Assembly: GCA_016744015.1 (NCBI GenBank)
Contig: JADGFD010000002.1
Span: 62,001 to 126,000, forward strand
DNA: 64,000 nucleotides
Source of the DNA: Paracoccaceae bacterium
GTDB taxonomy: Bacteria; Pseudomonadota; Alphaproteobacteria; Rhodobacterales; Rhodobacteraceae
Reading direction: 5' to 3'
Part shown: positions 1 through 64,000 of the stretch, piece by piece
Layout of the letters: each line of letters opens with the position of its first letter
Numbering within the stretch: the first letter of the stretch is position 1
The notes under the pieces: model-generated
Told to the model about the DNA's origin: nothing
The model's input: the letters and a program-made list of their open reading frames with translations, nothing else
Database searches by the model: none
Position numbers and translations under genes: made by a program

Positions 1-2
1 TG

Positions 3-569
3 GCCATCGCCACACTTGGGACGATCTTTGCGCTTATCATGGCGGTGCCGGTGGCCTTTCTCGCCGCGCGCAACACCACCCCAAGCCGGATATTTGTGCG
101 CCCTATCGCGCTGCTTGTTATTGTGTCCACCCGCTCGGTAAACTCGCTAATCTGGGCATTGCTCTTGGTTTCTATCGTGGGGCCGGGGGTGCTGGCCGGG
201 CTTATCGCTATTTCGATCCGCTCTATCGGGTTTTGCGCCAAGCTGCTTTATGAAGCCATTGAAGAGATCAATGTGGTGCAGGTTGAGGCGATTAAAGCCA
301 CGGGGGCCTCGCCGATGCAGGTGATGGTTTATGGCATTGTGCCACAAATCATGCCAGCTTTTGCCGGCATTGCTGTGTTCCGCTGGGATATCAACATTCG
401 GGAAAGCACGGTGCTGGGGCTGGTGGGGGCGGGCGGTATTGGCTTGGCGCTGCAATCCTCGCTTAATGTGCTAGCATGGCCTAAGGTGAGCCTGATCCTG
501 CTGGTTATTCTGGTGGCCGTTGTTATTGGCGAGTGGGTGTCTGCCAAGGTGCGCGGCGCAATTATCTAA
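3..569 (+). CDS. phnE: Phosphonate ABC transporter permease, 5' truncated
   Basis: Inner-membrane permease of a phosphonate/phosphate-ester importer (PhnCDE type). The reading frame is open to the left window edge, so the N-terminus and first membrane spans are missing. The visible part has hydrophobic spans (for example LLVIVSTRSVNSLIWALLLV) and the cytoplasmic EAA loop that contacts the ATPase, seen as EAIKATGASPMQVMVYGIVP, followed by a Gly-rich C-terminal span (VLGLVGAGGIGLALQSS) typical of PhnE. The stop lies 9 nt before the HAD gene, so the two are probably co-transcribed. Substrate specificity is inferred from family resemblance; the binding-protein gene is outside the window. Confidence 0.85.
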   Translation, partial: AIATLGTIFALIMAVPVAFLAARNTTPSRIFVRPIALLVIVSTRSVNSLIWALLLVSIVGPGVLAGLIAISIRSIGFCAKLLYEAIEEINVVQVEAIKATGASPMQVMVYGIVPQIMPAFAGIAVFRWDINIRESTVLGLVGAGGIGLALQSSLNVLAWPKVSLILLVILVAVVIGEWVSAKVRGAII

Positions 570-578
570 GAGGCTTTG

Positions 579-1472
579 ATGACCGATACAAATTGGGCGT
601 TTGCGCAATATGAAAATGTGCGCAAGCGCTTGCCTTTGTCGCAAGCGCACGGGGCGTGCAAGCGCGTGCCTGATCTTGGCGCGCTGGCTGATGAATTTGA
701 TGTATTTTTGTTTGACGCTTATGGCGTGCTGAATGTTGGCACCACCCCGATTGCAGGTGCCCCTGAGCGTGTGGCTGCTTTGCAAGCTATGGGGAAGCGC
801 ACCATGGTGCTGACCAATGGCGCCAGCTTTCCGGCCTCTGACCGGCTGCCGAAATACCAACAATACGGCTTCAATTTTACCGCTGAGGATGTGATCTCCA
901 GTCGCGATGTTTTGGCGGGGCATCTGGCCAGGCTCCCTGACACCCTTTGGGCTGCGATGGCCCCTATGGGGGCGTCATTTGAGGGCTTGGATGTGCAGTT
1001 TGACCTGCTGGAAGATGCGCCTGAAATCTACGCCAAGGCCGAGGGGTTCCTGCTGCTTGGCAGCCAAATATGGAATGACGAGCGTCAAGCTATGCTGGTG
1101 GAAGCCCTGCGGGAAAATCCGCGCCCAGTGCTGGTCGGCAACCCTGATCTTGTGGCCCCCTATGAGCACGGGTTTAGCCTGCAACCGGGGCTATATGCCC
1201 ATTGGCTGGCCGACAAAATCGGCCTTGAGCCGCAGTTTTTTGGCAAGCCTTTTGGCGGGATGTTTGCGGAGGCTGCGCGGCGTTTTGGTGAAGTGCCACC
1301 CGAGCGGGTGCTGATGATCGGCGATACCCTGCACACCGATATTCTGGGCGGCGCGGCGGCGGGGTTCAAAACCCTGTTGGTGGAAAATCACGGGATGTTC
1401 AGAGGTGCAGATGTGACCCCTTATATTGCGCAATCCGGCATTGCGCCGGATTATATTACCCCGACTATTTAG
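579..1472 (+). CDS. HAD superfamily class IIA hydrolase (TIGR01459-like)
   Basis: Predicted cytosolic phosphatase of the HAD-IIA group, 297 aa. Motif I is DAYGVL at residues 46-51 (nucleophile Asp46), motif II is TNGAS near residue 79, the conserved Lys lies in FGKPFGG, and motif IV is GDTLHTD, which binds Mg2+. The ATG at 579 is preferred over an overlapping TTG at 576 because AGAGG at 569-573 is correctly spaced. Coupling to phnE suggests it dephosphorylates a product of the imported phosphonate or phosphate ester; this is inference. The 3' end overlaps the convergent DeoR gene by 8 bp. Confidence 0.85.
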   Translation: MTDTNWAFAQYENVRKRLPLSQAHGACKRVPDLGALADEFDVFLFDAYGVLNVGTTPIAGAPERVAALQAMGKRTMVLTNGASFPASDRLPKYQQYGFNFTAEDVISSRDVLAGHLARLPDTLWAAMAPMGASFEGLDVQFDLLEDAPEIYAKAEGFLLLGSQIWNDERQAMLVEALRENPRPVLVGNPDLVAPYEHGFSLQPGLYAHWLADKIGLEPQFFGKPFGGMFAEAARRFGEVPPERVLMIGDTLHTDILGGAAAGFKTLLVENHGMFRGADVTPYIAQSGIAPDYITPTI

Positions 1473-2226
1473 CGATATGCACCGCAACTTCGCTATCATC
1501 ACACAGCTTTTGTATGCGCGCGGGGGGCGGGCTGTCAGTGAAAAAGGCGTCCATATCTGAAAGGCTGGCAATGCGCACAGGGGCGCGGCGGTTATATTTG
1601 ATCTCATCGGCCATCAGGAAGGCCTGCCGTGCATTTTCGATGATCGCCTGTGTTACGCGCACTTCGCGGAAATCATGGTCCAAGAGTGTGCCGTCAGTCG
1701 CAATGGCGGCGATGCCGATAACCGCGTAATCAGCGCGAAATTGCCGGATAATTTCGGTGGCTACATCGCCCACTAACCCGCCATCGGAGCGGCGCAGCAC
1801 TCCGCCGGTTACGATCACCTCAGAATGTGGCGAGGTCGAAAGGATTTTAGCGACGTTAAAATTATTGGTGATGACCATCAGGTTTTTGTGGTTCAACAAA
1901 GCGCGCGCTACGGCTTCTGTGGTGGTGCCAATATTCAGGAAAATCGACGCCCCGTCGGGGATTTTACTGGCACAAAGCGCGGCCATGGCCTCCTTTTCTG
2001 GCACCGCGAGCAAGGAGCGCTCTTCATAGCCGGGGTTAATCACGCTGGAGGGCGGAATAGCCCCGCCATGCACACGCGTCAGATGACCCATCTCACAAAG
2101 CTCGCTGAGGTCGCGCCGGATGGTTTGGGCGGTGACCTCAAATTCGCGGCTGAGGCCGTCGACTGTTACTTTGCCCAAGTCACGCGCGATACTCAGGATT
2201 TCATCATGTCGAAGATTTTGGGCCAT
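1465..2226 (-). CDS. DeoR-family transcriptional repressor
   Basis: DNA-binding repressor of sugar-phosphate type regulons, 253 aa. The N-terminal winged helix-turn-helix includes VTVDGLSREFEVTAQTIRRD and the family signature TRVHGGA. The C-terminal effector domain has the phosphate-binding segment NIGTTTEAVARAL and the later GGVLRRSDGGLVG stretch. The ATG at 2226 gives the usual family length; an in-frame ATG at 2232 adds two residues. Although the frame is open up to 2493, the upstream residues are not DeoR-like. It resembles GlpR proteins, but the effector cannot be assigned. It is convergent with the HAD gene and may regulate the phn-type transporter or an unseen locus. Confidence 0.85.
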   Translation of the reverse strand: MAQNLRHDEILSIARDLGKVTVDGLSREFEVTAQTIRRDLSELCEMGHLTRVHGGAIPPSSVINPGYEERSLLAVPEKEAMAALCASKIPDGASIFLNIGTTTEAVARALLNHKNLMVITNNFNVAKILSTSPHSEVIVTGGVLRRSDGGLVGDVATEIIRQFRADYAVIGIAAIATDGTLLDHDFREVRVTQAIIENARQAFLMADEIKYNRRAPVRIASLSDMDAFFTDSPPPARIQKLCDDSEVAVHIAK

Positions 2227-2359
2227 GGGCATTCCGTGTTCGCAAATGTTCGGTATGAGTGCTTCTATGGCATAATGATGCGCAAAACAACAAGGATTTT
2301 CTGGCGGCCTGATTTTCTGGTCAAAAAACGTACATTTTCGAAAAAAACAGAAAATAACC

Positions 2360-2389
2360 TTGACCTCGGTGGCTGTATACCGGCATATG
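2360..2389 (+). promoter_or_regulatory. Candidate promoter for the 2.4-kb small RNA
   Basis: TTGACC at 2360-2365 and CATATG at 2384-2389 are separated by 18 bp. The -35 is good and the -10 is mediocre. Transcription would start near 2396, just ahead of two hairpins and a terminator. This is supported by position more than by the -10 sequence. Confidence 0.3.
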
Positions 2390-2393
2390 CACC

Positions 2394-2461
2394 CATCGAA
2401 GCAAGGCTTCGGTAAAGAAAGCTGGCGGGTTCTTGTTGGGCCTAGAGCCCGCCATTTTTCT
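2394..2461 (+). ncRNA. Candidate small RNA, about 65 nt
   Basis: A short plus-strand unit with a 6-bp hairpin (CGAAGC-AAG-GCTTCG, 2397-2411), a purine-rich linker and a strong intrinsic terminator. No start codon with a ribosome site precedes the terminator, and the nearest plus-strand gene ends at 1472 with a convergent gene in between, so the terminator needs its own transcript. Length and start are inferred; there is no homology evidence. Confidence 0.35.
2423..2461 (+). terminator. Intrinsic terminator (plus strand)
   Basis: An 11-bp stem, 2423-2433 with 2444-2454, carries one G-U pair and a 10-nt loop and is followed by TTTTTCT. The U-tract exists only on the plus strand, so it is not a terminator of the minus-strand neighbours. 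Confidence 0.65.
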
Positions 2462-2583
2462 GCGAGGGGTGCGGGCTCCCCAAGGTTCCCCACCCCTTGC
2501 AGGGCTTTCGGCCTCTCACATAATCACTATCGCTGGTGATCTATGGTGGTGCTTCCCCCTATATATTCGATAATCAACATAAC

Positions 2584-2601
2584 TACTAACCTAGGTTAGT
2601 A
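2584..2601. promoter_or_regulatory. Perfect 18-bp palindrome, candidate operator
   Basis: TACTAACCTAGGTTAGTA is fully self-complementary and lies in non-coding DNA with no U-tract, so a dimeric regulator site is more likely than a terminator. Its outer arms TACTAA/TTAGTA resemble the dyad at 35711-35742. The binding protein is unknown. Confidence 0.45.
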
Positions 2602-2725
2602 AACGCGCTGTTAGGCGGTATTTCCGTGCAAAAGCAATGTGGTATCACATAGTTATATTGCGGGGCTTACGAATATATGCCCAATGGCTCTTAATGGGTA
2701 TTAGGAATGCAGGTTCGCCTTAGCG

Positions 2726-4081
2726 TCAAATGGCACTGGAGTGGCGGTGGTTCGGGGCGTTAAACGCATCAAAACCGGACGCAATAATGCGTGTGAGCGC
2801 GCGGCCCTCGGGCAGGATTTTGAAGCGGTCATCCTTGTGTGAAACAAACCCTTTATAAGCCCGAGCCAAGCGGGCACAATCGGCCCTGACCGGCTTGACA
2901 AAATCTCCATACACCGCCGCAAGCGCCTCAAGATTGATCTCAAAATCACACATCAGGGCCTCGATTGCCCGCGCGCGTATTTGGTCGGTCATGCCAAGGG
3001 AAAAGCCCTTGGCTGCAGACCAATCACCAGAAGTGATGGACTTGATATAGTTCGTGGTTGCCGCGTTGTTTTGGATATAACCCTGCGGAAAGCGCGAAAT
3101 CGACGACGCACCGAGGCCGATCAGCGCGATGCAGCGATCATCGGTATAGCCTTGGAAATTACGGCGCAAATGGCCATTGCGGGCAGCAATGGCGAGGCTG
3201 TCTGAAGGCTTGGCAAAGTGGTCAATCCCAATAACATCCATGCCTTTATCCGCAAACATCCGAGCCGCCACTTCGGCTTGCTCAAAGCGGTCATGCGCGC
3301 CCGGAAGGCTCTCTTCAGGGATCATTTTTTGTCGCTTGGCCATCCACGGCACATGGGCATACCCAAATAGCGCCACACGGTCAGGGCTGAGGGACTGCAC
3401 CAGCTCCACGGTGTTTTTAAGCTCATCCAGGCCTTGGTAAGGCAAACCATAAACCATGTCGATATTCACGGAGTTGATGCCATGGTGGCGCAAAGCCTCC
3501 ACGGTATCACGGGTTAGCTCATAGCTTTGCGGCCGGCCAATGGCCTCTTGCACTTTTGGGTTAAAGTCCTGCACGCCAATGCTGGCGCGGTTCATGCCGC
3601 TCCGTGCAAAGGCCTCGATTTTGTCGTCATCGCAGGCGGTAGGGTCGATCTCGACCGAAAATTCGTAATCCTCATCAAACGGAGTCGCGTCCAGAATGGC
3701 GGCCATAAGCTTATCAATAAGTGCTGGCGTCAGGATGGTCGGCGAGCCGCCACCAAAATGCAGCCGCCCAAGCTTTAGCCCCTCGGGCCGTGTGGCCTTA
3801 AACATCGCGATTTCTTCGAGCAGCACATCCACATAGGCTTCAACTGGGCTCAGCGTGGTGACCCCTTGCGTTCGACAGGCGCAAAACCAGCAGAGCCGCT
3901 CGCAAAACGGGATGTGTATATAAAGCGAAACCGGCTTTAAGATATCCAGCGTTTCAAGCCAGAATGCAAATTCAGCCCCGCCGACATCGCCATGAAAATG
4001 TGGCGCGGTGGGGTAGCTGGTGTAGCGCGGCACGTTCTTTTCAAAAAGCCCGGCTTTTGTAAGTGCATTTAGGTCTGTCAT
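2726..4081 (-). CDS. hemN: Oxygen-independent coproporphyrinogen III oxidase
   Basis: Radical-SAM enzyme that oxidatively decarboxylates coproporphyrinogen III to protoporphyrinogen IX without oxygen, in the cytosol. 451 aa, close to E. coli HemN (457). The [4Fe-4S]/SAM cysteines are Cys60, Cys64 and Cys67 in PFCERLCWFCAC, with Cys69 completing the HemN signature; FGGGSPT is the glycine-rich SAM motif. The ATG at 4081 starts MTDLNALTKAGLFEKNVPRY, matching the family N-terminus; an upstream extension to 4138 would cross the FNR box. It is divergent from fnrL, with a perfect FNR box between, so it is very likely FnrL-controlled. It supplies heme for the neighbouring cbb3 oxidase under low oxygen. 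Confidence 0.95.
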   Translation of the reverse strand: MTDLNALTKAGLFEKNVPRYTSYPTAPHFHGDVGGAEFAFWLETLDILKPVSLYIHIPFCERLCWFCACRTQGVTTLSPVEAYVDVLLEEIAMFKATRPEGLKLGRLHFGGGSPTILTPALIDKLMAAILDATPFDEDYEFSVEIDPTACDDDKIEAFARSGMNRASIGVQDFNPKVQEAIGRPQSYELTRDTVEALRHHGINSVNIDMVYGLPYQGLDELKNTVELVQSLSPDRVALFGYAHVPWMAKRQKMIPEESLPGAHDRFEQAEVAARMFADKGMDVIGIDHFAKPSDSLAIAARNGHLRRNFQGYTDDRCIALIGLGASSISRFPQGYIQNNAATTNYIKSITSGDWSAAKGFSLGMTDQIRARAIEALMCDFEINLEALAAVYGDFVKPVRADCARLARAYKGFVSHKDDRFKILPEGRALTRIIASGFDAFNAPNHRHSSAI

Positions 4082-4115
4082 CTTGGTCGAATAGTCGCAT
4101 ATAAGGTGGGTAGCC

Positions 4116-4129
4116 TTGATCGAGATCAA
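4116..4129. promoter_or_regulatory. FNR box between hemN and fnrL
   Basis: TTGATCGAGATCAA matches the FNR consensus TTGAT-N4-ATCAA exactly and is nearly equidistant from the two divergent starts (35 and 36 bp). It could activate hemN and autoregulate fnrL. Confidence 0.9.
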
Positions 4130-4165
4130 GGTGGACATATTTTATCCCCGAAGGTAGGCTTGCCT

Positions 4166-4915
4166 ATGCCCCATTTGGTGCCAAAAATTGAAGCGAATAT
4201 GCGCTGTGGCGATTGCCCGATCCGCCGCCGTGCGATTTGCGCATATTGCGGGTCGTCTGAGTTGGATCAGCTAGATGACATCAAATCTTATAAAACCTAT
4301 CAAGCCGGTGAAACAATTGTGTGGGCCGGTGAGGAAATGCCGCTGATTGGCTCGGTGGTTTACGGGGTGGCGACACTTTCACGCAGCTTGGCTGATGGCC
4401 GTCGCCAAATGGTGGGGCTTTTGTTGCCGTCAGACTTTATTGGCAGGCCCGGGCGCAAGGTGGCACCCTATGATGTGGTGGCGGCAAACGATGTTATGGT
4501 GTGCCATTTCAGGGTTGATAAATTCAATAATCTAATAGACAGCACCCCCGCTCTTGAGCGCCGCTTGCTTGATATGACGATGGACGAGTTGGACTCCGCG
4601 CGAGAGTGGATGCTGCTCTTGGGGCGCAAGACTGCACGGGAAAAAATTGCAAGTATGCTTGTAATTTTTGCCCGTCGCGGCTCCGAGTTGAACCATGAGG
4701 AGCTCGGCGACGGGCTGCGCTTTGAGGTGCCGCTTACGCGGGAGGCGATGGCAGATTATCTGGGCCTAACGATCGAGACCGTCAGCCGCCAGTTTTCGGC
4801 GCTCAAAAAATCAGGCGTGATTATTATGGAAGACGCCCGCCATATCCGCGTGCCGGATTATGTGCGCTTGCTCGATGAAGCCTCGGATGATTCCGATGGT
4901 GGATTTATCAGTTAA
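4166..4915 (+). CDS. fnrL: FnrL, oxygen-sensing Crp/Fnr regulator
   Basis: Global regulator of low-oxygen genes, 249 aa, carrying an oxygen-labile [4Fe-4S] cluster. Candidate ligands are Cys14, Cys17, Cys25 and Cys28 at the N-terminus plus Cys113 in the beta-roll (VMVCHF). A cyclic-nucleotide-binding-like fold is followed by a helix-turn-helix with the recognition residues Glu204, Ser207 and Arg208 (ETVSR), the E-x-x-S-R code that reads TTGAT half-sites. The ATG at 4166 is preceded by AGGTAGG. An earlier in-frame start at 4106 would add residues not seen in FNR proteins. Four matching boxes lie nearby. Confidence 0.95.
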   Translation: MPHLVPKIEANMRCGDCPIRRRAICAYCGSSELDQLDDIKSYKTYQAGETIVWAGEEMPLIGSVVYGVATLSRSLADGRRQMVGLLLPSDFIGRPGRKVAPYDVVAANDVMVCHFRVDKFNNLIDSTPALERRLLDMTMDELDSAREWMLLLGRKTAREKIASMLVIFARRGSELNHEELGDGLRFEVPLTREAMADYLGLTIETVSRQFSALKKSGVIIMEDARHIRVPDYVRLLDEASDDSDGGFIS

Positions 4916-4938
4916 ATAATGTGAATTAGCTGGGTAAC

Positions 4939-4952
4939 TTGACGTAGATCAA
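4939..4952 (+). promoter_or_regulatory. FNR box upstream of ccoN
   Basis: TTGACGTAGATCAA fits TTGAC-N4-ATCAA with one change from the palindromic consensus. It lies 84 bp before the ccoN start, as expected for FnrL activation of the cbb3 oxidase operon. Confidence 0.85.
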
Positions 4953-5036
4953 TGTTGTATTAAGCTTGATGCAGCACTACCCAATCATAATAACGGGCGG
5001 ATTGTATCTGCCCGATTCTGAAATGAGGGCGTAAAT

Positions 5037-6644
5037 ATGCAACATACCATAAAGGCGGTTCTGCTAGGGGTCATTGTCCTCGCGGCAGCTTTCGCGACAA
5101 ATTTCGCGCGGGACCTGTCTTATCAGGTAAGTGCAATTGTTATCATTCTGTGGGCTGGATATTTGTTTATCCGCGAAATCGGCAAAATCGGCAATGCGCC
5201 GACGCCCGCCGAAACTGGCTATATGGACGGGGTTGTGCGCGCAGGCGTTATTGCCACGGTGTTCTGGGGCATCACAGGTTTTACCGTGGGGGTTTGGATC
5301 GCATTTCAGCTGGCTTTCCCAGTCTTAAACCTAAGCGAGCTTACTCATGGCTACCTCAATTTCGGCCGTTTGCGCCCGTTGCATACTTCTGCCGTGATCT
5401 TCGCCTTTGGCGGTAACGCCCTCATCGCCACCTCGTTTTATGTGGTGCAGCGCACCTCGGCGGCGCGGCTATTTGGCGGCAATCTGGCTTGGTTTGTGTT
5501 CTGGGGCTATCAGCTCTTTATCGTTTTGGCGGCCCTTAGCTATGTGCTGGGCGCGAGCCAAAGCCGTGAATATGCAGAGCCTGAGTGGTATATCGACCTG
5601 TGGCTAACCATCGTTTGGGTGGCTTACCTCATGGTATTTGCCGGTACGATTTATAAGCGCAAAGAGCCGCATATTTATGTGGCCAACTGGTTCTACCTTG
5701 CTTTCATCATCACCATCGCCATGTTGCATATTGTTAACAATATGGCCGTTCCAGTGTCGATCTTCGGTTCCAAGTCGGTGTCGCTGTTCTCGGGTGTGCA
5801 AGATGCGATGACCCAGTGGTGGTATGGCCACAATGCGGTTGGATTCTTCCTGACAGCGGGCTTCTTGGGCATGATGTATTACTTCGTGCCAAAGCAGGCG
5901 AACCGCCCTGTTTTCTCGTACAAGCTTTCCATCGTTCACTTCTGGGCGCTTATTTTCCTTTATATCTGGGCGGGCCCACACCATCTGCATTACACAGCGT
6001 TGCCTGACTGGGCGCAAACGCTGGGTATGGTGATGTCTATCATCCTCTGGATGCCTTCATGGGGCGGTATGATCAACGGTTTGATGACGCTCTCTGGCGC
6101 GTGGGATAAGCTCCGCACCGATGCGGTGCTGCGGATCATGGTTGTGTCTATTGCATTTTACGGCATGTCGACCTTTGAAGGGCCGATGATGGCGATTAAA
6201 GCGGTGAACTCGCTAAGCCACTATACAGACTGGACCATTGGTCACGTGCATTCCGGTGCTTTGGGCTGGAACGGGATGATCTCCTTTGGGGCGCTTTACT
6301 TCCTGGTGCCACGCCTGTGGTTCCGCAAAGGGCTCTACAGCATGAAGCTGGTTAACTACCACTTCTGGCTCGCCACCATTGGTATCGTGCTTTACGCCTC
6401 TGCCATGTGGGTTTCGGGGATTATGGAAGGCCTGATGTGGCGCGAAGTTGACGCGCAGGGCTTCCTCGTGAACGCCTTCTCGGACACGGTTGTGGCCAAA
6501 TATTCGCTTCTGGTCATTCGCGGCGTGGGTGGCTTGTTCTACCTCACCGGTGCACTGATCATGGCATATAACCTTCGGATGACGATGATCGGGGCTGGCG
6601 ATGCAACGTCAAAAGAAGCCACGACCGCCGTGCCAGCTGAATAG
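5037..6644 (+). CDS. ccoN: cbb3-type cytochrome c oxidase subunit I
   Basis: Catalytic subunit of the high-affinity cbb3 oxidase, reducing O2 to water and pumping protons across the inner membrane. 535 aa with about twelve or more membrane spans. Conserved histidines for heme b, heme b3 and CuB are visible in [36 protein letters not shown] and [13 protein letters not shown]. The ATG at 5037 follows GAGGG. It is the first gene of ccoNOQP and is preceded by an FNR box. Confidence 0.97.
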
Positions 6645-6654
6645 GAAAGAGACA

Positions 6655-7386
6655 ATGGCATTACTAGATAAACACGGCGTTATTGAACGCAACGCAACCC
6701 TCCTGATGGTGCTCTCCCTGATTGTGGTGAGCATCGGCGGACTGGTGCAAATTGTGCCGCTTTTCTTCCTGGAAAACACCATCGAGGACGTAGAGGGCAT
6801 GCGCCCCTACACCCCGCTGGAGCTGGCCGGACGCGATATCTATATCGCCGAGGGCTGCTATGTGTGCCACAGCCAAATGATCCGGCCCATGCGCGACGAA
6901 GTTGAGCGTTATGGCCACTATTCATTGGCTGCCGAAAGCCAGTATGACCACCCGTTCCAGTGGGGCTCCAAGCGCACGGGGCCTGATTTGGCCCGCGTGG
7001 GTGGTCGCTACTCTGACGAGTGGCACGTTGACCACCTGACAGACCCACGCTCGGTTGTGCCAGAGTCGATCATGCCGGAATATGGCTACCTCCTACATAC
7101 GCCGCTGAACATTGACTATCCTGAGGACCGCTTGGTTGCGGACGCCATCGTAGGTGTGCCTTACACTGAAGCTATGATCGCTTCAGCCAAGGAAGACCTG
7201 CTGGCCCAGCTTGACCCTTACAGTGATGGCATTGACAATCTTTACGCCGGTTATGGCGAAAAGGTTGTGGCCCGTAATTTTGATGGCCAAGACGAGCTAA
7301 CCCAGATGGATGCGCTGGTGGCTTATCTGCAAGTGCTGGGCACAATGGTTGATTTCTCAACCTTTGAACCCGTCGCAAACCGCTAG
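6655..7386 (+). CDS. ccoO: cbb3 oxidase subunit II, mono-heme cytochrome c
   Basis: Membrane-anchored c-type cytochrome passing electrons from CcoP to CcoN. 243 aa, with an N-terminal transmembrane helix (about residues 15-38) and a heme c site Cys68-Tyr-Val-Cys71-His72. The ATG at 6655 with AGGAAAGAG upstream starts [13 protein letters not shown], which matches the family; the frame is open further upstream into ccoN. It begins 10 nt after ccoN. Confidence 0.97.
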
Positions 7387-7392
7387 GAGGGG

Positions 7393-7575
7393 ATGATGTA
7401 TACATTTCTGAGAGAGCTCGCTGATAGCTGGGTCATGCTCATAATGCTGGCCACCTTTATCGGCATCGCTATCTTTGCTTTTCGCCCGGGAACCAAAGAA
7501 TCCTATGACCGGCTGCGTAACTTGCCGCTGCAAGATGATGACGTCTTGGTTGAAGACAAGTCAGGAGAGAAATAA
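7393..7575 (+). CDS. ccoQ: cbb3 oxidase small subunit IV
   Basis: Small single-span membrane protein, 60 aa, that stabilises the cbb3 complex. A hydrophobic helix at about residues 13-30 is followed by a charged tail (FRPGTKESYDRLRNLPLQDD) typical of CcoQ/FixQ. AGGAGGGG precedes the start; ATG codons at 7393 and 7396 are both possible. The stop overlaps the ccoP start by one base (TAATG), indicating translational coupling. Confidence 0.93.
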   Translation: MMYTFLRELADSWVMLIMLATFIGIAIFAFRPGTKESYDRLRNLPLQDDDVLVEDKSGEK

Positions 7576-8444
7576 TGGCTAAAACACCTGCAAAAAAAGA
7601 AGAAGTCGGCACCACAGGCCATGAATGGGACGGGATCGAAGAGTATAACAATCCGTTGCCGCGCTGGTGGCTTTGGACAACCTACGCAACCATCATCTGG
7701 GGCATTGCCTATATGATCGCCTATCCGGCTATTCCGCTTCCGGGTGGGGCTACGCCGGGCGTGCTTGGCTATTCATCCCGTGGTGAAGTGGCGGCGGATA
7801 TCGCTGCGATTGAAGAGATGAATGCGCCGCTTGTGGCGCGGATCAATGAATTGGAGCTCACAGAAATCGCTACTGACGATCTTGTTGGCGGTGAGGCTGA
7901 TGGCTTTGCCTATAATGGTGGGAAGGCCGTTTTCCAAACTTTCTGCGCCCAGTGCCATGGTGCGGGTGCCGGCGGTTTTGTTGGCTACCCAAGCCTGACA
8001 GACGATGACTGGCTTTGGGGTGGCACGATTGAAGACATCCATACCACCATCAGCTACGGCATTCGCCATGAAACAAACCTCGATACTCGCATTTCCGAAA
8101 TGCCGGCCTTTGGCGAATTCCTCAGCAAAGAGGAAATTGCTGACATCGTTGAGTATGTCGGCTCGCTTTCCGGCATTAACGAGGCCGTGGCGACAGAAGA
8201 GAACGAAATGCTGTTCCTTGATAACTGCGCCGCCTGCCACGCCGATGACGGCACCGGTGACCGCTTTGCCGGTGCACCAAACCTGACAGACTTTATCTGG
8301 CTTTATGGGGATAGCCCGGAAACGCTGATCGAAACGGTGACGTATTCGCGCGCGGGCGTTATGCCCGCATGGGAAGGTCGCTTGTCAGAAAGCCAAATTC
8401 GCCAAGCAGCGGTTTATATCCACTCCCTCGGGGGCGGTGAATAA
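7575..8444 (+). CDS. ccoP: cbb3 oxidase subunit III, di-heme cytochrome c
   Basis: Accepts electrons from soluble or bound cytochrome c and feeds CcoO. 289 aa, with one transmembrane helix at about residues 31-52 and two heme c sites, Cys124-Ala-Gln-Cys127-His128 and Cys218-Ala-Ala-Cys221-His222. The sixth-ligand methionines are plausible in SEMPAF and VMPAW. It is the last gene of the operon and is followed by a strong terminator at 8468-8498. Confidence 0.97.
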   Translation: MAKTPAKKEEVGTTGHEWDGIEEYNNPLPRWWLWTTYATIIWGIAYMIAYPAIPLPGGATPGVLGYSSRGEVAADIAAIEEMNAPLVARINELELTEIATDDLVGGEADGFAYNGGKAVFQTFCAQCHGAGAGGFVGYPSLTDDDWLWGGTIEDIHTTISYGIRHETNLDTRISEMPAFGEFLSKEEIADIVEYVGSLSGINEAVATEENEMLFLDNCAACHADDGTGDRFAGAPNLTDFIWLYGDSPETLIETVTYSRAGVMPAWEGRLSESQIRQAAVYIHSLGGGE

Positions 8445-8467
8445 AAGCGCCGTTCACAATGGTTTTG

Positions 8468-8498
8468 AAAGGCCCGGCAAATTTGCCGGGCCTTTTTT
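8468..8498 (+). terminator. Terminator of ccoNOQP
   Basis: A perfect palindromic stem (AAAGGCCCGGCAAA with its complement, 8468-8495) ends in a run of T. It separates the oxidase operon from the small RNA unit downstream. Confidence 0.9.
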
Positions 8499-8515
8499 AT
8501 TTAGAAGGCACTTAC

Positions 8516-8557
8516 TTGATATGGGTCAATTCAATCACTTCGAATCAGCGTTATACA
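8516..8557 (+). promoter_or_regulatory. FNR-dependent class II promoter of a small RNA
   Basis: An FNR box TTGATATGGGTCAA (8516-8529, one mismatch in the right half) is followed by a -10-like TATACA at 8552-8557. The box centre (8522.5) lies 41.5 nt before the start predicted from that -10 (8564), which is the standard position for FNR class II activation. No protein gene starts before the terminator at 8661-8694, and ccoG has its own box. Confidence 0.7.
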
Positions 8558-8563
8558 AAATTT

Positions 8564-8694
8564 GCGAAGCCAAGATTGTTAGGTTCTAACGTTTTGACTT
8601 TTGATGTGAGGCCCTTGCCTCACCTCACTCCCCTCGCGCCTAAATAGGCGCAACCTTTATGCCTGATCACCTCCGTGTGATCAGGCTTTTTTTT
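8564..8694 (+). ncRNA. Candidate FnrL-activated small RNA, about 131 nt
   Basis: Predicted transcript between the ccoP and ccoG genes. Four hairpins follow one another: GTTAG/CTAAC (8578-8590), GTGAGGC/GCCTCAC (8606-8623), GCGCCT/AGGCGC (8636-8651) and the terminator stem (8661-8686). Between hairpins two and three lies an unpaired C/U-rich stretch CTCACTCCCCTC (8624-8635), and the terminator loop is CTCCGT; both could pair with purine-rich ribosome binding sites. A short open frame crosses the region but has no ribosome site and no recognisable product. By position and control it is an analogue, not a proven homologue, of the E. coli anaerobic regulator FnrS. Confidence 0.65.
8661..8694 (+). 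terminator. Terminator of the FNR-linked small RNA
   Basis: A perfect 10-bp stem GCCTGATCAC/GTGATCAGGC with a 6-nt loop is followed by eight T. This second strong terminator lies only 163 bp after the ccoP terminator with no gene between, which is itself evidence for an extra transcript. Confidence 0.9.
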
Positions 8695-8720
8695 ACCTGC
8701 GGCAATGTGCTAAGCTTTTA

Positions 8721-8734
8721 TTGATCGAGATCAA
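8721..8734 (+). promoter_or_regulatory. FNR box upstream of ccoG
   Basis: TTGATCGAGATCAA is identical to the hemN/fnrL box and to the consensus. It lies 80 bp before the ccoG start and probably activates ccoGHIS at low oxygen. Confidence 0.9.
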
Positions 8735-8814
8735 GGATACTGTTCGCCAAAGCGGCGTATGCCCTGATTAAAATCGGCCTTTTTCGGGGGCGAGATCCGT
8801 ATTTGGAGCTTAAA

Positions 8815-10245
8815 GTGAACGACGAATTACCTAAACCAGCCAGCTTGTATGCTGCGCGCGAGCCGGTTTTCCCGAAAAAAGTAAAAGGCAAATTCCGCAA
8901 TCTTAAATGGTGGCTAATGGGCCTTATGCTTGGCGTCTACTATCTGTTGCCTTGGATTCGCTGGGACCGGGGTGCTAACCTTCCAGACCAAGCCGTGCTG
9001 CTGGATATGGCCAACCGCCGCTTTTTCTTTTTCTGGATAGAGATCTGGCCGCATGAGTTTTATTTTATTGCCGGGTTGCTGATTATGGCCGGGCTTGGGC
9101 TTTTCCTATTCACCTCGGCCTTGGGGCGTGTGTGGTGCGGCTATGCCTGCCCGCAAACGGTTTGGACAGATCTTTATATATTAGTAGAGCGCTGGATCGA
9201 GGGAGATCGAAACGCCCGTATTCGTTTGCTCAAGGCCAAGTGGGATGCGCGTAAAATCAGGCTGCGGCTTACCAAATGGTTTGTTTGGCTATTGATTGGC
9301 ATGGCCACCGGCGGGGCTTGGGTGTTTTACTTTGCGGATGCACCAACTTTGGCGCGTGATCTGGTCACGGGTGATGCCAGCTTAATGGCCTATGGCTTCA
9401 TCATTACCCTAACCGCCACCACCTTCTTTTTTGGTGGCATCGCACGTGAGCAAATCTGCATTTATGCCTGCCCGTGGCCGCGGATTCAGGCTGCGATGAT
9501 GGATGAAGAAACTCTTACCGTGGGCTATCGTGACTGGCGCGGAGAGCCGCGTGGCAAAGGCAAAAGCCGTGAGGGCGAAGAACCGCTCGGAGATTGCATT
9601 GACTGTATGGCCTGTGTCAACGTCTGCCCCACCGGCATTGATATCCGTGATGGCCAGCAGCTCGCCTGTATCACCTGCGCGCTCTGCATTGATGCCTGCG
9701 ATGATATCATGACCAAAATTGGCAAGCCCCGTGGCTTGATAGACTATCTCGCCGTTTCTGATTTTGAGCGGGAAAAGGCGGGCGAGCCGCCGCGCAAGCT
9801 TTGGAAGCACGTATTCCGCCTGCGCACCTTGATCTACACTTCGCTTTGGGGTGCCGTGGGCCTTGGCTTACTGGTGGCGTTATTTGTCCGCACCGACATT
9901 GGCCTTTCGGTTTCTCCTGTGCGCAACCCGACTTTTATTATGCTGTCTGATGGTTCGGTCCGTAATGCCTATGATGTGCGTTTGCGCAATATGAAAGGTG
10001 ATCACGTGGTGTTTAACATCACGGCCGAAGGGGCTGAAGGGTTAGTGCTCTCAATCGAGGGGCGCGAAGGCGCGGCCGTGGAGGCCAAAGCAGATGAGAC
10101 CACCAAAATCCGGCTTTATCTCACCAGCCCGCGTTCATCTGCGTTTGCGTCTGCGGAGTCATCTCCTGTGAGAATACGGATCGAAAATGACGAAACCGGA
10201 TCGGACGCTTTTGCCGACACCGTGTTTAACGGAAAGGAAAACTAG
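8815..10245 (+). CDS. ccoG: CcoG/FixG/RdxA ferredoxin-type cbb3 maturation protein
   Basis: Membrane iron-sulfur protein needed for cbb3 oxidase assembly, reported in this family to act in copper reduction. 476 aa. It has several membrane spans, NapH-like cysteine motifs CGYACPQTVW and CIYACPWPRIQ, two ferredoxin clusters (CIDCMACVNVCP and CITCALCIDAC) and a C-terminal Ig-like periplasmic domain. The GTG at 8815 is chosen because GGAG sits at 8805-8808; a TTG at 8803 lacks such a site. First gene of ccoGHIS. Confidence 0.95.
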   Translation: MNDELPKPASLYAAREPVFPKKVKGKFRNLKWWLMGLMLGVYYLLPWIRWDRGANLPDQAVLLDMANRRFFFFWIEIWPHEFYFIAGLLIMAGLGLFLFTSALGRVWCGYACPQTVWTDLYILVERWIEGDRNARIRLLKAKWDARKIRLRLTKWFVWLLIGMATGGAWVFYFADAPTLARDLVTGDASLMAYGFIITLTATTFFFGGIAREQICIYACPWPRIQAAMMDEETLTVGYRDWRGEPRGKGKSREGEEPLGDCIDCMACVNVCPTGIDIRDGQQLACITCALCIDACDDIMTKIGKPRGLIDYLAVSDFEREKAGEPPRKLWKHVFRLRTLIYTSLWGAVGLGLLVALFVRTDIGLSVSPVRNPTFIMLSDGSVRNAYDVRLRNMKGDHVVFNITAEGAEGLVLSIEGREGAAVEAKADETTKIRLYLTSPRSSAFASAESSPVRIRIENDETGSDAFADTVFNGKEN

Positions 10246-10247
10246 CC

Positions 10248-10715
10248 ATGACAACGGTGAAACCTAGGGAATTTACCGGCCGTAAAATGCTGATGATTAT
10301 GCTCGCCTTTTTTGGCGTGATCATCAGCGTAAATGTGTTTATGGCCTATTCCGCCGTAAAAACCTTCCCCGGCTTGGAAACCGATAACGCTTATATCGCA
10401 TCGCAGCAGTTTAACGAGCGTGCAGCGGCGCAGCGGGCGCTGGGCTGGAGCATCGAGTTCACCCATGAGGGGGATGAAGTGGTGCTCAAGCTGCATGATT
10501 CCGAGGGTGTGGCGGTGATCCCTGCCGCAATTTCAGCAACGCTGGGGCGGCCTACGTTTTCAGGTAATGATATCACGCTTGAATTTCGCCTTGTGGGCAA
10601 TGAATACCGTGCGGAGGCTGATCTGGCCTCTGGCCCGTGGCGGCTGTTTCTGGATGCCGTCGCGCAAGATGGCACGCTTTATAAAAAGCGCATGCATTTG
10701 GTTGTAAGCGAGTGA
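10248..10715 (+). CDS. ccoH: CcoH/FixH, cbb3 oxidase assembly protein
   Basis: Bitopic membrane protein of 155 aa that binds the assembling cbb3 complex. One transmembrane helix (about residues 13-33, MLMIMLAFFGVIISVNVFMA) is followed by a periplasmic FixH domain that contains the conserved ALGW. It starts 2 nt after ccoG and ends 1 nt before ccoI, so translation is tightly coupled. Confidence 0.92.
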   Translation: MTTVKPREFTGRKMLMIMLAFFGVIISVNVFMAYSAVKTFPGLETDNAYIASQQFNERAAAQRALGWSIEFTHEGDEVVLKLHDSEGVAVIPAAISATLGRPTFSGNDITLEFRLVGNEYRAEADLASGPWRLFLDAVAQDGTLYKKRMHLVVSE

Positions 10716-10716
10716 G

Positions 10717-12909
10717 ATGAGCGCTGAAACCCCATCACTCGCCGCCTGCCCAGCCTGCGTAGCCCTGCCGGATATCGGCAAGCGGCTCCCCAAACTAGAC
10801 CCGTCCGAGGTGGCCATGCGGCGAGTGGAGCTCTCCCTGCCCACCGTGCATTGCGCCGCCTGCATTTCAGCCGTTGAGCGCCAACTGGCCACCCGCCCTG
10901 ATGTCTTTGGCGCGCGGGTAAACCTGACGCTAAAACGGGTGTCTATCACCGCGGCTGACCTGCCGGAGATCGAAGACACGCTGATTGCGGAGCTGGATCA
11001 CCTCGGCTACCCCGCCAAACCACTGGATAGCGCGGTGCTGGCCAAAGCCGAGGGGGATAAGGCTGGGCGCGATTTGCTGGCGCGGCTTGGTGTGGCTGGC
11101 TTTGCTATGATGAATGTCATGCTGCTTTCGATCTCGGTTTGGGCCGGGGCCGAGGGCACAACCCGTGACCTGATGCACTGGATCAGCGCGGCGATTGCGC
11201 TGCCTGCCGTGGCGTTTTCAGGCTATCCGTTTTACAAAACCGCGTGGAGCGCGCTGCGTCGCCGCCGGCTCAATATGGATGTGCCAATCTCGCTGGCCAT
11301 TTTGCTGGCGGCGGGTGTGTCTCTTTTTGAGACCATCGAGGGCGGAGACCACGCCTATTTTGATGCTGCCCTTTCGCTGACTTTTTTTCTGCTTATTGGC
11401 CGCTATCTGGATTACCAAACCCGCGCCACCGCCCGCTCTGCCGCCTCTGAGCTGGCCGCGCTTGAGGTGCAAAAAGCCCGCCGTATTACTGACGACGGCG
11501 AAGAAACCGTGCCGCTGGATGCCCTGCGCGAAGGTGACATTCTGGTCGTGGCCGCGGGTGAGCGCCTGCCTGCGGATGGCGTGGTCACATGGGGCGATAG
11601 CGAGCTGGACCCCTCAATGTTGACGGGCGAAACCCTGCCGCAAGCGGTGGGGCAGGGGGCTGTGGTGCGCGCAGGCATGCTCAATATTTCTGGCCCGCTG
11701 AAAATCCGCGCTGAGAGGCTGGGTGAGGAAACCCTGCTTAAGCAAATCACGCGCTTGGTGGAAACCGCTGAAACCACCCGCAATAAATACACATCGCTGG
11801 CCGAAAAAGCCGCCAATATTTACGCCCCTGCCGTGCATCTTTTGTCGCTTGCCTCCTTCCTTGGCTGGGGATTTGCTACGGGTGACTGGCGCTTGGCTGT
11901 CAATATTGCAGCGGCGGTGCTGATTATCACCTGCCCCTGTGCGCTTGGCCTCGCTGTGCCCGCTGTGCTGGCGGCGGCCTCGGGGCGGCTATTTTCCCAA
12001 GGTGTGTTGCTAAAAGATGGCGTATCGCTAGAGCGCCTCGCGGAAATTGACACCGTGGTGTTTGACAAAACCGGCACGCTGACCACTGGCAATCCGGCCT
12101 TGGTGAATGCTGCCGATATCTCCGACGAGGCCAGTAATATTGCCGCTGCCTTGGCTCAGCACTCTGCCCACCCGCTTTCAAAAGCCATTGCCCGCCATTT
12201 CAGCAGTGTGCTGCCGCTAGAAAATATTCGCGAGCATCCGGGCTTTGGCACGTCGGGCCGCTTAAACGGCGAAGAGGTCCGGCTTGGCCGCGCTGACTGG
12301 TGCGGCGCAGCCCCCGCTGATCAAACCGCCGTGTGGCTAAAAGTCGGTGCACAGCCCGCTTTGCCCTTTTTGTTTCAAGATGAGCTTCGTCCTGAAGCCG
12401 GAGCCGCCGTAAAGGCCCTGCAAGCGGCTGGGCTATCGGTTCAAATGCTCTCGGGTGATGTGCCCGCCGCGGCGGAGGCAACCGCCAAATCCGCGGGCAT
12501 TGAGCACTGGACCGCCCAAGCCAGCCCGGCTGAAAAGGTGGATGCCCTAAACGCGCTGGCGGCCAAGGGTCACAAAGTGCTGATGGTGGGTGACGGGTTG
12601 AATGACGCCGCCGCCTTGGCCGCCGCGCATGTTTCCATATCCCCTGCTTCAGCGGTGGATGCCAGCCGCTCCAGCGCGGATATGATCATTATTAACAATG
12701 ACCTTTCTGAGGTTGCCAAAGCCCATAAAATAGCCGTGGCCTCCAAGCGCCGGATTATCGAAAATTTCAGCATTGCGGCCATCTATAATCTGATCTCTGT
12801 GCCACTGGCGCTTGCGGGCATAGCCACCCCGCTCATGGCTGCGCTCGCCATGTCTACCAGCTCGATTACGGTTTCGCTCAATTCAATGCGCATAGGGAGG
12901 ATGAAATGA
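10717..12909 (+). CDS. ccoI: CcoI/FixI, copper-translocating P1B-type ATPase
   Basis: Exports copper for insertion into the cbb3 catalytic subunit (CopA2/FixI type). 730 aa: an N-terminal CPAC motif, a heavy-metal domain with Cys46-Ala-Ala-Cys49, membrane helices, the phosphatase loop TGE, the intramembrane metal site CPCALGLAVP, phosphorylation site DKTGTLTTG, nucleotide-domain HP motif (SAHPLSKA) and hinge GDGLNDAAAL. The stop overlaps ccoS. Its place in ccoGHIS supports a role in oxidase biogenesis rather than bulk copper detoxification. Confidence 0.96.
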   Translation: MSAETPSLAACPACVALPDIGKRLPKLDPSEVAMRRVELSLPTVHCAACISAVERQLATRPDVFGARVNLTLKRVSITAADLPEIEDTLIAELDHLGYPAKPLDSAVLAKAEGDKAGRDLLARLGVAGFAMMNVMLLSISVWAGAEGTTRDLMHWISAAIALPAVAFSGYPFYKTAWSALRRRRLNMDVPISLAILLAAGVSLFETIEGGDHAYFDAALSLTFFLLIGRYLDYQTRATARSAASELAALEVQKARRITDDGEETVPLDALREGDILVVAAGERLPADGVVTWGDSELDPSMLTGETLPQAVGQGAVVRAGMLNISGPLKIRAERLGEETLLKQITRLVETAETTRNKYTSLAEKAANIYAPAVHLLSLASFLGWGFATGDWRLAVNIAAAVLIITCPCALGLAVPAVLAAASGRLFSQGVLLKDGVSLERLAEIDTVVFDKTGTLTTGNPALVNAADISDEASNIAAALAQHSAHPLSKAIARHFSSVLPLENIREHPGFGTSGRLNGEEVRLGRADWCGAAPADQTAVWLKVGAQPALPFLFQDELRPEAGAAVKALQAAGLSVQMLSGDVPAAAEATAKSAGIEHWTAQASPAEKVDALNALAAKGHKVLMVGDGLNDAAALAAAHVSISPASAVDASRSSADMIIINNDLSEVAKAHKIAVASKRRIIENFSIAAIYNLISVPLALAGIATPLMAALAMSTSSITVSLNSMRIGRMK

Positions 12910-13067
12910 ATATCCTTGCTGTTTTGATCCCTATTTCGCTCATTTTGGGGGGTGTTGGCCTGTATGCCTTTTTTTGGTCCATCAAAAACAAACAATTTGA
13001 TGACCCAAAAGGCAATGCCGCGCGGATTCTCTCGGACCAATTTGACGACGACCCGAACGGAAAATAA
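12906..13067 (+). CDS. ccoS: CcoS/FixS, cbb3 oxidase maturation protein
   Basis: Small membrane protein of 53 aa, needed for cofactor loading of cbb3 oxidase. It begins MNILAVLIPISLILGGVGLY with one transmembrane helix, then FFWSIKNKQFDDPKGNAARI, the hallmark CcoS segment, and an acidic tail (DQFDDDPNGK). It overlaps the ccoI stop by 4 bp (ATGA). No convincing terminator follows. Confidence 0.93.
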   Translation: MNILAVLIPISLILGGVGLYAFFWSIKNKQFDDPKGNAARILSDQFDDDPNGK

Positions 13068-13322
13068 GAGGGTATTTGGGGGTGCCCTAGATGAGACAAT
13101 TTCCCAATTTTTTATTTGGTTACCCCTTAATTATTAGCGGACCAGCCCCTATATACCACAGCAGCATGCAGGGCATTTTATAGATTGTCGCCGTGTCACG
13201 AGTTTCGCTCTGTATGCGCTTTAGTGTCATAAATAACGCAAATCACCATAAAATGGCCTTTATTGCCCCAAATTTGCGCCTCAATTCAACGATAGTTTGG
13301 TTTTGTAGACGGAGCAAGTATT
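13068..13322. other. Non-coding region after ccoS
   Basis: About 255 bp, AT-rich, with no plausible coding sequence and no strong terminator for ccoGHIS. Its right part holds the presumed promoter of the first tandem small RNA: the sequence TTTTGTAGAC before that RNA aligns with AATTGTATTC before the second copy. Confidence 0.5.
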
Positions 13323-13409
13323 GAGTGCCGCCATGTTGCGAGTTATCTCTGGCTACACTTTGTTAAGATAGTGAACAGTTTGGCGCCCATGACGGAGGGC
13401 GCCTTTTTT
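13321..13409 (+). ncRNA. Tandem small RNA, copy A
   Basis: A short unit that begins near GAGTGCCGCCATGT (13323-13336), continues with a central TACACTTT (13354-13361) and CAGTT (13376-13380), and ends in an intrinsic terminator. Copy B, 198 bp downstream, has the same blocks in the same order and spacing. There is no coding sequence with a ribosome site. The 5' end is inferred. Confidence 0.6.
13382..13409 (+). terminator. Terminator of small RNA copy A
   Basis: A 7-bp stem GGCGCCC/GGGCGCC (13382-13388 with 13397-13403), 8-nt loop, then six T. Plus strand only. Confidence 0.85.
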
Positions 13410-13518
13410 ACTTTCTGGAAACCTGAAAACACATTCAAAATACCATATAATTGCCACATTTCGTGCAATTTCTGGCCTTATTGTTTAGCTAAACATTTAA
13501 TTGTATTCAGGGGATGTT

Positions 13519-13593
13519 GTGAGTGCCGCCGTGTAAGTGTTTTCCCTGAATACACTTTTACCAGTTTTTCGCCCTCCTCGTGAGGGCGTTTTT
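13519..13593 (+). ncRNA. Tandem small RNA, copy B
   Basis: Paralogue of copy A: GAGTGCCGCCGTGT (13521-13534), TACACTTTT (13551-13559), CAGTTTTT (13562-13569), then a terminator. AAGTGT (13535-13540) can pair with ACACTT (13552-13557) to form an internal hairpin. Roughly two thirds of the 27 nt ending at GAGTG match copy A, suggesting a shared promoter. A 12-bp palindrome GTTTAGCTAAAC lies about 30 bp upstream. Confidence 0.6.
13570..13593 (+). terminator. Terminator of small RNA copy B
   Basis: A 7-bp stem CGCCCTC/GAGGGCG with a CTCGT loop, then five T. The U-tract faces away from the convergent kynU gene, so it does not serve kynU. Confidence 0.85.
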
Positions 13594-14818
13594 ATGTCAC
13601 AGCACTGCGGGCTTGAAAGCGGGGCGCTTTCCAAACATCACCTTCCATAATTTCGCGCAAAATTTCTACCGCATGCACCACATCCATGTGGCTTAGATAA
13701 AGCGGGGAAAAGCCAAAGCGCAGCACGTTGGGCATTCTGAAATCCCCCACCACGCCGCGCTCAATCAGGGCTTGCACAATCGGGTAAGCCTCGGGGTGGG
13801 TGAACGAAACTTGAGAGCCACGAAGGGCGTTTTCGCGTGGAGAGGCCAGCTTGAGCGCGGGCACTTTGGCCTCGACCAGCTCAATAAAGAGCGAGGTCAA
13901 AGACAGGCTTTTGGCCCGCACCTGCGCCATATCTAGCCCCGAAATTATATCCAACCCCGCTTCAAGCGCCCGAAAAGACAGGATCGGCTGGGTGCCGCAT
14001 AAGAACTTTCGAATGCCGGCATCAGGGGCAAAGCCTGTATCAAAAGCAAAAGGTTGCGCGTGGCCCCACCAGCCGGAAAGCGGCTGACTTACGTTTGGCA
14101 AGTGCCGCGCCGCACAATAAATAAATGCAGGTGCCCCTGGCCCGCCATTAAGGTATTTATAGGTGCAGCCAATCGCCAAATCGGCCCCCGCCGCATTCAG
14201 GCCCACGGGCAAAATGCCGGCTGAGTGGCACAGATCCCAAATCACCACTGCGCCCATTTCGTGGGCGCGCGCGGTGATCGCCTCCACTTCGGCGACCTTC
14301 CCCGTGCGATAATCCACATGGTTTATCAGCACCACCGCCACGCTTTCATCTATCGCGGTCAGCAGGTCATCCACCAGCTTCATCTCAAGGCCGGGGCGGG
14401 ATGCCAGCGCGCCTTCAACCATATACAGGTCCGTCGGGAAGCTACTTTTCTCGGCGATAATCACTTGGCGCTCAGGCCGCAGGCTTAGCCCGGCAAAAAG
14501 CGCTTTATAAAGGTTGATCGAGGTCGAATCGCAAATCACAACCTCGCCCGCCGAGGCTCCGATAACAGGCGCAAGCCTGTCGCCATATTCTGTAGGGAGG
14601 GCAAACCACCCCGCTTTATTCCAGCTGGTAATCAGGTCTGTTGCCCATTCTTGCTGCGTGGCCTCGGAAACAGCCTCAAGCGCGGCCTTGGGCATGGCAC
14701 CCAGCGAGTTTCCATCAAAATAAATCATCCCGTCGGGGATGAGAAACTGCGCCCGTAAAGCGGCTAACGGGTCTTGCTTATCTAAGGTTTCAGCGCGGGC
14801 GGTAAAAGAATTGTCCAT
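13592..14818 (-). CDS. kynU: Kynureninase
   Basis: PLP enzyme cleaving kynurenine to anthranilate and alanine in tryptophan catabolism; cytosolic. 408 aa, normal length. Motifs: YFDGNSLGAMP near residue 33, VIWDLCHSAG with the PLP-contacting Asp, and GCTYKYLNGGPGAPAF with the Schiff-base lysine. The start overlaps the stop of the flavin reductase gene by one base, so the two are co-translated. No tryptophan dioxygenase or formamidase gene is in the window. Confidence 0.95.
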   Translation of the reverse strand: MDNSFTARAETLDKQDPLAALRAQFLIPDGMIYFDGNSLGAMPKAALEAVSEATQQEWATDLITSWNKAGWFALPTEYGDRLAPVIGASAGEVVICDSTSINLYKALFAGLSLRPERQVIIAEKSSFPTDLYMVEGALASRPGLEMKLVDDLLTAIDESVAVVLINHVDYRTGKVAEVEAITARAHEMGAVVIWDLCHSAGILPVGLNAAGADLAIGCTYKYLNGGPGAPAFIYCAARHLPNVSQPLSGWWGHAQPFAFDTGFAPDAGIRKFLCGTQPILSFRALEAGLDIISGLDMAQVRAKSLSLTSLFIELVEAKVPALKLASPRENALRGSQVSFTHPEAYPIVQALIERGVVGDFRMPNVLRFGFSPLYLSHMDVVHAVEILREIMEGDVWKAPRFQARSAVT

Positions 14819-15369
14819 CAGACCTCTCGTTTTTGCACCGCGCTCAGGCGGGGGTTTTCGCGGATTTCAATTTTAAGTTCATCCAACATTTTCTGCAACA
14901 TTTTTGCAAGCTTTGGATTTTCGGCAATGCCCACCGCGTTTAGCGCACTCCCAAGCAGGGGCAGGGTTACGTAGGCCGGTTCCACAATATTGGCAGACAT
15001 GGTTTTAAGCACTTCTCTAAGCGCCGCCATTGCGTGGCTGGCGCGGGGAGACGTGTTTATGAGCGCTACGGGCATTTCGGGGAAGTTTTCGTCACTCACC
15101 AGCCAGTCCAGTGCGTTTTTTAGCACGCTGGAAATACCGTGGGCATATTCGGGGCTGGCTATCAGCAGGCCGTCTGCATGGGCCATAGCATGGGCGAGTG
15201 CTGCCACTTCGGCAGGCCCCTCAAGGTCAGGGTTAAACAGCGGTAAGCTGCCAAGCTCAGCCATCCTTAAATTCAGGCCGTCAGGGGCAAGCATCTGTGT
15301 GGCCTCAAGTGCGGCGCGGTTATAAGACGGTTGCCGCAAGCTACCGCAAAAGCACAAAATTTCCACCAT
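14818..15369 (-). CDS. NADPH-dependent FMN reductase family protein
   Basis: Flavodoxin-like reductase of 183 aa that reduces FMN or quinones with NAD(P)H. FMN-binding signatures are GSLRQPSYNRAAL at the N-terminus and SPEYAHGISSVLKNALDWL in the middle. It is upstream of and coupled to kynU, which may point to a redox step linked to kynurenine catabolism or simply a shared promoter. It is divergent from the ABC permease. Confidence 0.85.
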   Translation of the reverse strand: MVEILCFCGSLRQPSYNRAALEATQMLAPDGLNLRMAELGSLPLFNPDLEGPAEVAALAHAMAHADGLLIASPEYAHGISSVLKNALDWLVSDENFPEMPVALINTSPRASHAMAALREVLKTMSANIVEPAYVTLPLLGSALNAVGIAENPKLAKMLQKMLDELKIEIRENPRLSAVQKREV

Positions 15370-15432
15370 TTCCGCCCTCCGCGCGGCTTCATTCTCTGGA
15401 CATCGGGCCGCTTTCCGGCCTATGCATCCTTT

Positions 15433-17103
15433 ATGGCTACCGCGATACCATCCCCCCCAAAAGCCCGCAAGGCGCGCCTGCCCGACCTGTGGTCAATCGG
15501 CGCGGTGCTGATCGCGCTTTTGGTGCTGATGCCCCTGATCGCGGTGGTTTACATTGCGTTTTTCCCAACCGAAAACATTTGGGGCCACCTACTAGCCACG
15601 ACCCTGCCGCGCTACTTGCGAAATTCCATCGGTCTAATGGTGTTGGTGGGCCTTGGCTCTGCCATTATTGGCACTTCTACTGCATGGCTGGTGGTGATGA
15701 AGCGTTTTCCAGGGCGGCGTTGGCTGCAATGGCTTCTGCTGATGCCCATGGCCCTGCCAGCTTATATTAGCGCCTATGCACTGGTAGATTTCCTTGAATA
15801 TGCCGGCCCCGTGCAAACCCTGCTGCGCGCTACCTTTGGCTGGGAAACCAGCCGCGACTACTGGTTCCCTGAAATCCGCTCCATCTGGTTTGCCGCCATG
15901 GTGCTCACGCTTTCGCTTTACCCTTATGTTTACCTGCTGGCCCGCGCGGCGTTTCGAGAGCAATCGGCCAGCATGATAGAGGTTTCCCGCGCACTGGGCT
16001 GTGGCCCGTGGCGCAGTTTTTTCAGAGTGGCTTTGCCGATGGCCCGCCCGGCCATTGCCGCAGGCCTCGCCATTGTGATGATGGAAGCCCTGAATGATTT
16101 TGGCACCGTTGAGTATTTTGCGGTGCAAACCTTAACCACCGGTATTTTTACCACGTGGCTACAGGGCTATAATGCGGGCGGGGCGGCCCAAATTGCCACG
16201 CTCATCCTCACTTTTGTGCTGGTGTTGGCCGTGTTTGAAAAATACGCCCGCAAGCGCCGCCGCTTTCATAATCTTTCCGCCAAGGTTACCCCTATCGAGC
16301 CCGAGCGGCTGCATGGCACAGGGGCGCTGCTTGCTACACTGGCCTGCCTGCTGCCCTTCATTGCGGGGTTCCTGCTGCCCGTTGGCGTGATCTCGGCCAA
16401 GGCTTTTGGGCATTTGGACGAGTGGGCAGAGCCAAAGCTCTGGCTAGCCGCCAAAAACACCATTTTACTAGGGGCAGGGGCGGCTACGCTTACGGTATTT
16501 GGCGCGTTGTTTATGGTTTACGGCGTGCGTAATTCCAAGCGCGCTTTGCCGCGTCTGCTTATGCCCGTTACCGCCATTGGCTATGCCGCGCCAGGTGCGG
16601 TGCTGGCAATCGGTATTCTTATTCCCTTTGGTGCGTTTGATAACGCGCTGGCGGATTTTGTTGAGCATTGGTTCGGCGTTGATATCGGATTGCTGCTCAC
16701 GGGGTCTGCTGCTGCCGTGATGTTTGCCTATGCGGTCCGCTTTTTTGCCATTCCCCAAGGCGCGATTGATTCGGCCCTTGGCCGCGTAACGCCGTCTATG
16801 GATATGGCGGCGCGCTCGCTGGGGCGGAATAGCTGGCAAACCCTGTGGGCAGTGCACGTGCCACTGATTCGCGGCTCGGTGGTTGTGGCGGCGCTTTTGG
16901 TATTTGTCGACTCGGTTAAAGAGCTGCCTGCCACACTGATTTTGCGCCCATTTAATTTTGATACGCTGGCGACGCAGGTTTATGGCCAAGCCTCGCTTGA
17001 AAACCTTGAGAAAGCGGCCCCTTCGGCGCTTTTGGTCACGCTGGCCGGGCTTTTACCGGTGATTTTGCTTGCGAAGGCCGGAAACCGGCAGTTTCGCCGC
17101 TAA
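15433..17103 (+). CDS. Iron(III)-type ABC transporter permease, two fused halves
   Basis: Inner-membrane permease of 556 aa resembling FbpB/AfuB. Two homologous halves each carry about six spans and an EAA loop: EVSRALGCGPWRSFFRVALP and DMAARSLGRNSWQTLWAVHV. The ATG at 15433 starts MATAIPSPPKARKARLPDLW; a longer frame back to 15331 would overlap the divergent reductase gene. No binding protein or ATPase gene is adjacent, so partners are encoded elsewhere. Ferric iron is the family's usual substrate, but thiamine or other cargo is not excluded. Confidence 0.85.
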   Translation: MATAIPSPPKARKARLPDLWSIGAVLIALLVLMPLIAVVYIAFFPTENIWGHLLATTLPRYLRNSIGLMVLVGLGSAIIGTSTAWLVVMKRFPGRRWLQWLLLMPMALPAYISAYALVDFLEYAGPVQTLLRATFGWETSRDYWFPEIRSIWFAAMVLTLSLYPYVYLLARAAFREQSASMIEVSRALGCGPWRSFFRVALPMARPAIAAGLAIVMMEALNDFGTVEYFAVQTLTTGIFTTWLQGYNAGGAAQIATLILTFVLVLAVFEKYARKRRRFHNLSAKVTPIEPERLHGTGALLATLACLLPFIAGFLLPVGVISAKAFGHLDEWAEPKLWLAAKNTILLGAGAATLTVFGALFMVYGVRNSKRALPRLLMPVTAIGYAAPGAVLAIGILIPFGAFDNALADFVEHWFGVDIGLLLTGSAAAVMFAYAVRFFAIPQGAIDSALGRVTPSMDMAARSLGRNSWQTLWAVHVPLIRGSVVVAALLVFVDSVKELPATLILRPFNFDTLATQVYGQASLENLEKAAPSALLVTLAGLLPVILLAKAGNRQFRR

Positions 17104-17189
17104 AGCCTTGCATTTTGGTAAAGAAACGCCAATAAATCCGGTAATACCAGTTGAGTTGAGCCAATGGGCCATTTGAAAAGGGATGCATT

Positions 17190-18017
17190 ATGAGCGATGA
17201 AGATGAAGTAAAAGGCGGCGGCGGGATGAAGATGATCCTGGTTATTGTCGTGGCCGCTGTGGCCGCTTTTGGTGGGTACAAGTATTTTGAAGCCAAGCAG
17301 CAAGAGGCTTTGGCGGTGCAGCAAGCCGAGGAAGCAGCCATAGCACTCGCGGCGGCCAAAGCCGCCGAAGAGGCTGCCGCTGCGCAGGCCTTGCTAGATG
17401 AGCAAGCTGCTGCCGAAGCCGAAGCACAGGCCGCTGCCGAAGCAGCTGCTGCCGAGCAGGCCGCGCTAGATGAGGCTGCCGCCGCTGCCGAGGCCGCTCT
17501 TGCCCAAGCTGCCATGGAAGCCGAAGCTGCACTCGCCGCCCAAGCTGCTGAGGCCGAAGCCGCTGCGCAGGCTTTGCTAGATGAGCAAGCCGCTGCTGCC
17601 GAGGCCGCCGTTGCTCAAGCTGCTATGGAAGCCGAGGCCGCTATGGCCGCCGAAGCCGCTGCTGCGGAAGCCGCTGCGCAGGCCTTGCTAGATGAGCAAG
17701 CTGCCGCCGCCGAGGCCGCCGTTTCCCAAGCTGCCATAGAAGCCGAAGCTGCTGCTCAGGCCGCTGCAGATGAAGCCGCCGCAGCCCAAGCCGCTGAAGA
17801 AGCGAGTGCTGCTGCCGCCGAAGCTGAAGCCGCAGCCCAAACCGCTGCTGAAGAAGCTGCTGCAGCTGAGGCTGTTGCCGCCGCTGAAGCCGAAACTGCT
17901 GCGGAAGAAGCTGCTGGTGTGGCCACAGAAAATACCATGAGCGACGCCGACAAGCGCTTGTGCGAATTGATGGAAATTCCGATGCGCGCCGGTGGCGAGC
18001 TGATCGAGTGTAACTGA
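17190..18017 (+). CDS. Alanine-rich, membrane-anchored repetitive protein
   Basis: No family recognised. 275 aa, roughly half alanine with regularly placed Glu, Gln and Asp. An acidic cytoplasmic start is followed by one transmembrane helix (about residues 14-30), then a long Ala/Glu region predicted to be a continuous helix or coiled coil (residues 34-243). The phrase QALLDEQAAA occurs three times, at Gln66, Gln127 and Gln164. The C-terminal 30 residues are non-repetitive with two cysteines (Cys258, Cys274) and may be a small folded or binding module. The architecture recalls TolA, but no TolA C-terminal domain is seen. A plus-strand terminator follows. Confidence 0.75.
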   Translation: MSDEDEVKGGGGMKMILVIVVAAVAAFGGYKYFEAKQQEALAVQQAEEAAIALAAAKAAEEAAAAQALLDEQAAAEAEAQAAAEAAAAEQAALDEAAAAAEAALAQAAMEAEAALAAQAAEAEAAAQALLDEQAAAAEAAVAQAAMEAEAAMAAEAAAAEAAAQALLDEQAAAAEAAVSQAAIEAEAAAQAAADEAAAAQAAEEASAAAAEAEAAAQTAAEEAAAAEAVAAAEAETAAEEAAGVATENTMSDADKRLCELMEIPMRAGGELIECN

Positions 18018-18048
18018 TAAAAAAGAGGGCGCTTAATAGCGCCCTCTT
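18018..18048 (-). terminator. Terminator of thrS (minus strand)
   Basis: An 11-bp stem AAGAGGGCGCT/AGCGCCCTCTT with a 4-nt loop (18023-18048). Read on the minus strand it is followed by TTTTTTATC. It is reached after the stop of thrS. Confidence 0.85.
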
Positions 18049-18061
18049 AATCCTGCTAAGC

Positions 18062-18083
18062 CTCGCCTTTCGGCGGGTTTTTT
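18062..18083 (+). terminator. Terminator of the alanine-rich gene (plus strand)
   Basis: A CTCGCC/GGCGGG stem with a TTTC loop is followed by six T on the plus strand. The two terminators of the convergent genes cross over: each transcript passes the other's hairpin first. Confidence 0.75.
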
Positions 18084-20028
18084 ATTTCATATCTGGCGGT
18101 GTGGCTTCCGCAGCCAGGGCCTCCACAGCCTCTTCAATGCTCAACACTTTCGAGCCTTTCTCGCCAAGGCGACGCATAGAAACGCTGTGTTCCTCAACCT
18201 CGCGCATGCCCACTGCCAAGATCACCGGCACTTTGCCCAAGCTATGCTCGCGCACCTTATAATTGATCTTTTCATTGCGCACATCAGCCTCGGCCCGCAG
18301 GCCTTTAGCCTTTAACCGCGCCACAACCTCATGCACCCATTCATCGGCATCGGAAACAATAGCCGCCACCACAATTTGCCGTGGGGCCAGCCAGAGCGGG
18401 AATTTTCCCGCGTAATTCTCGATGAGAATCCCGAGGAAGCGCTCGAAGCTCCCCAAAGTGGCGCGGTGCAGCATCACTGGCGTATGCTTTTGGCCATCTT
18501 CGCCGATATACTCGGCTTCCATCCGCTCGGGCAGCACAAAATCGGCCTGTAAAGTGCCGAGCTGCCATTCGCGACCAATCGCGTCTGTCAGCTTAAAGTC
18601 AAGCTTTGGCCCGTAAAACGCACCCTCGCCCGGGTCCACCTCATAAGGGTGGCCAAGGGCCTTGATCGCGTTTTCCAACGCGGCCTCAGCTTGGTCCCAG
18701 ACCTCATCAGAGCCAGCCCGCACGTCTGGGCGGGTGGAAAACATGATTTTGAAATCTGCAAAGCCAAGGTCTTCATAAACCCGCGTCAGCAACTCGATGA
18801 ATTTTTTGGTCTCGCTGGCAATCTGATCTTCGGTGCAGAATATATGCGCGTCATCTTGCGTGAAGCCCCGCACCCGCATCAGCCCGTGCATAGAGCCCGA
18901 GCTTTCATAACGGTGGCAAGAACCAAACTCGGCCAAGCGAAGCGGCAAATCACGGTAGCTTTTCAGCCCTTGATTATACACCTGCACATGGCATGGGCAG
19001 TTCATCGGCTTGAGCGCGTTGGTGCGCTTGTCATTGGCGTGCTCGTCGTCAATCTCGGTGGTAAACATGTTTTCGCGGTATTTTTCCCAATGCCCCGAGG
19101 CCTCCCAGAGCTTGCGGTCCACCACCATCGGGGTGTTGATCTCAAGGTAGCCGTCATCCCGCTGGCGGCGGCGCATATAGTCTTGCAAAATGCGGTAAAG
19201 CTCCCAGCCGTTGGGGTGCCAAAACACCATGCCGGGGGCTTCTTCTTGCAGGTGGAACAGGTCCATCTCTTTGCCAAGGCGGCGGTGGTCGCGCTTTTCG
19301 GCCTCCTCCAGCATGTGCAGGTGGGCTTTTAGGTCCGCTTTGTTGCGAAAGCCAACGCCGTAAATGCGCTGGAGCATTTTATTGTTGCTATCCCCACGCC
19401 AGTAAGCGCCCGCGACCGACATCAGCTTAAATGAATCGCCCGGCACTTGGCCGGTATGGGCCAAATGCGGCCCGCGGCACAGGTCTTGCCAGTCGCCATG
19501 CCAATACATCCGCAGGTCTTCATCGCTGGGAATGCCCTCGATAAGCTCAACTTTATAAGGCTCGTTATTGTCCTTATAAAACTGGATGGCGCGCTCACGC
19601 TCCCACACTTCGGTGCGCACCGGCTCGCGCTTGTTGATGATCTCGCGCATCTTTTTCTCGATGGTCTTGAGGTCGTCCTCATGAAACGGTTCATCGCGGT
19701 CAAAGTCATAATACCAGCCGTTTTTGATAACGGGGCCAATGGTGACTTTAACGTCAGGCCACAACTCTTGCACGGCGCGGGCCATAATGTGGGCGGCGTC
19801 GTGGCGGAAAAGCTCAAGCGCTTGGGCTTCGTCTTTACTGGTGTAAATCGCGAAATCGGAATCCGCGTTGATCTGGATCGAGAGATCAGAAAACGTGCCG
19901 TTAATCGCACAGGCAATCGCCGCTTTTCCGAGACTTTTGGAAATGTCGGATGCCACCTCTGCGCCGGTAATACCGGCGGGGTATTGGCGCACGGCACCAT
20001 CAGGAAGGGTGAGGGAAACTTCGGCCAT
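18082..20028 (-). CDS. thrS: Threonyl-tRNA synthetase
   Basis: Charges tRNA-Thr, with an editing domain that clears Ser-tRNA. 648 aa, standard length: an N-terminal TGS domain ([20 protein letters not shown]), an editing domain with [16 protein letters not shown], a class II catalytic core with zinc-site and motif 2 sequence [12 protein letters not shown] and [20 protein letters not shown], and a C-terminal anticodon-binding domain. The ATG at 20028 is preceded by AGGAG; the frame upstream to 20121 is not conserved-looking. Confidence 0.97.
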
Positions 20029-20133
20029 ATCGGCGCTCCTATGAGTTTGGCGCCTACGAAACGCCCGGTTATTGGAGATTGCTAGATGAGCGTTTTTTGC
20101 AAGGTTGTCAAGAACTCTCAAAAGCGCCTGCGT

Positions 20134-21531
20134 TTAATACCGTTCCAACACAGAGCTGGTTTCGGATACAATTTTTGGCTCGCCGGTTAGGTCAATCACA
20201 TAAGAGAATTGCGCCAGCCCGCGAGAGGTGGCGGCCCGTGATTGCGCATAGGCAAAAAACACGATTTTGGCTTCTATTGAGCAGATATCGCCATCGCAGC
20301 TCACGCTGGTATTCTCTTCGTCAATATCATAAGCGCGCACTGGCCAGCGCTCGATAAAACTTGCTTTATCAGCGATCACCTGTTCTTGGGTCCAGTCTTT
20401 GCCATAAAACGTAATTTGATCGCCGTAAAAAGCGGTTACCCCCGCTTCGATATCGGGGGCATTCTGCGACCAATAACGAATATTGAGGCGGGTGAAGTTA
20501 AGGGCGCGGGCTTCCTGCGCCGAGGTATCGGGCACGGGGGTGGTTGTGCGCTCGGGCACAACAAAAGCGGCTTGTGTGTCATTGCTGGTTTGCACTGCGG
20601 GCAGGCCGTCCAGAATTTCTTGCGCAAGCGCCACGTAGAGCGGCTCGTCACCCCATTTATTAATAAAGGCGTTCAGCACCACACGGCTTTTGGAGTTTTG
20701 CACAAAGGCCCATTCCTCAATCACACCTTTGATTTGCCCGTCATCACTGGCGCTATCACACTCGCCAAACAGGCAGGAGGTGCCGGACAGCTCGTCATAA
20801 TAGGCGGGGCGTTGGTCTGCCCCGATGATATTGGCGGCTTGCTGTACTTGGTTGCGGGTTTTGATGGTGGCTTGGCGCAAGTCACCGGTTGACTCTAGAT
20901 TGCGCAGGAAAAACCGAGTGAACACTGAAAATTCCTGCGTGTCGGCCTCGCCCAAACGGTCCAGCGCGGCTTGGCCAGCGCCCGCAGAATAAATCAGAAA
21001 GGTGCCTTGGGCAGGCTCCACCGGGGCCAGACCACGGGTTACGCCCACAGCGCGGCTCAGATTGCCGCCAAAGGGGTTGTTGCGGCAGGCATCCACCACG
21101 GCAATGGTCAGGTGCGCTTGCCGCGCCGCGATATTATCCAAAATGCCGTTTACCCCGTTTTTTAGCGGGATGCTCATCTCCACGGCCACCGCCGCACTGC
21201 TGGTGATTTCAGCATCGGTTGGGACAAGATAGTTAAGCGAGCCATCAGACCAGCCATGGCCGGAATAAATAAAGGCAACGGTATCACCGGGTTGGATGGT
21301 TTCGTAGAACCCGGCCAGTTGACGGCGCATTTGGGTCATTGGCGCGTTGTAAACAGTGGTGACCTCAAAGCCCCTACGGGTCAAAAGCTCGGTATATCCG
21401 TTGGCGTCTTCTTGTGCTTTCAGAAGCGGGGGGAGGGTGTCGTAATTATCATTACCGACAATAAGAGCACGCTCAACGGCTTGCGCCATGCCGGGCAAGA
21501 GAATCAGCAAGAGGGCAAAAATACGGGTCAT
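20134..21531 (-). CDS. Secreted caspase-like (C14) peptidase domain protein
   Basis: 465 aa. A signal peptide (MTRIFALLLILLPGMAQA) suggests periplasmic location. The caspase fold follows, with the catalytic dyad His92 in YSGHGW and Cys149 in VVDACRNNPF, preceded by RALIVGNDNYD. The C-terminal third (from about residue 335) resembles a small NTF2/SnoaL-like domain (ITFYGKDWTQEQVIADKASF). It may cleave after basic or acidic residues; the target is unknown. It sits upstream of thrS on the same strand with a 105-nt gap. Confidence 0.85.
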   Translation of the reverse strand: MTRIFALLLILLPGMAQAVERALIVGNDNYDTLPPLLKAQEDANGYTELLTRRGFEVTTVYNAPMTQMRRQLAGFYETIQPGDTVAFIYSGHGWSDGSLNYLVPTDAEITSSAAVAVEMSIPLKNGVNGILDNIAARQAHLTIAVVDACRNNPFGGNLSRAVGVTRGLAPVEPAQGTFLIYSAGAGQAALDRLGEADTQEFSVFTRFFLRNLESTGDLRQATIKTRNQVQQAANIIGADQRPAYYDELSGTSCLFGECDSASDDGQIKGVIEEWAFVQNSKSRVVLNAFINKWGDEPLYVALAQEILDGLPAVQTSNDTQAAFVVPERTTTPVPDTSAQEARALNFTRLNIRYWSQNAPDIEAGVTAFYGDQITFYGKDWTQEQVIADKASFIERWPVRAYDIDEENTSVSCDGDICSIEAKIVFFAYAQSRAATSRGLAQFSYVIDLTGEPKIVSETSSVLERY

Positions 21532-21618
21532 ATCGTAAATATCCGTTTTCTTTTAAATGGTTCTTCGGCATGTTGGGGCCGACGGTGTAAAATCACCTCC
21601 TCTTAAGATAGGATAAAA

Positions 21619-22365
21619 ATGCCGAATTGCAAGTTTTTTGATGCCCCAAGCGGGCGGCGACTGGCGTATCATCGCGTTGAAGGTAAAAACCCTGGAGTTG
21701 TTTTTTTTGGTGGTTTCAAATCTGATATGCAGGGCAGTAAGGCTATTTTTCTGCAAGAAATGGCAGAAAGCCAAGGCCGTGCCTTTTTGCGGTTTGATTA
21801 TTCCGGCCACGGACAAAGCAGTGGTGAATTTACCGAGGGTTGCATTGGGGACTGGGCAGAGGACGCCGCCGAGATCATCTCGGCGCTGACTGCTGGCCCG
21901 CAGATTGTCATCGGGTCTTCCATGGGGGGGTGGATAGCGCTTTTGCTGGCGCGGCAGATGCCTGAGCGATTTCAGGCGCTTATCGGCATTGCCGCCGCGC
22001 CGGATTTCACCGAGGATTCTTTGTGGGCTGGCTTGGATGAGGCTCAGCGGGCAACGCTAATGAGAGAAGGCCAGATTGGACTACCCTCGGAATACGCCGA
22101 TAGCCCCTATATTTTTACCCGCCGCTTGGTGGAGGATGGCCGTAAGCAACGGGTATTGCTGGACCCGCTTAACCTACCGTTTCCTGTGCGGTTGATGCAA
22201 GGCACCGCAGATGCTTCTGTGGAGCTTTCGGTGCCGTTACGCATTGTCGAGCATGCGACGGGGCCGGATATTAGGCTGATTTTGGTTAAAGGGGTGGATC
22301 ATCGCTTTTCAACGCCGGAATGTTTGGCATTGATCGAGACAACGTTGAAAGAACTGCCGCGTTAG
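21619..22365 (+). CDS. Alpha/beta hydrolase, ABHD10-like
   Basis: Serine hydrolase of 248 aa. The nucleophile elbow is GSSMGGW (Ser near residue 101), the oxyanion region is VVFFGGFKSDMQGSKA, and the catalytic His is in KGVDHRFS; the acid is probably Asp in QGTADASV. The N-terminal half resembles mitochondrial ABHD10 (acyl-protein thioesterase/glucuronide deacylase). Substrate unknown. It is divergent from the caspase-like gene. Confidence 0.8.
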   Translation: MPNCKFFDAPSGRRLAYHRVEGKNPGVVFFGGFKSDMQGSKAIFLQEMAESQGRAFLRFDYSGHGQSSGEFTEGCIGDWAEDAAEIISALTAGPQIVIGSSMGGWIALLLARQMPERFQALIGIAAAPDFTEDSLWAGLDEAQRATLMREGQIGLPSEYADSPYIFTRRLVEDGRKQRVLLDPLNLPFPVRLMQGTADASVELSVPLRIVEHATGPDIRLILVKGVDHRFSTPECLALIETTLKELPR

Positions 22366-22417
22366 GTGGCGCCTTTGGTGGGCGCAAACCCTTCGGTTGG
22401 AAGGGCCATGAGCGCCT

Positions 22418-22645
22418 TCACGACACCAGCACACCAACTGCCACAAGCGTAAGGCCAATAAAGCCAGTGCCAAGGGCTGCGGTGTTAACGGCGACCAATA
22501 GCTGCATCCGATCTTTGGCCTCTTGGCCGTCGGGGGCATCCTTTTTGAGCCTTATTGCCATGCGGACAGAGTAACCAAGGCCAATGAGGCCAAGCACGGC
22601 CAAAACTGTGCCTGCGTAAACCATATATGTAAAGATATTTTCCAT
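22418..22645 (-). CDS. Small two-span membrane protein, unknown function
   Basis: 75 aa starting MENIFTYMVYAGTVLAVLGL. Two hydrophobic helices (about 6-27 and 51-73) flank a charged loop (RLKKDAPDGQEAKDRM). No family assigned. The ATG at 22645 is preferred; the frame continues upstream to 22786 but overlaps the gapR start region and looks non-coding. The protein would sit in the inner membrane with both ends on the same side. Confidence 0.65.
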   Translation of the reverse strand: MENIFTYMVYAGTVLAVLGLIGLGYSVRMAIRLKKDAPDGQEAKDRMQLLVAVNTAALGTGFIGLTLVAVGVLVS

Positions 22646-22753
22646 GGGGGCTATGTAGGGGGGCGCGGGGCTTTTGGCAAGCTTGGCCTTGCTCCTGAGG
22701 GCGCTTCGGGCTAGGGTCCACGCTCGAAATCCAATACAGGCAGGAGAGTATCC

Positions 22754-23017
22754 ATGGATGAGAATGACGAGGTTCAGCAGAGCCAATACCGCGTGACATC
22801 AAGCGAATTGCGCGCTTTTGTGGAGCGTTATGAGCGGCTGGAAGTGGAAAAGAAAGACATTGCTGACCACCAGAAAGAAGTGATGGCCGAGGCGAAATCC
22901 CGTGGCTATGACACCAAGATTTTGCGCAAAATTGTGGCGCTGCGAAAAAAAGACCCGCAGGAGATTTCTGAAGAGGAAGCGGTGCTGGAAATGTATAAAG
23001 ACGCGCTGGGCATGTAG
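22754..23017 (+). CDS. gapR: GapR family (DUF2312) nucleoid-associated protein
   Basis: 87 aa, all-helical. The family dimer or tetramer clamps overtwisted, AT-rich DNA ahead of replication and transcription and stimulates topoisomerases (Caulobacter GapR). The conserved core is visible: [57 protein letters not shown] and the terminal ALGM. AGGAGAG lies 5 nt before the ATG. A stand-alone gene. Confidence 0.9.
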
Positions 23018-23109
23018 GCGAAACGTCGCATTGAATGGCGGCGGGTTTGCCGCCAATATGGCTTGAAAAGGGGTGCGCATTGTTTGGACCGTATTAGGAA
23101 ACTGTGCTC

Positions 23110-23475
23110 ATGAGAACGTTGCCGGATAAAATTTCCGAGCTGGCATTGCCCAGCGGAACTGTAGAAGTGGACGAGGCGGGGTATATTACCAAACCCGACC
23201 TCTGGACGCGCGAATTTGCCGAACATTTGGCGGTTGTTGACGGGATTGAGTTGACACAAGACCACTGGGAAATCATTGATTTTGTGCGGGAGTCTTATGC
23301 CGACCACCGCGTGGCTGTGGATGTGCGCCATGTGTTGAAGCTGGCGCAAAACGGCCTTGGGATGAGCAAACATGACGCCAAAGTGAGGATGCTGGAGCTG
23401 TTTCCTTTGGGGTATGTGCGGCAAGCGGTGAAGATGGCAGGGATGAAGCAACCGCGGGCGTGGAGCACGGGGTAG
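23110..23475 (+). CDS. DsrC/TusE-family protein lacking the C-terminal cysteine
   Basis: 121 aa. The fold-defining segments of TusE/DsrC are present (LWTREFAEHLAV, ELTQDHWEIIDFVRESYADH, LFPLGYVRQAVKMAGMKQPR), but the C-terminal arm ends RAWSTG with no cysteine anywhere in the protein. TusE relays sulfur through one C-terminal Cys to make 2-thiouridine in tRNA; this protein cannot do so. Cys-less DsrC-like proteins have been proposed to be regulatory. Start: ATG 23110, with GTG 23104 also possible. Confidence 0.8.
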   Translation: MRTLPDKISELALPSGTVEVDEAGYITKPDLWTREFAEHLAVVDGIELTQDHWEIIDFVRESYADHRVAVDVRHVLKLAQNGLGMSKHDAKVRMLELFPLGYVRQAVKMAGMKQPRAWSTG

Positions 23476-23479
23476 CGCT

Positions 23480-23533
23480 ATAGGGGGCCAGCCCCCTCGC
23501 TGCGCTCACCCCCGGGATATTTTGACAATTTGG
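23480..23533. repeat. Probable Rhodobacteraceae intergenic repeat
   Basis: AGGGGGCCAGCCCCCT at 23482-23497 is a near-perfect inverted repeat, followed by a C-rich stretch ending CACCCCCGGGATATTTT. It lies between two convergent genes. Similar G/C-rich elements ending GGGATATTT are, from memory, common between genes in Rhodobacteraceae; only one copy is seen in this window. Confidence 0.35.
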
Positions 23534-23537
23534 AAAG

Positions 23538-24410
23538 CTAGGCAAGGACGAGCAGGAGTATGCCTGTGGCGATAAAGGCGATGCCGAAGAGTTCTATTCG
23601 GCGGATGACCTCTTTGAAAAACAGCCATGAAGCTAGCAAGGTGAACAGAATTTCCACCTGCGCCACGGCTTTTACATAGGCTGCATTTTGCAGGCTGAAG
23701 GCGGTAAACCAGCCGAGCGAGGCCAAGCCTCCGGTGAGGCCAACGAGCATGCCTAGGCGCCAGTTTTTGAGGATTGCGCGGAGTTGCGGGCGATCTTTGA
23801 GTAAGAACCATGCCAGCAAAAGCGCGGATTGAAAGCTGGTGGCAACCAGTAGCACGGCAGCACCGTGGGAGGCCGCTGTGCCGCTTTCAAGCTCTTGGGT
23901 CGCCGCGCGGTAGAGCACCGATGAAATGGCGAAGCAGGTGCCGGAGGCAAGGCCGATGCCAACGCTTCGGGCGTTTAGGCCAGCAAGGCGCATGTTTCCC
24001 GCGATCAGCACGACCCCGACAAGAGAAATGAGGATGCCGATCATGGCCGAGAGGCTAATGCTGTCCCCGAGCAAGACAAAGCCGATGATGGCGGTTTGTA
24101 TGGCTTCAGTGCGGGCCAAAGTGCTGCCTACAGCGAAGTTTTTAAAGCCAAAGAGGTAAAGCAACAGTAGCGTGCCGATGATTTGGCCAATGGCGGCTAG
24201 ACCGGTGAACATAAAGAACCGAACAGGAAGGGCCGTGGCAGCGCCTTCCCCCAGCCACGCCCAAAGCAGCCACGCCAGCGGCATTGCAAAGAAAAACCGA
24301 ATCGCCGTAGCCCCAAGGCTAGAAAGCCGCGCCTTCAAGTGCTTTTGCAACATTGAGCGCAGGTTTTGCAAAAACGCCGCTGCAATGGTGATCAGTATCC
24401 AGAATTCCAT
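23538..24410 (-). CDS. EamA/DMT-superfamily transporter
   Basis: Inner-membrane metabolite exporter of the drug/metabolite family, 290 aa. Ten hydrophobic spans arranged as two EamA repeats of five; the second starts near VGIGLASGTCFAISSVLYRA. The end of the first repeat has EAIQTAIIGFVLLGDSISL and the second has VEILFTLLASWLFFKEVI, the usual helix-4/5 signature. Substrate unknown. It lies 27 nt after the acyl-CoA ligase on the same strand. Confidence 0.85.
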   Translation of the reverse strand: MEFWILITIAAAFLQNLRSMLQKHLKARLSSLGATAIRFFFAMPLAWLLWAWLGEGAATALPVRFFMFTGLAAIGQIIGTLLLLYLFGFKNFAVGSTLARTEAIQTAIIGFVLLGDSISLSAMIGILISLVGVVLIAGNMRLAGLNARSVGIGLASGTCFAISSVLYRAATQELESGTAASHGAAVLLVATSFQSALLLAWFLLKDRPQLRAILKNWRLGMLVGLTGGLASLGWFTAFSLQNAAYVKAVAQVEILFTLLASWLFFKEVIRRIELFGIAFIATGILLLVLA

Positions 24411-24437
24411 TGAGGTCCTTAATGTTGATTCCTATGG

Positions 24438-26045
24438 CTAAAGCGTTTTCGCTTTGGCGCGCAAATCAACCTTCTGCACTTTACCTGTCGACGTTTTGGG
24501 GAGGTCTAGAAAGATCACAGTTTTGGGGCGCTTGAAGCCAGCGAGATGTGCGCGGCAATGCGCGATAATTTCGTCTTCCGAAACCGTGGCTTCTGGATGC
24601 AGCTCCACAAAGGCGCAGGGCGTTTCGCCCCATTTATCGTCCGGCCGCGCGACCACGGCCACCGCCGCCACCGCCTCTAGCGCATGGATCACGCCCTCAA
24701 CCTCGATGCTCGAAATATTCTCACCCCCGGAAATGATGATATCCTTGGCGCGGTCCCGCAGCTGGATATAGCCATCGGGCTGCACCACGCCCAAATCGCC
24801 CGAGTGAAACCACCCCCCGGCAAAGGCTTCGTCCGTGGCCGCTTGGTTGTCTAGGTAGCCCTTCATGGTGATATTGCCGCGCATCATCACCTCACCCATG
24901 GTTTCACCGTCCCACGGCACGGGTTGCATCGTGTCTGGATCCATCACCGTGGCGCCTTCTTGCACCACATATGGCACGCCCTGCCTTGCTTTCAAGTTGG
25001 CTTGTTTACCCATGGGCAGGTTGTCCCATTCGGGCTTCCATGCGCAGGAAATGCAGGGGCCGTAGGTTTCGGTTAAGCCATAAGCATGGGTGACGTTGAA
25101 GCCCTCTTCTTGCATTTTGGCCAGCACAGTAGCGGGGGGCGGGGCGGCGGCTGTCATCACGTTGACCTTATGCGAGAAGGGCCGTTTGGCGGCGGCATCG
25201 GCATCGACCATAAAGCTCAGAACAATCGGCGCGCCGCAAAGATAATTTGCGCCCTCATCAGCAATGGCATTGTAAATATTCTCGGCCGTCACCTTGCGAA
25301 TGCAAATATTTGTGCCCGCCTTGGCGGCCACCGTCCAGGGAAAGCACCAGCCATTGCAGTGAAACATTGGCAGCGTCCACAGGTAAACCGGCGCAGCCTC
25401 CATGTTCCATTCCATCACATTGCCAAGGGCATTCAAGTAGGCCCCGCGATAGTGGTAGGCCACGCCCTTGGGGCGGCCTGTGGTGCCGGAGGTGTAGTTA
25501 ATGCTGATGGTGTCCCACTCATCGGCAGGGGGGTGGGCCGCAAAAGCGGTATTTCCGCTCGCGAGAAAAAGCTCATAATCCACTTTACTCAGGCGCGGCC
25601 CTTCGGGAGCGGCAGGGTCCACAATGTCAATAATCAGCGGCGGGCTATCCAAGCCTTTCAGCGCCTCTTGCACGGTGGCTGCAAATTCACGGTCCACGAT
25701 CAAGGCACGGGTATTGGAGTGCTCCAGAATATAGTTAATCGTGCCAGCATCCAGCCGGCAATTGAGCGTGTTCAGCACCATGCCCGCCATGGGCACGCCA
25801 AAATGCGCCTCGTAAATTTCGGGGGTGTTCACGGCGATCACCCCCACCACATCACCCTTTTTTAACCCCGCGCTATGCAGGGCAGAGGCCATTTGCTTGC
25901 AGCGCGCATATGTTTCGGCCCATGTCCGGCGGGTCTCACCATAAACTACGGCTATGCGGTCAGGGTAGGTCATCGCGGCGCGATGAATGAAACTCACGGG
26001 CGTGAGCGGGGCATAGTTGGCAGGGATTTTGGCGAAATCGGTCAT
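24438..26045 (-). CDS. AMP-dependent acyl-CoA ligase
   Basis: Adenylate-forming enzyme of 535 aa that activates a carboxylic acid with ATP and CoA. P-loop TSGTTGRPKGVAYHYRGAYL, A5-type HAYGLTETYGPC, hinge GWFHSGDLGVVQPDGYIQLR, KDIIISGGENISSIEVE and the catalytic lysine in KTSTGKVQK. The N-terminus PANYAPLTPVSFIHRAA resembles medium-chain acyl- and methylmercaptopropionyl-CoA ligases (DmdB-like) of roseobacters. A DMSP role cannot be asserted because no other dmd gene is present. Confidence 0.88.
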   Translation of the reverse strand: MTDFAKIPANYAPLTPVSFIHRAAMTYPDRIAVVYGETRRTWAETYARCKQMASALHSAGLKKGDVVGVIAVNTPEIYEAHFGVPMAGMVLNTLNCRLDAGTINYILEHSNTRALIVDREFAATVQEALKGLDSPPLIIDIVDPAAPEGPRLSKVDYELFLASGNTAFAAHPPADEWDTISINYTSGTTGRPKGVAYHYRGAYLNALGNVMEWNMEAAPVYLWTLPMFHCNGWCFPWTVAAKAGTNICIRKVTAENIYNAIADEGANYLCGAPIVLSFMVDADAAAKRPFSHKVNVMTAAAPPPATVLAKMQEEGFNVTHAYGLTETYGPCISCAWKPEWDNLPMGKQANLKARQGVPYVVQEGATVMDPDTMQPVPWDGETMGEVMMRGNITMKGYLDNQAATDEAFAGGWFHSGDLGVVQPDGYIQLRDRAKDIIISGGENISSIEVEGVIHALEAVAAVAVVARPDDKWGETPCAFVELHPEATVSEDEIIAHCRAHLAGFKRPKTVIFLDLPKTSTGKVQKVDLRAKAKTL

Positions 26046-26201
26046 GGCAGGCTCCCAAAGTGCAGTCCAGCGGTTATCCCGCGCGGGGCGAGGCTTGTAA
26101 AGGGGCGTTGGGCGGGCGTTGAGCGCGTGGGCGGGGGAAACTGCTCAAAACATCCGTAAGATTTTTTCACATAACTTGCTGATAACGAATAAAATAAACC
26201 T

Positions 26202-26245
26202 CTCTTACCATAACTCCTCTCCTAGGATAGTAGTTATGGTAAGAG
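26202..26245. repeat. 14-bp inverted repeat with 16-nt spacer
   Basis: CTCTTACCATAACT (26202-26215) is exactly repeated in inverse at 26232-26245, and the spacer contains the palindrome TCCTAGGA. On the minus strand it is followed by a T-rich stretch, so it could terminate the HIT-like pseudogene transcript; it could also be an operator 157 bp upstream of the acyl-CoA ligase. Confidence 0.6.
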
Positions 26246-26310
26246 TTGGAAATCCAGCCTTTGACCGTCGCACGCTTAATCCTTGTGAGCGGCGTAGGGG
26301 TGAATGGGTT

Positions 26311-26789
26311 TTAGCTGTGGGTTTCGATGTCAGATTGCAACTGATCCGCAACCGAGCTGGGGTTAAATGCAACGCCCTGATGGCCGGTAAAGCAATATTC
26401 CCGCCAGACAAAACCTATAAGCTCAGCCGCATCCGGCGTTGCGGGGTAGCCCTCTGGGTTCAGCGCTTGCAAGGCGTGGAAAGGCTTGGCGGCGGCAAAG
26501 GCTTCTGATATCCAAACATGCAGCGGCAAAATATGAAAATGTAACGGAAAATCCGGCACCATCCCAAATTTGCCGGTGAGCACCTTTTCAGGTTTTAACA
26601 CCCGCTCCACCGCGCCACAAGCCAACCCAAGAAAGCGCCAAGCTCGGGGAAGGCCTCAGGCGGCAGGGCGGCAAAGCTGTCCGTCGCAGTGCCCGTTGAG
26701 ATCACAAATAAATACCCCGGCACCCCGTAGCGCAGGTTGACATTGATCTGCCAATGCTCCCCTTGCAGCAGGGTACGGTTGTGTTTCAT
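26311..26789 (-). pseudogene. Frameshifted HIT-like nucleotide hydrolase gene
   Basis: Two adjacent frames together form one HIT-like protein. The N-terminal part (26789 down to 26595) starts MKHNRTLLQGEHWQINVNLR and runs out at a stop after GWLVARWSGC. The C-terminal part continues in another frame with ACGAVERVLKPEKVLTGKFG and holds the HIT-type His cluster in FPLHFHILPLHVW. The shift lies near 26615-26635. The last 20 residues are unlike the family. Either the gene has decayed or there is a sequencing error; a programmed shift is unlikely as no slippery heptamer is obvious. Confidence 0.6.
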
Positions 26790-26859
26790 GGGTGGCTTTC
26801 CGGAGGGTTTTGTCGGCGGCAGAAATTGAATGCATATGATCTTACGTGGTCACCTAATA

Positions 26860-26939
26860 TGTAGTGGTTCCGACTGAATCTAACCTGGCAAATGCCGCCT
26901 GAAAAACGGTAACGGTCAGGTCAAGTCGGAACCACTACA
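26860..26939. repeat. 80-bp hairpin element with 16-bp terminal inverted repeats
   Basis: TGTAGTGGTTCCGACT (26860-26875) is perfectly inverted at 26924-26939 around a 48-nt core, in which ACCTG and CAGGT can pair further. CCTAA occurs near both outer edges, a possible but imperfect target duplication. It lies between the broken HIT gene and the LOG gene. It could be a miniature inverted-repeat element or a large terminator of the LOG gene. Confidence 0.6.
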
Positions 26940-26940
26940 C

Positions 26941-27750
26941 CTAACCCTCCCACGCTTGCATCACCTCCCACGCCTCCTCCGCCGTATCCACAAAGCGAAA
27001 CAGGTTAAGGTCGCTATCTGAGATCGTCCCCGCATCTGCCAGTGCTTCCCAGTTGATGATTTTTTGCCAGAAATCCTTGCCAAACAGCAAAATCGGCATT
27101 GGGGCCATGCGTTTGGTCTGGATCAGGGTCAGGGCTTCAAACAGCTCGTCCATGGTCCCAAAGCCGCCGGGGAAGGCAGCAATGGCCTTGGCGCGCATTA
27201 AAAAATGCATTTTACGGATGGCAAAATAATGGAAGTTAAAGCACAGTTCCGGTGTGGCGTATTCATTCGGCGATTGCTCATGCGGCAGCACAATGTTGAG
27301 GCTCACGGATTTGCCACCCACATCAGCAGCGCCACGATTCCCTGCTTCCATCACCCCTGGCCCGCCGCCAGTGCAAACCACATAATCCTTACCACCGGTT
27401 TTCAGGCTCGCTTCGGTGCAAATTTGTGCAAATTTGCGCGCCTCGGTATAATACTGGGAAAGCTCGCCAAGAGCTGCGGTGCGAGCGTTTTCCTTAAACT
27501 CTGGGTCCGGTATGCGCGCCCCGCCAAACAGCACCACGGTACTTTCCACGCCTGCCTCTGTCAGCGCCATTTCTGGTTTCAGCAACTCCAGTTGCAAGCG
27601 CATCGGGCGCAGCTCATCACGGCACAAAAAATCGGGGTCTGCAAAGGCCAGTCGATAAGTTGGCGCGCGGGTTTGCGGCGTGCTTTCCACATCTTGTGAT
27701 TTGGCAATATCATGGCGGGCATCGGGGAAACGGCGGGGCTTGGGGCTCAT
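26941..27750 (-). CDS. LOG-family (TIGR00730-like) nucleotide hydrolase
   Basis: Rossmann-fold protein of 269 aa. It carries the LOG signature GGGPGVMEAGNRGA and PGGFGTMDELFEALT, which place it with phosphoribohydrolases that release a base from nucleoside monophosphates (cytokinin-activating LOG proteins, bacterial PpnN). The ATG at 27750 starts MSPKPRRFPDARHDIAK; the frame upstream to 27900 reads into the divergent intergenic region. An N-terminal extension of about 80 residues precedes the core, as in many alphaproteobacterial members. Confidence 0.88.
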   Translation of the reverse strand: MSPKPRRFPDARHDIAKSQDVESTPQTRAPTYRLAFADPDFLCRDELRPMRLQLELLKPEMALTEAGVESTVVLFGGARIPDPEFKENARTAALGELSQYYTEARKFAQICTEASLKTGGKDYVVCTGGGPGVMEAGNRGAADVGGKSVSLNIVLPHEQSPNEYATPELCFNFHYFAIRKMHFLMRAKAIAAFPGGFGTMDELFEALTLIQTKRMAPMPILLFGKDFWQKIINWEALADAGTISDSDLNLFRFVDTAEEAWEVMQAWEG

Positions 27751-27974
27751 TTGGGTCGTCCTGTGATCTGGGAGAGGGCAGGATTGCAGAAGTTGCGGGG
27801 GAAAGGAAGCGTTTATTCCTGGGCGTATCGATTCATATGGCGTGCAACAAAAACGCACTAATCCGGCAATTTGTCTCAAAACATCGCGCCGCATCGCCAA
27901 AATATTTTTACTTTGCGTGCACCTTGCACTGGCACTCGACTATTGCTTGCTTTGTGGCAACCAAGGATACCCTA

Positions 27975-29594
27975 ATGAGCACCCAATACGTATACCAAAA
28001 TATCGCACGCGCCGTTCGAGAGCATGGGGTGGATACCATGTTTGGGCTGATGGGGGATGCCAACCTGTTTATGGTTGACAGCTTTGTGCGCGATTGCGGT
28101 GGCCGCTTTGTGCCCGCCGCACATGAAGGGAGTTCAGTTTTGATGGCGCTGGCCTATGCCCATGTTGCGGGTAAAGTCGGCGTAGCGACGGTGACCCACG
28201 GCCCGGCGCTCACTAATTGCATGACCGCACTCACCGAAGGTGTGCGCGGCCATATTCCGATGGTTTTGCTGGCGGGGGATACGCCAGTTACCATGCCGCT
28301 GCACCTGCAAAGCGCAGATCAGCGCGCGCTGGTTAAGGCCACAGGTGCTGGGTTTGAGCAGGTGCGTGCGCCTGATACCATCGCCATGGATGTTGCCCGT
28401 GCCTTTTATCGCGCAGAGGTAGAGCGCCGCCCCGTGGTGCTTAATATGCCTGCAGATTTTATGTGGGAGACCGCCGCGCACGAAACGCATGTGCTTGATG
28501 TGTTTACCGCCCCTGGCAATGTCGCCGAAGGTGATATTCTCGATGAAGCCATTGGCATGATCGCCTCAGCACGCCGACCGCTGATTTTGGCGGGCGCGGG
28601 TGCCGTGGCCGCAAAGACCAAGCTGATCCGTCTTGCGGACAGACTGGAAGCGCCGTTGGCGACCACGCTGAAAGCCAAGGGGCTTTTTAATGATCATCCT
28701 TATAATATTGATATTTTCGGCACGCTTTCCACGCCTGCGGCCTATGAGCTGATCGCGCAATCGGATTGTATTATGTGCTTTGGCACCGGCTTGCATGATT
28801 TTACCACCGACCGTGGGAAGCTGATGAAAGGTAAGCGGATCGTGCAGGTGGATGTGGAGCCAACAGCCATCGGCGGAGGCCTGCATCCAGATGCGGCGCT
28901 GGTGGCAGATGCGGGGCTGACCGCCGAAACGATCCTCTACTGGCTAAATGAGGCAGAAGTTTCTCCAAGCGGCTTTACCCGCGAGCTCGATATAAAAACC
29001 CTCACCGCGCACCCCGTCGGCGCAAGCAAAACGGCTGAGGGCTGTATCAACTATGTCTATGCGTTAGAACGGCTGGAAAAGGCGCTTCCGAAAGACAGGC
29101 TTTTGGTGACAGATGGCGGGCGATTTATGACAGAGGTCTGGTGCCGTCTTTCAGTCGAGGGCCCGCGAAGCTTTGTTGCCACCACCAATTTCGGCTCCAT
29201 CGGTATTGGCCTGCAAGAGGCCGTGGGCGCCGGGCTGGCAGCGCCTGACCGGCCCGTTGTGCTATTTAGCGGCGATGGCGGCTTTATGATGGGTGGGATT
29301 AACGAGTTTAACACCGCCGTGCGCCTCGGGCTTGATCTGATCGTAATCATCGCCAATGATTCCGCCTATGGCGCCGAGCATATCCAGTTTCTGGACCGCA
29401 AAATGGACCCGAGCCTGACCGAATTCCACTGGCCGTCCTTTGCCGAAGTCGCCACCGCGCTAGGCGGGCAAGGGGCTATGGTGCAAACCGAAGCCGAGCT
29501 AGACGCCGCCCTTGCGATGATAAAAACCCGAAACGGCCCGATTTTGATCGAACTAAAACTCGACCCGCGTTATGTGCCTAGGATGCGAATTTGA
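27975..29594 (+). CDS. Thiamine-diphosphate enzyme, acetolactate-synthase-like
   Basis: 539 aa with the three-domain TPP fold. The catalytic glutamate is Glu51 in HEGSSVLMALAYA; the central domain runs from about residue 195 to 320; the Mg-TPP motif is GDGGFMMGGINEF through NDSAYG. It resembles IlvB paralogues and benzoylformate-decarboxylase-like enzymes more than the biosynthetic IlvB, and there is no IlvH-type regulatory subunit nearby. Reaction not assignable. ATG 27975; the frame extends upstream over the divergent LOG promoter and start, which is not credible coding. Confidence 0.85.
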   Translation: MSTQYVYQNIARAVREHGVDTMFGLMGDANLFMVDSFVRDCGGRFVPAAHEGSSVLMALAYAHVAGKVGVATVTHGPALTNCMTALTEGVRGHIPMVLLAGDTPVTMPLHLQSADQRALVKATGAGFEQVRAPDTIAMDVARAFYRAEVERRPVVLNMPADFMWETAAHETHVLDVFTAPGNVAEGDILDEAIGMIASARRPLILAGAGAVAAKTKLIRLADRLEAPLATTLKAKGLFNDHPYNIDIFGTLSTPAAYELIAQSDCIMCFGTGLHDFTTDRGKLMKGKRIVQVDVEPTAIGGGLHPDAALVADAGLTAETILYWLNEAEVSPSGFTRELDIKTLTAHPVGASKTAEGCINYVYALERLEKALPKDRLLVTDGGRFMTEVWCRLSVEGPRSFVATTNFGSIGIGLQEAVGAGLAAPDRPVVLFSGDGGFMMGGINEFNTAVRLGLDLIVIIANDSAYGAEHIQFLDRKMDPSLTEFHWPSFAEVATALGGQGAMVQTEAELDAALAMIKTRNGPILIELKLDPRYVPRMRI

Positions 29595-29725
29595 GGGGGG
29601 ATGTGGAACTCTTACATTTCGATATGTGACGTGATTTAGCTATCCTTATTGGGTTGAGTGTAGTAGCCATAATGCGGAACAAAGGTATTGCAAATTTGAC
29701 AACGTCTTGAATTGGAACTGTGTAA

Positions 29726-31507
29726 ATGCAGCTTATAAAAGAAATTGAAATTTCCTACTTTAGGAGTTTCTATAAATTCAAGCTGCGTGATCTAAGTGAT
29801 TTGAACGTAATATTTGGGAAAAACGATTCTGGAAAATCAAACGTGGTTCGCGCACTCAGTCTATTTTTCTCGGGAAACCCAGACAACATCCATGCGTATG
29901 ATTTCGTAACAGACTTCTGTGATCAAAGACTTCGCGAGTCAAGTGAATCGGAAGACATAAGGAAGTTTCTTTACGTGAAAATCACGTTTAATACCCCAAA
30001 AAGTTTTCAACGATCTCTGGGTAAGAATTTCTATGTAAAGAGGCAATGGACGGTCTCTCGCGGAGAAGAGTATATCGAAGAGGTTTCATCGACAATACCA
30101 AATAATAAACGCCACATCCTGACACGTTTGATGAACAAAATAAGGTTTATCCATATTCCAGCGATCAAAGACTTATCAATTTTTGAAATGCTGCTGGCCG
30201 ATGTGTATGACACTTTGGCCGAATCCCCCGATTTCGAAACTGCAGTCGAAGCATTCTCCACGGAAGTTCAAAATTTGACGGGAACGATGTTTTCAACGCT
30301 ACCTAAAGAAGTTTCTGGCAAGTCAAAAATCGGGGTGCCAACTCAAATGAGTTCTTTGTTCGAGACACTGGACTTTGAAACATTGGCACCAGGCGACGAT
30401 AAACCAAAATCGCTTACGCAACAACGTGGTGATGGGATAAAGGCACGGCATATACCCGAACTTCTGGGATATATTTCTGAACACGATGAATTCGACTTTC
30501 ATATCTGGGGTTTTGAAGAGCCAGAAAATTCGTTGGATTTTGTGGCTGCCCAAGCTGAAGCTGAGCGGTTTCTTAATTTGGCAATGGGTAATAAGGTCCA
30601 AGTTTTTATTACAACGCATAGCCCTTCATTCTATCTATTGGAAGACACGGGACTAGCGAGCTTTTATGTTAGTAAAGACGAAAAAGGGCTATCGGTTGCC
30701 CTGCAAGGTCATGAGTTGGAGCAGTTTGATGCCCAAGCAGCTTTGGGTGAGGGCTTTTATCTTCCAGCAATAGCTGACGCGCTTCAAAATATTGCAGACA
30801 TTGAGGCCCGTGCAGCGATTGCCGAAGAAAACTCGGCGCAATTGAAGGTGGAGCTGGAAGGGATAACGATACCAGTTGTACTGACTGAGGGTCGGACTGA
30901 TGCATTAATATTGGAAACAGCTTGGAGTAAATGCCGGAATCACGATATGCCTTTTCGAGTACGAAGCTGTGAAACTGGTGTTGGTGAAGCGGGGGCTGGG
31001 AACGGAGGGGCCGACAGCCTTGCTGTCTGTCTGAAAGGTGTCGCGAGTGATAATGCCCATACAGTGATTGGCCTGTTTGATTATGATGGGGCAGGGCTAA
31101 AAGCATATAAGCTAAATAAAAATTTTGTTGAGGTCAGTATCGGCGGTATGTCTGTAAAGAAAGGAATACACGGGAAATCCTATGCGGTATTACTTCCTAT
31201 TCCCGACTTTCGAGAGGAATGCCGTAAGCATAAAAACCTTCCAATAGAATTTCTGTTTGAGGATGAATACCTTTCGAATGAGGTAGGGGGGGTGAAACTG
31301 GAATTGAAAAGCAAGAAAGCCATCACAACAGTTGGAGATGAAAAGTACGAATTTCCCCTTGCAGACAAGACGCACTTGAAGGATGTTGGGGAGAACAAAG
31401 TGTTTTTTGCAGAGGTAATTGCACCGACTTTTCCAGAGGAAGCGTTCGTTGCGTTTAATGCTATTTTTTCTATGATTTGCGAAATTATTGAAACTGACGC
31501 AAACTAA
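29726..31507 (+). CDS. OLD-family ATPase/TOPRIM nuclease
   Basis: 593 aa; likely an ATP-controlled DNA nuclease of the overcoming-lysogenization-defect family. ABC ATPase part: Walker A GKNDSGKSN (31-39), signature-like QRGDGIKARH (233-242), Walker B FDFHIWGFEEPEN (256-268) and H-loop TTHSP (296-300). TOPRIM part: acidic Glu388 in VVLTEGRTD and Asp452/Asp454 in GLFDYDGAG. It stands alone with no helicase partner, so it is a class 1 type rather than a Gabija pair. It is visibly more AT-rich than its neighbours, which suggests horizontal transfer. An anti-phage role is inference. Confidence 0.85.
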   Translation: MQLIKEIEISYFRSFYKFKLRDLSDLNVIFGKNDSGKSNVVRALSLFFSGNPDNIHAYDFVTDFCDQRLRESSESEDIRKFLYVKITFNTPKSFQRSLGKNFYVKRQWTVSRGEEYIEEVSSTIPNNKRHILTRLMNKIRFIHIPAIKDLSIFEMLLADVYDTLAESPDFETAVEAFSTEVQNLTGTMFSTLPKEVSGKSKIGVPTQMSSLFETLDFETLAPGDDKPKSLTQQRGDGIKARHIPELLGYISEHDEFDFHIWGFEEPENSLDFVAAQAEAERFLNLAMGNKVQVFITTHSPSFYLLEDTGLASFYVSKDEKGLSVALQGHELEQFDAQAALGEGFYLPAIADALQNIADIEARAAIAEENSAQLKVELEGITIPVVLTEGRTDALILETAWSKCRNHDMPFRVRSCETGVGEAGAGNGGADSLAVCLKGVASDNAHTVIGLFDYDGAGLKAYKLNKNFVEVSIGGMSVKKGIHGKSYAVLLPIPDFREECRKHKNLPIEFLFEDEYLSNEVGGVKLELKSKKAITTVGDEKYEFPLADKTHLKDVGENKVFFAEVIAPTFPEEAFVAFNAIFSMICEIIETDAN

Positions 31508-31561
31508 CAAACGAAGCCTAGGCCAAGGGTCTCCCCCCAGCCAAGGCCACTTGCTTAAACC

Positions 31562-32020
31562 CTACTCCTCAACCGTCACCTTTTCAGCTTCAATCGGGCG
31601 GGATTTGGCGATCTCGATCTTGCGGGGTTTTAGGGCTTCGGGGACTTCGCGCACGAGGTCCACGTGCAGCAGGCCGTTGGCGGTAACCGCATCGGTGGCG
31701 CGCACGTGGTCGGCCAGTTGGAAGCGTTTTTCAAAGGCGCGGGTGGCGATGCCGCGGTGCAGGAAGTTGGTTTCCGCCTCAGCCTCGGCCTTTTTACCGG
31801 CAATCACCAGCTGGCCGTCGCGGGTTTCAATCGTTAGTTCGTCCTCGGCAAAGCCAGCCACGGCAATGGAAATGCGATAGGCATCCTCGCCGGTTTTTTC
31901 GATATTATAAGGAGGGTAGCTAGAGCCGCCATCGGTGCGGGTCACGTTATCCAGAATGCTCGCCAAGCGGTCAAAGCCGACGGTTGAGCGGTAAAGGGGG
32001 GTTAGGTCAAAATTTCGCAT
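31562..32020 (-). CDS. Hsp20-type small heat-shock protein
   Basis: ATP-independent chaperone of 152 aa (IbpA type) holding unfolded proteins. The N-terminus MRNFDLTPLYRSTVGFDRL matches IbpA. The alpha-crystallin domain spans about residues 36-130 (YPPYNIEKTGEDAYRISIAV to the GLLHVDLVREVPE strand). The C-terminal IEI-like anchor is in KPRKIEIAK. The ATG at 32020 is preceded by AGGAT. No obvious ROSE-type thermosensor could be folded by eye in the short upstream sequence. Confidence 0.92.
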   Translation of the reverse strand: MRNFDLTPLYRSTVGFDRLASILDNVTRTDGGSSYPPYNIEKTGEDAYRISIAVAGFAEDELTIETRDGQLVIAGKKAEAEAETNFLHRGIATRAFEKRFQLADHVRATDAVTANGLLHVDLVREVPEALKPRKIEIAKSRPIEAEKVTVEE

Positions 32021-32190
32021 TGGGTATCCTCCATTGAGCGACACAAGGTGGCCTTCCTTTACGGACAAGCCGGTTTTACAGGCCCGTTTGGCACCTGCTC
32101 CTTAAAAGGTAGGAAGGGAAATGCGGCTTTCAAGGGGTGGAAAATGGCGGGGCGCACCCTATCTATAGGCCAGCAACGGGAGTATAGCGC

Positions 32191-32823
32191 ATGGCAAATG
32201 ACCACAAGTTTTGGGACCGGATGGCAAAGCGCTATGCGAAATCACCAGTTTCAAACGAGGCGGCTTATCAAGAAAAGCTCCGCAAAACACGCGCGGTTTT
32301 AACACCTGAAATGAAGGTTATGGAATTTGGCTGCGGCACGGGGTCCACCGCCATAACCCTTGCGCCCGATGTGCAGGACTATCTGGCGACGGATATTTCG
32401 AGTGGTATGCTGGCCATCGCGCGGGGCAAGGCCGAGGGCGTTGGCAACCTGCGATTTGAACAGAAACGCCTAGAGGAGATAACCCCGCCAGAAGGCGGCT
32501 TTGATGCGGTGCTGGCGCACAGTATCCTGCACTTGCTCCCCGATAAACAGGCCGCCATCGCGCAGGCCTATGCCCTGCTCAAACCGGGCGGCGTGTTTAT
32601 CTCCAGCACCACCTGCATGGCAAAAGGCGGGGTGTTGAAGCCGCTGCTCTGGGCAGGAAATAAGATAGGCCTGCTGCCGATGGTAAAGTTTTTCAACGCG
32701 GATACGCTGGTCGGCGCTGTAAAGGCTGCGGGCTTCACCATTGAGGACCGCTGGCAGCCCTCACCGAAAGCAGCGGTGTTTTTGATTGCGCGGAAGCCTG
32801 CAATGGTCAATAATGTAAGCTAG
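32191..32823 (+). CDS. Class I SAM-dependent methyltransferase
   Basis: 210 aa Rossmann-fold methyltransferase. The SAM site is VMEFGCGTGSTAITLAP (about 43-59), motif II acidic end LATDISSGML, and post-motif FDAVLAHSILHLLPD; motif III region ALLKPGGVFISST. Similar to UbiE/COQ5-like small methyltransferases. Substrate unknown. A TAG stop leads into the next small gene. Confidence 0.88.
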   Translation: MANDHKFWDRMAKRYAKSPVSNEAAYQEKLRKTRAVLTPEMKVMEFGCGTGSTAITLAPDVQDYLATDISSGMLAIARGKAEGVGNLRFEQKRLEEITPPEGGFDAVLAHSILHLLPDKQAAIAQAYALLKPGGVFISSTTCMAKGGVLKPLLWAGNKIGLLPMVKFFNADTLVGAVKAAGFTIEDRWQPSPKAAVFLIARKPAMVNNVS

Positions 32824-32885
32824 CATAGTGACCGAACAATAGCGGAGCTAACAGGTTTTTTACATTTAGACGCACCGTTGTTGCC

Positions 32886-33266
32886 TTGCTGCTTTGGCCT
32901 GCATTTGCAGCTGCGGCGTTTGGCAACTCAAATTCAAATGCAAGGTATATTGGCGAAATTTCATCACTTGGTGAATTTGGTGTGTTTGAGCTTGTAGCTG
33001 AACCGGGTGTCAATGCATCATCCCTGTATCGGAAATACTTTCGACTATGGGGCGCCAACATTAGCTCGGAGGCGCTTGCCAATTTTGTTGGGCAGGAGAC
33101 CTATGGATGTGAACAGGTTGGCTCCGTCCAAACCATGACGGTTGGCCCTATTATCGTTGTAGAATGCGGGTCAGCTTCCGTTGATGATTTGTCCAAAACC
33201 CTATTGGATGAGGGCGCTGCGCAGCCGTTTTGTGTGGAGTTTAACTGCGACGCTGTTTGCTCTTAG
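32886..33266 (+). CDS. Putative secreted Cys-containing protein with no good start
   Basis: No family recognised. The frame encodes FGNSNSNARYIGEISSLGEF and later four cysteines (VVECGSAS, PFCVEFNCDAVCS) plus YGCEQVG. In-frame residues upstream (RRTVVALLLWPAFAAAAFG) look like a signal peptide, but the frame back to the TGA at 32829 has no ATG or GTG; the only usable codon is TTG 32886, inside the hydrophobic core. Either a rare start is used or the gene has lost its start. It overlaps the rmuC stop by 4 bp on the opposite strand. Confidence 0.4.
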   Translation: MLLWPAFAAAAFGNSNSNARYIGEISSLGEFGVFELVAEPGVNASSLYRKYFRLWGANISSEALANFVGQETYGCEQVGSVQTMTVGPIIVVECGSASVDDLSKTLLDEGAAQPFCVEFNCDAVCS

Positions 33267-34597
33267 CCATTTTTCGGCGGCTCCCCCTCATGCTCCATCC
33301 CAATCTGCTTGGCCGCCTTCGCCCCCAGCACCTTCAGCGTTTCCACCTGCCCCACAAGGTTGCCGCTGCCCTGCGAGAGCTTTGATACCGCCGCCGCGTG
33401 GCTGGTTTGCGCTTGGGTCAGGCGCTCGCCGACCTTCTCCATATCCTGTGTGAAGCCTACAAATTTGTCATAAAGCAGCCCCGCGCGCTTGGCGATATCC
33501 ATGGCGTTTTTGTTGCGGCGATCAATCGACCACAGGTTATCAACCGTTTTCAGGGCCACCATCAGGTTGGTGGGGGAGGCGATCACGATATTGCGTTCAG
33601 AGGCATAAAGTGCAAGGTCTGGGCTGGCCTGCACCGCTTCTGAAAAGGCGCTTTCAATCGGCATAAACAGGATCACATAATCCACCGAGCCATCGTCAAG
33701 CTCGTGGTATTTCTTGGCGCTCAGCGTGTCGATATGGGTTTTGACCGAGCCAACATGCTGCTTCATATTGGCCCTCCGCGTGGCGTTATCCTCGGCATTC
33801 ACCGCGCGCTCATAGGCCACGAGCGAAACCTTGCTATCCACCACCAACCGCCGCCCGCCGGGCAGGTTGACCACCACATCGGGCCGAAAGGCCTGCCCCT
33901 CGTCACCACGGTAATGGCTCTGCACCTCATATTCCTCACCTTCCCGCAGGCCAGAGCGCTCAAGGATGCTGGCCAGCACCATCTCCCCCCACGCGCCCTG
34001 CTTTTGCTGGTCGCCCTTCAGGGCTTTGGTGAGATTGTGGGCCTCCAGTGACACCTCGGCGCTTTGCTGGGTCAGCGTTTCAATCTGGTGCTTAAGCGCC
34101 ACGCGGTCTTTGCCCGCGGCCTCATGCACTCCGCGCAACTCGGCCTCAAACTTGCCGATATGTTCCTTCAATGGCTGCAACACCATCTTAAGTCGCTCGC
34201 TATTTTGCCGCTCAAACTTCTCGCCATGGGATTCCATCACCTGCCCCGCCAGCGCTTTGAATTCTGCTTTCAGGTGCTCCCCATTTTCATTCAGCAAGGC
34301 TAGTTTTTCTGCATTGCTCGCATGCTGCATCTCAAGTGATGTCTCCAGCCGCACATTTTCCTCACGGGTATCTGCTAAATCCCGCTGCGCACCCCGCAAT
34401 TCATCTACCAGTCCTGCAAGCTGGGCTTCATACCCTTCGGTCTGGCCCTGTGCGCCCATCATTTCCGCTTCAGCCCGCGCTAGTGCAGCTTTGCGCCTTG
34501 TAACAAAGGCCCAAAGCGCGGCTATGGCGAGGCCGGCCAGCAAGGCCTTAATCCAGCCGGGGGAGGCTTGCAGCTCGGCGATCAATTGAGCACTCAT
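33263..34597 (-). CDS. rmuC: RmuC-family DNA recombination protein
   Basis: 444 aa. An N-terminal transmembrane segment (about 18-32) is followed by a long coiled coil (40-200) and the RmuC nuclease-like domain: QGAWGEMVLASILERSGLRE, FRPDVVVNLPGGRRLVVDSK with the acidic/Lys PD-(D/E)xK-like core, and PTNLMVALKTVDNLW. E. coli RmuC limits inversions at short inverted repeats. It overlaps the upstream methyltransferase gene by 4 bp, so the two are coupled. Confidence 0.92.
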   Translation of the reverse strand: MSAQLIAELQASPGWIKALLAGLAIAALWAFVTRRKAALARAEAEMMGAQGQTEGYEAQLAGLVDELRGAQRDLADTREENVRLETSLEMQHASNAEKLALLNENGEHLKAEFKALAGQVMESHGEKFERQNSERLKMVLQPLKEHIGKFEAELRGVHEAAGKDRVALKHQIETLTQQSAEVSLEAHNLTKALKGDQQKQGAWGEMVLASILERSGLREGEEYEVQSHYRGDEGQAFRPDVVVNLPGGRRLVVDSKVSLVAYERAVNAEDNATRRANMKQHVGSVKTHIDTLSAKKYHELDDGSVDYVILFMPIESAFSEAVQASPDLALYASERNIVIASPTNLMVALKTVDNLWSIDRRNKNAMDIAKRAGLLYDKFVGFTQDMEKVGERLTQAQTSHAAAVSKLSQGSGNLVGQVETLKVLGAKAAKQIGMEHEGEPPKNG

Positions 34598-35292
34598 TGG
34601 GCTCCCTCCTTAAACCGTGGCGGCAGGCGCATCATCTTGTTGAGCCGTAAGTTCTTATAGCCCTCTGTAAAGTGGATCAGCTCGAACCCCAAGGAGGAGT
34701 CCTTCAGGATCAGGAATTGGGAGAAGGGCAGGGCGATGATCGGCACGTTCATCGCTTCGGCAAAATAAATGGCATAGGGGCATACAAAGGTCGGGTCAAA
34801 ATCCGGCCCGTGCTGCCAGACAGATTTTCCAAAATCATCCCCCCCGAGCAGCCCTCCGGGGCGGATCTTTTCAAACATCAGCATCATGTCAATGGTGATG
34901 CCGCGCAGGGTGTGGTCCCCGTCAATATAGGCCATATCAAGGCTTTCCGGTGCGATATCAGGTGCGGCCTCTTTGGTTGTGCAGCGCATGACATGGCGCT
35001 TGTCTCTGGCAAAATCAGTGCAGGCCATGGCCTCTTCAAAAATGCTTTCAAATACTGAATTGTGTTTGTTGGCAGGCTTGTTCCAATCCGGCAATTGCTG
35101 CCAAGGGTCGATCATGCTGTAGCGCTTTATGCTGCCGCAATGCTGCAACATATGTGCCGCAAATGCCCCGCGCCACACGCCGACCTCAGCTATATCGGCC
35201 ACTTTTTCCTGCCGCATAATCTGGCCCCACATATCCTCACGGGTTTGAGCTGTGGTCGCAATTTTTTGAATGGCCATAAGGCGGTCAAGCAT
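34594..35292 (-). CDS. SAM-dependent methyltransferase (Methyltransf_24-like)
   Basis: 232 aa. AEVGVWRGAFAAHMLQHCGS is the SAM-binding glycine motif and LDMAYIDGDHTLRGITIDM is the acidic post-motif of the class often found with glycan or rhamnosyl-modification genes. RPGGLLGGDDFG ends the core. It is coupled to rmuC by a 4-bp overlap. Substrate unknown. Confidence 0.78.
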   Translation of the reverse strand: MLDRLMAIQKIATTAQTREDMWGQIMRQEKVADIAEVGVWRGAFAAHMLQHCGSIKRYSMIDPWQQLPDWNKPANKHNSVFESIFEEAMACTDFARDKRHVMRCTTKEAAPDIAPESLDMAYIDGDHTLRGITIDMMLMFEKIRPGGLLGGDDFGKSVWQHGPDFDPTFVCPYAIYFAEAMNVPIIALPFSQFLILKDSSLGFELIHFTEGYKNLRLNKMMRLPPRFKEGAQ

Positions 35293-35313
35293 GGTGTGGT
35301 TCCTGTTTTTGGC

Positions 35314-35688
35314 TTACCTTAGCTGATCGAACAAATGCTGAACAGAGGTTTTAACGTGCCGAAAGCGATCTCCGCCCAAATGGGTGCCGCCATACCAGCG
35401 CGTGACGACGATAATCGCGTCCTCTATCTCCTCGCGCGCCATCATCTGCAAAATGATCATCCCCGCGCCGCCCTCACCGTCATCGTTTTTCGCCTCGGTG
35501 CCATCCGCCAGCCGTGTCGCCCATGTATTATGGGTGGCCTTGGCGAACTTCTTGGCCCGCTTTAACCGCTTCAAAAAGGCTTTAATATCGTGTTCATTTC
35601 GCACCGCTCCTGCGCTCACCGCATATTTGCTTCCGCGATCAGAGATCACGCCAGTATGCTGAACAAGCTCGGCTTTTATGGTTTTCAT
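35314..35688 (-). CDS. YigZ/IMPACT-family protein
   Basis: 124 aa, the N-terminal IMPACT (UPF0029) domain only: AKKFAKATHNTWATR, NDDGEGGAGMIILQMM and VVTRWYGGTHLGGDRFRHV are the conserved blocks. The usual C-terminal DUF1949 domain of YigZ (about 200 aa total) is absent, so this is a short form. In eukaryotes IMPACT binds GCN1; the bacterial role is unclear. The ATG at 35688 follows GGGAG. The dyad at 35711-35742 lies directly upstream. Confidence 0.85.
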   Translation of the reverse strand: MKTIKAELVQHTGVISDRGSKYAVSAGAVRNEHDIKAFLKRLKRAKKFAKATHNTWATRLADGTEAKNDDGEGGAGMIILQMMAREEIEDAIIVVTRWYGGTHLGGDRFRHVKTSVQHLFDQLR

Positions 35689-35710
35689 AGGGTGCTCCCA
35701 TTGGTTCAAA

Positions 35711-35742
35711 TTGACCTTACTAAACTGGTTTAGTGAGTTCAA
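35711..35742. promoter_or_regulatory. 32-bp imperfect dyad upstream of the IMPACT gene
   Basis: The core ACTAAAC-TG-GTTTAGT (35719-35734) extends outward to matched ends TTGA/TCAA, 13 of 15 arm positions pairing. It lies 23 bp before the start codon at 35688, so it is well placed as an operator. The arms share TACTAA/TTAGT with the palindrome at 2584-2601. Confidence 0.5.
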
Positions 35743-35859
35743 TTGGCGCACCAATCGTTTGACAATCTTAGTGTTATGCTTTTGTGTTTAGCGTGTAAAA
35801 GAACCTCGCAAATCGAATGGATTTCCCTTTGAAAATGCTGCCCCCGGATATTGCTGGCC

Positions 35860-36735
35860 ATGCGTAACGTCTTTGTTTCCGCGTTTGTCGCTGTGATGCT
35901 GGTGGTTTTGCAGGCCGCGCTTTATTCACTTGTTTTAAGGCCACCGACTAGCACTTGGGGTGCCAGCCCCGAGGAGGCGGCCGCGCCCATGCCGGGCGAT
36001 GCTTTGAGCGCTGAATATCAATCCACCCGCGCCATCACCATAAATGCACCCCTTGGCGAAACATGGATTTGGTTAAACCAGCTTGGTGCCGATCGGAACG
36101 GGTTTTTCAGTTATACTTTTATTGAACAGTTTTTAGGGTATGAGACCAGACCGCAAATCATACTGCGCCCAGAATTCCCCGAGTTTCAGGCTGGTGATGT
36201 TATTCGCGGCTCAATCGCCCCTGCTAAAAGTTTGATAATTTATGAGTTTCCGGTTTTAGAAGTTTCGCATGAGGCACATCTTGTTGTTGAAAACTGGGGG
36301 GCGTTCCAGCTTACACCCATAAGCGACACCCAAACCCGCCTGATCATTCGTACCCACCGACCAGCCCCGAGCTATTGGTTGCGTGATGTATTTGAATACT
36401 ATCTTGCAGAGGGGCTACATTTTGTTATGGAGCGCGCAACATTGAGGGGCTTCAAGGCGCGCGTGGAGGCAGGCGAGGGTCCTAAATTTGACGATACGAA
36501 TGATAAGCTTTGGTTTTACGGCATTATAGGGGCGGCGCTGGCGATAGCGGCGCTTCTTCTGGGCTTGCGCGGCGTCCGGAAAGTCGTGCTTCCTGCTTTT
36601 TTAAGCACGGTTTGGACGTTCATTTTGCTGTGCCTTAATCCTATTCCGCTTTATAGCCTCTCGCTATTTCTCGTCACTATTGGCATTATTTGGCATAAAA
36701 TGTTTTTTCGCGAATCCTCGAAACGCCATAAATAG
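35860..36735 (+). CDS. Membrane protein with SRPBCC-like domain
   Basis: 291 aa. An N-terminal membrane anchor (about 5-25) is followed by a START/SRPBCC-like lipid- or ligand-binding domain (ITINAPLGETWIWLNQLGAD, GFFSYTFIEQFLGYE, VVENWGAFQLTPI) and two or three C-terminal spans (about 216-285). The ATG at 35860 is chosen over TTG 35851. Function unknown; it is likely co-transcribed with the next small membrane gene, 9 nt away. Confidence 0.7.
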   Translation: MRNVFVSAFVAVMLVVLQAALYSLVLRPPTSTWGASPEEAAAPMPGDALSAEYQSTRAITINAPLGETWIWLNQLGADRNGFFSYTFIEQFLGYETRPQIILRPEFPEFQAGDVIRGSIAPAKSLIIYEFPVLEVSHEAHLVVENWGAFQLTPISDTQTRLIIRTHRPAPSYWLRDVFEYYLAEGLHFVMERATLRGFKARVEAGEGPKFDDTNDKLWFYGIIGAALAIAALLLGLRGVRKVVLPAFLSTVWTFILLCLNPIPLYSLSLFLVTIGIIWHKMFFRESSKRHK

Positions 36736-36744
36736 GAATTTAGC

Positions 36745-37122
36745 ATGGCCCTGAGCTTCAAGAATCTTAGCGTTATGTCCGCCGCCATCGCGGGCGCGCT
36801 TTTTCTCACGCTTCTTATCGTGCCTGATTTGGTCTTTTGGTTGTTCCAGATTCCGGCACCTGACAGTGCAGCCTTTTTGGCCCGCCGTGCGGCGATTTTG
36901 TTTCTGGGGTTTGGCATCATAATGTGGCGCATTCGTGATTCTGAAGCCTCACCAACCATCAGTGCAATTTGCTTGGGTTGGGGCGTGTCTATGGTGGCGC
37001 TTGCAATGCTCGGGGCAATGGAATTTGTGCGCGGCTTTGCGGGGGGCGGCATTTTTTTCGCCGTTGTGATCGAAACATTTCTTGGCGTTTCATACCTAAG
37101 ACTGGCTTTGAAAATGCGTTAG
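36745..37122 (+). CDS. Small four-span membrane protein, unknown
   Basis: 125 aa with four hydrophobic helices separated by short loops, including the RRAAILFLGFGIIMWRIRDS segment often seen in DUF-type integral membrane proteins of alphaproteobacteria. AGGA precedes the ATG by 7 nt. No catalytic motif. Paired with the SRPBCC-like gene. Confidence 0.65.
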   Translation: MALSFKNLSVMSAAIAGALFLTLLIVPDLVFWLFQIPAPDSAAFLARRAAILFLGFGIIMWRIRDSEASPTISAICLGWGVSMVALAMLGAMEFVRGFAGGGIFFAVVIETFLGVSYLRLALKMR

Positions 37123-37162
37123 CGTTGCGAATGCCTCTTTATTGCATGTCCTTACCAAGGGC

Positions 37163-37191
37163 TTGCACTTTCATCCATCAGTGCGTATCTG
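37163..37191 (+). promoter_or_regulatory. Promoter candidate for secE-nusG
   Basis: TTGCAC (37163-37168), a 17-bp spacer and TATCTG (37186-37191) lie 37 bp before the secE start. A credible sigma-70 type match. Unlike the rpsL, rplB and rpmC promoters it lacks the C-tract after the -35. Confidence 0.5.
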
Positions 37192-37227
37192 TGAGCAAAT
37201 CCTATTTACCCGATTCAGGAGCCTCTT

Positions 37228-37428
37228 ATGGCAAAGGCAAATCCGTTCCAGTTTATCCAGCAAGTGCGCTCGGAAGTTTCCAAGGTTGTTTGGCCCACGC
37301 GGCGCGAAACCTTGCTAACAACCGCTATGGTTTTCGCCATGGCCTTTTTCGCAGCGATCTTTTTCTCTCTGGTCGACTGGATCATTCGCTTGGGCTTGGA
37401 GGGCGTTTTGGCCGCCGCTTCCTCTTGA
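37228..37428 (+). CDS. secE: Preprotein translocase subunit SecE
   Basis: 66 aa single-span SecE that clamps SecY in the inner membrane. The conserved amphipathic segment EVSKVVWPTRRETL precedes the transmembrane helix (about 32-55). Standard neighbour of nusG. AGGAGCC is located upstream of the ATG. A 158-nt gap to nusG contains a GCGCGC/GCGCGC hairpin (37475-37498) with a TTTGTTTTGTTT tail that may attenuate read-through. Confidence 0.96.
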   Translation: MAKANPFQFIQQVRSEVSKVVWPTRRETLLTTAMVFAMAFFAAIFFSLVDWIIRLGLEGVLAAASS

Positions 37429-37586
37429 TCTGAGGGCAAATTCCCGTTATAGGCAAAGCTCTTACCTTAAAACTGCGCGCTTCGATTCGTCGGCGCGCTT
37501 TGTTTTGTTTGGCGAGCGGGGCGTAAGCTCTTGAAAGAATTATATAAATCGTGGCGCAAGCCGCAGCATTGAAGGCACTGATAAAA

Positions 37587-38120
37587 ATGGCGAAACGCTG
37601 GTATTCGGTAAGCGTCCTTTCGAATTTCGAAAAGAAAATCGCAGAAGCGATTGAAGAGGCTATTGAGCAAAAGGGCCTTGAGGACGAAATCGAGCAGGTT
37701 TTGGTGCCTACAGAAGAGGTTCTGGAGATGCGCCGTGGCAAGAAGGTAACGCGCGAGCGCCGCTTTATGCCGGGCTATGTGCTTGTGAAAATGGAAATGA
37801 CCGACCGCGCCTACCACGCGATTAACAACATTAACCGCGTCACCGGCTTTTTGGGTGCGCAAAACACGCCTTCACCGATGCGTGACGCCGAAGTGGCGCG
37901 CATCTTGAATCAGGTCGATGAGAGCGCCGATGCGCCGCGCAACCTGATCTTCTTTGATATTGGCGAGCAAGTTAACGTGATTGACGGTCCGTTTGAGGGT
38001 TTTGCTGGCATGGTTGAGGATGTGGATCAGGAAAACGCCCGCCTTAAAGTGACCGTATCAATTTTTGGCCGGGCCACCCCGGTTGAGCTCGAATTCACTC
38101 AGGTGGCTAAAATCACCTAA
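37587..38120 (+). CDS. nusG: Transcription termination/antitermination factor NusG
   Basis: 177 aa. The NGN domain that contacts RNA polymerase (AKRWYSVSVLSNFEKKIAEA, FMPGYVLVKMEM, RVTGFLG) is followed by a KOW domain (IGEQVNVIDGPFEGFAGMVE) that binds Rho or S10. The ATG at 37587 gives the standard MAKRWYSV start; an upstream ATG at 37551 adds 12 unlikely residues. Confidence 0.97.
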   Translation: MAKRWYSVSVLSNFEKKIAEAIEEAIEQKGLEDEIEQVLVPTEEVLEMRRGKKVTRERRFMPGYVLVKMEMTDRAYHAINNINRVTGFLGAQNTPSPMRDAEVARILNQVDESADAPRNLIFFDIGEQVNVIDGPFEGFAGMVEDVDQENARLKVTVSIFGRATPVELEFTQVAKIT

Positions 38121-38213
38121 GTGTTAACCCCGGTGGGAGGTCAAGGCTACGGCTGCAACCGCACCACTATACCATGCCGCGCTCGGCGGCGATGATGAAC
38201 AAAGGAGGCCAAC
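38121..38213 (+). promoter_or_regulatory. rplK leader, probable r-protein autoregulatory site
   Basis: The gap contains GGTGGGAGGTC and, about 15 nt later, CCGCACCAC, a pair of blocks I recall in rplK leaders of diverse bacteria, then GATGATGAAC just before the AAAGGAGG ribosome site. The arrangement suggests L1 or L11 feedback control of rplKA. Based on recognition only, not folding. Confidence 0.4.
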
Positions 38214-38642
38214 ATGGCCAAGAAAATTGCTGGCACTATGAAGTTACAAGTGCCTGCCGGTAAGGCAAACCCCTCTCCACCCGTAGGCCCTGCATTGGGT
38301 CAGCGCGGCTTGAACATTATGGAGTTTTGTAAGGCGTTTAACGCCAAAACCCAGGAAATGGAATCTGGCGCGCCATGCCCAACGATTATCACGTATTACG
38401 TTGATAAATCTTTCACTATGGACATCAAGACGCCCCCGGCCTCTTACATGCTCAAGAAAGCTGCCAAAGTAAAATCTGGTGCGACCACGCCTTCGCGTGA
38501 GACCGTTGGTTCGGTGTCTATGAAGCAGGTGAAAGAGATCGCCGAAGCCAAGATGAAAGACCTGAATGCGGTTGACATCGAGGGTGCTGTGAAAATCATC
38601 ATGGGCTCGGCCCGTTCGATGGGTATCGAGGTTAAGGGCTAG
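38214..38642 (+). CDS. rplK: 50S ribosomal protein L11
   Basis: 142 aa. Part of the GTPase-associated centre. Classic start [20 protein letters not shown] and [20 protein letters not shown]; the C-terminal RNA-binding domain has [10 protein letters not shown]-like ending ([12 protein letters not shown]). An AAAGGAGG ribosome site is present. Only 3 nt separate it from rplA. Confidence 0.98.
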
Positions 38643-38645
38643 ATT

Positions 38646-39344
38646 ATGGCAAATGTAGGAAAACGCTTCGCGGCTGCGAAAGCCGCTTTTGAAGGCAAGT
38701 CAGACGTTTCTGTTGAGGATGCTGTAGCGCTGGTGAAAACCAATGCAACGGCCAAATTTGACGAAACTGTAGACATCGTGTTTGCGCTGGGTGTTGACCC
38801 TCGCCACGCTGACCAAATGGTGCGCGGCGTTGTGGCGCTGCCAAACGGCACTGGTAAAACGGTGCGTGTAGCTGTGTTTGCTCGCGATGCAAAAGCTGAA
38901 GAAGCGACAGCCGCGGGTGCAGATATCGTTGGCGCGGAAGACCTGATGGAAAGCATCCAGCAGGGCAACCTTGATTTTGACCGTTGTGTGGCAACGCCAG
39001 ACATGATGCCAATCGTTGGCCGTTTGGGCAAAATCCTTGGCCCTCGTAACCTGATGCCAAACCCACGGGTTGGCACGGTAACCATGGACATCAAGGCCGC
39101 TGTTGAAGCTGCCAAAGGTGGCGAAGTGCAATTTAAGGCTGAGAAAGCTGGCGTTGTGCATGCAGGCATTGGCAAAGCATCCTTTACCGAGGCTGCCTTG
39201 GTTGAGAACGTTAAGTCGATCATCAGCGCTGTGAACAAGGCCCGCCCAAGCGGTGCCAAAGGCACATATGTTAAGAAAATCGCGCTGAGCTCTACCATGG
39301 GCCCGGGTGTGACTTTGGATGTGGCAGCCGCCACCGCCGAATAA
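38646..39344 (+). CDS. rplA: 50S ribosomal protein L1
   Basis: 232 aa, L1-stalk protein and likely translational repressor of its own operon. Typical segments: [40 protein letters not shown] and [13 protein letters not shown]. Standard length. Followed by the L10 leader region. Confidence 0.98.
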
Positions 39345-39562
39345 GAGATCCCCGCAAGGGGTTTGGGTGGGCAGCAATGCCCGCCTTTCGTCCGAGATAG
39401 CGGGTGCCATTGGCATAATTCCTGCTTGAGATGGAAGCAAAAGAAACTAAAGGCCCTTGGCCCTAGGTTTTGGCTGGTTCCGTAAGGACCAAGACGCTGG
39501 CGCATTCGTGTCAGTGAAATTGAGCCGGAGGGGGTGACCCTTCCATAAACTGGAGCAAATCT
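39345..39562 (+). ncRNA. Ribosomal protein L10 leader
   Basis: A 218-nt gap upstream of rplJ, the usual place of the L10-L12 binding leader RNA. Visible hairpins include CCCC-GCAA-GGGG (39352-39363), GGTGGGC/GCCCGCC (39366-39385) followed by only three T, and GGTTCC/GGACC near 39476-39491. L10 is expected to bind here and repress rplJL. The exact element was not folded. Confidence 0.55.
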
Positions 39563-40075
39563 GTGGATAGAGCCCAAAAAGAAGCAGTGGTCGGCGAGCT
39601 CGACCAAATCTTCACGGACTCTGGTGTAGTTGTGGTAGCACATTACACCGGTCTTACAGTTGCAGAGATGACGGACCTCCGTCTGCGTATGAATGACGCA
39701 GGCGCTACGGTTCGTGTTGCCAAAAACAGGCTCGCCAAAATCGCTTTGAGCGGAAAATCCTTTGAATCAATGGGTGATCTGCTTAAGGGTCAAGCTGTGC
39801 TTGCGTACTCCGAAGATCCGGTGGCCGCAGCCAAAATCGCTCAGGCCTTCTCTAAGGAAAACGACAAGCTCGTTATTCTTGGCGGAACCATGGGCGGGAC
39901 TGTGCTTGACCCAGCCGGTGTTAAAGCTGTGGCAGCTATGCCAAGCCGTGAAGAGGTTCTGGCCTCTATCGCTGCTTGTCTTACGGCCCCAGCAAGCGAC
40001 ATCGCTGGCGCTGTTGGCGCGCCTGCAAGCAATATCGCGGGTATACTTTCTACCCTCGAAGAGCAGGCAGCGTAA
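39563..40075 (+). CDS. rplJ: 50S ribosomal protein L10
   Basis: 170 aa, base of the L7/L12 stalk. Begins with GTG ([20 protein letters not shown]), with GGAG upstream. RNA-binding segment [16 protein letters not shown] and KNRLAKIAL are conserved; the C-terminal helix carries the L12 docking repeats. Second gene of its unit is rplL, 81 nt downstream. Confidence 0.97.
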
Positions 40076-40156
40076 TCTTTACGACTTATGACCGGGTTAA
40101 TGTGGGAAACACCCATACCGGAAACAAATTGAAACTTAATACGGAAAGCACAAAAA

Positions 40157-40531
40157 ATGGCTGATCTGAAAAAACTTGCTGATGAGATTGTTGGTCTGAC
40201 CCTTCTCGAAGCTGTAGAACTGAAAAACATCCTCAAAGACGAGCACGGCATTGAGCCAGCTGCTGGTGGCGCTGTTGTAATGTCTGCCGGCGGTGACGCT
40301 GGCGGTGCAGCTGCAGAAGAAAAAGACGAGTTCGACGTTGTTCTCGTTTCTGCTGGCGACAAGAAAATCGGCGTAATCAAAGAAGTGCGCGCGATCACTG
40401 GTCTTGGCCTGAAAGAAGCCAAAGCTGTGGTTGACGAGGGCGGCAAAGTTAAAGAAGGCGCTAACAAAGCTGAAGCCGAAGAAATCAAAACTAAGCTTGA
40501 AGCTGCTGGCGCAACTGTAGAGCTTAAGTAA
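40157..40531 (+). CDS. rplL: 50S ribosomal protein L7/L12
   Basis: 124 aa stalk protein recruiting translation factors. N-terminal dimerisation helices ([20 protein letters not shown]), an Ala/Gly-rich hinge (about 36-52), and the factor-binding C-terminal domain with [20 protein letters not shown]. Normal length. Confidence 0.98.
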
Positions 40532-40757
40532 TTTGGGGCGGCTTTTGCCGCATCCAAGCTAAAAAAGCTGGATCCGCTAGAGTTGGTGGGTCCAGCATTT
40601 TGCGTCTTTCTGGGTGCCTGATGACAGGCCCCCAGAAAGGTGCAAGCCGACCGGAAGCGAGACGTGGGAATTTCGCAAGAATGGGTCGGCCCAACCGCAG
40701 GGCTTTAGGTGCATGTTCCCAATCATGTGCCGAGCGTTGAAAAAGGTGAATTAGAGC
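40532..40757 (+). ncRNA. Structured rpoB leader, probable Rhodo-rpoB motif
   Basis: 226 nt between rplL and rpoB with three strong hairpins: GCTGGATCC/GGGTCCAGC (40567-40596), a 14-bp stem CTTTCTGGG..GCCTG with its partner (40606-40639), and GCCGACC/GGTCGGC (40646-40690). A conserved RNA named Rhodo-rpoB was described upstream of rpoB in Rhodobacterales; position and lineage match, but the consensus could not be compared here. Likely cis-regulation of rpoBC. Confidence 0.6.
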
Positions 40758-43700
40758 ATGGCTCAGACATTTTCAGGTCGCAAACGTATCCGTAAATTTT
40801 ACGGCCACATTGAAGAAATCGCTAAAATGCCAAACCTGATCGAGGTGCAGAAAAGCTCCTATGATCTATTTTTGGATTCTGGCGAAAAAGGTATGCCGTT
40901 GGATGACAAAGGCATTAATGCCGTGTTCAACTCGGTTTTTCCGATCAAAGATTTTAACGACACCGCCAGCATCGAGTATGTAAAATACGAGCTGGAAGCG
41001 CCGAAATATGACGTGGAAGAATGCCAGCAGCGCGATATGACCTATAGCGCGCCGCTTAAGGTAACGCTCCGTCTGATCGTGTTTGATGTGGATGAAGACA
41101 CAGGTGCGCGCACCGTGAAAGACATTAAAGAGCAAGAAGTTTTCATGGGGGACATGCCCCTCATGACAGATATCGGCACGTTCATCGTAAACGGCACCGA
41201 GCGGGTCATCGTTTCCCAGATGCACCGTTCGCCGGGCGTGTTCTTTGACCACGACAAAGGCAAAACCCATGCTTCAGGCAAGCTGCTTTTCACCAGCCGT
41301 ATTATCCCCTACCGCGGTTCATGGTTGGATTTCGAGTTTGACGCCAAAGATAATGTTTACACCCGTATCGACCGCCGCCGGAAGCTGCCGGTAACCACCC
41401 TGCTTTATGCGCTTGGCTTGGACCAAGAGGGCATCATGGATGCCTATTATGATACGGTTGATTATAAGCTGAACAAAAAGAAGAAGGGCTGGGCGACCAA
41501 GTTCTTCCCCGAGCGGATTCGGGGCACCAAGCCTGATTTTGACGTGGTTGACGCCAAAACCGGTGAAGTGATCGCGGAAGCTGGTAAAAAAGTTACACCA
41601 CGCACCGTTAAAAAGCTGATTGATGAAGGTGATGTGACCGAAGTTTTGATGCCAATGGACAACATCCTTGGCCGGTTCTCTGCGGTTGATATCATCGATG
41701 AGGAAACCGGCGAGATCTGGATTGAAGCTGGTGGCGAGATCACCGAAGAGTTGGATAAAGAGGGCAACGTCATTGGCGGCACCCTGCTAACCTTGCTTGA
41801 TAACGGCGTGACCAAGATCCCGACGCTCGACATTGATAACGTCAATGTAGGCCCCTACATGCGCAACACCATGGCGCTGGATAAAAACCTGAATCGCAAC
41901 ACCGCGCTGATGGATATCTACCGCGTAATGCGCCCGGGCGAGCCGCCCACCGTTGATGCGGCCTCCACCATGTTTGACGCGATGTTCTTTGAATCAGATC
42001 GTTTTGATCTCTCCACCGTTGGTCGTGTGAAAATGAACATGCGCCTTGAGCTTGATGCGCCGGATACCCAGCGCACCCTGCGTAAGGAAGACATCATTGC
42101 CGTGATCAAAGGCCTTGTTGATTTGCGTGATGGCAAAGGCTCGGTGGATGATATTGACCACCTTGGTAACCGCCGTGTGCGCTCTGTTGGCGAGCTGATG
42201 GAAAACCAGTATCGCGTGGGCCTGCTACGCATGGAGCGCGCCATTCGTGAGCGCATGTCCAGCGTTGAAATTGACAACGTGATGCCGCAAGACCTGATCA
42301 ACGCCAAGCCAGCGGCTGCCGCTGTGCGTGAGTTCTTCGGCTCTTCGCAGCTTTCACAATTCATGGACCAAAATAATCCGCTTTCAGAGGTCACGCACAA
42401 GCGCCGCCTTTCAGCACTTGGGCCTGGTGGCCTTACGCGTGAGCGTGCTGGCTTTGAGGTGCGCGACGTGCACCCAACCCACTATGGCCGTCTTTGCCCG
42501 ATTGAAACACCGGAGGGACCAAACATTGGTCTGATTAACTCCTTGGCGTCTTACGCGCGGGTTAACAAATATGGCTTCATTGAAACGCCTTACCGCACGG
42601 TGAAAGATGGGCAGGTCACCGATGAAGTCCGCTACATGTCGGCGACTGAAGAAATGCGCTACACTGTGGCGCAGGCCAATGCGGGCTTGGATGAAGAGGG
42701 TCGTTTTACAAATGATCTGATTTCCACCCGTCAAGCGGGCGAGCACATGCTCAACCCGCCAGAAAACATTGACCTGATCGACGTGTCTCCAAAGCAGTTG
42801 GTATCCGTCGCGGCCTCGCTCATTCCGTTCCTTGAGAATGATGACGCCAACCGCGCGCTTATGGGCTCAAACATGCAACGCCAAGCCGTGCCGCTGGTTA
42901 AGGCTGAAGCGCCTTACGTGGGCACTGGCATTGAAGAAGTTGTGGCGCGGGATTCCGGCGCGGCGATTGTGGCCAAGCGTGGCGGTATTGTGGACCAAGT
43001 GGACGCGATGCGCATTGTTGTGCGCGCGACCGAAGACCTTGAAGTTGGCGATCCGGGCGTGGATATCTACCGCCTGCGCAAGTTCCAGCGCTCGAACCAA
43101 AACACCTGTATCAACCAGCGCCCGCTGGTGAAGGTGGGTGACAAGGTGCACAAAGCCGAGGTTATTGCTGATGGTCCATCAACGGATCTTGGTGAATTGG
43201 CTTTGGGTAAAAACGTGCTCGTGGCCTTTATGCCATGGCAAGGCTATAACTATGAGGACTCGATCCTCATTTCTGAGCGCATCGTGAAAGACGACGTGTT
43301 TACCTCGATTCATATCGAAGAATTTGAGGTTGCGGCGCGTGATACCAAGCTTGGGCCTGAAGAGATTACCCGCGATATTCCGAATGTAGGCGAGGAAGCT
43401 TTGCGCAACCTCGACGAAGCGGGCATCGTTTATATTGGCGCCGAAGTTGGGCCGGCTGATATTTTGGTGGGTAAAATCACGCCAAAAGGCGAAAGCGCGA
43501 TGACACCGGAGGAGAAACTCTTGCGGGCGATCTTTGGCGAGAAGGCAAGCGATGTGCGCGACACGTCCCTGCGCCTGAAGCCGGGTGACTTTGGCACGGT
43601 TGTGGATGTTCGCGTTTTCAATCGCCACGGCATTGATAAAGACGAACGCGCAATTCAGATCGAGCGTGAAGAAGTTGAACGCCTGTCGCGTGACCGCGAC

Positions 43701-44894
43701 GACGAGATCACCATTTTGGAGCGCAATACTTACGGCCGCCTCAAGACCATGATCTTGGGCAAAAAGGCTGTCAAAGGCCCGAAAGGTGTTAAATCAGGCT
43801 CGGAAATTACCGAAGAGCTGCTGGATAGCCTGAGCAAAGGCCAGTGGTGGCAATTGGCGCTGTCGGAAGATGACGACGCGGCGCAGGTGGAAGCGCTGAA
43901 CGCGCAGTTTGAGGCCAACAAGCGCACAATGACCGCGCGTTTTGAAGACAAGGTGGAGAAAGTCCGCCGTGGGGATGACCTGCCACCAGGTGCGATGAAA
44001 ATCGTTAAGGTGTTTGTAGCGGTGAAGCGTAAGCTGCAACCGGGCGACAAAATGGCGGGTCGTCACGGCAACAAAGGGGTTATCTCCAAAGTTGTTCCAC
44101 AAGAGGACATGCCGTTCTTGGCTGATGGGACTCCGGTTGACGTGGTGCTGAACCCACTTGGTGTGCCTTCACGCATGAACGTTGGGCAAATCCTTGAAAC
44201 CCACATGGGTTGGGCTGCGCATAACCTTGGCCGCTCGGTTGAGAATGCACTGGCTGAATACAAACGCTCGGGTGACATGACGCCAGTAACGGACGCTATG
44301 AAAATCGCTTATGGCGAAGATACATATGCGGAAGCAACCGCTGATATGGACGAGGATAACATCCTTGAAGCCGCGAGCAATGTGACCCGTGGTGTGCCAA
44401 TAGCCACGCCTGTTTTTGACGGTGCCAAAGAGGCAGACGTGAATGACGCGCTGACGCGGGCTGGCTTGGATACTTCGGGGCAATCCGTGGTGTTTGATGG
44501 CCGCACAGGCGAGCAATTTGCCCGCCCTGTAACTGTGGGCATGAAGTATATCCTTAAGCTGCACCACCTCGTGGACGAGAAAATCCACGCGCGTTCTACA
44601 GGGCCTTACAGCCTTGTGACCCAGCAACCATTGGGTGGTAAAGCCCAGTTTGGTGGCCAGCGCTTTGGTGAGATGGAAGTATGGGCGCTTGAAGCTTATG
44701 GCGCGGCGTACACCTTGCAGGAAATGCTCACCGTTAAGTCAGACGACGTGGCAGGCCGGACCAAGGTTTATGAAAGCATCGTCAAGGGCGAGGACAATTT
44801 CGAGGCTGGCGTGCCAGAATCGTTTAATGTGCTTGTCAAAGAAGTTCGCGGCCTCGGGCTGAATATGGAACTTCGGGACTCGGAGGCGGAGTAG
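40758..44894 (+). CDS. rpoB: RNA polymerase beta subunit
   Basis: 1378 aa, normal for alphaproteobacteria. The rifampicin pocket reads [20 protein letters not shown] followed by [11 protein letters not shown], with the Asp, His and Ser at the E. coli 516, 526 and 531 positions unchanged, predicting rifampicin sensitivity. Catalytic-side motifs [11 protein letters not shown] and [14 protein letters not shown] are present. Starts ATG 40758; 46 nt before rpoC. Confidence 0.99.
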
Positions 44895-44940
44895 GGCGCT
44901 CGCGCCCACTCCCTACTGAAAAGAGATTGAGGATTACAAA

Positions 44941-47900
44941 ATGAATCAAGAAATCACAAACCCGTTCAACCCGGTCCAGCCGCAAAAAACCTTTGACGAA
45001 ATCAAGGTTTCGCTCTCCTCACCAGAGCGGATTTTGAGCTGGTCGTTTGGCGAGATCAAAAAGCCGGAAACCATCAACTATCGGACATTTAAGCCCGAGC
45101 GTGATGGCCTTTTCTGTGCACGTATCTTTGGCCCAATCAAAGATTATGAGTGCCTGTGTGGCAAATATAAGCGCATGAAGTATCGCGGTGTGACCTGCGA
45201 GAAATGTGGTGTGGAAGTGACGCTGCAAAAAGTGCGCCGTGAGCGCATGGGGCACATCGACTTGGCCGCGCCTGTGGCGCATATCTGGTTCCTTAAGTCC
45301 CTGCCATCGCGCATTGGCTTGATGCTGGATATGACTCTGCGCGACCTCGAGCGTATTTTGTATTTTGAGCAATATGTGGTGATCGAGCCGGGCCTAACAG
45401 ACCTGACCCAAGGCCAGCTTCTGACCGAAGAAGAGTTCTTGGATGCCGAAGATCAGTATGGCGCAGACGCCTTTACAGCGGGCATTGGCGCGGAAGCTAT
45501 CCGCGAAATGCTGGCCGCGATCGACCTTGAAGCCGAAGCTGAGCAGCTGCGCGCTGATCTGGCTGAAGCTACAGGCGAACTGAAGCCTAAAAAGATCATC
45601 AAACGTTTGAAATTGGTTGAAAACTTCCGCGAGTCGGGCAACCGCCCTGAATGGATGATTTTGACCGTGATTCCGGTTATCCCGCCAGAGCTGCGCCCGC
45701 TGGTACCGCTTGATGGTGGTCGTTTCGCGACCTCAGATCTTAACGATCTCTATCGTCGCGTGATCAACCGTAACAACCGCCTGAAGCGCCTGATTGAGCT
45801 ACGCGCGCCTGACATCATCGTGCGGAACGAGAAGCGGATGCTGCAAGAATCAGTGGATGCACTGTTTGATAATGGCCGCCGTGGCCGCGTGATTACTGGG
45901 GGCAACAAGCGGCCTCTGAAATCACTGTCTGACATGCTCAAAGGTAAGCAAGGCCGTTTCCGGCAAAACTTGCTCGGTAAGCGGGTAGACTTCTCTGGCC
46001 GTTCTGTGATTGTAACCGGCCCAGAGCTGAAGCTGCACCAATGTGGCTTGCCCAAAAAGATGGCGCTGGAGCTGTTCAAGCCGTTCATTTATTCGCGTTT
46101 GGAGGCCAAAGGCCTTTCAAGCACGGTAAAACAAGCCAAGAAACTGGTGGAGAAAGAGCGTGCCGAGGTTTGGGATATCCTTGATGAGGTTATCCGCGAG
46201 CATCCGGTTATGCTTAACCGCGCGCCAACGCTTCACCGCCTTGGTATTCAGGCGTTTGAGCCAGTTCTCATTGAAGGTAAAGCCATCCAGCTGCACCCGC
46301 TGGTCTGCTCGGCCTTTAACGCTGACTTTGACGGTGACCAAATGGCCGTGCACGTGCCGCTGAGCCTTGAGGCCCAGCTTGAGTGCCGCGTGCTTATGAT
46401 GTCGACCAACAACGTGCTTTCACCATCCAACGGTGCACCAATTATCGTGCCGTCGCAGGATATGATCCTTGGCCTTTATTACGTTACGCTGATGCGTAAA
46501 GGTATGAAGGGTGAGGGCATGGTTTTTGCCGATATGGACGAAGTTGACCATGCGCTGGAAACCGGTGCTGTGCACTTGCATGCCAAGGTTACGGCCCGCG
46601 TTGAGCAGATCGACGAAGAGGGCAACAGCTATATGGAGCGGTTTGAAACCACGCCGGGCCGTGTGCGCCTTGCGCAGCTTCTGCCGAAAAACCATAAAGC
46701 GCCGTTTAGCATCGTGAACCGCCTCATTCGTAAGAAAGAAGTGGGTGAAGTGATTGACGTGGTTTACCGCCACTGCGGCCAAAAAGAGAGTGTTATTTTC
46801 TGTGACCAGATCATGACACTTGGCTTCCGCGAAGCGTTTAAGGCCGGTATTTCCTTTGGTAAGGATGACATGCTCATCCCGGATACCAAATGGCCGGTGG
46901 TTGATGGTGTGCGCGCCAAGGTTAAGGAATTTGAGCAGCAATATATGGACGGGCTTATCACCAAGCTTGAGAAGTATAACAAAGCGGTGGATGTTTGGTC
47001 CAAGTGCTCGGACGATGTGGCCGAAGGCATGATGGGCGAGATTTCCAAAATGCGCTTTGACGAAGAGGGCAACGAGGAAGAGCCGAATTCGGTTTACATG
47101 ATGTCCCACTCCGGTGCGCGTGGTTCCCCTGCACAGATGAAGCAGCTCGGCGGGATGCGCGGCTTGATGGCCAAGCCAAACGGCGACATCATCGAGACGC
47201 CGATTGTGTCGAACTTTAAAGAAGGCTTGACCGTGCTTGAGTACTTTAACTCAACCCACGGTGCGCGTAAGGGCCTTGCGGATACGGCGCTTAAAACAGC
47301 GAACTCCGGTTACCTCACCCGCCGCTTGGTGGATGTGGCGCAGGATTGTATCGTGCGTGAAGATGATTGTGGCACCGAGATTTCGATCAAGGTGGCAGCG
47401 GCAGTGAATGATGGCACGGTTGTGTCTTCGCTTTCCGAGCGCATTTTGGGCCGTGTTATGGCCGAAGATGTGCTTAAGCCGGGCACTGATGAGGTGCTGG
47501 CCACCCGCAATATGATCCTCGACGAGAAGCTGGCAGACGAGATCGAAGCCGCTGGCGTGCTTTCGGTTCAGGCGCGTAGCCCGCTGACCTGTGAAGCCGA
47601 AGACGGCATCTGTGCACAGTGCTATGGCCGTGACTTGGCGCGGGGCTCAAAAGTGAACCCGGGTGAGGCCGTGGGCATTATCGCGGCGCAGTCCATTGGC
47701 GAGCCGGGCACCCAGCTCACCATGCGGACATTCCACATTGGCGGTATTGCGCAAGGTGGTTCGCAAACATCGCAAGACGCCATTGCCGACGGTAAGATCG
47801 AACTGCGTAAAACCAGCGTGCTGGAAAATGCAGACGGTGAGACCGTGGTTATGGACCGCCACATGGAGCTGGCTCTGATTGATAAAAACGGCGTTGAGCT

Positions 47901-49149
47901 TTCCACTTACAAGCTGGGCTTTGGCTCCAAGCTGATGGTGAAAGACAAAGCCAAGGTCAAGCAAGGCGCCAAGCTTTATGAATGGGATCCGTTCACCATG
48001 CCGATCATCACCGAAAAGCCCGGTGTTGCTAAGTTTGTTGACCTCACGGTTGGCATCTCGGTACGTGACGAAACCGATGACGCGACCGGCCTGAGCCAAA
48101 AAGTGGTTTCGGATTGGCGTGCAACGGCGAAGGGCGGAGACCTGAAGCCAGCGATCATCGTGATGGACCCAGCCACCGGTGAGCCGGTGCGCATGGAAAA
48201 TGGCAACCCTGCCGTTTATAACATGTCAATCGACGCGGTGCTGTCTGTGGAAGATGGCCAAGAGATCAATCCGGGTGATGTGTTGGCGCGTATCCCGCGT
48301 GAAGGCACCAAGGTGAAAGACATCACCGGTGGTTTGCCGCGTGTTGCCGAACTGTTTGAAGCCCGTCGCCCGAAAGATCACGCGATTATCGCGGAAATCG
48401 ACGGCCATGTGCGCTTTGGGAAAGACTACAAAAACAAGCGCCGCGTGGCGATTGAGCCGGTAGACGATACCATGGAAACAGTGGAATATATGGTGCCTAA
48501 GGGCCGCCACATTCCGGTGCAGGAAGGCGACTTCATCCAGAAGGGCGAATATATCATGGACGGCAACCCAGCGCCGCACGATATTTTGCAAATCATGGGT
48601 GTTGAGGCTTTGGCTGAATACATGGTGAACGAAGTGCAGGATGTTTACCGTCTGCAGGGCGTGAAGATCAACGATAAGCATATCGAAGTGATCGTGCGCC
48701 AAATGCTGCAAAAATGGGAAGTGTCTGACTCAGGTGGCACTATCTTGCTCAAAGGTGAGCAAGTGGACCGGCATGAGTTCCTTGAGGCCTGTGAGAAAGC
48801 CGTGGCCGCTGGTCGCGAGCCTGCAAAAGGCGGGCCGGTGCTGCTTGGTATTACCAAGGCGTCTCTGTCTACCCGCTCGTTTATCTCTGCGGCGTCGTTC
48901 CAGGAAACCACCCGCGTGCTGACCGAGGCTTCGACCCAAGGTAAGCGCGACAAGCTGATCGGCTTGAAGGAAAACGTGATTGTCGGGCGCTTGATCCCGG
49001 CGGGCACGGGTGGGGCCACCCATGACCTTAAGCGTGTGGCGCAAACGCGTGACCAGGTGATCATCGAGCAGCGGCAAGCTGAAGCGGCGATTGTGGCTGA
49101 GCTGGCCAACCCCGAAGGGGAAGAGCCACCTGCGGCGGTCGAGGACTAA
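44941..49149 (+). CDS. rpoC: RNA polymerase beta' subunit
   Basis: 1402 aa. Zinc ribbon with [20 protein letters not shown], the active-site Mg2+ motif [12 protein letters not shown], trigger-loop region [19 protein letters not shown] and the second zinc site starting in EDDCGT and continuing [16 protein letters not shown]. Last gene of rpoBC; a strong terminator follows. Confidence 0.99.
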
Positions 49150-49169
49150 CCGAGACTTTGAGCTAAGAA

Positions 49170-49197
49170 AAAGCCCGCCTAAATGGCGGGCTTTTTT
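49170..49197 (+). terminator. Terminator of rpoBC
   Basis: AAAGCCCGCC/GGCGGGCTTT stem (49170-49179 with 49185-49194), 5-nt loop and T-run to 49197. It ends the rpoBC transcript before the accessory genes. Confidence 0.92.
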
Positions 49198-49208
49198 GTG
49201 GGGGGAAC

Positions 49209-49706
49209 ATGGTAGATTTTACATCGGATTGCAAAAGCTGCGCCGCGCTATGCTGTGTGGCTCTGGCCTTTGACAAGGGCGAAATGTTTGCCTTTGATAA
49301 GCCCGCTGGGGTGCCGTGTAAGCACTTAAACGGCCCACTTTGTGGCATTCATGCCAAGCTGGAAAGTGAGGGCCTGAAAGGCTGTGTGCGCTACCAGTGC
49401 GACGGCGCGGGCCAGCGCGTGGTGCAAGAGGTGTTTTCCGGTCAAAGCTGGCAAGATACCCCCGCGCTTTTGCCGCCGATGCTAGAGGCCTTTGCCCAAA
49501 TGCGGCAGGTGCACGGGCTGCTTTTGTTGCTAACCTCAGCCAAGGCGCTGCCCTTGCCAGAAGCGCAACTCGCCGAGCTAAAAACTCTGACGGCCCAACT
49601 TTCCCCCGAGGTCTGGACGCCTGAATCCCTCGTGGCTTTTGAACGCTCCAATTTGCCTAAAACTGCCCGCGCCTTTTTACGGAGTCTAAAGGCCTTTCTG
49701 CCCTAA
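49209..49706 (+). CDS. Cys-rich metal- or cluster-binding domain protein
   Basis: 165 aa. The N-terminal 65 residues hold a dense cysteine array: CKSCAALCCVALAFDKG, KPAGVPCKHLN, LCGIHAKL and GCVRYQCDGAGQRV. The same array is known, from memory, at the start of some actinobacterial pentapeptide-repeat proteins and resembles YkgJ-type zinc/iron-sulfur domains. The remaining helical part has no motif. Function unknown. It lies 12 nt after the rpoC terminator and 34-46 nt before a glycosyltransferase gene. Confidence 0.65.
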   Translation: MVDFTSDCKSCAALCCVALAFDKGEMFAFDKPAGVPCKHLNGPLCGIHAKLESEGLKGCVRYQCDGAGQRVVQEVFSGQSWQDTPALLPPMLEAFAQMRQVHGLLLLLTSAKALPLPEAQLAELKTLTAQLSPEVWTPESLVAFERSNLPKTARAFLRSLKAFLP

Positions 49707-49740
49707 TAGGCCCATAAGAATCGGGTGGGCTGGTTCGGAA

Positions 49741-50583
49741 GTGGGGGCGGCTGTGTATCACGAGCCAGTTATTGCGGGGGAAACGCTGAGCGATCTGGTG
49801 CAGATCTCAGGCTTGGTGCGTTTTTCTTATCCGTGCGAGGGAGGGTTCCAGCGGAAGCACATCTCCCGTGCTGCCCAGACCAAATATCTCTACGCTCCCG
49901 CCCGCATGGAAGAGCGCTTTCGGTTTTTCGAGGCGCTGTGCCTGCATAGCCTGAAAGCTCAAACCGATAAGGGTTTTAGCGTGGGTGTGCTGATTGGTGA
50001 GGATATGCCCGCTAAATATCGGGCACGGCTTGCAGCCTTGCTTGCAGGCCTGCCGCAAGCCATGCTGATTGCCTTGCCATATTTGCCTTATCCTGAGGCA
50101 ATGCGACGTGCCTATGCGCGCCTGTTGAACGGCCACGCCCCTCTGCATCTGAGCTTCCGGCTTGATGACGACGACGCAGTGGCCGTTGATTTCATTGCCG
50201 CCGTGCGCGCCCGCCTGCCACAGGTTTATGGCATGTCTGGCGGGCTAGACCCGGCGGGGCTGTCTTTTTTGCAGGGGTTAACGCTCATCAAAGGCCAGCT
50301 TGTGCCCTCGATTGATGCGCGGCCACTGGGGCTGGGGCTCTGTGTGATGGCCCCCGCAGGGCGGCAGGTGAACGCACTGCGCTATGAGCACCAGAAATTA
50401 CACCAAAATATGCCGGTGTTGATGGACCCTCACCCAATTATGAACCTGCGCGCATTTCATGGCAGCAATGATTCCCCCGTGGTGCTGCCTCATGGGCGGC
50501 GGCCCGCCATGAGCGCCGCAGAAATACGCATCGCTTTGCAGCGTAGGTTTGCACTGGATATGGATAAGGTTTTAGCGTTATAA
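49741..50583 (+). CDS. Putative rhamnosyltransferase (PF11316-like)
   Basis: 280 aa GT-A-like glycosyltransferase. FSYPCEGGFQ and RFFEALCLHSLKAQTDKGFS form the N-terminal block and LSFRLDDDDAVAVDFI holds the DxD-type metal/nucleotide-sugar motif; HPIMNLRAFHGSNDSPVVLP closes the domain. GTG 49741 and GTG 49753 are both possible starts. Probably modifies surface polysaccharide; acceptor unknown. It separates rpoC from rpsL. Confidence 0.7.
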   Translation: MGAAVYHEPVIAGETLSDLVQISGLVRFSYPCEGGFQRKHISRAAQTKYLYAPARMEERFRFFEALCLHSLKAQTDKGFSVGVLIGEDMPAKYRARLAALLAGLPQAMLIALPYLPYPEAMRRAYARLLNGHAPLHLSFRLDDDDAVAVDFIAAVRARLPQVYGMSGGLDPAGLSFLQGLTLIKGQLVPSIDARPLGLGLCVMAPAGRQVNALRYEHQKLHQNMPVLMDPHPIMNLRAFHGSNDSPVVLPHGRRPAMSAAEIRIALQRRFALDMDKVLAL

Positions 50584-50635
50584 AGCCCGCAACACCCTGT
50601 TGATTTGATGCAAATTTTCTTTTCAAAATTGGCTG

Positions 50636-50664
50636 TTGACTTATCCCCCTAACATTCCTATTTT
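50636..50664 (+). promoter_or_regulatory. rpsL-rpsG-fusA-tuf promoter
   Basis: TTGACT (50636-50641), 17-bp spacer and TATTTT (50659-50664). The spacer begins TATCCCCC. The predicted start near 50671 gives a leader of about 190 nt before rpsL. Confidence 0.75.
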
Positions 50665-50861
50665 CCGCCCGCTCGGGAGAGGTAACACTACTGATTCCGA
50701 TACAAGCCAAAATTAGGCAATCATGAGCCGAGGTTACACTTCGCTCCTCTGGAATTCCACCGCGCCGGACGGCAACCATAGTCCGCGGGCGGTATTTGGC
50801 ATTTTGTGCATTCGGCGCAAGGTGCTGTAAGTATTGAAACGGGTGAACGGGGTTTAACTGT
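50665..50861 (+). promoter_or_regulatory. rpsL 5' leader
   Basis: Long untranslated leader with a small hairpin CGGAC/GTCCG near 50768-50783 and mixed composition. S7 or S12 feedback or growth-rate control is possible, but no known motif was recognised. No terminator-like structure. Confidence 0.35.
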
Positions 50862-51233
50862 ATGCCAACGATCCAACAGCTTATCCGCAAGCCGCGGAAG
50901 CCAAAAGTAAAGCGTCAGAAGTCGATGCATCTTCAGGCATGTCCGCAAAAGCGCGGCGTATGCACACGTGTTTACACCACAACACCGAAAAAGCCGAACT
51001 CGGCTATGCGTAAGGTTGCCAAAGTGCGCCTGACCAACGGTTTTGAGGTTATTTCATATATCCCCGGCGAGAGCCACAACCTGCAAGAGCACTCGGTTGT
51101 GTTGATCCGCGGCGGTCGTGTAAAAGACCTTCCCGGCGTTCGTTACCACATCCTTCGCGGTGTTTTGGATACGCAAGGCGTTAAAGACCGCCGTCAGCGT
51201 CGTTCGAAATACGGCGCCAAGCGTCCTAAATAG
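50862..51233 (+). CDS. rpsL: 30S ribosomal protein S12
   Basis: 123 aa decoding-centre protein. The streptomycin loop reads [20 protein letters not shown] and [20 protein letters not shown] with Lys at the positions where resistance mutations arise (TPKKPNS, and lysine in [10 protein letters not shown]), predicting sensitivity. ATG 50862. Confidence 0.98.
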
Positions 51234-51716
<483 letters not shown>

Positions 51717-51727
51717 GACATCATAAA

Positions 51728-53845
51728 ATGGCTCGCGAGTATCCTTTAGACCGTTACCGTAATTTTGGTATCATGGCGCACATCGATGCAGGTAAAACCA
51801 CCTGTACCGAGCGTATCTTGTATTATACCGGCAAGTCCCACAACATTGGTGAGGTGCACGATGGTGCGGCCACAATGGACTGGATGGAGCAGGAGCAAGA
51901 GCGCGGTATTACCATTACCTCCGCGGCGACCACCACTTTCTGGGAGCGCACCGAAGACGGTGAAACCGCCCAGACTGAAAAGCACCGGATGAACATCATC
52001 GACACCCCGGGCCACGTTGACTTCACTATTGAAGTTGAGCGCTCCTTGGCTGTTCTTGACGGCGCGGTTGCGCTTTTGGATGCGAATGCTGGTGTTGAGC
52101 CACAAACAGAAACTGTTTGGCGTCAAGCTGACCGCTATAAGGTGCCGCGGATTGTTTTTGTAAACAAGATGGATAAAATCGGCGCAGATTTCTTTAACTG
52201 TGTTGAGATGATCAAATCCCGTGTTGGTGGCAATCCTTTGCCCGTTCAACTTCCTATCGGGGCCGAGACAGAGCTGGAAGGCTCGATCGACCTGATCACG
52301 ATGGAAGAGTGGGTTTATCTTGGCGAAGATCTTGGTGCTTCTTGGGAGCGCCGCCCGATCCGCGACAGCCTGAAAGACAAGGCTGAAGAGATGCGCGCCG
52401 AGATGATCGAAATGGCCGTGGAAATGGACGACGATGTTATGGAGGCTTACCTTGAGGGTAACGAGCCAGACATCGACACCCTGCGCAAGCTTATCCGCAA
52501 GGGTACCATTGAGATGGCGTTTGTGCCTATTCTTGCTGGTTCGGCCTTCAAAAACAAAGGTGTTCAGCAGTTGCTCAACGCCGTGATTGACTTCCTGCCG
52601 AGCCCGCTCGACGTGGTTGATTACATGGGCTTTGAGCCTGGTGACGAGACTGAGACACGTAACATCCCGCGTCGTGCGGATGATGAAATGGCGTTTTCCG
52701 GCCTTGCATTCAAAATTATGAATGACCCGTTTGTGGGCACGCTCACATTTACGCGCATCTATTCCGGCACGCTTGCCAAGGGTGACAGCATTGTTAACTC
52801 GACCAAAGGCCGCAAAGAGCGGATTGGCCGGATGATGATGATGCACTCTTCCGAGCAGGTGCCTATTGAGGAAGCCTTCGCGGGTGACATTATTGCGCTG
52901 GCGGGCCTGAAGCAAACCACCACGGGTGATACGCTTTGCGCTGCCAATGATCAGGTTGTTCTTGAAACCATGACCTTCCCCGATCCTGTGATCGAGATTG
53001 CTGTGGAGCCAAAGACAAAAGCCGACCAAGAAAAAATGTCTACGGGCCTTGCGCGTTTGGCTGCTGAGGATCCATCCTTCCGTGTTGAGACTGACCAAGA
53101 GAGTGGCCAGACCATCATGAAGGGCATGGGCGAATTGCACCTCGACATTCTGGTTGACCGTTTGAAGCGTGAATTCAAGGTTGAAGCGAACATTGGTGAG
53201 CCACAAGTGGCCTACCGTGAGACCATCGGCCATGAAGCTGAAATTGACTATACCCACAAGAAACAATCTGGTGGTTCTGGCCAATTTGCGCGGGTTAAAA
53301 TGGTTATTATGCCAACCGAAGTGGGCGAAGGCTATTCGTTCGAATCTAAGGTTGTTGGTGGTAACGTGCCTAAGGAATACATTCCGGGCGTTGAAAAAGG
53401 CATCCAGTCTGTTATGGATAGCGGCCCCTTGGCTGGCTTCCCCGTGATCGACTTTAAGGTGGCCTTGCTTGACGGCGCTTACCACGATGTGGACTCCAGC
53501 GTTCTGGCATTTGAAATTGCGGCGCGGGCCGGCATGCGTGAGGGCCTAAAGAAGGCTGGCGCGAAGCTGCTTGAGCCGATTATGAAGGTGGAAGTGGTTA
53601 CACCTGAAGAGTATACCGGTGGCATCATCGGTGATCTGACTTCGCGCCGTGGTATGGTGCGTGGGCAGGAAGCACGGGGCAACGCCATCGCAATTGATGC
53701 AAATGTTCCGCTGGCCAACATGTTTGGCTATATCAATACGCTGCGTTCCATGTCTTCGGGCCGCGCTAACTTCACTATGCAGTTTGGTCACTACGATGCT
53801 GTTCCGGCAGCAATCTCGAAAGAGATTCAAGAGAAATTCAATTAA
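51728..53845 (+). CDS. fusA: Elongation factor G
   Basis: 705 aa translocase. G1 [10 protein letters not shown]3 DTPGHVDF, G4 NKMDK; domain IV carries [12 protein letters not shown] and the tip region [18 protein letters not shown]. Normal bacterial EF-G1 length; no duplicate in the window. Confidence 0.98.
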
Positions 53846-53846
53846 T

Positions 53847-53865
53847 GGTGGGGGAGACCCCCACC
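53847..53865 (+). promoter_or_regulatory. fusA-tuf intercistronic hairpin
   Basis: GGTGGGGG-AGA-CCCCCACC, an 8-bp stem with a 3-nt loop just after the fusA stop and 22 nt before tuf. No U-tract, so it is more likely a processing or stabilising element than a terminator. Confidence 0.5.
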
Positions 53866-53887
53866 CTACAATTCAAGGAGGCCTATT

Positions 53888-55063
53888 ATGGGTAAGGAAA
53901 AGTTTGAACGTAATAAAACCCACGTTAACGTTGGCACAATCGGCCACGTTGACCACGGGAAAACCACGCTGACCGCAGCGATCACCAAGCAATTTGGTGA
54001 GTTTCAGGACTATGCTGACATCGACGCAGCGCCAGAAGAAAAAGCACGCGGCATCACCATTTCGACAGCCCACGTTGAGTATGAGACAGAAAACCGTCAC
54101 TACGCTCACGTTGACTGCCCAGGCCACGCCGACTATGTGAAAAACATGATCACCGGTGCGGCGCAAATGGACGGCGCGATCTTGGTTGTGAACGCGGCCG
54201 ATGGACCTATGCCACAAACTCGTGAGCACATCCTTTTGGGCCGCCAGGTTGGCATCCCTTACATGGTTGTTTTCATGAACAAGGTTGACCAAGTAGACGA
54301 TGAAGAGCTTCTTGAACTGGTTGAAATGGAAATTCGTGAGCTTCTGACCGAATACGGTTACCCGGGCGACGACATTCCTGTGATCTCCGGTTCTGCTTTG
54401 GCTGCGCTTGAAGACCGCGATCCTGAAATCGGTTCTGAGAAAATTGCTGAGCTGATGGCGGCTGTTGACGCCTACATCCCAGACCCAGAGCGCGCTGTTG
54501 ACCAGCCGTTCTTGCTCCCTATTGAGGACGTGTTCTCGATTTCCGGTCGCGGTACTGTTGTAACCGGTCGTGTTGAGCGTGGCGTGATCAATGTTGGTGA
54601 CAGCATCGAGATCGTTGGTATCCGTGATACAACAACCACCACCTGTACTGGTGTTGAAATGTTCCGCAAGCTGCTTGATCGCGGTGAGGCTGGTGACAAC
54701 GTTGGTGTTCTTCTTCGCGGCATCGACCGTGACGGCGTTGAGCGTGGCCAAGTTTTGGTTAAGCCTGGTTCGGTTACTCCACACACCAAGTTTGAGTGCG
54801 AAGTATACATCTTGACGAAGGAAGAGGGCGGTCGTCACACACCATTCTTCAAAAACTATCGTCCACAGTTCTACTTCCGGACAACTGACGTAACGGGCAC
54901 CGTTGAGCTGCCAGCAGATACCGAAATGGTAATGCCGGGCGACAACCTGAAGTTCACCGTTGAGCTGATCTCGCCTATCGCCATGGAAGAAGGCCTTCGC
55001 TTTGCTATCCGTGAAGGTGGCCGGACTGTTGGTTCGGGCGTTGTGTCCAAGATCATCGCCTAA
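53888..55063 (+). CDS. tuf: Elongation factor Tu
   Basis: 391 aa. [22 protein letters not shown] and the kirromycin-domain end [10 protein letters not shown] are intact. AAGGAGG ribosome site. A terminator-like hairpin follows before rpsJ. Confidence 0.98.
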
Positions 55064-55079
55064 GCGAAAAATTTACACC

Positions 55080-55113
55080 GTAGCCGGGGTATTCTCTCCG
55101 GCTACACTTTTTT
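55080..55113 (+). terminator. Terminator or attenuator between tuf and rpsJ
   Basis: GTAGCCGG/CCGGCTAC stem (55080-55087 with 55098-55105), 10-nt loop, then ACTTTTTT. It leaves only about 31 nt to rpsJ, so rpsJ must rely on read-through or this is an S10-operon attenuator. Confidence 0.7.
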
Positions 55114-55144
55114 GAACCTGCTAGCCCAAGAGAGGCGTTTTCTA

Positions 55145-55453
55145 ATGCAGAGCCAAAATATACGCATCCGGCTAAAGGCATTCGATTTCCGTGTGTTGGA
55201 CGCCAGCACAGCCGAGATCGTTTCGACTGCCAAACGGACAGGCGCGCAAGTGCGTGGCCCTATTCCGTTGCCAAATAAAATCGAGAAATTCACTGTTCTT
55301 CGTGGCCCACACGTGGACAAAAAGAGCCGTGAGCAATTTGAAATCCGCACGCATAAACGCCTGCTAGATATCGTTGATCCGACCCCCCAAACAGTAGACG
55401 CGCTGATGAAGCTCGACCTAGCTGCTGGTGTGGATGTCGAGATCAAGCTTTAG
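55145..55453 (+). CDS. rpsJ: 30S ribosomal protein S10
   Basis: 102 aa; also the NusB/NusG partner in antitermination. [19 protein letters not shown] and [20 protein letters not shown] are diagnostic. ATG 55145 with GAGAGG upstream. First gene of the S10 cluster. Confidence 0.98.
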
Positions 55454-55465
55454 GGGGCTGAGAGT

Positions 55466-56191
55466 ATGCGTTCTGGAGTAATCGCGAAGAAGCTGGGCAT
55501 GACTCGGCTCTTCATGGAAGACGGCGCACAGATTCCTGTGACTGTTCTTCAAATGGAAAATGTGCAGGTTGTATCGCAACGCACCGCTGACCGTGACGGC
55601 TATACAGCCGTTCAGCTCGGCGCTGGCGTAGCGAAAGCCAAGCGCACGAGCAAAGCTATGCGCGGGCATTTTGCCGTCGCAAAGGTTGAGCCTAAGCGTA
55701 AAATTGCGGAATTCCGTGTATCGGCTGATAACCTCATTGAGGTTGGCTCCGAGATCACGGCAGACCATTACCTCGAAGGGCAATATGTTGATATTGCCGG
55801 CACTTCGATTGGTAAAGGTTTTGCCGGTGCTATGAAGCGCCACAACTTTGGGGGCCTGCGCGCTACTCACGGTGTGTCTGTTTCACACCGTTCGCACGGT
55901 TCAACTGGTCAGTGTCAGGATCCGGGTAAGGTTTTTAAAGGCAAGAAAATGGCGGGCCACATGGGCGCTGTTCGGGTTACGACCCAAAACTTGCAGGTTA
56001 TTAAAACTGATTCCGAACGTGGCTTGCTGATGATTAAGGGCGCTGTTCCTGGATCAAAAGGTGGTTGGGTGACGATTAAGGATTCGGTTAAGAGAGCCGC
56101 GCCTGAAGGTCTGCCAATGCCAGCTGCTATCCGCGCTGCTGCATCTGAAGCACCTGCTGCTGAAGCACAAGAAGGGGGCGCAGACGAATGA
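55466..56191 (+). CDS. rplC: 50S ribosomal protein L3
   Basis: 241 aa. [20 protein letters not shown] and [20 protein letters not shown] are typical; the glutamine methylated by PrmB lies in [16 protein letters not shown]. The C-terminal tail after residue 210 is Ala/Glu-rich and longer than in E. coli. It overlaps rplD by 4 bp. Confidence 0.97.
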
Positions 56192-56808
56192 AAACTGACG
56201 TCATCAAACTAGACGCCGGCAAGGCTGGGTCCATCGACTTGAACGATGCGATCTTTGGTCTTGAGCCACGCGCCGACATTTTGCACCGTGTTGTGCGCTA
56301 TCAGCTGGCCAAGCGCCAGCAGGGCACACACGCTGTAAAAACACGGAGCGACAGCACCTATTCAACCAAGAAGATCTATCGCCAAAAAGGCACTGGTGGC
56401 GCACGCCACGGTGCACGCTCGGCGCCGATCTTCCGCGGTGGTGGTGTATACAAAGGCCCGGTTTCGCGCTCTCATGCGCATGACCTGACCAAAAAGTTCC
56501 GCGCGCTTGGCATGAAGCACGCTCTTAGCTCCAAACTTGGTGCTGGTGAGCTTGTGATTGTTGAAAACGCTGAAGTTGAAAACGGCAAAACAAGTGCCCT
56601 CGCGAACACCATTAAGGCGCTCGGTTGGACCAAGGTTTTGTTAATCGATGGTGCTGAAGTGAACGCAAACTTTGCGCTCGCAGCCCGTAACCTTGACGGT
56701 GTTAATGTTTTGCCAAGCATGGGTGCGAATGTTTATGACATTCTTAAATCCGGTACGCTTGTGCTGACAAAATCAGCCGTTGAAGCACTGGAGGCACGCT
56801 TGTCATGA
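56188..56808 (+). CDS. rplD: 50S ribosomal protein L4
   Basis: 206 aa; exit-tunnel protein and in E. coli the autogenous regulator of this operon. [20 protein letters not shown] is the tunnel loop. It overlaps rplC and rplW by 4 bp each. Confidence 0.97.
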
Positions 56809-57101
56809 GCACTAAAGCTGAACAGTACGACGTAATCCGTCGTCCGATCATCACCGAGAAAGCCACAATGGCGTCTGAAAATGGCGCTGTGGTATTCGAA
56901 GTGGCGATCGACGCCAACAAGCCACAGATTAAAGAGGCCGTAGAAGGCTTGTTTAATGTGAAAGTGAAAGCGGTTAACACCACAATCACCAAAGGCAAAA
57001 CCAAGCGCTTTAAGGGGCAACTCGGCAAGCGCAAAGACGTGAAAAAAGCCTATGTCACACTTGTTGAGGGTAACACCATCGACGTGACAACCGGCCTTTA
57101 A
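56805..57101 (+). CDS. rplW: 50S ribosomal protein L23
   Basis: 98 aa, docking site for trigger factor and [21 protein letters not shown] and the loop [20 protein letters not shown] are conserved. Unusually, a terminator follows it instead of rplB. Confidence 0.97.
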
Positions 57102-57122
57102 GCGACTGGTTAAAGTAATTGG

Positions 57123-57153
57123 AAGGCCCTCGGATATAGTCCGGGGGCCTTTT
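57123..57153 (+). terminator. Terminator after rplW
   Basis: A 12-bp stem AAGGCCCTCGGA/TCCGGGGGCCTT with one G-U pair, a 5-nt loop and four T. It ends the first part of the split S10 operon. Confidence 0.8.
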
Positions 57154-57154
57154 G

Positions 57155-57286
57155 CTATGGGGCATCACGCCAGCGCTTTAGCCCGTCAATTATCAGCTCC
57201 AGCCCAAAGCTGAACTGGGTCCCAAAGCTGAACTGGGTCATGCCGTCATGTTTATTGGTGGCGATCAACATGGCGGTTTCGCGCAT
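57155..57286 (-). pseudogene. TetR/AcrR regulator C-terminal remnant
   Basis: A 43-codon fragment starting MRETAMLIATNKHDG and ending FGLELIIDGLKRWRDAP. The FGLELIIDGL stretch is the C-terminal helix of TetR-type regulators, but the DNA-binding domain and most of the ligand domain are missing. An 18-bp in-frame tandem duplication repeats TQFSFG. No intact copy is nearby, so it is a relic left in the S10 operon break. Confidence 0.6.
57203..57238. repeat. Two tandem copies of an 18-bp unit
   Basis: CCCAAAGCTGAACTGGGT occurs twice without gap, inside the TetR remnant and in its frame. A slippage duplication. Confidence 0.9.
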
Positions 57287-57333
57287 AAAAAGGCGCGAGC
57301 CCTAAAGCAATAAAAACAACGGAAATGTCGGGC

Positions 57334-57627
57334 TTAATTGTCTTTTGCCATCGCCTTACGAAAGGCCTCAGAGCCATCCCATCCCATATCTGAGTCGGGG
57401 CAATACCCATCAACCCTTTTTTGGAAGGCTGATATTGCGATATCGCTAGCTAACCGTAGCCACTCGTCCTTTCCATCTACACGTATGAACATTTGTTTAC
57501 CCTTCATATCAACATCATAAATTCCGCAGGATTCTTTGTGTTGGATGGCATGGTTTAGTGCATATGCATCGCCATTGTCTGCTGGTTCGTTGGAGTCGAG
57601 CCAATCGTTAAAGTCAGTTGTTGTCAT
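57334..57627 (-). CDS. Small hypothetical accessory protein
   Basis: 97 aa, not recognised. Acidic, soluble, two cysteines; MTTTDFNDWLDSNEPADNGD at the start and KQMFIRVDGKDEWLRLASDI in the middle. AT-rich relative to the ribosomal genes around it and in opposite orientation to them, which suggests acquired DNA. ATG 57627 follows AAGGAAAAT on the minus strand. Confidence 0.5.
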   Translation of the reverse strand: MTTTDFNDWLDSNEPADNGDAYALNHAIQHKESCGIYDVDMKGKQMFIRVDGKDEWLRLASDIAISAFQKRVDGYCPDSDMGWDGSEAFRKAMAKDN

Positions 57628-58067
57628 CTATTTTCCTTATATTTGTTTCGCAGAAATCATCTTCTGCTTATTGTATGTATACAAACTAGGATTGTATAAC
57701 AACAAAACATGGTGCTTATGAGTGGCGATTTCAAGTTACTTTAGTGCAAGATAGATCCGCCGAGGGGGCCGTCGGAGTCTAGAATGGCCTAGTTCACTGC
57801 GCTTACATGGGAATGGCCCAAAGGTTAGAGTAAAGCTGGACACTTTGAGACTTGCACACACTATATGTGTCTTCGCTAGCCGTTAATACAAACCAGCCCT
57901 TGCGACTCCCCCTTGAACCCTGCTATATCGCCCAAGTTCTTGGTCTCGGATTCGTTCCGTGGCCTGTGAGCTATTGAATTTTGGGTCTTTATGGTCCAGT
58001 GCAGACGGCTCGAAAGAGCCAAAACAAAACGGGCATTTATGCCCTTAACCAAACGGAAGACAGTAAG
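57628..58067. other. Non-coding region before rplB
   Basis: About 440 bp, AT-rich on the left side with the near-palindrome TTGTATGTATACAA (57669-57682), then the rplB promoter and a leader of about 130 nt. No other gene seen. The left half probably belongs to the inserted accessory DNA. Confidence 0.5.
57900..57929 (+). promoter_or_regulatory. Promoter candidate for rplB onward
   Basis: TTGCGA (57900-57905), 18-bp spacer starting CTCCCCC, and TATATC (57924-57929). Needed because a terminator and minus-strand genes separate rplB from rplW. Confidence 0.6.
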
Positions 58068-58907
58068 ATGGCATTGAAGTCGTATAAGCCGACAACGCCA
58101 GGCCAGCGTGGGCTGGTTCTGATCGACCGTTCGGAGCTTTGGAAAGGCCGCCCGGTCAAATCCCTCACACAGGGTTTGACCAAAAAAGGCGGCCGGAACA
58201 ATACCGGACGGATAACCATGCGCCGCCAAGGCGGCGGGGCCAAGCGCCTTTACCGGATCGTGGACTTCAAGCGCAATAAGCTTGATATGCCAGCGACCGT
58301 AGAGCGCATTGAGTATGACCCGAACCGGACAGCGTTCATTGCGCTTCTGAAGTATGAGGACGGCACCCAGGCCTATATCCTCGCACCTCAGCGCTTGGCC
58401 GTTGGTGATAGCATCGTGGCTTCGGCAAAGGCCGACGTTAAGCCAGGCAACGCTATGCCGTTTTCAGGCATGCCGATTGGCACAATCATCCACAACATCG
58501 AGATGAAGCAAGGCAAAGGCGGGCAGATCGCTCGTGCTGCCGGCACTTACGCTCAGTTCGTTGGCCGTGATGGTGGCTACGCCCAGATCCGCCTGAAATC
58601 AGGCGAGTTGCGCTTGGTGCGCCAAGAATGCATGGCCACCGTTGGTGCGGTTTCCAACCCTGATCACAGCAACCAAAACCTTGGTAAAGCTGGCCGTAAC
58701 CGCCATAAGGGCATTCGCCCCTCTGTGCGTGGTGTGGTTATGAACCCGGTCGATCACCCCCACGGTGGTGGTGAAGGTCGGACATCCGGTGGTCGTCACC
58801 CAGTGACGCCATGGGGCAAGCCAACCAAGGGTGCAAAAACCCGCTCGAACAAAACAACGGATAAATATATCCTGCGTTCCCGCCACGCCAAGAAGAAGGG
58901 ACGCTAA
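58068..58907 (+). CDS. rplB: 50S ribosomal protein L2
   Basis: 279 aa peptidyl-transferase-centre protein. [20 protein letters not shown] and [20 protein letters not shown] with the essential His are intact. The ATG at 58068 is the family start; the frame continues upstream as part of the leader. Confidence 0.98.
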
Positions 58908-58910
58908 AGT

Positions 58911-59189
58911 ATGGCTCGTTCTGTATGGAAAGGCCCGTTTGTTGATGGCTATGTGCTTAAGAAAGCCGAAGCCAGCCGCGAATCCGGCCGCAATGAAGTA
59001 ATTAAAATCTGGTCGCGTCGCTCGACTATTCTGCCACAATTTGTGGGGCTGACTTTTGGCGTTTATAACGGCCGCAAGCACATCCCTGTGAATGTAACAG
59101 AAGAAATGATCGGCCAGAAGTTTGGCGAATATTCTCCAACGCGCACCTATTATGGGCACGCTGCGGACAAAAAAGCGAAGCGGGGCTAG
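58911..59189 (+). CDS. rpsS: 30S ribosomal protein S19
   Basis: 92 aa. [20 protein letters not shown] and [20 protein letters not shown] are diagnostic. 3 nt after rplB. Confidence 0.98.
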
Positions 59190-59192
59190 ATC

Positions 59193-59582
59193 ATGGGACA
59201 AAAGAAAAACCCACGCCGTTTGCCCGAGGGCTCGGTAATGGCCAAAACCAAAATGATGCGCACCTCCGGGATTAAGCTGAATTTGGTTGCCGCGATGATC
59301 CGCAACAAGCCGGTTGATAAAGCATTGACCGACCTGACGTTTTCTAAAAAGCGTATTGCCGGTGACGTGAAAAAATGCCTGCAATCGGCGATTGCCAACG
59401 CAGAAAACAACCACGGTTTGGACGTAGACGAGCTCTACGTTTCTGAGGCGTTTGTTGGCAAAAATATCACCCTGAAGCGCGGGCGCCCTCGTGCGCGTGG
59501 CCGTTTTGGCAAGATCTTGAAGCCGTTTTCTGAGCTGACGATCATCGTGCGTGAAAAGCAACAATCTGAGGAGCAAGCGTAA
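59193..59582 (+). CDS. rplV: 50S ribosomal protein L22
   Basis: 129 aa tunnel protein. [20 protein letters not shown] and the beta-hairpin [20 protein letters not shown] are conserved. The first 15 residues ([15 protein letters not shown]) extend the usual start; ATG 59238 is an alternative, but 59193 keeps the 3-nt spacing to rpsS. One-base overlap with rpsC. Confidence 0.96.
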
Positions 59583-60283
59583 TGGGACATAAGATTAACC
59601 CAATTGGCCTGCGGATGCAGATCAACCGCACATGGGAAAGCCGCTGGTATGCGGAAGGTAAAGAGTATGGCAAATTGCTGCACGAAGACCTTGCGATCCG
59701 TGAATATGTGAAGAAGAACGCAGCCCAAGCCGGCATTAGCCGCGTGATCATTGAGCGTCCGCACCGTAAGTGCCGCGTCACAATCCACGCAGCGCGCCCG
59801 GGTGTGATTATCGGCAAAAAAGGCGCCGATATCGAAGTGCTTCGCAAAAAGCTGGCTGCTTTCACAGATAGCGACCTGCATCTCAACATCGTTGAAGTGC
59901 GCAAGCCTGATATTGATGCAGCTTTGGTTGCTGAAAATATCGCGCAACAGCTGGAGCGTCGGGTGTCTTTCCGCCGCGCCATGAAGCGCTCGGTGCAAAA
60001 CGCAATGCGTATGGGTGCCCTCGGCATTCGTATCAACATTGCTGGCCGTCTTGGTGGTGCTGAAATCGCGCGGACCGAATGGTATGCCGAAGGCCGCGTG
60101 CCTCGCCACACCCTTCGCGCCGACATCGACTACGCACACGCAGAGAGCCTGACCGCCTATGGTATCATTGGTATCAAGGTCTGGATCTTTAAAGGCGAGA
60201 TCATGGAACATGACCCCGCCGCCCGTGACCGTCGTTTGGCTGAAATGCAGCAAGGTGGAGGCCCACGTCAACAGCGCCGCTAA
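59582..60283 (+). CDS. rpsC: 30S ribosomal protein S3
   Basis: 233 aa, mRNA-entry protein with a KH domain ([20 protein letters not shown]) and the conserved [19 protein letters not shown]. Usual length. Confidence 0.98.
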
Positions 60284-60313
60284 TGACGTAGCCTCTCTTA
60301 AGGAGATTATATT

Positions 60314-60727
60314 ATGCTTTCACCAAAGCGCACACGATTTCGCAAGCAGTTTAAGGGTCGTATCCACGGCCAAGCTAAAGGCGGAACAGACCTAAACTTC
60401 GGCACATATGGCCTTAAAGCTGTTGAGCCGGAGCGGGTAACCGCACGCCAGATCGAATCTGCCCGTCGCGCCATGACCCGTCACATGAAACGCCAAGGCC
60501 GTGTATGGATCCGCATCTTCCCTGATGTACCCGTAACCGCCAAGCCTATCGAAGTTCGGATGGGTAAGGGTAAAGGCTCTGTTGACCGTTGGGTCTGCAA
60601 AGTGAAGCCTGGCCGGATGATGTTTGAGATCGACGGTGTTGACGAAGCCACCGCCAAAGAGGCCCTGCGCCTTGCGGCCATGAAACTGCCAGTAAAAACC
60701 CGCACAATCACGCGCGAAGACTGGTAG
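60314..60727 (+). CDS. rplP: 50S ribosomal protein L16
   Basis: 137 aa. [19 protein letters not shown] and [20 protein letters not shown] are diagnostic. AAGGAG upstream. A terminator and the Fic gene follow instead of rpmC. Confidence 0.98.
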
Positions 60728-60751
60728 GCTTTTGCCTTAGTTAAGAATTAG

Positions 60752-60783
60752 AAAACCCCCGGCTGGAAGGCTGGGGGTTTTTG
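60752..60783 (+). terminator. Terminator after rplP
   Basis: AAACCCCC/GGGGGTTT stem extended by inner G-C pairs, small loop and five T. Ends the second part of the S10 operon. Confidence 0.88.
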
Positions 60784-60844
60784 GTTATTGGAAGCTCGGA
60801 ATTCTTGAAAATTGCGGCCATATAATTATATTAGATTTAACTAA

Positions 60845-62227
60845 TTACACGCCACTCTTTGTTTCAAAAATGTCGCCGTAGAGCTGTTCAATAATCAAGT
60901 TTGGACTTGATCCTGTGTCAGCTTCCCATTCTTCGATTTCTTCGTGCCTACCCATGCGTCTTTTGCCATTATATGAATACATATACAAATCCTCGCGATA
61001 GCATATGATTTCTCGCAGCCTAATCTCGCTGTCTTGGAAGATTCCAAAGTCATACTTTTCGTTCTGTTTACCACCAGCGAATCGGAGTCCAACAATTGAT
61101 TCACCTGCTGCAAATGTGTCGGAAGGAAAATGTACATGCTTCCTGAAGTATAGGACAAAACGATAAACGCTATCACCATCAATTTTCAGCGTCTGGCTGA
61201 GGAACCAATTGTCACGGATCCGCTGTCCATTGCAAAGAGATTTCCACGTTTTGAAATCGACAACTGGATACGATTGATGCTCAACCGAAAGAACGTCAGA
61301 TACAGAATTTACTTCTTGAGCCGTTGCTTCAAATGATGCTTGAATCTCGTTCATTCTGTGTGCCCAAACTAAATATTGTTTATGTTGAGAGCCTCGCTTT
61401 TTGTCCCCCGCTTTTTTCGCAAGTTTTGTAACCCAAGCCGTGCGTTCTTCGCGTTCAGCCGCTATTCCACTTGCCTTGGCTATAACTCCAAGCTGTCTGT
61501 TAGCCAGAATTGCAACTAAATCATCCCATTCATCGTTGTCGGCATCTGCGAGGGCGTCGTAATAGTCGTCCCTTAGCGCAGACGGGACGCCAGTTGGAAA
61601 CAGCTTTCCCGTCAGTAGTGTGAAGTCTTGTACAAGTCTTGCTGTTCTCCCATTACCGTCCAAAAATGGATGAATGTAAGTGAAGCGATTATGTACCCAC
61701 GCGGCTCTAACGATAGGATGAGCTGTATTATCTTTTTGATAAATGGATAATAATTCATTCACCAAGTTTGGTACATCAAAGTGAGACGGAGGTGTGAATA
61801 ATGCTTGTGATATCTTAACATCTCGATCTCGGTAGCCACCTGGTTTTTCACCGATGTTTCTTTCAATGAGAGCATGAATTTGACGTAACAACGATTCACT
61901 CATATTTTGCCCATCTTCGGCTGCATCGATCGTAAGCTCGTCCGCGCTAAGCGCGTTCAGGACTTCCTGCTCAGATTTAGAAGATGAATCTGCAATGGTC
62001 ATTGAGTCCATTATTGCGAGAGTTTGCCGTCGAGTGGCCACTATGCCTTCCATGTTGAGGCTTGAAGTGACTCGGTCGGGCAAAAACGCCATTTTTATTC
62101 TATTTTTTACATCATCTGACAAAGGCCTCAATTTGTTGAATTCTTTAATTTCCAGATCCACTTGATCTAACAATTGTTCTGTGTCTTGACGCAATTTAAT
62201 TCTAGTTGGCGTTCCAAATTCAATCAT
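60845..62227 (-). CDS. Fic-domain AMPylator with N-terminal inhibitory helix
   Basis: 460 aa; predicted to transfer AMP from ATP to a target protein. The active-site motif HPFLDGNGRTAR is at 186-197 (catalytic His186). The inhibitory motif SLNMEG (Ser56 to Gly61, matching S/T-x-x-x-E-G/N) marks a class II, self-inhibited Fic with the gate Glu60. A winged-helix-like part follows the Fic fold. The C-terminal 170 residues (from about 290) are unassigned and rich in aromatics (YRFVLYFRKHVHFPSD). AT-rich and opposite to the ribosomal genes, so likely acquired. No antitoxin gene adjoins it. Confidence 0.85.
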   Translation of the reverse strand: MIEFGTPTRIKLRQDTEQLLDQVDLEIKEFNKLRPLSDDVKNRIKMAFLPDRVTSSLNMEGIVATRRQTLAIMDSMTIADSSSKSEQEVLNALSADELTIDAAEDGQNMSESLLRQIHALIERNIGEKPGGYRDRDVKISQALFTPPSHFDVPNLVNELLSIYQKDNTAHPIVRAAWVHNRFTYIHPFLDGNGRTARLVQDFTLLTGKLFPTGVPSALRDDYYDALADADNDEWDDLVAILANRQLGVIAKASGIAAEREERTAWVTKLAKKAGDKKRGSQHKQYLVWAHRMNEIQASFEATAQEVNSVSDVLSVEHQSYPVVDFKTWKSLCNGQRIRDNWFLSQTLKIDGDSVYRFVLYFRKHVHFPSDTFAAGESIVGLRFAGGKQNEKYDFGIFQDSEIRLREIICYREDLYMYSYNGKRRMGRHEEIEEWEADTGSSPNLIIEQLYGDIFETKSGV

Positions 62228-62353
62228 TTTGTATGTCTAGCTCCGGAAAGTTCGTTATTCTGACATCTTGCTACAGCAACGCTCTAGGTTGCAAGGCGCT
62301 TTGTTTCGTATCTTATCCGACATTATAGCAACTTATCCCCCCAACATCCCCCC

Positions 62354-62382
62354 TTGCCAACCCCCCGAATCGAGCCTATAGA
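62354..62382 (+). promoter_or_regulatory. Promoter candidate for rpmC onward
   Basis: TTGCCA (62354-62359), 17-bp spacer starting ACCCCCC, TATAGA (62377-62382), about 80 bp before rpmC. It restarts transcription after the Fic insertion. Confidence 0.7.
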
Positions 62383-62463
62383 AGCGACTTCGAAGTCTGA
62401 CTCCACTGGAATCGGGGTGACCTTTATGGGGCCTGCCAGTGATGTTGAAAAAAGGAATAGGCA

Positions 62464-62667
62464 ATGAACGCCACTGATTTACGGGCTAAGACGCCTGATG
62501 AGCTTAAATCCGAGCTCGAAACGTTGAAGAAAGAATCCTTCAACCTGCGTTTTCAGGGGGCCACTGGCCAGCTGGAAAACACTTCGCGTATGCGCACGGT
62601 TCGCCGCGCCGCTGCCCGCGTTAAAACCATTTTGAACGAAAAGGCCGCGCAAGCGGCTGCTGAATAG
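62464..62667 (+). CDS. rpmC: 50S ribosomal protein L29
   Basis: 67 aa, two-helix protein near the tunnel exit. [20 protein letters not shown] and [20 protein letters not shown] are typical. First gene of the third part. Confidence 0.96.
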
Positions 62668-62676
62668 GAGCATATC

Positions 62677-62907
62677 ATGCCAAAGCGTATTTTGCAGGGC
62701 ACTGTGACCTCCACAGCTAACACTCAAACGGTAACCGTTGCTGTTGAGCGCCGCTTTTTGCACCCGATGTACAAAAAGCCTATCCGCTCAACCAAGAAGT
62801 ACCGGGCTCATGATGAGGCCGAGACATTCAATGTTGGTGACAAAATTCGCATCGTCGAATGCGCGCCAATATCGAAGACCAAACGCTGGACCGTGCTAGC
62901 TGACTAG
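62677..62907 (+). CDS. rpsQ: 30S ribosomal protein S17
   Basis: 76 aa OB-fold protein. [39 protein letters not shown] and [11 protein letters not shown] are conserved. A 64-nt gap to rplN. Confidence 0.97.
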
Positions 62908-62971
62908 CACACCAGTTTAATCGAAACCGTGGGGCCAAAACTGCAAGGTTCTACAGGTCGGGAGTAAAAAT

Positions 62972-63340
62972 ATGATCCAGATGCAGACAAACCTTGAGGT
63001 AGCTGACAACAGCGGCGCACGCCGTGTTCAGTGTATCAAGGTTCTGGGTGGCTCGAAGCGTCGTTACGCTTCTGTCGGCGACATTATTGTCGTATCGGTA
63101 AAAGAGGCCATCCCACGCGGCCGCGTGAAGAAGGGCGATGTGCGTAAAGCCGTTGTCGTTCGTACTAAAAAAGCGATCCAGCGCCCTGACGGCACGGCGA
63201 TCCAGTTTGACGGCAACGCTGCCGTAATTCTGAACACAGCGGGCGAGCCTATGGGCACCCGTATTTTTGGCCCCGTGTGCCGTGAGCTTCGTGGTAAGAA
63301 CTTCATGAAGATCATTTCACTTGCGCCGGAGGTGCTGTAA
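62972..63340 (+). CDS. rplN: 50S ribosomal protein L14
   Basis: 122 aa. [20 protein letters not shown] and [20 protein letters not shown] are diagnostic. Ends 1 nt before rplX. Confidence 0.98.
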
Positions 63341-63341
63341 A

Positions 63342-63656
63342 ATGGCTGCTAAACTTCGTAAAGGTGACAAGGTCATCGTGCTGGCTGGCAAAGATAAAGG
63401 CAAAGAGGGTGAGATCACCCAAATGCTGACATCTGCCGGTAAAGCGCTGGTTTCCGGTGTAAACACCGTGATCCGCCACACAAAGCAAAGCCAAACAAGC
63501 CAGGGTGGCCGCGTGCCACAGGAAGCCCCCATTCAGCTTTCTAACCTTGCGCTGGTAGACCCTAAAGATGGCGGCGCTACACGCGTTGGCTTCAAAGAGG
63601 TTGACGGCAAAAAAGTTCGTTTCGCTAAAAAATCGGGGGAAGTTATCAATGGCTGA
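63342..63656 (+). CDS. rplX: 50S ribosomal protein L24
   Basis: 104 aa KOW-domain protein. [20 protein letters not shown] and [23 protein letters not shown] 63342; overlaps rplE by 8 bp. Confidence 0.97.
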
Positions 63657-64000
63657 TTATACACCTCGCTACAAAGCTCTTTACGCTGACAGCATTCGTG
63701 CTGAAATGAAAAAAGAGTTTGCGTATAAAAACGACATGATGATCCCTAAGCTCGAGAAAATCGTGCTGAACATGGGGGTTGGTGAAGCGGTTGCCGATAG
63801 CAAAAAGATTCGTTCGGCTGTTGCCGATATGGGCTTGATTGCGGGCCAGCAGCCGGTTATCAACAAAGCGCGCAACTCCATCGCGGGTTTCAAGGTTCGC
63901 GAAGACATGCCTTTGGGCTGTAAAGTGACCCTGCGCGGCGACCGTATGTTCGAATTCTTGGACCGCTTGACCACCGTGGCCATGCCACGTATCCGCGACT
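63649..64000 (+). CDS. rplE: 50S ribosomal protein L5, 3' truncated
   Basis: First 117 codons visible; the window ends inside the gene. [40 protein letters not shown] and [20 protein letters not shown] match L5, the 5S rRNA-binding protein. Confidence 0.96.

Follow-up and report, generated by a model that had tools for sequence, protein, structure and literature searches.

A predicted FnrL-activated small RNA gene between ccoNOQP and ccoG, conserved within one genus of Rhodobacteraceae

Introduction

What occupies the gap between the ccoNOQP operon and ccoG in this Paracoccaceae genome? In the window (the whole 64-kb stretch of DNA analyzed), ccoNOQP spans positions 5037–8444, and the initial annotation had proposed a small RNA (sRNA) of the low-oxygen response in the gap behind it. 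We consider, with moderate confidence, that the gap holds a stand-alone ~131-nt sRNA gene activated by FnrL, whose product is probably Hfq-dependent and acts in trans through seed pairing with G-rich ribosome-binding sites. The genome encodes Hfq alongside FnrL. The RNA is probably a new oxygen-responsive regulatory RNA; it is conserved across the genus and was not detected in any other genus that was sampled. As an RNA family it is new, although of an already known kind, and its link to HRC-8-4, a hairpin at the same site in other genera, is the more surprising part.

Gene order and promoter of the sRNA

The features of the locus are as follows.

4187–4915, + strand: fnrL, gene of the presumed activator (NF045989 FnrL, 378.9 bits, cut-off 300)
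7575–8444, + strand: ccoP, final gene of ccoNOQP and upstream neighbor (NCBIfam TIGR00782, 365.5 bits, cut-off 180)
8467–8496, + strand: intrinsic terminator closing ccoNOQP (13-bp stem and T-run)
8516–8529, + strand: FNR/FnrL box of the sRNA promoter, TTGATATGGGTCAA, centered at −41.5
8552–8557, + strand: −10 element TATACA, 22 nt past the box
8564–8694, + strand: predicted small RNA, 131 nt, with a predicted start
8566–8601, + strand: hairpin 1 of the sRNA (fold and covariation)
8602–8627, + strand: hairpin 2, GUGAGGC/GCCUCAC, with compensatory changes (fold and covariation)
8624–8637, + strand: invariant 14-mer CUCACUCCCCUCGC
8628–8635, + strand: CUCCCCUC, unpaired core of the 14-mer and proposed pairing seed
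8636–8651, + strand: hairpin 3, GCGCC/GGCGC (GCACC/GGUGC in congener G004; fold and covariation)
8661–8694, + strand: hairpin 4 (stem 8661–8686) and U8, forming the intrinsic terminator of the sRNA
8721–8734, + strand: separate FNR box TTGATCGAGATCAA of the ccoG promoter
8815–10245, + strand: ccoG, downstream neighbor, with a likely GTG start at 8815 judged from the sequence (TIGR02745, 525.2 bits)

The sRNA unit lies between the ccoP terminator and the FNR box and promoter of ccoG. Curated models score well above their cut-offs for fnrL, ccoN, ccoO, ccoP, and ccoG. The FnrL gene that had been placed 4 kb away is an FnrL equivalog by its curated model and lies ~3.6 kb upstream.

Four FNR boxes were observed in the 64-kb window, against 0.23 expected. 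Apart from those of the sRNA and ccoG, these are found near the fnrL start, opposite hemN (4116–4129), and in front of ccoN (4939–4952). The center of the sRNA box (8522.5) and the predicted start (8564) are separated by 41.5 nt, so the coordinates agree with the box position and TATACA −10 element of the initial annotation. The spacing is the same among the congeners: in 11 of 11 copies, the center of a perfect TTGAY-N4-RTCAA box precedes the invariant octamer GCGAAGCC by exactly 41.5 nt, even where the upstream gene is other than ccoP. The conservation of the transcript starts exactly at this octamer. TATACA deviates from the −10 consensus, and a sequence scan of the sRNA promoter found no match to a −35 element. 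Both features fit an activator-dependent promoter, though they do not prove one. At low oxygen, FnrL would bind the box as a class II activator and turn on the sRNA at the same time as ccoNOQP and ccoGHIS, each of which is preceded by an FNR box of its own, and the transcript would end at its own terminator.

Predicted structure of the sRNA

Folding of the predicted RNA gives exactly four hairpins (−51.6 kcal/mol, z = −7.06), as the initial annotation had described, and none of 200 shuffles folded as well. The C/U-rich stretch said to be unpaired is likewise recovered: CUCCCCUC has an unpaired probability of 0.99 in the window copy and 0.85–1.00 across all complete copies. The pairing probability of the terminator (hairpin 4), whose tip differs between members, is 1.00 in all 10 complete members. 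When the 11 copies were aligned, 99.2% of paired cells contained standard pairs and six pairs showed changes on both sides. Neither value was reached by any of 500 shuffles, and structures slid along the alignment paired at only 38–44%. The covariation is genuine but shallow, since G004 and G005, the two copies that diverge most, account for much of it. Both terminators reported to flank the gap are real (8467–8496, and 8661–8686 followed by U8), although simple terminator-like matches occur about as often as chance would give (2 found against 1.9 expected), and the case thus rests on comparison.

Conservation within the genus

A DNA search of 101 relatives recovered the region in 11 of 13 same-genus genomes and in no genome among the remaining 88. 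Within the genus, the sRNA gene is present wherever the site has been assembled (11 of 11), although, since all members come from one genus, these counts are not independent events. The site is missing from the other two assemblies, as G002 has no detectable ccoG and the contig of G009 ends inside ccoG. The sRNA is single-copy in its own genome. The conservation of box, hairpins, and terminator anticipated for related cco loci therefore holds within the genus (11 of 11 covered sites) but does not extend to the other Rhodobacteraceae sampled, in which this RNA was not found.

Identity among the congeners is 0.83 in the sRNA box against 0.45 in the adjacent spacer, 0.79 in the −10 element against 0.56 in the 6 nt before the start, and 0.82 in the transcript against 0.40–0.62 in flanks and spacers, with 0.96 in the seed region. 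Past the sRNA terminator it is 0.62, and it reaches 0.97 in the ccoG box and 0.46 in the ccoG leader. Sequence and comparison show the boundaries, promoter anatomy, and structure of the predicted gene, as well as selection on its putative seed.

The DNA upstream of the unit differs between congeners. G001 carries ~540 bp extra between the ccoP terminator and the sRNA box (L004 960–1500), a divergent pstS-like gene lies upstream of the sRNA in G006 and G011 (L009 and L006), and a different gene is found there in G010. The sRNA and ccoG remain together although the DNA between ccoP and the sRNA varies, and this linkage is kept in every member with an assembled 3′ flank. Since the unit is intact beside unrelated upstream sequence, it appears to be a self-contained gene and not the tail of ccoNOQP. 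The independent FnrL-driven sRNA gene of the initial annotation is thus well supported as a candidate by the conserved box, spacing, −10 element, RNA body, covariation, and terminator.

Search beyond the genus

The covariance model of the sRNA gave convincing scores only in congeners among 397 genomes of the family, in a search with strict first-look filters that a very divergent relative could escape. Matches outside the genus reached E values of only ~0.008–0.06, and the best four were dropped because they aligned mainly over the terminator. The exact 14-mer CUCACUCCCCUCGC occurred twice outside the genus in the 397 genomes; both matches were dropped, having neither an FNR box nor a covariance-model match. 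No Rfam family matched the sRNA at the gathering score. Permissive matches were sub-threshold, such as anti-hemB (24.5 bits, cut-off 49.5), and were judged to reflect a common terminator shape. The Rfam model of FnrS did not match the sRNA at E values up to 10, and the absence of a visible sequence relation to FnrS, claimed before, is borne out in Rfam. No report of this RNA was found in open-access text.

Alternative explanations

The strongest competing explanation is that the element serves ccoGHIS in cis as a riboswitch-like leader or attenuator; on a signal, RNA started at 8564 would then read through the 8661–8694 terminator into ccoG. It owes this rank to the retained linkage: wherever the 3′ flank is assembled, the congeners have the element in front of ccoG, even those with ccoP at another place, and an RNA working in trans would not require this arrangement. 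A switch of this kind has also been proposed for HRC-8-4, which occupies the same site (PMC8632094). We nevertheless consider a cis-acting leader unlikely, since ccoG owns a separate FNR box past the terminator that is even better conserved (0.97), and the terminator is predicted to form in 10 of 10 members (probability 1.00). There is no conserved antiterminator, as the 5′ arm of the terminator is otherwise paired at 0.12–0.51 with partners that differ between members, and blocking the terminator costs ~16 kcal/mol. Somewhat less probable is a short FnrL-driven RNA that acts without base-pairing to mRNAs, for instance as a protein-binding or sponge RNA. The three small conserved hairpins around an invariant C/U-rich single strand would provide a possible binding surface, and the searches for mRNA targets came up empty. 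However, nothing positive apart from the missing targets points to such a role, and the invariance is confined to the accessible C/U stretch, which is the usual mark of a pairing seed.

The two remaining explanations can be given little weight. Simple terminator matches at chance frequency would suit a chance promoter-like stretch between terminators, or a relic, with no functional RNA, but conservation from +1, the invariant seed, the exact spacing in 11 of 11 copies, and the covariation make this very improbable. Hardly credible is a small-protein gene or a dual-function RNA. The window copy contains a TTG-started frame of ~24 codons; however, indels of 1–3 nt between close relatives shift the frame and thus make a small-protein gene unlikely, the ATG of GATGTGA runs straight into a stop codon, and conservation tracks the stems and the single-stranded stretch.

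Proposed function and target search

For the trans-acting sRNA that we prefer, Hfq would probably bind the U-tail, and the single-stranded CUCCCCUC between hairpins 2 and 3 would pair with AGGGGA-type ribosome-binding sites. Such pairing would lower the translation of a set of mRNAs, and the sRNA may form a post-transcriptional arm of the low-oxygen response.

No conserved near-perfect target site for the sRNA was found in the congener genomes. A search for GAGGGGAG before ATG in 13 genomes yielded two recurring sites, the ribosome-binding site of the GTA_TIM gene and a coding stretch, which were set aside because something other than the sRNA probably explains their conservation. The complement of the 14-mer, with two mismatches allowed, occurred 19 times in the own genome against 20 for the control, showing no excess. 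AGGGGA before ATG is over-represented in the same genome (209 against 64 for the reversed control); an anti-SD-like seed would thus have many possible partners, and pairing is plausible but unspecific.

The GAGGGGAG site at L114 1501–1518 (G000:C22:270822-270839) fronts the GTA_TIM gene of a gene transfer agent. This site, which shows perfect complementarity to the sRNA seed and is retained in ~7 congeners, is probably an ordinary ribosome-binding site. The ccoQ start is preceded by AGGGGATGATG (window 7388–7398), a seed-complementary ribosome-binding site, and feedback on ccoNOQP is therefore conceivable.

Relation to known sRNAs

FNR-controlled sRNAs are well known in enterobacteria, as in the case of E. 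coli FnrS. The sRNA of the window resembles FnrS as a stand-alone sRNA under an FNR box for which anaerobic post-transcriptional repression is proposed, but differs from it in genome position, size, and seed. The RsaE/RoxS sRNAs of Firmicutes direct a C-rich single-stranded motif against G-rich ribosome-binding sites and are under the respiration-sensing regulator SrrAB/ResD. Our sRNA, compared with them by motif and regulation, would share the C-rich single strand aimed at G-rich ribosome-binding sites and the respiration-sensing control, whereas phylum and regulator differ. An FnrL-bound sRNA promoter in Rhodobacteraceae is an idea already published: the promoters of RSs0019 (Pos19) and RSs2461 in Rhodobacter sphaeroides have an FnrL ChIP-seq site (PMC4263372), and we compare them by description. 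On the same basis RSs0019 is set apart from the sRNA of the window, since it is located on chromosome 2 and not at cco (PMC4263372) and is a 219-nt RpoE-dependent coding RNA (PMC5036791). The present locus adds an FnrL-sRNA gene family that is supported by comparison, mapped exactly, and provided with a defined, directly deletable seed. It also allows the published HRC-8-4 motif to be interpreted in a new way that can be tested.

HRC-8-4 at the same site in other genera

Brewer et al. (2021, PMC8632094) describe HRC-8-4 as a set of 160 hairpins from Rhodobacterales, located between ccoNOQP and ccoGHIS, and speculate on a riboswitch. The sRNA of the window lies between the same operons, also in Rhodobacterales. 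However, HRC-8-4 is a single tall hairpin with the conserved tip CUGUUCGCGCGUUUCC, whereas the sRNA has four hairpins without this tip. Among the 80 ccoG loci that we examined, putative HRC-8-4 elements were recognized as a tall hairpin with the tip CTGTTCGCGCGTTTCC at the described place. Most other Rhodobacteraceae carry this unrelated hairpin in the ccoP–ccoG gap, as seen in cultured Ruegeria, Phaeobacter, Shimia, and Leisingera. In 12 of the 13 genomes of the genus, CTGTTCGCGCGTTTCC has no match within one mismatch, the lone match being one single-mismatch site in G004, and the cco region of the window has none with up to two mismatches. Since the genus essentially lacks the tip, we rejected the identity of the sRNA with HRC-8-4; place and promoter design are common to both, but the sequence is not.

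No FNR box occurs in the 320 bp upstream of 40 of 55 HRC-8-4 tips, nearly all of which lie ~50–90 nt past the ccoP stop. The other 15 each have an FNR box of their own that begins 89–166 nt upstream of the tip, an arrangement seen in none of 16,000 random 320-bp stretches of the same ccoG loci, a favorable control since these stretches are mostly coding. When the 15 loci are averaged, similarity to TATAAT is highest 22 nt past the box (2.8 of 6; mean 1.24, sd 0.33), and this offset equals that of the sRNA in the window. Given the box and the −10-like signal in 15 of 55 cases, what was published as a riboswitch candidate may often form the 3′ end of an sRNA driven by FnrL.

We tentatively suggest that the ccoP–ccoG gap of Rhodobacteraceae is a standing site for FnrL-dependent sRNAs, possibly filled by unrelated RNAs, the four-hairpin RNA here and HRC-8-4 elsewhere. 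HRC-8-4 RNAs would then either be transcribed from an FNR promoter of their own or be made as 3′ UTR of the ccoNOQP mRNA, which FnrL drives. If this is true, HRC-8-4 would be an oxygen-responsive sRNA and not a riboswitch, and RNAs would have been exchanged at this position while promoter logic and position were kept.

HRC-8-4 with its own FNR box is found upstream of ccoG in L016, L022, L023, L025, L030, L035, L036, L042, L051, L058, L060, L062, L065, L082, and L085. L046 carries two HRC-8-4 hairpins in tandem (2530–2636). In L085 (Shimia thalassica), hairpins are present at 688–703 and 2737–2752, one after ccoP and the second with its own FNR box.
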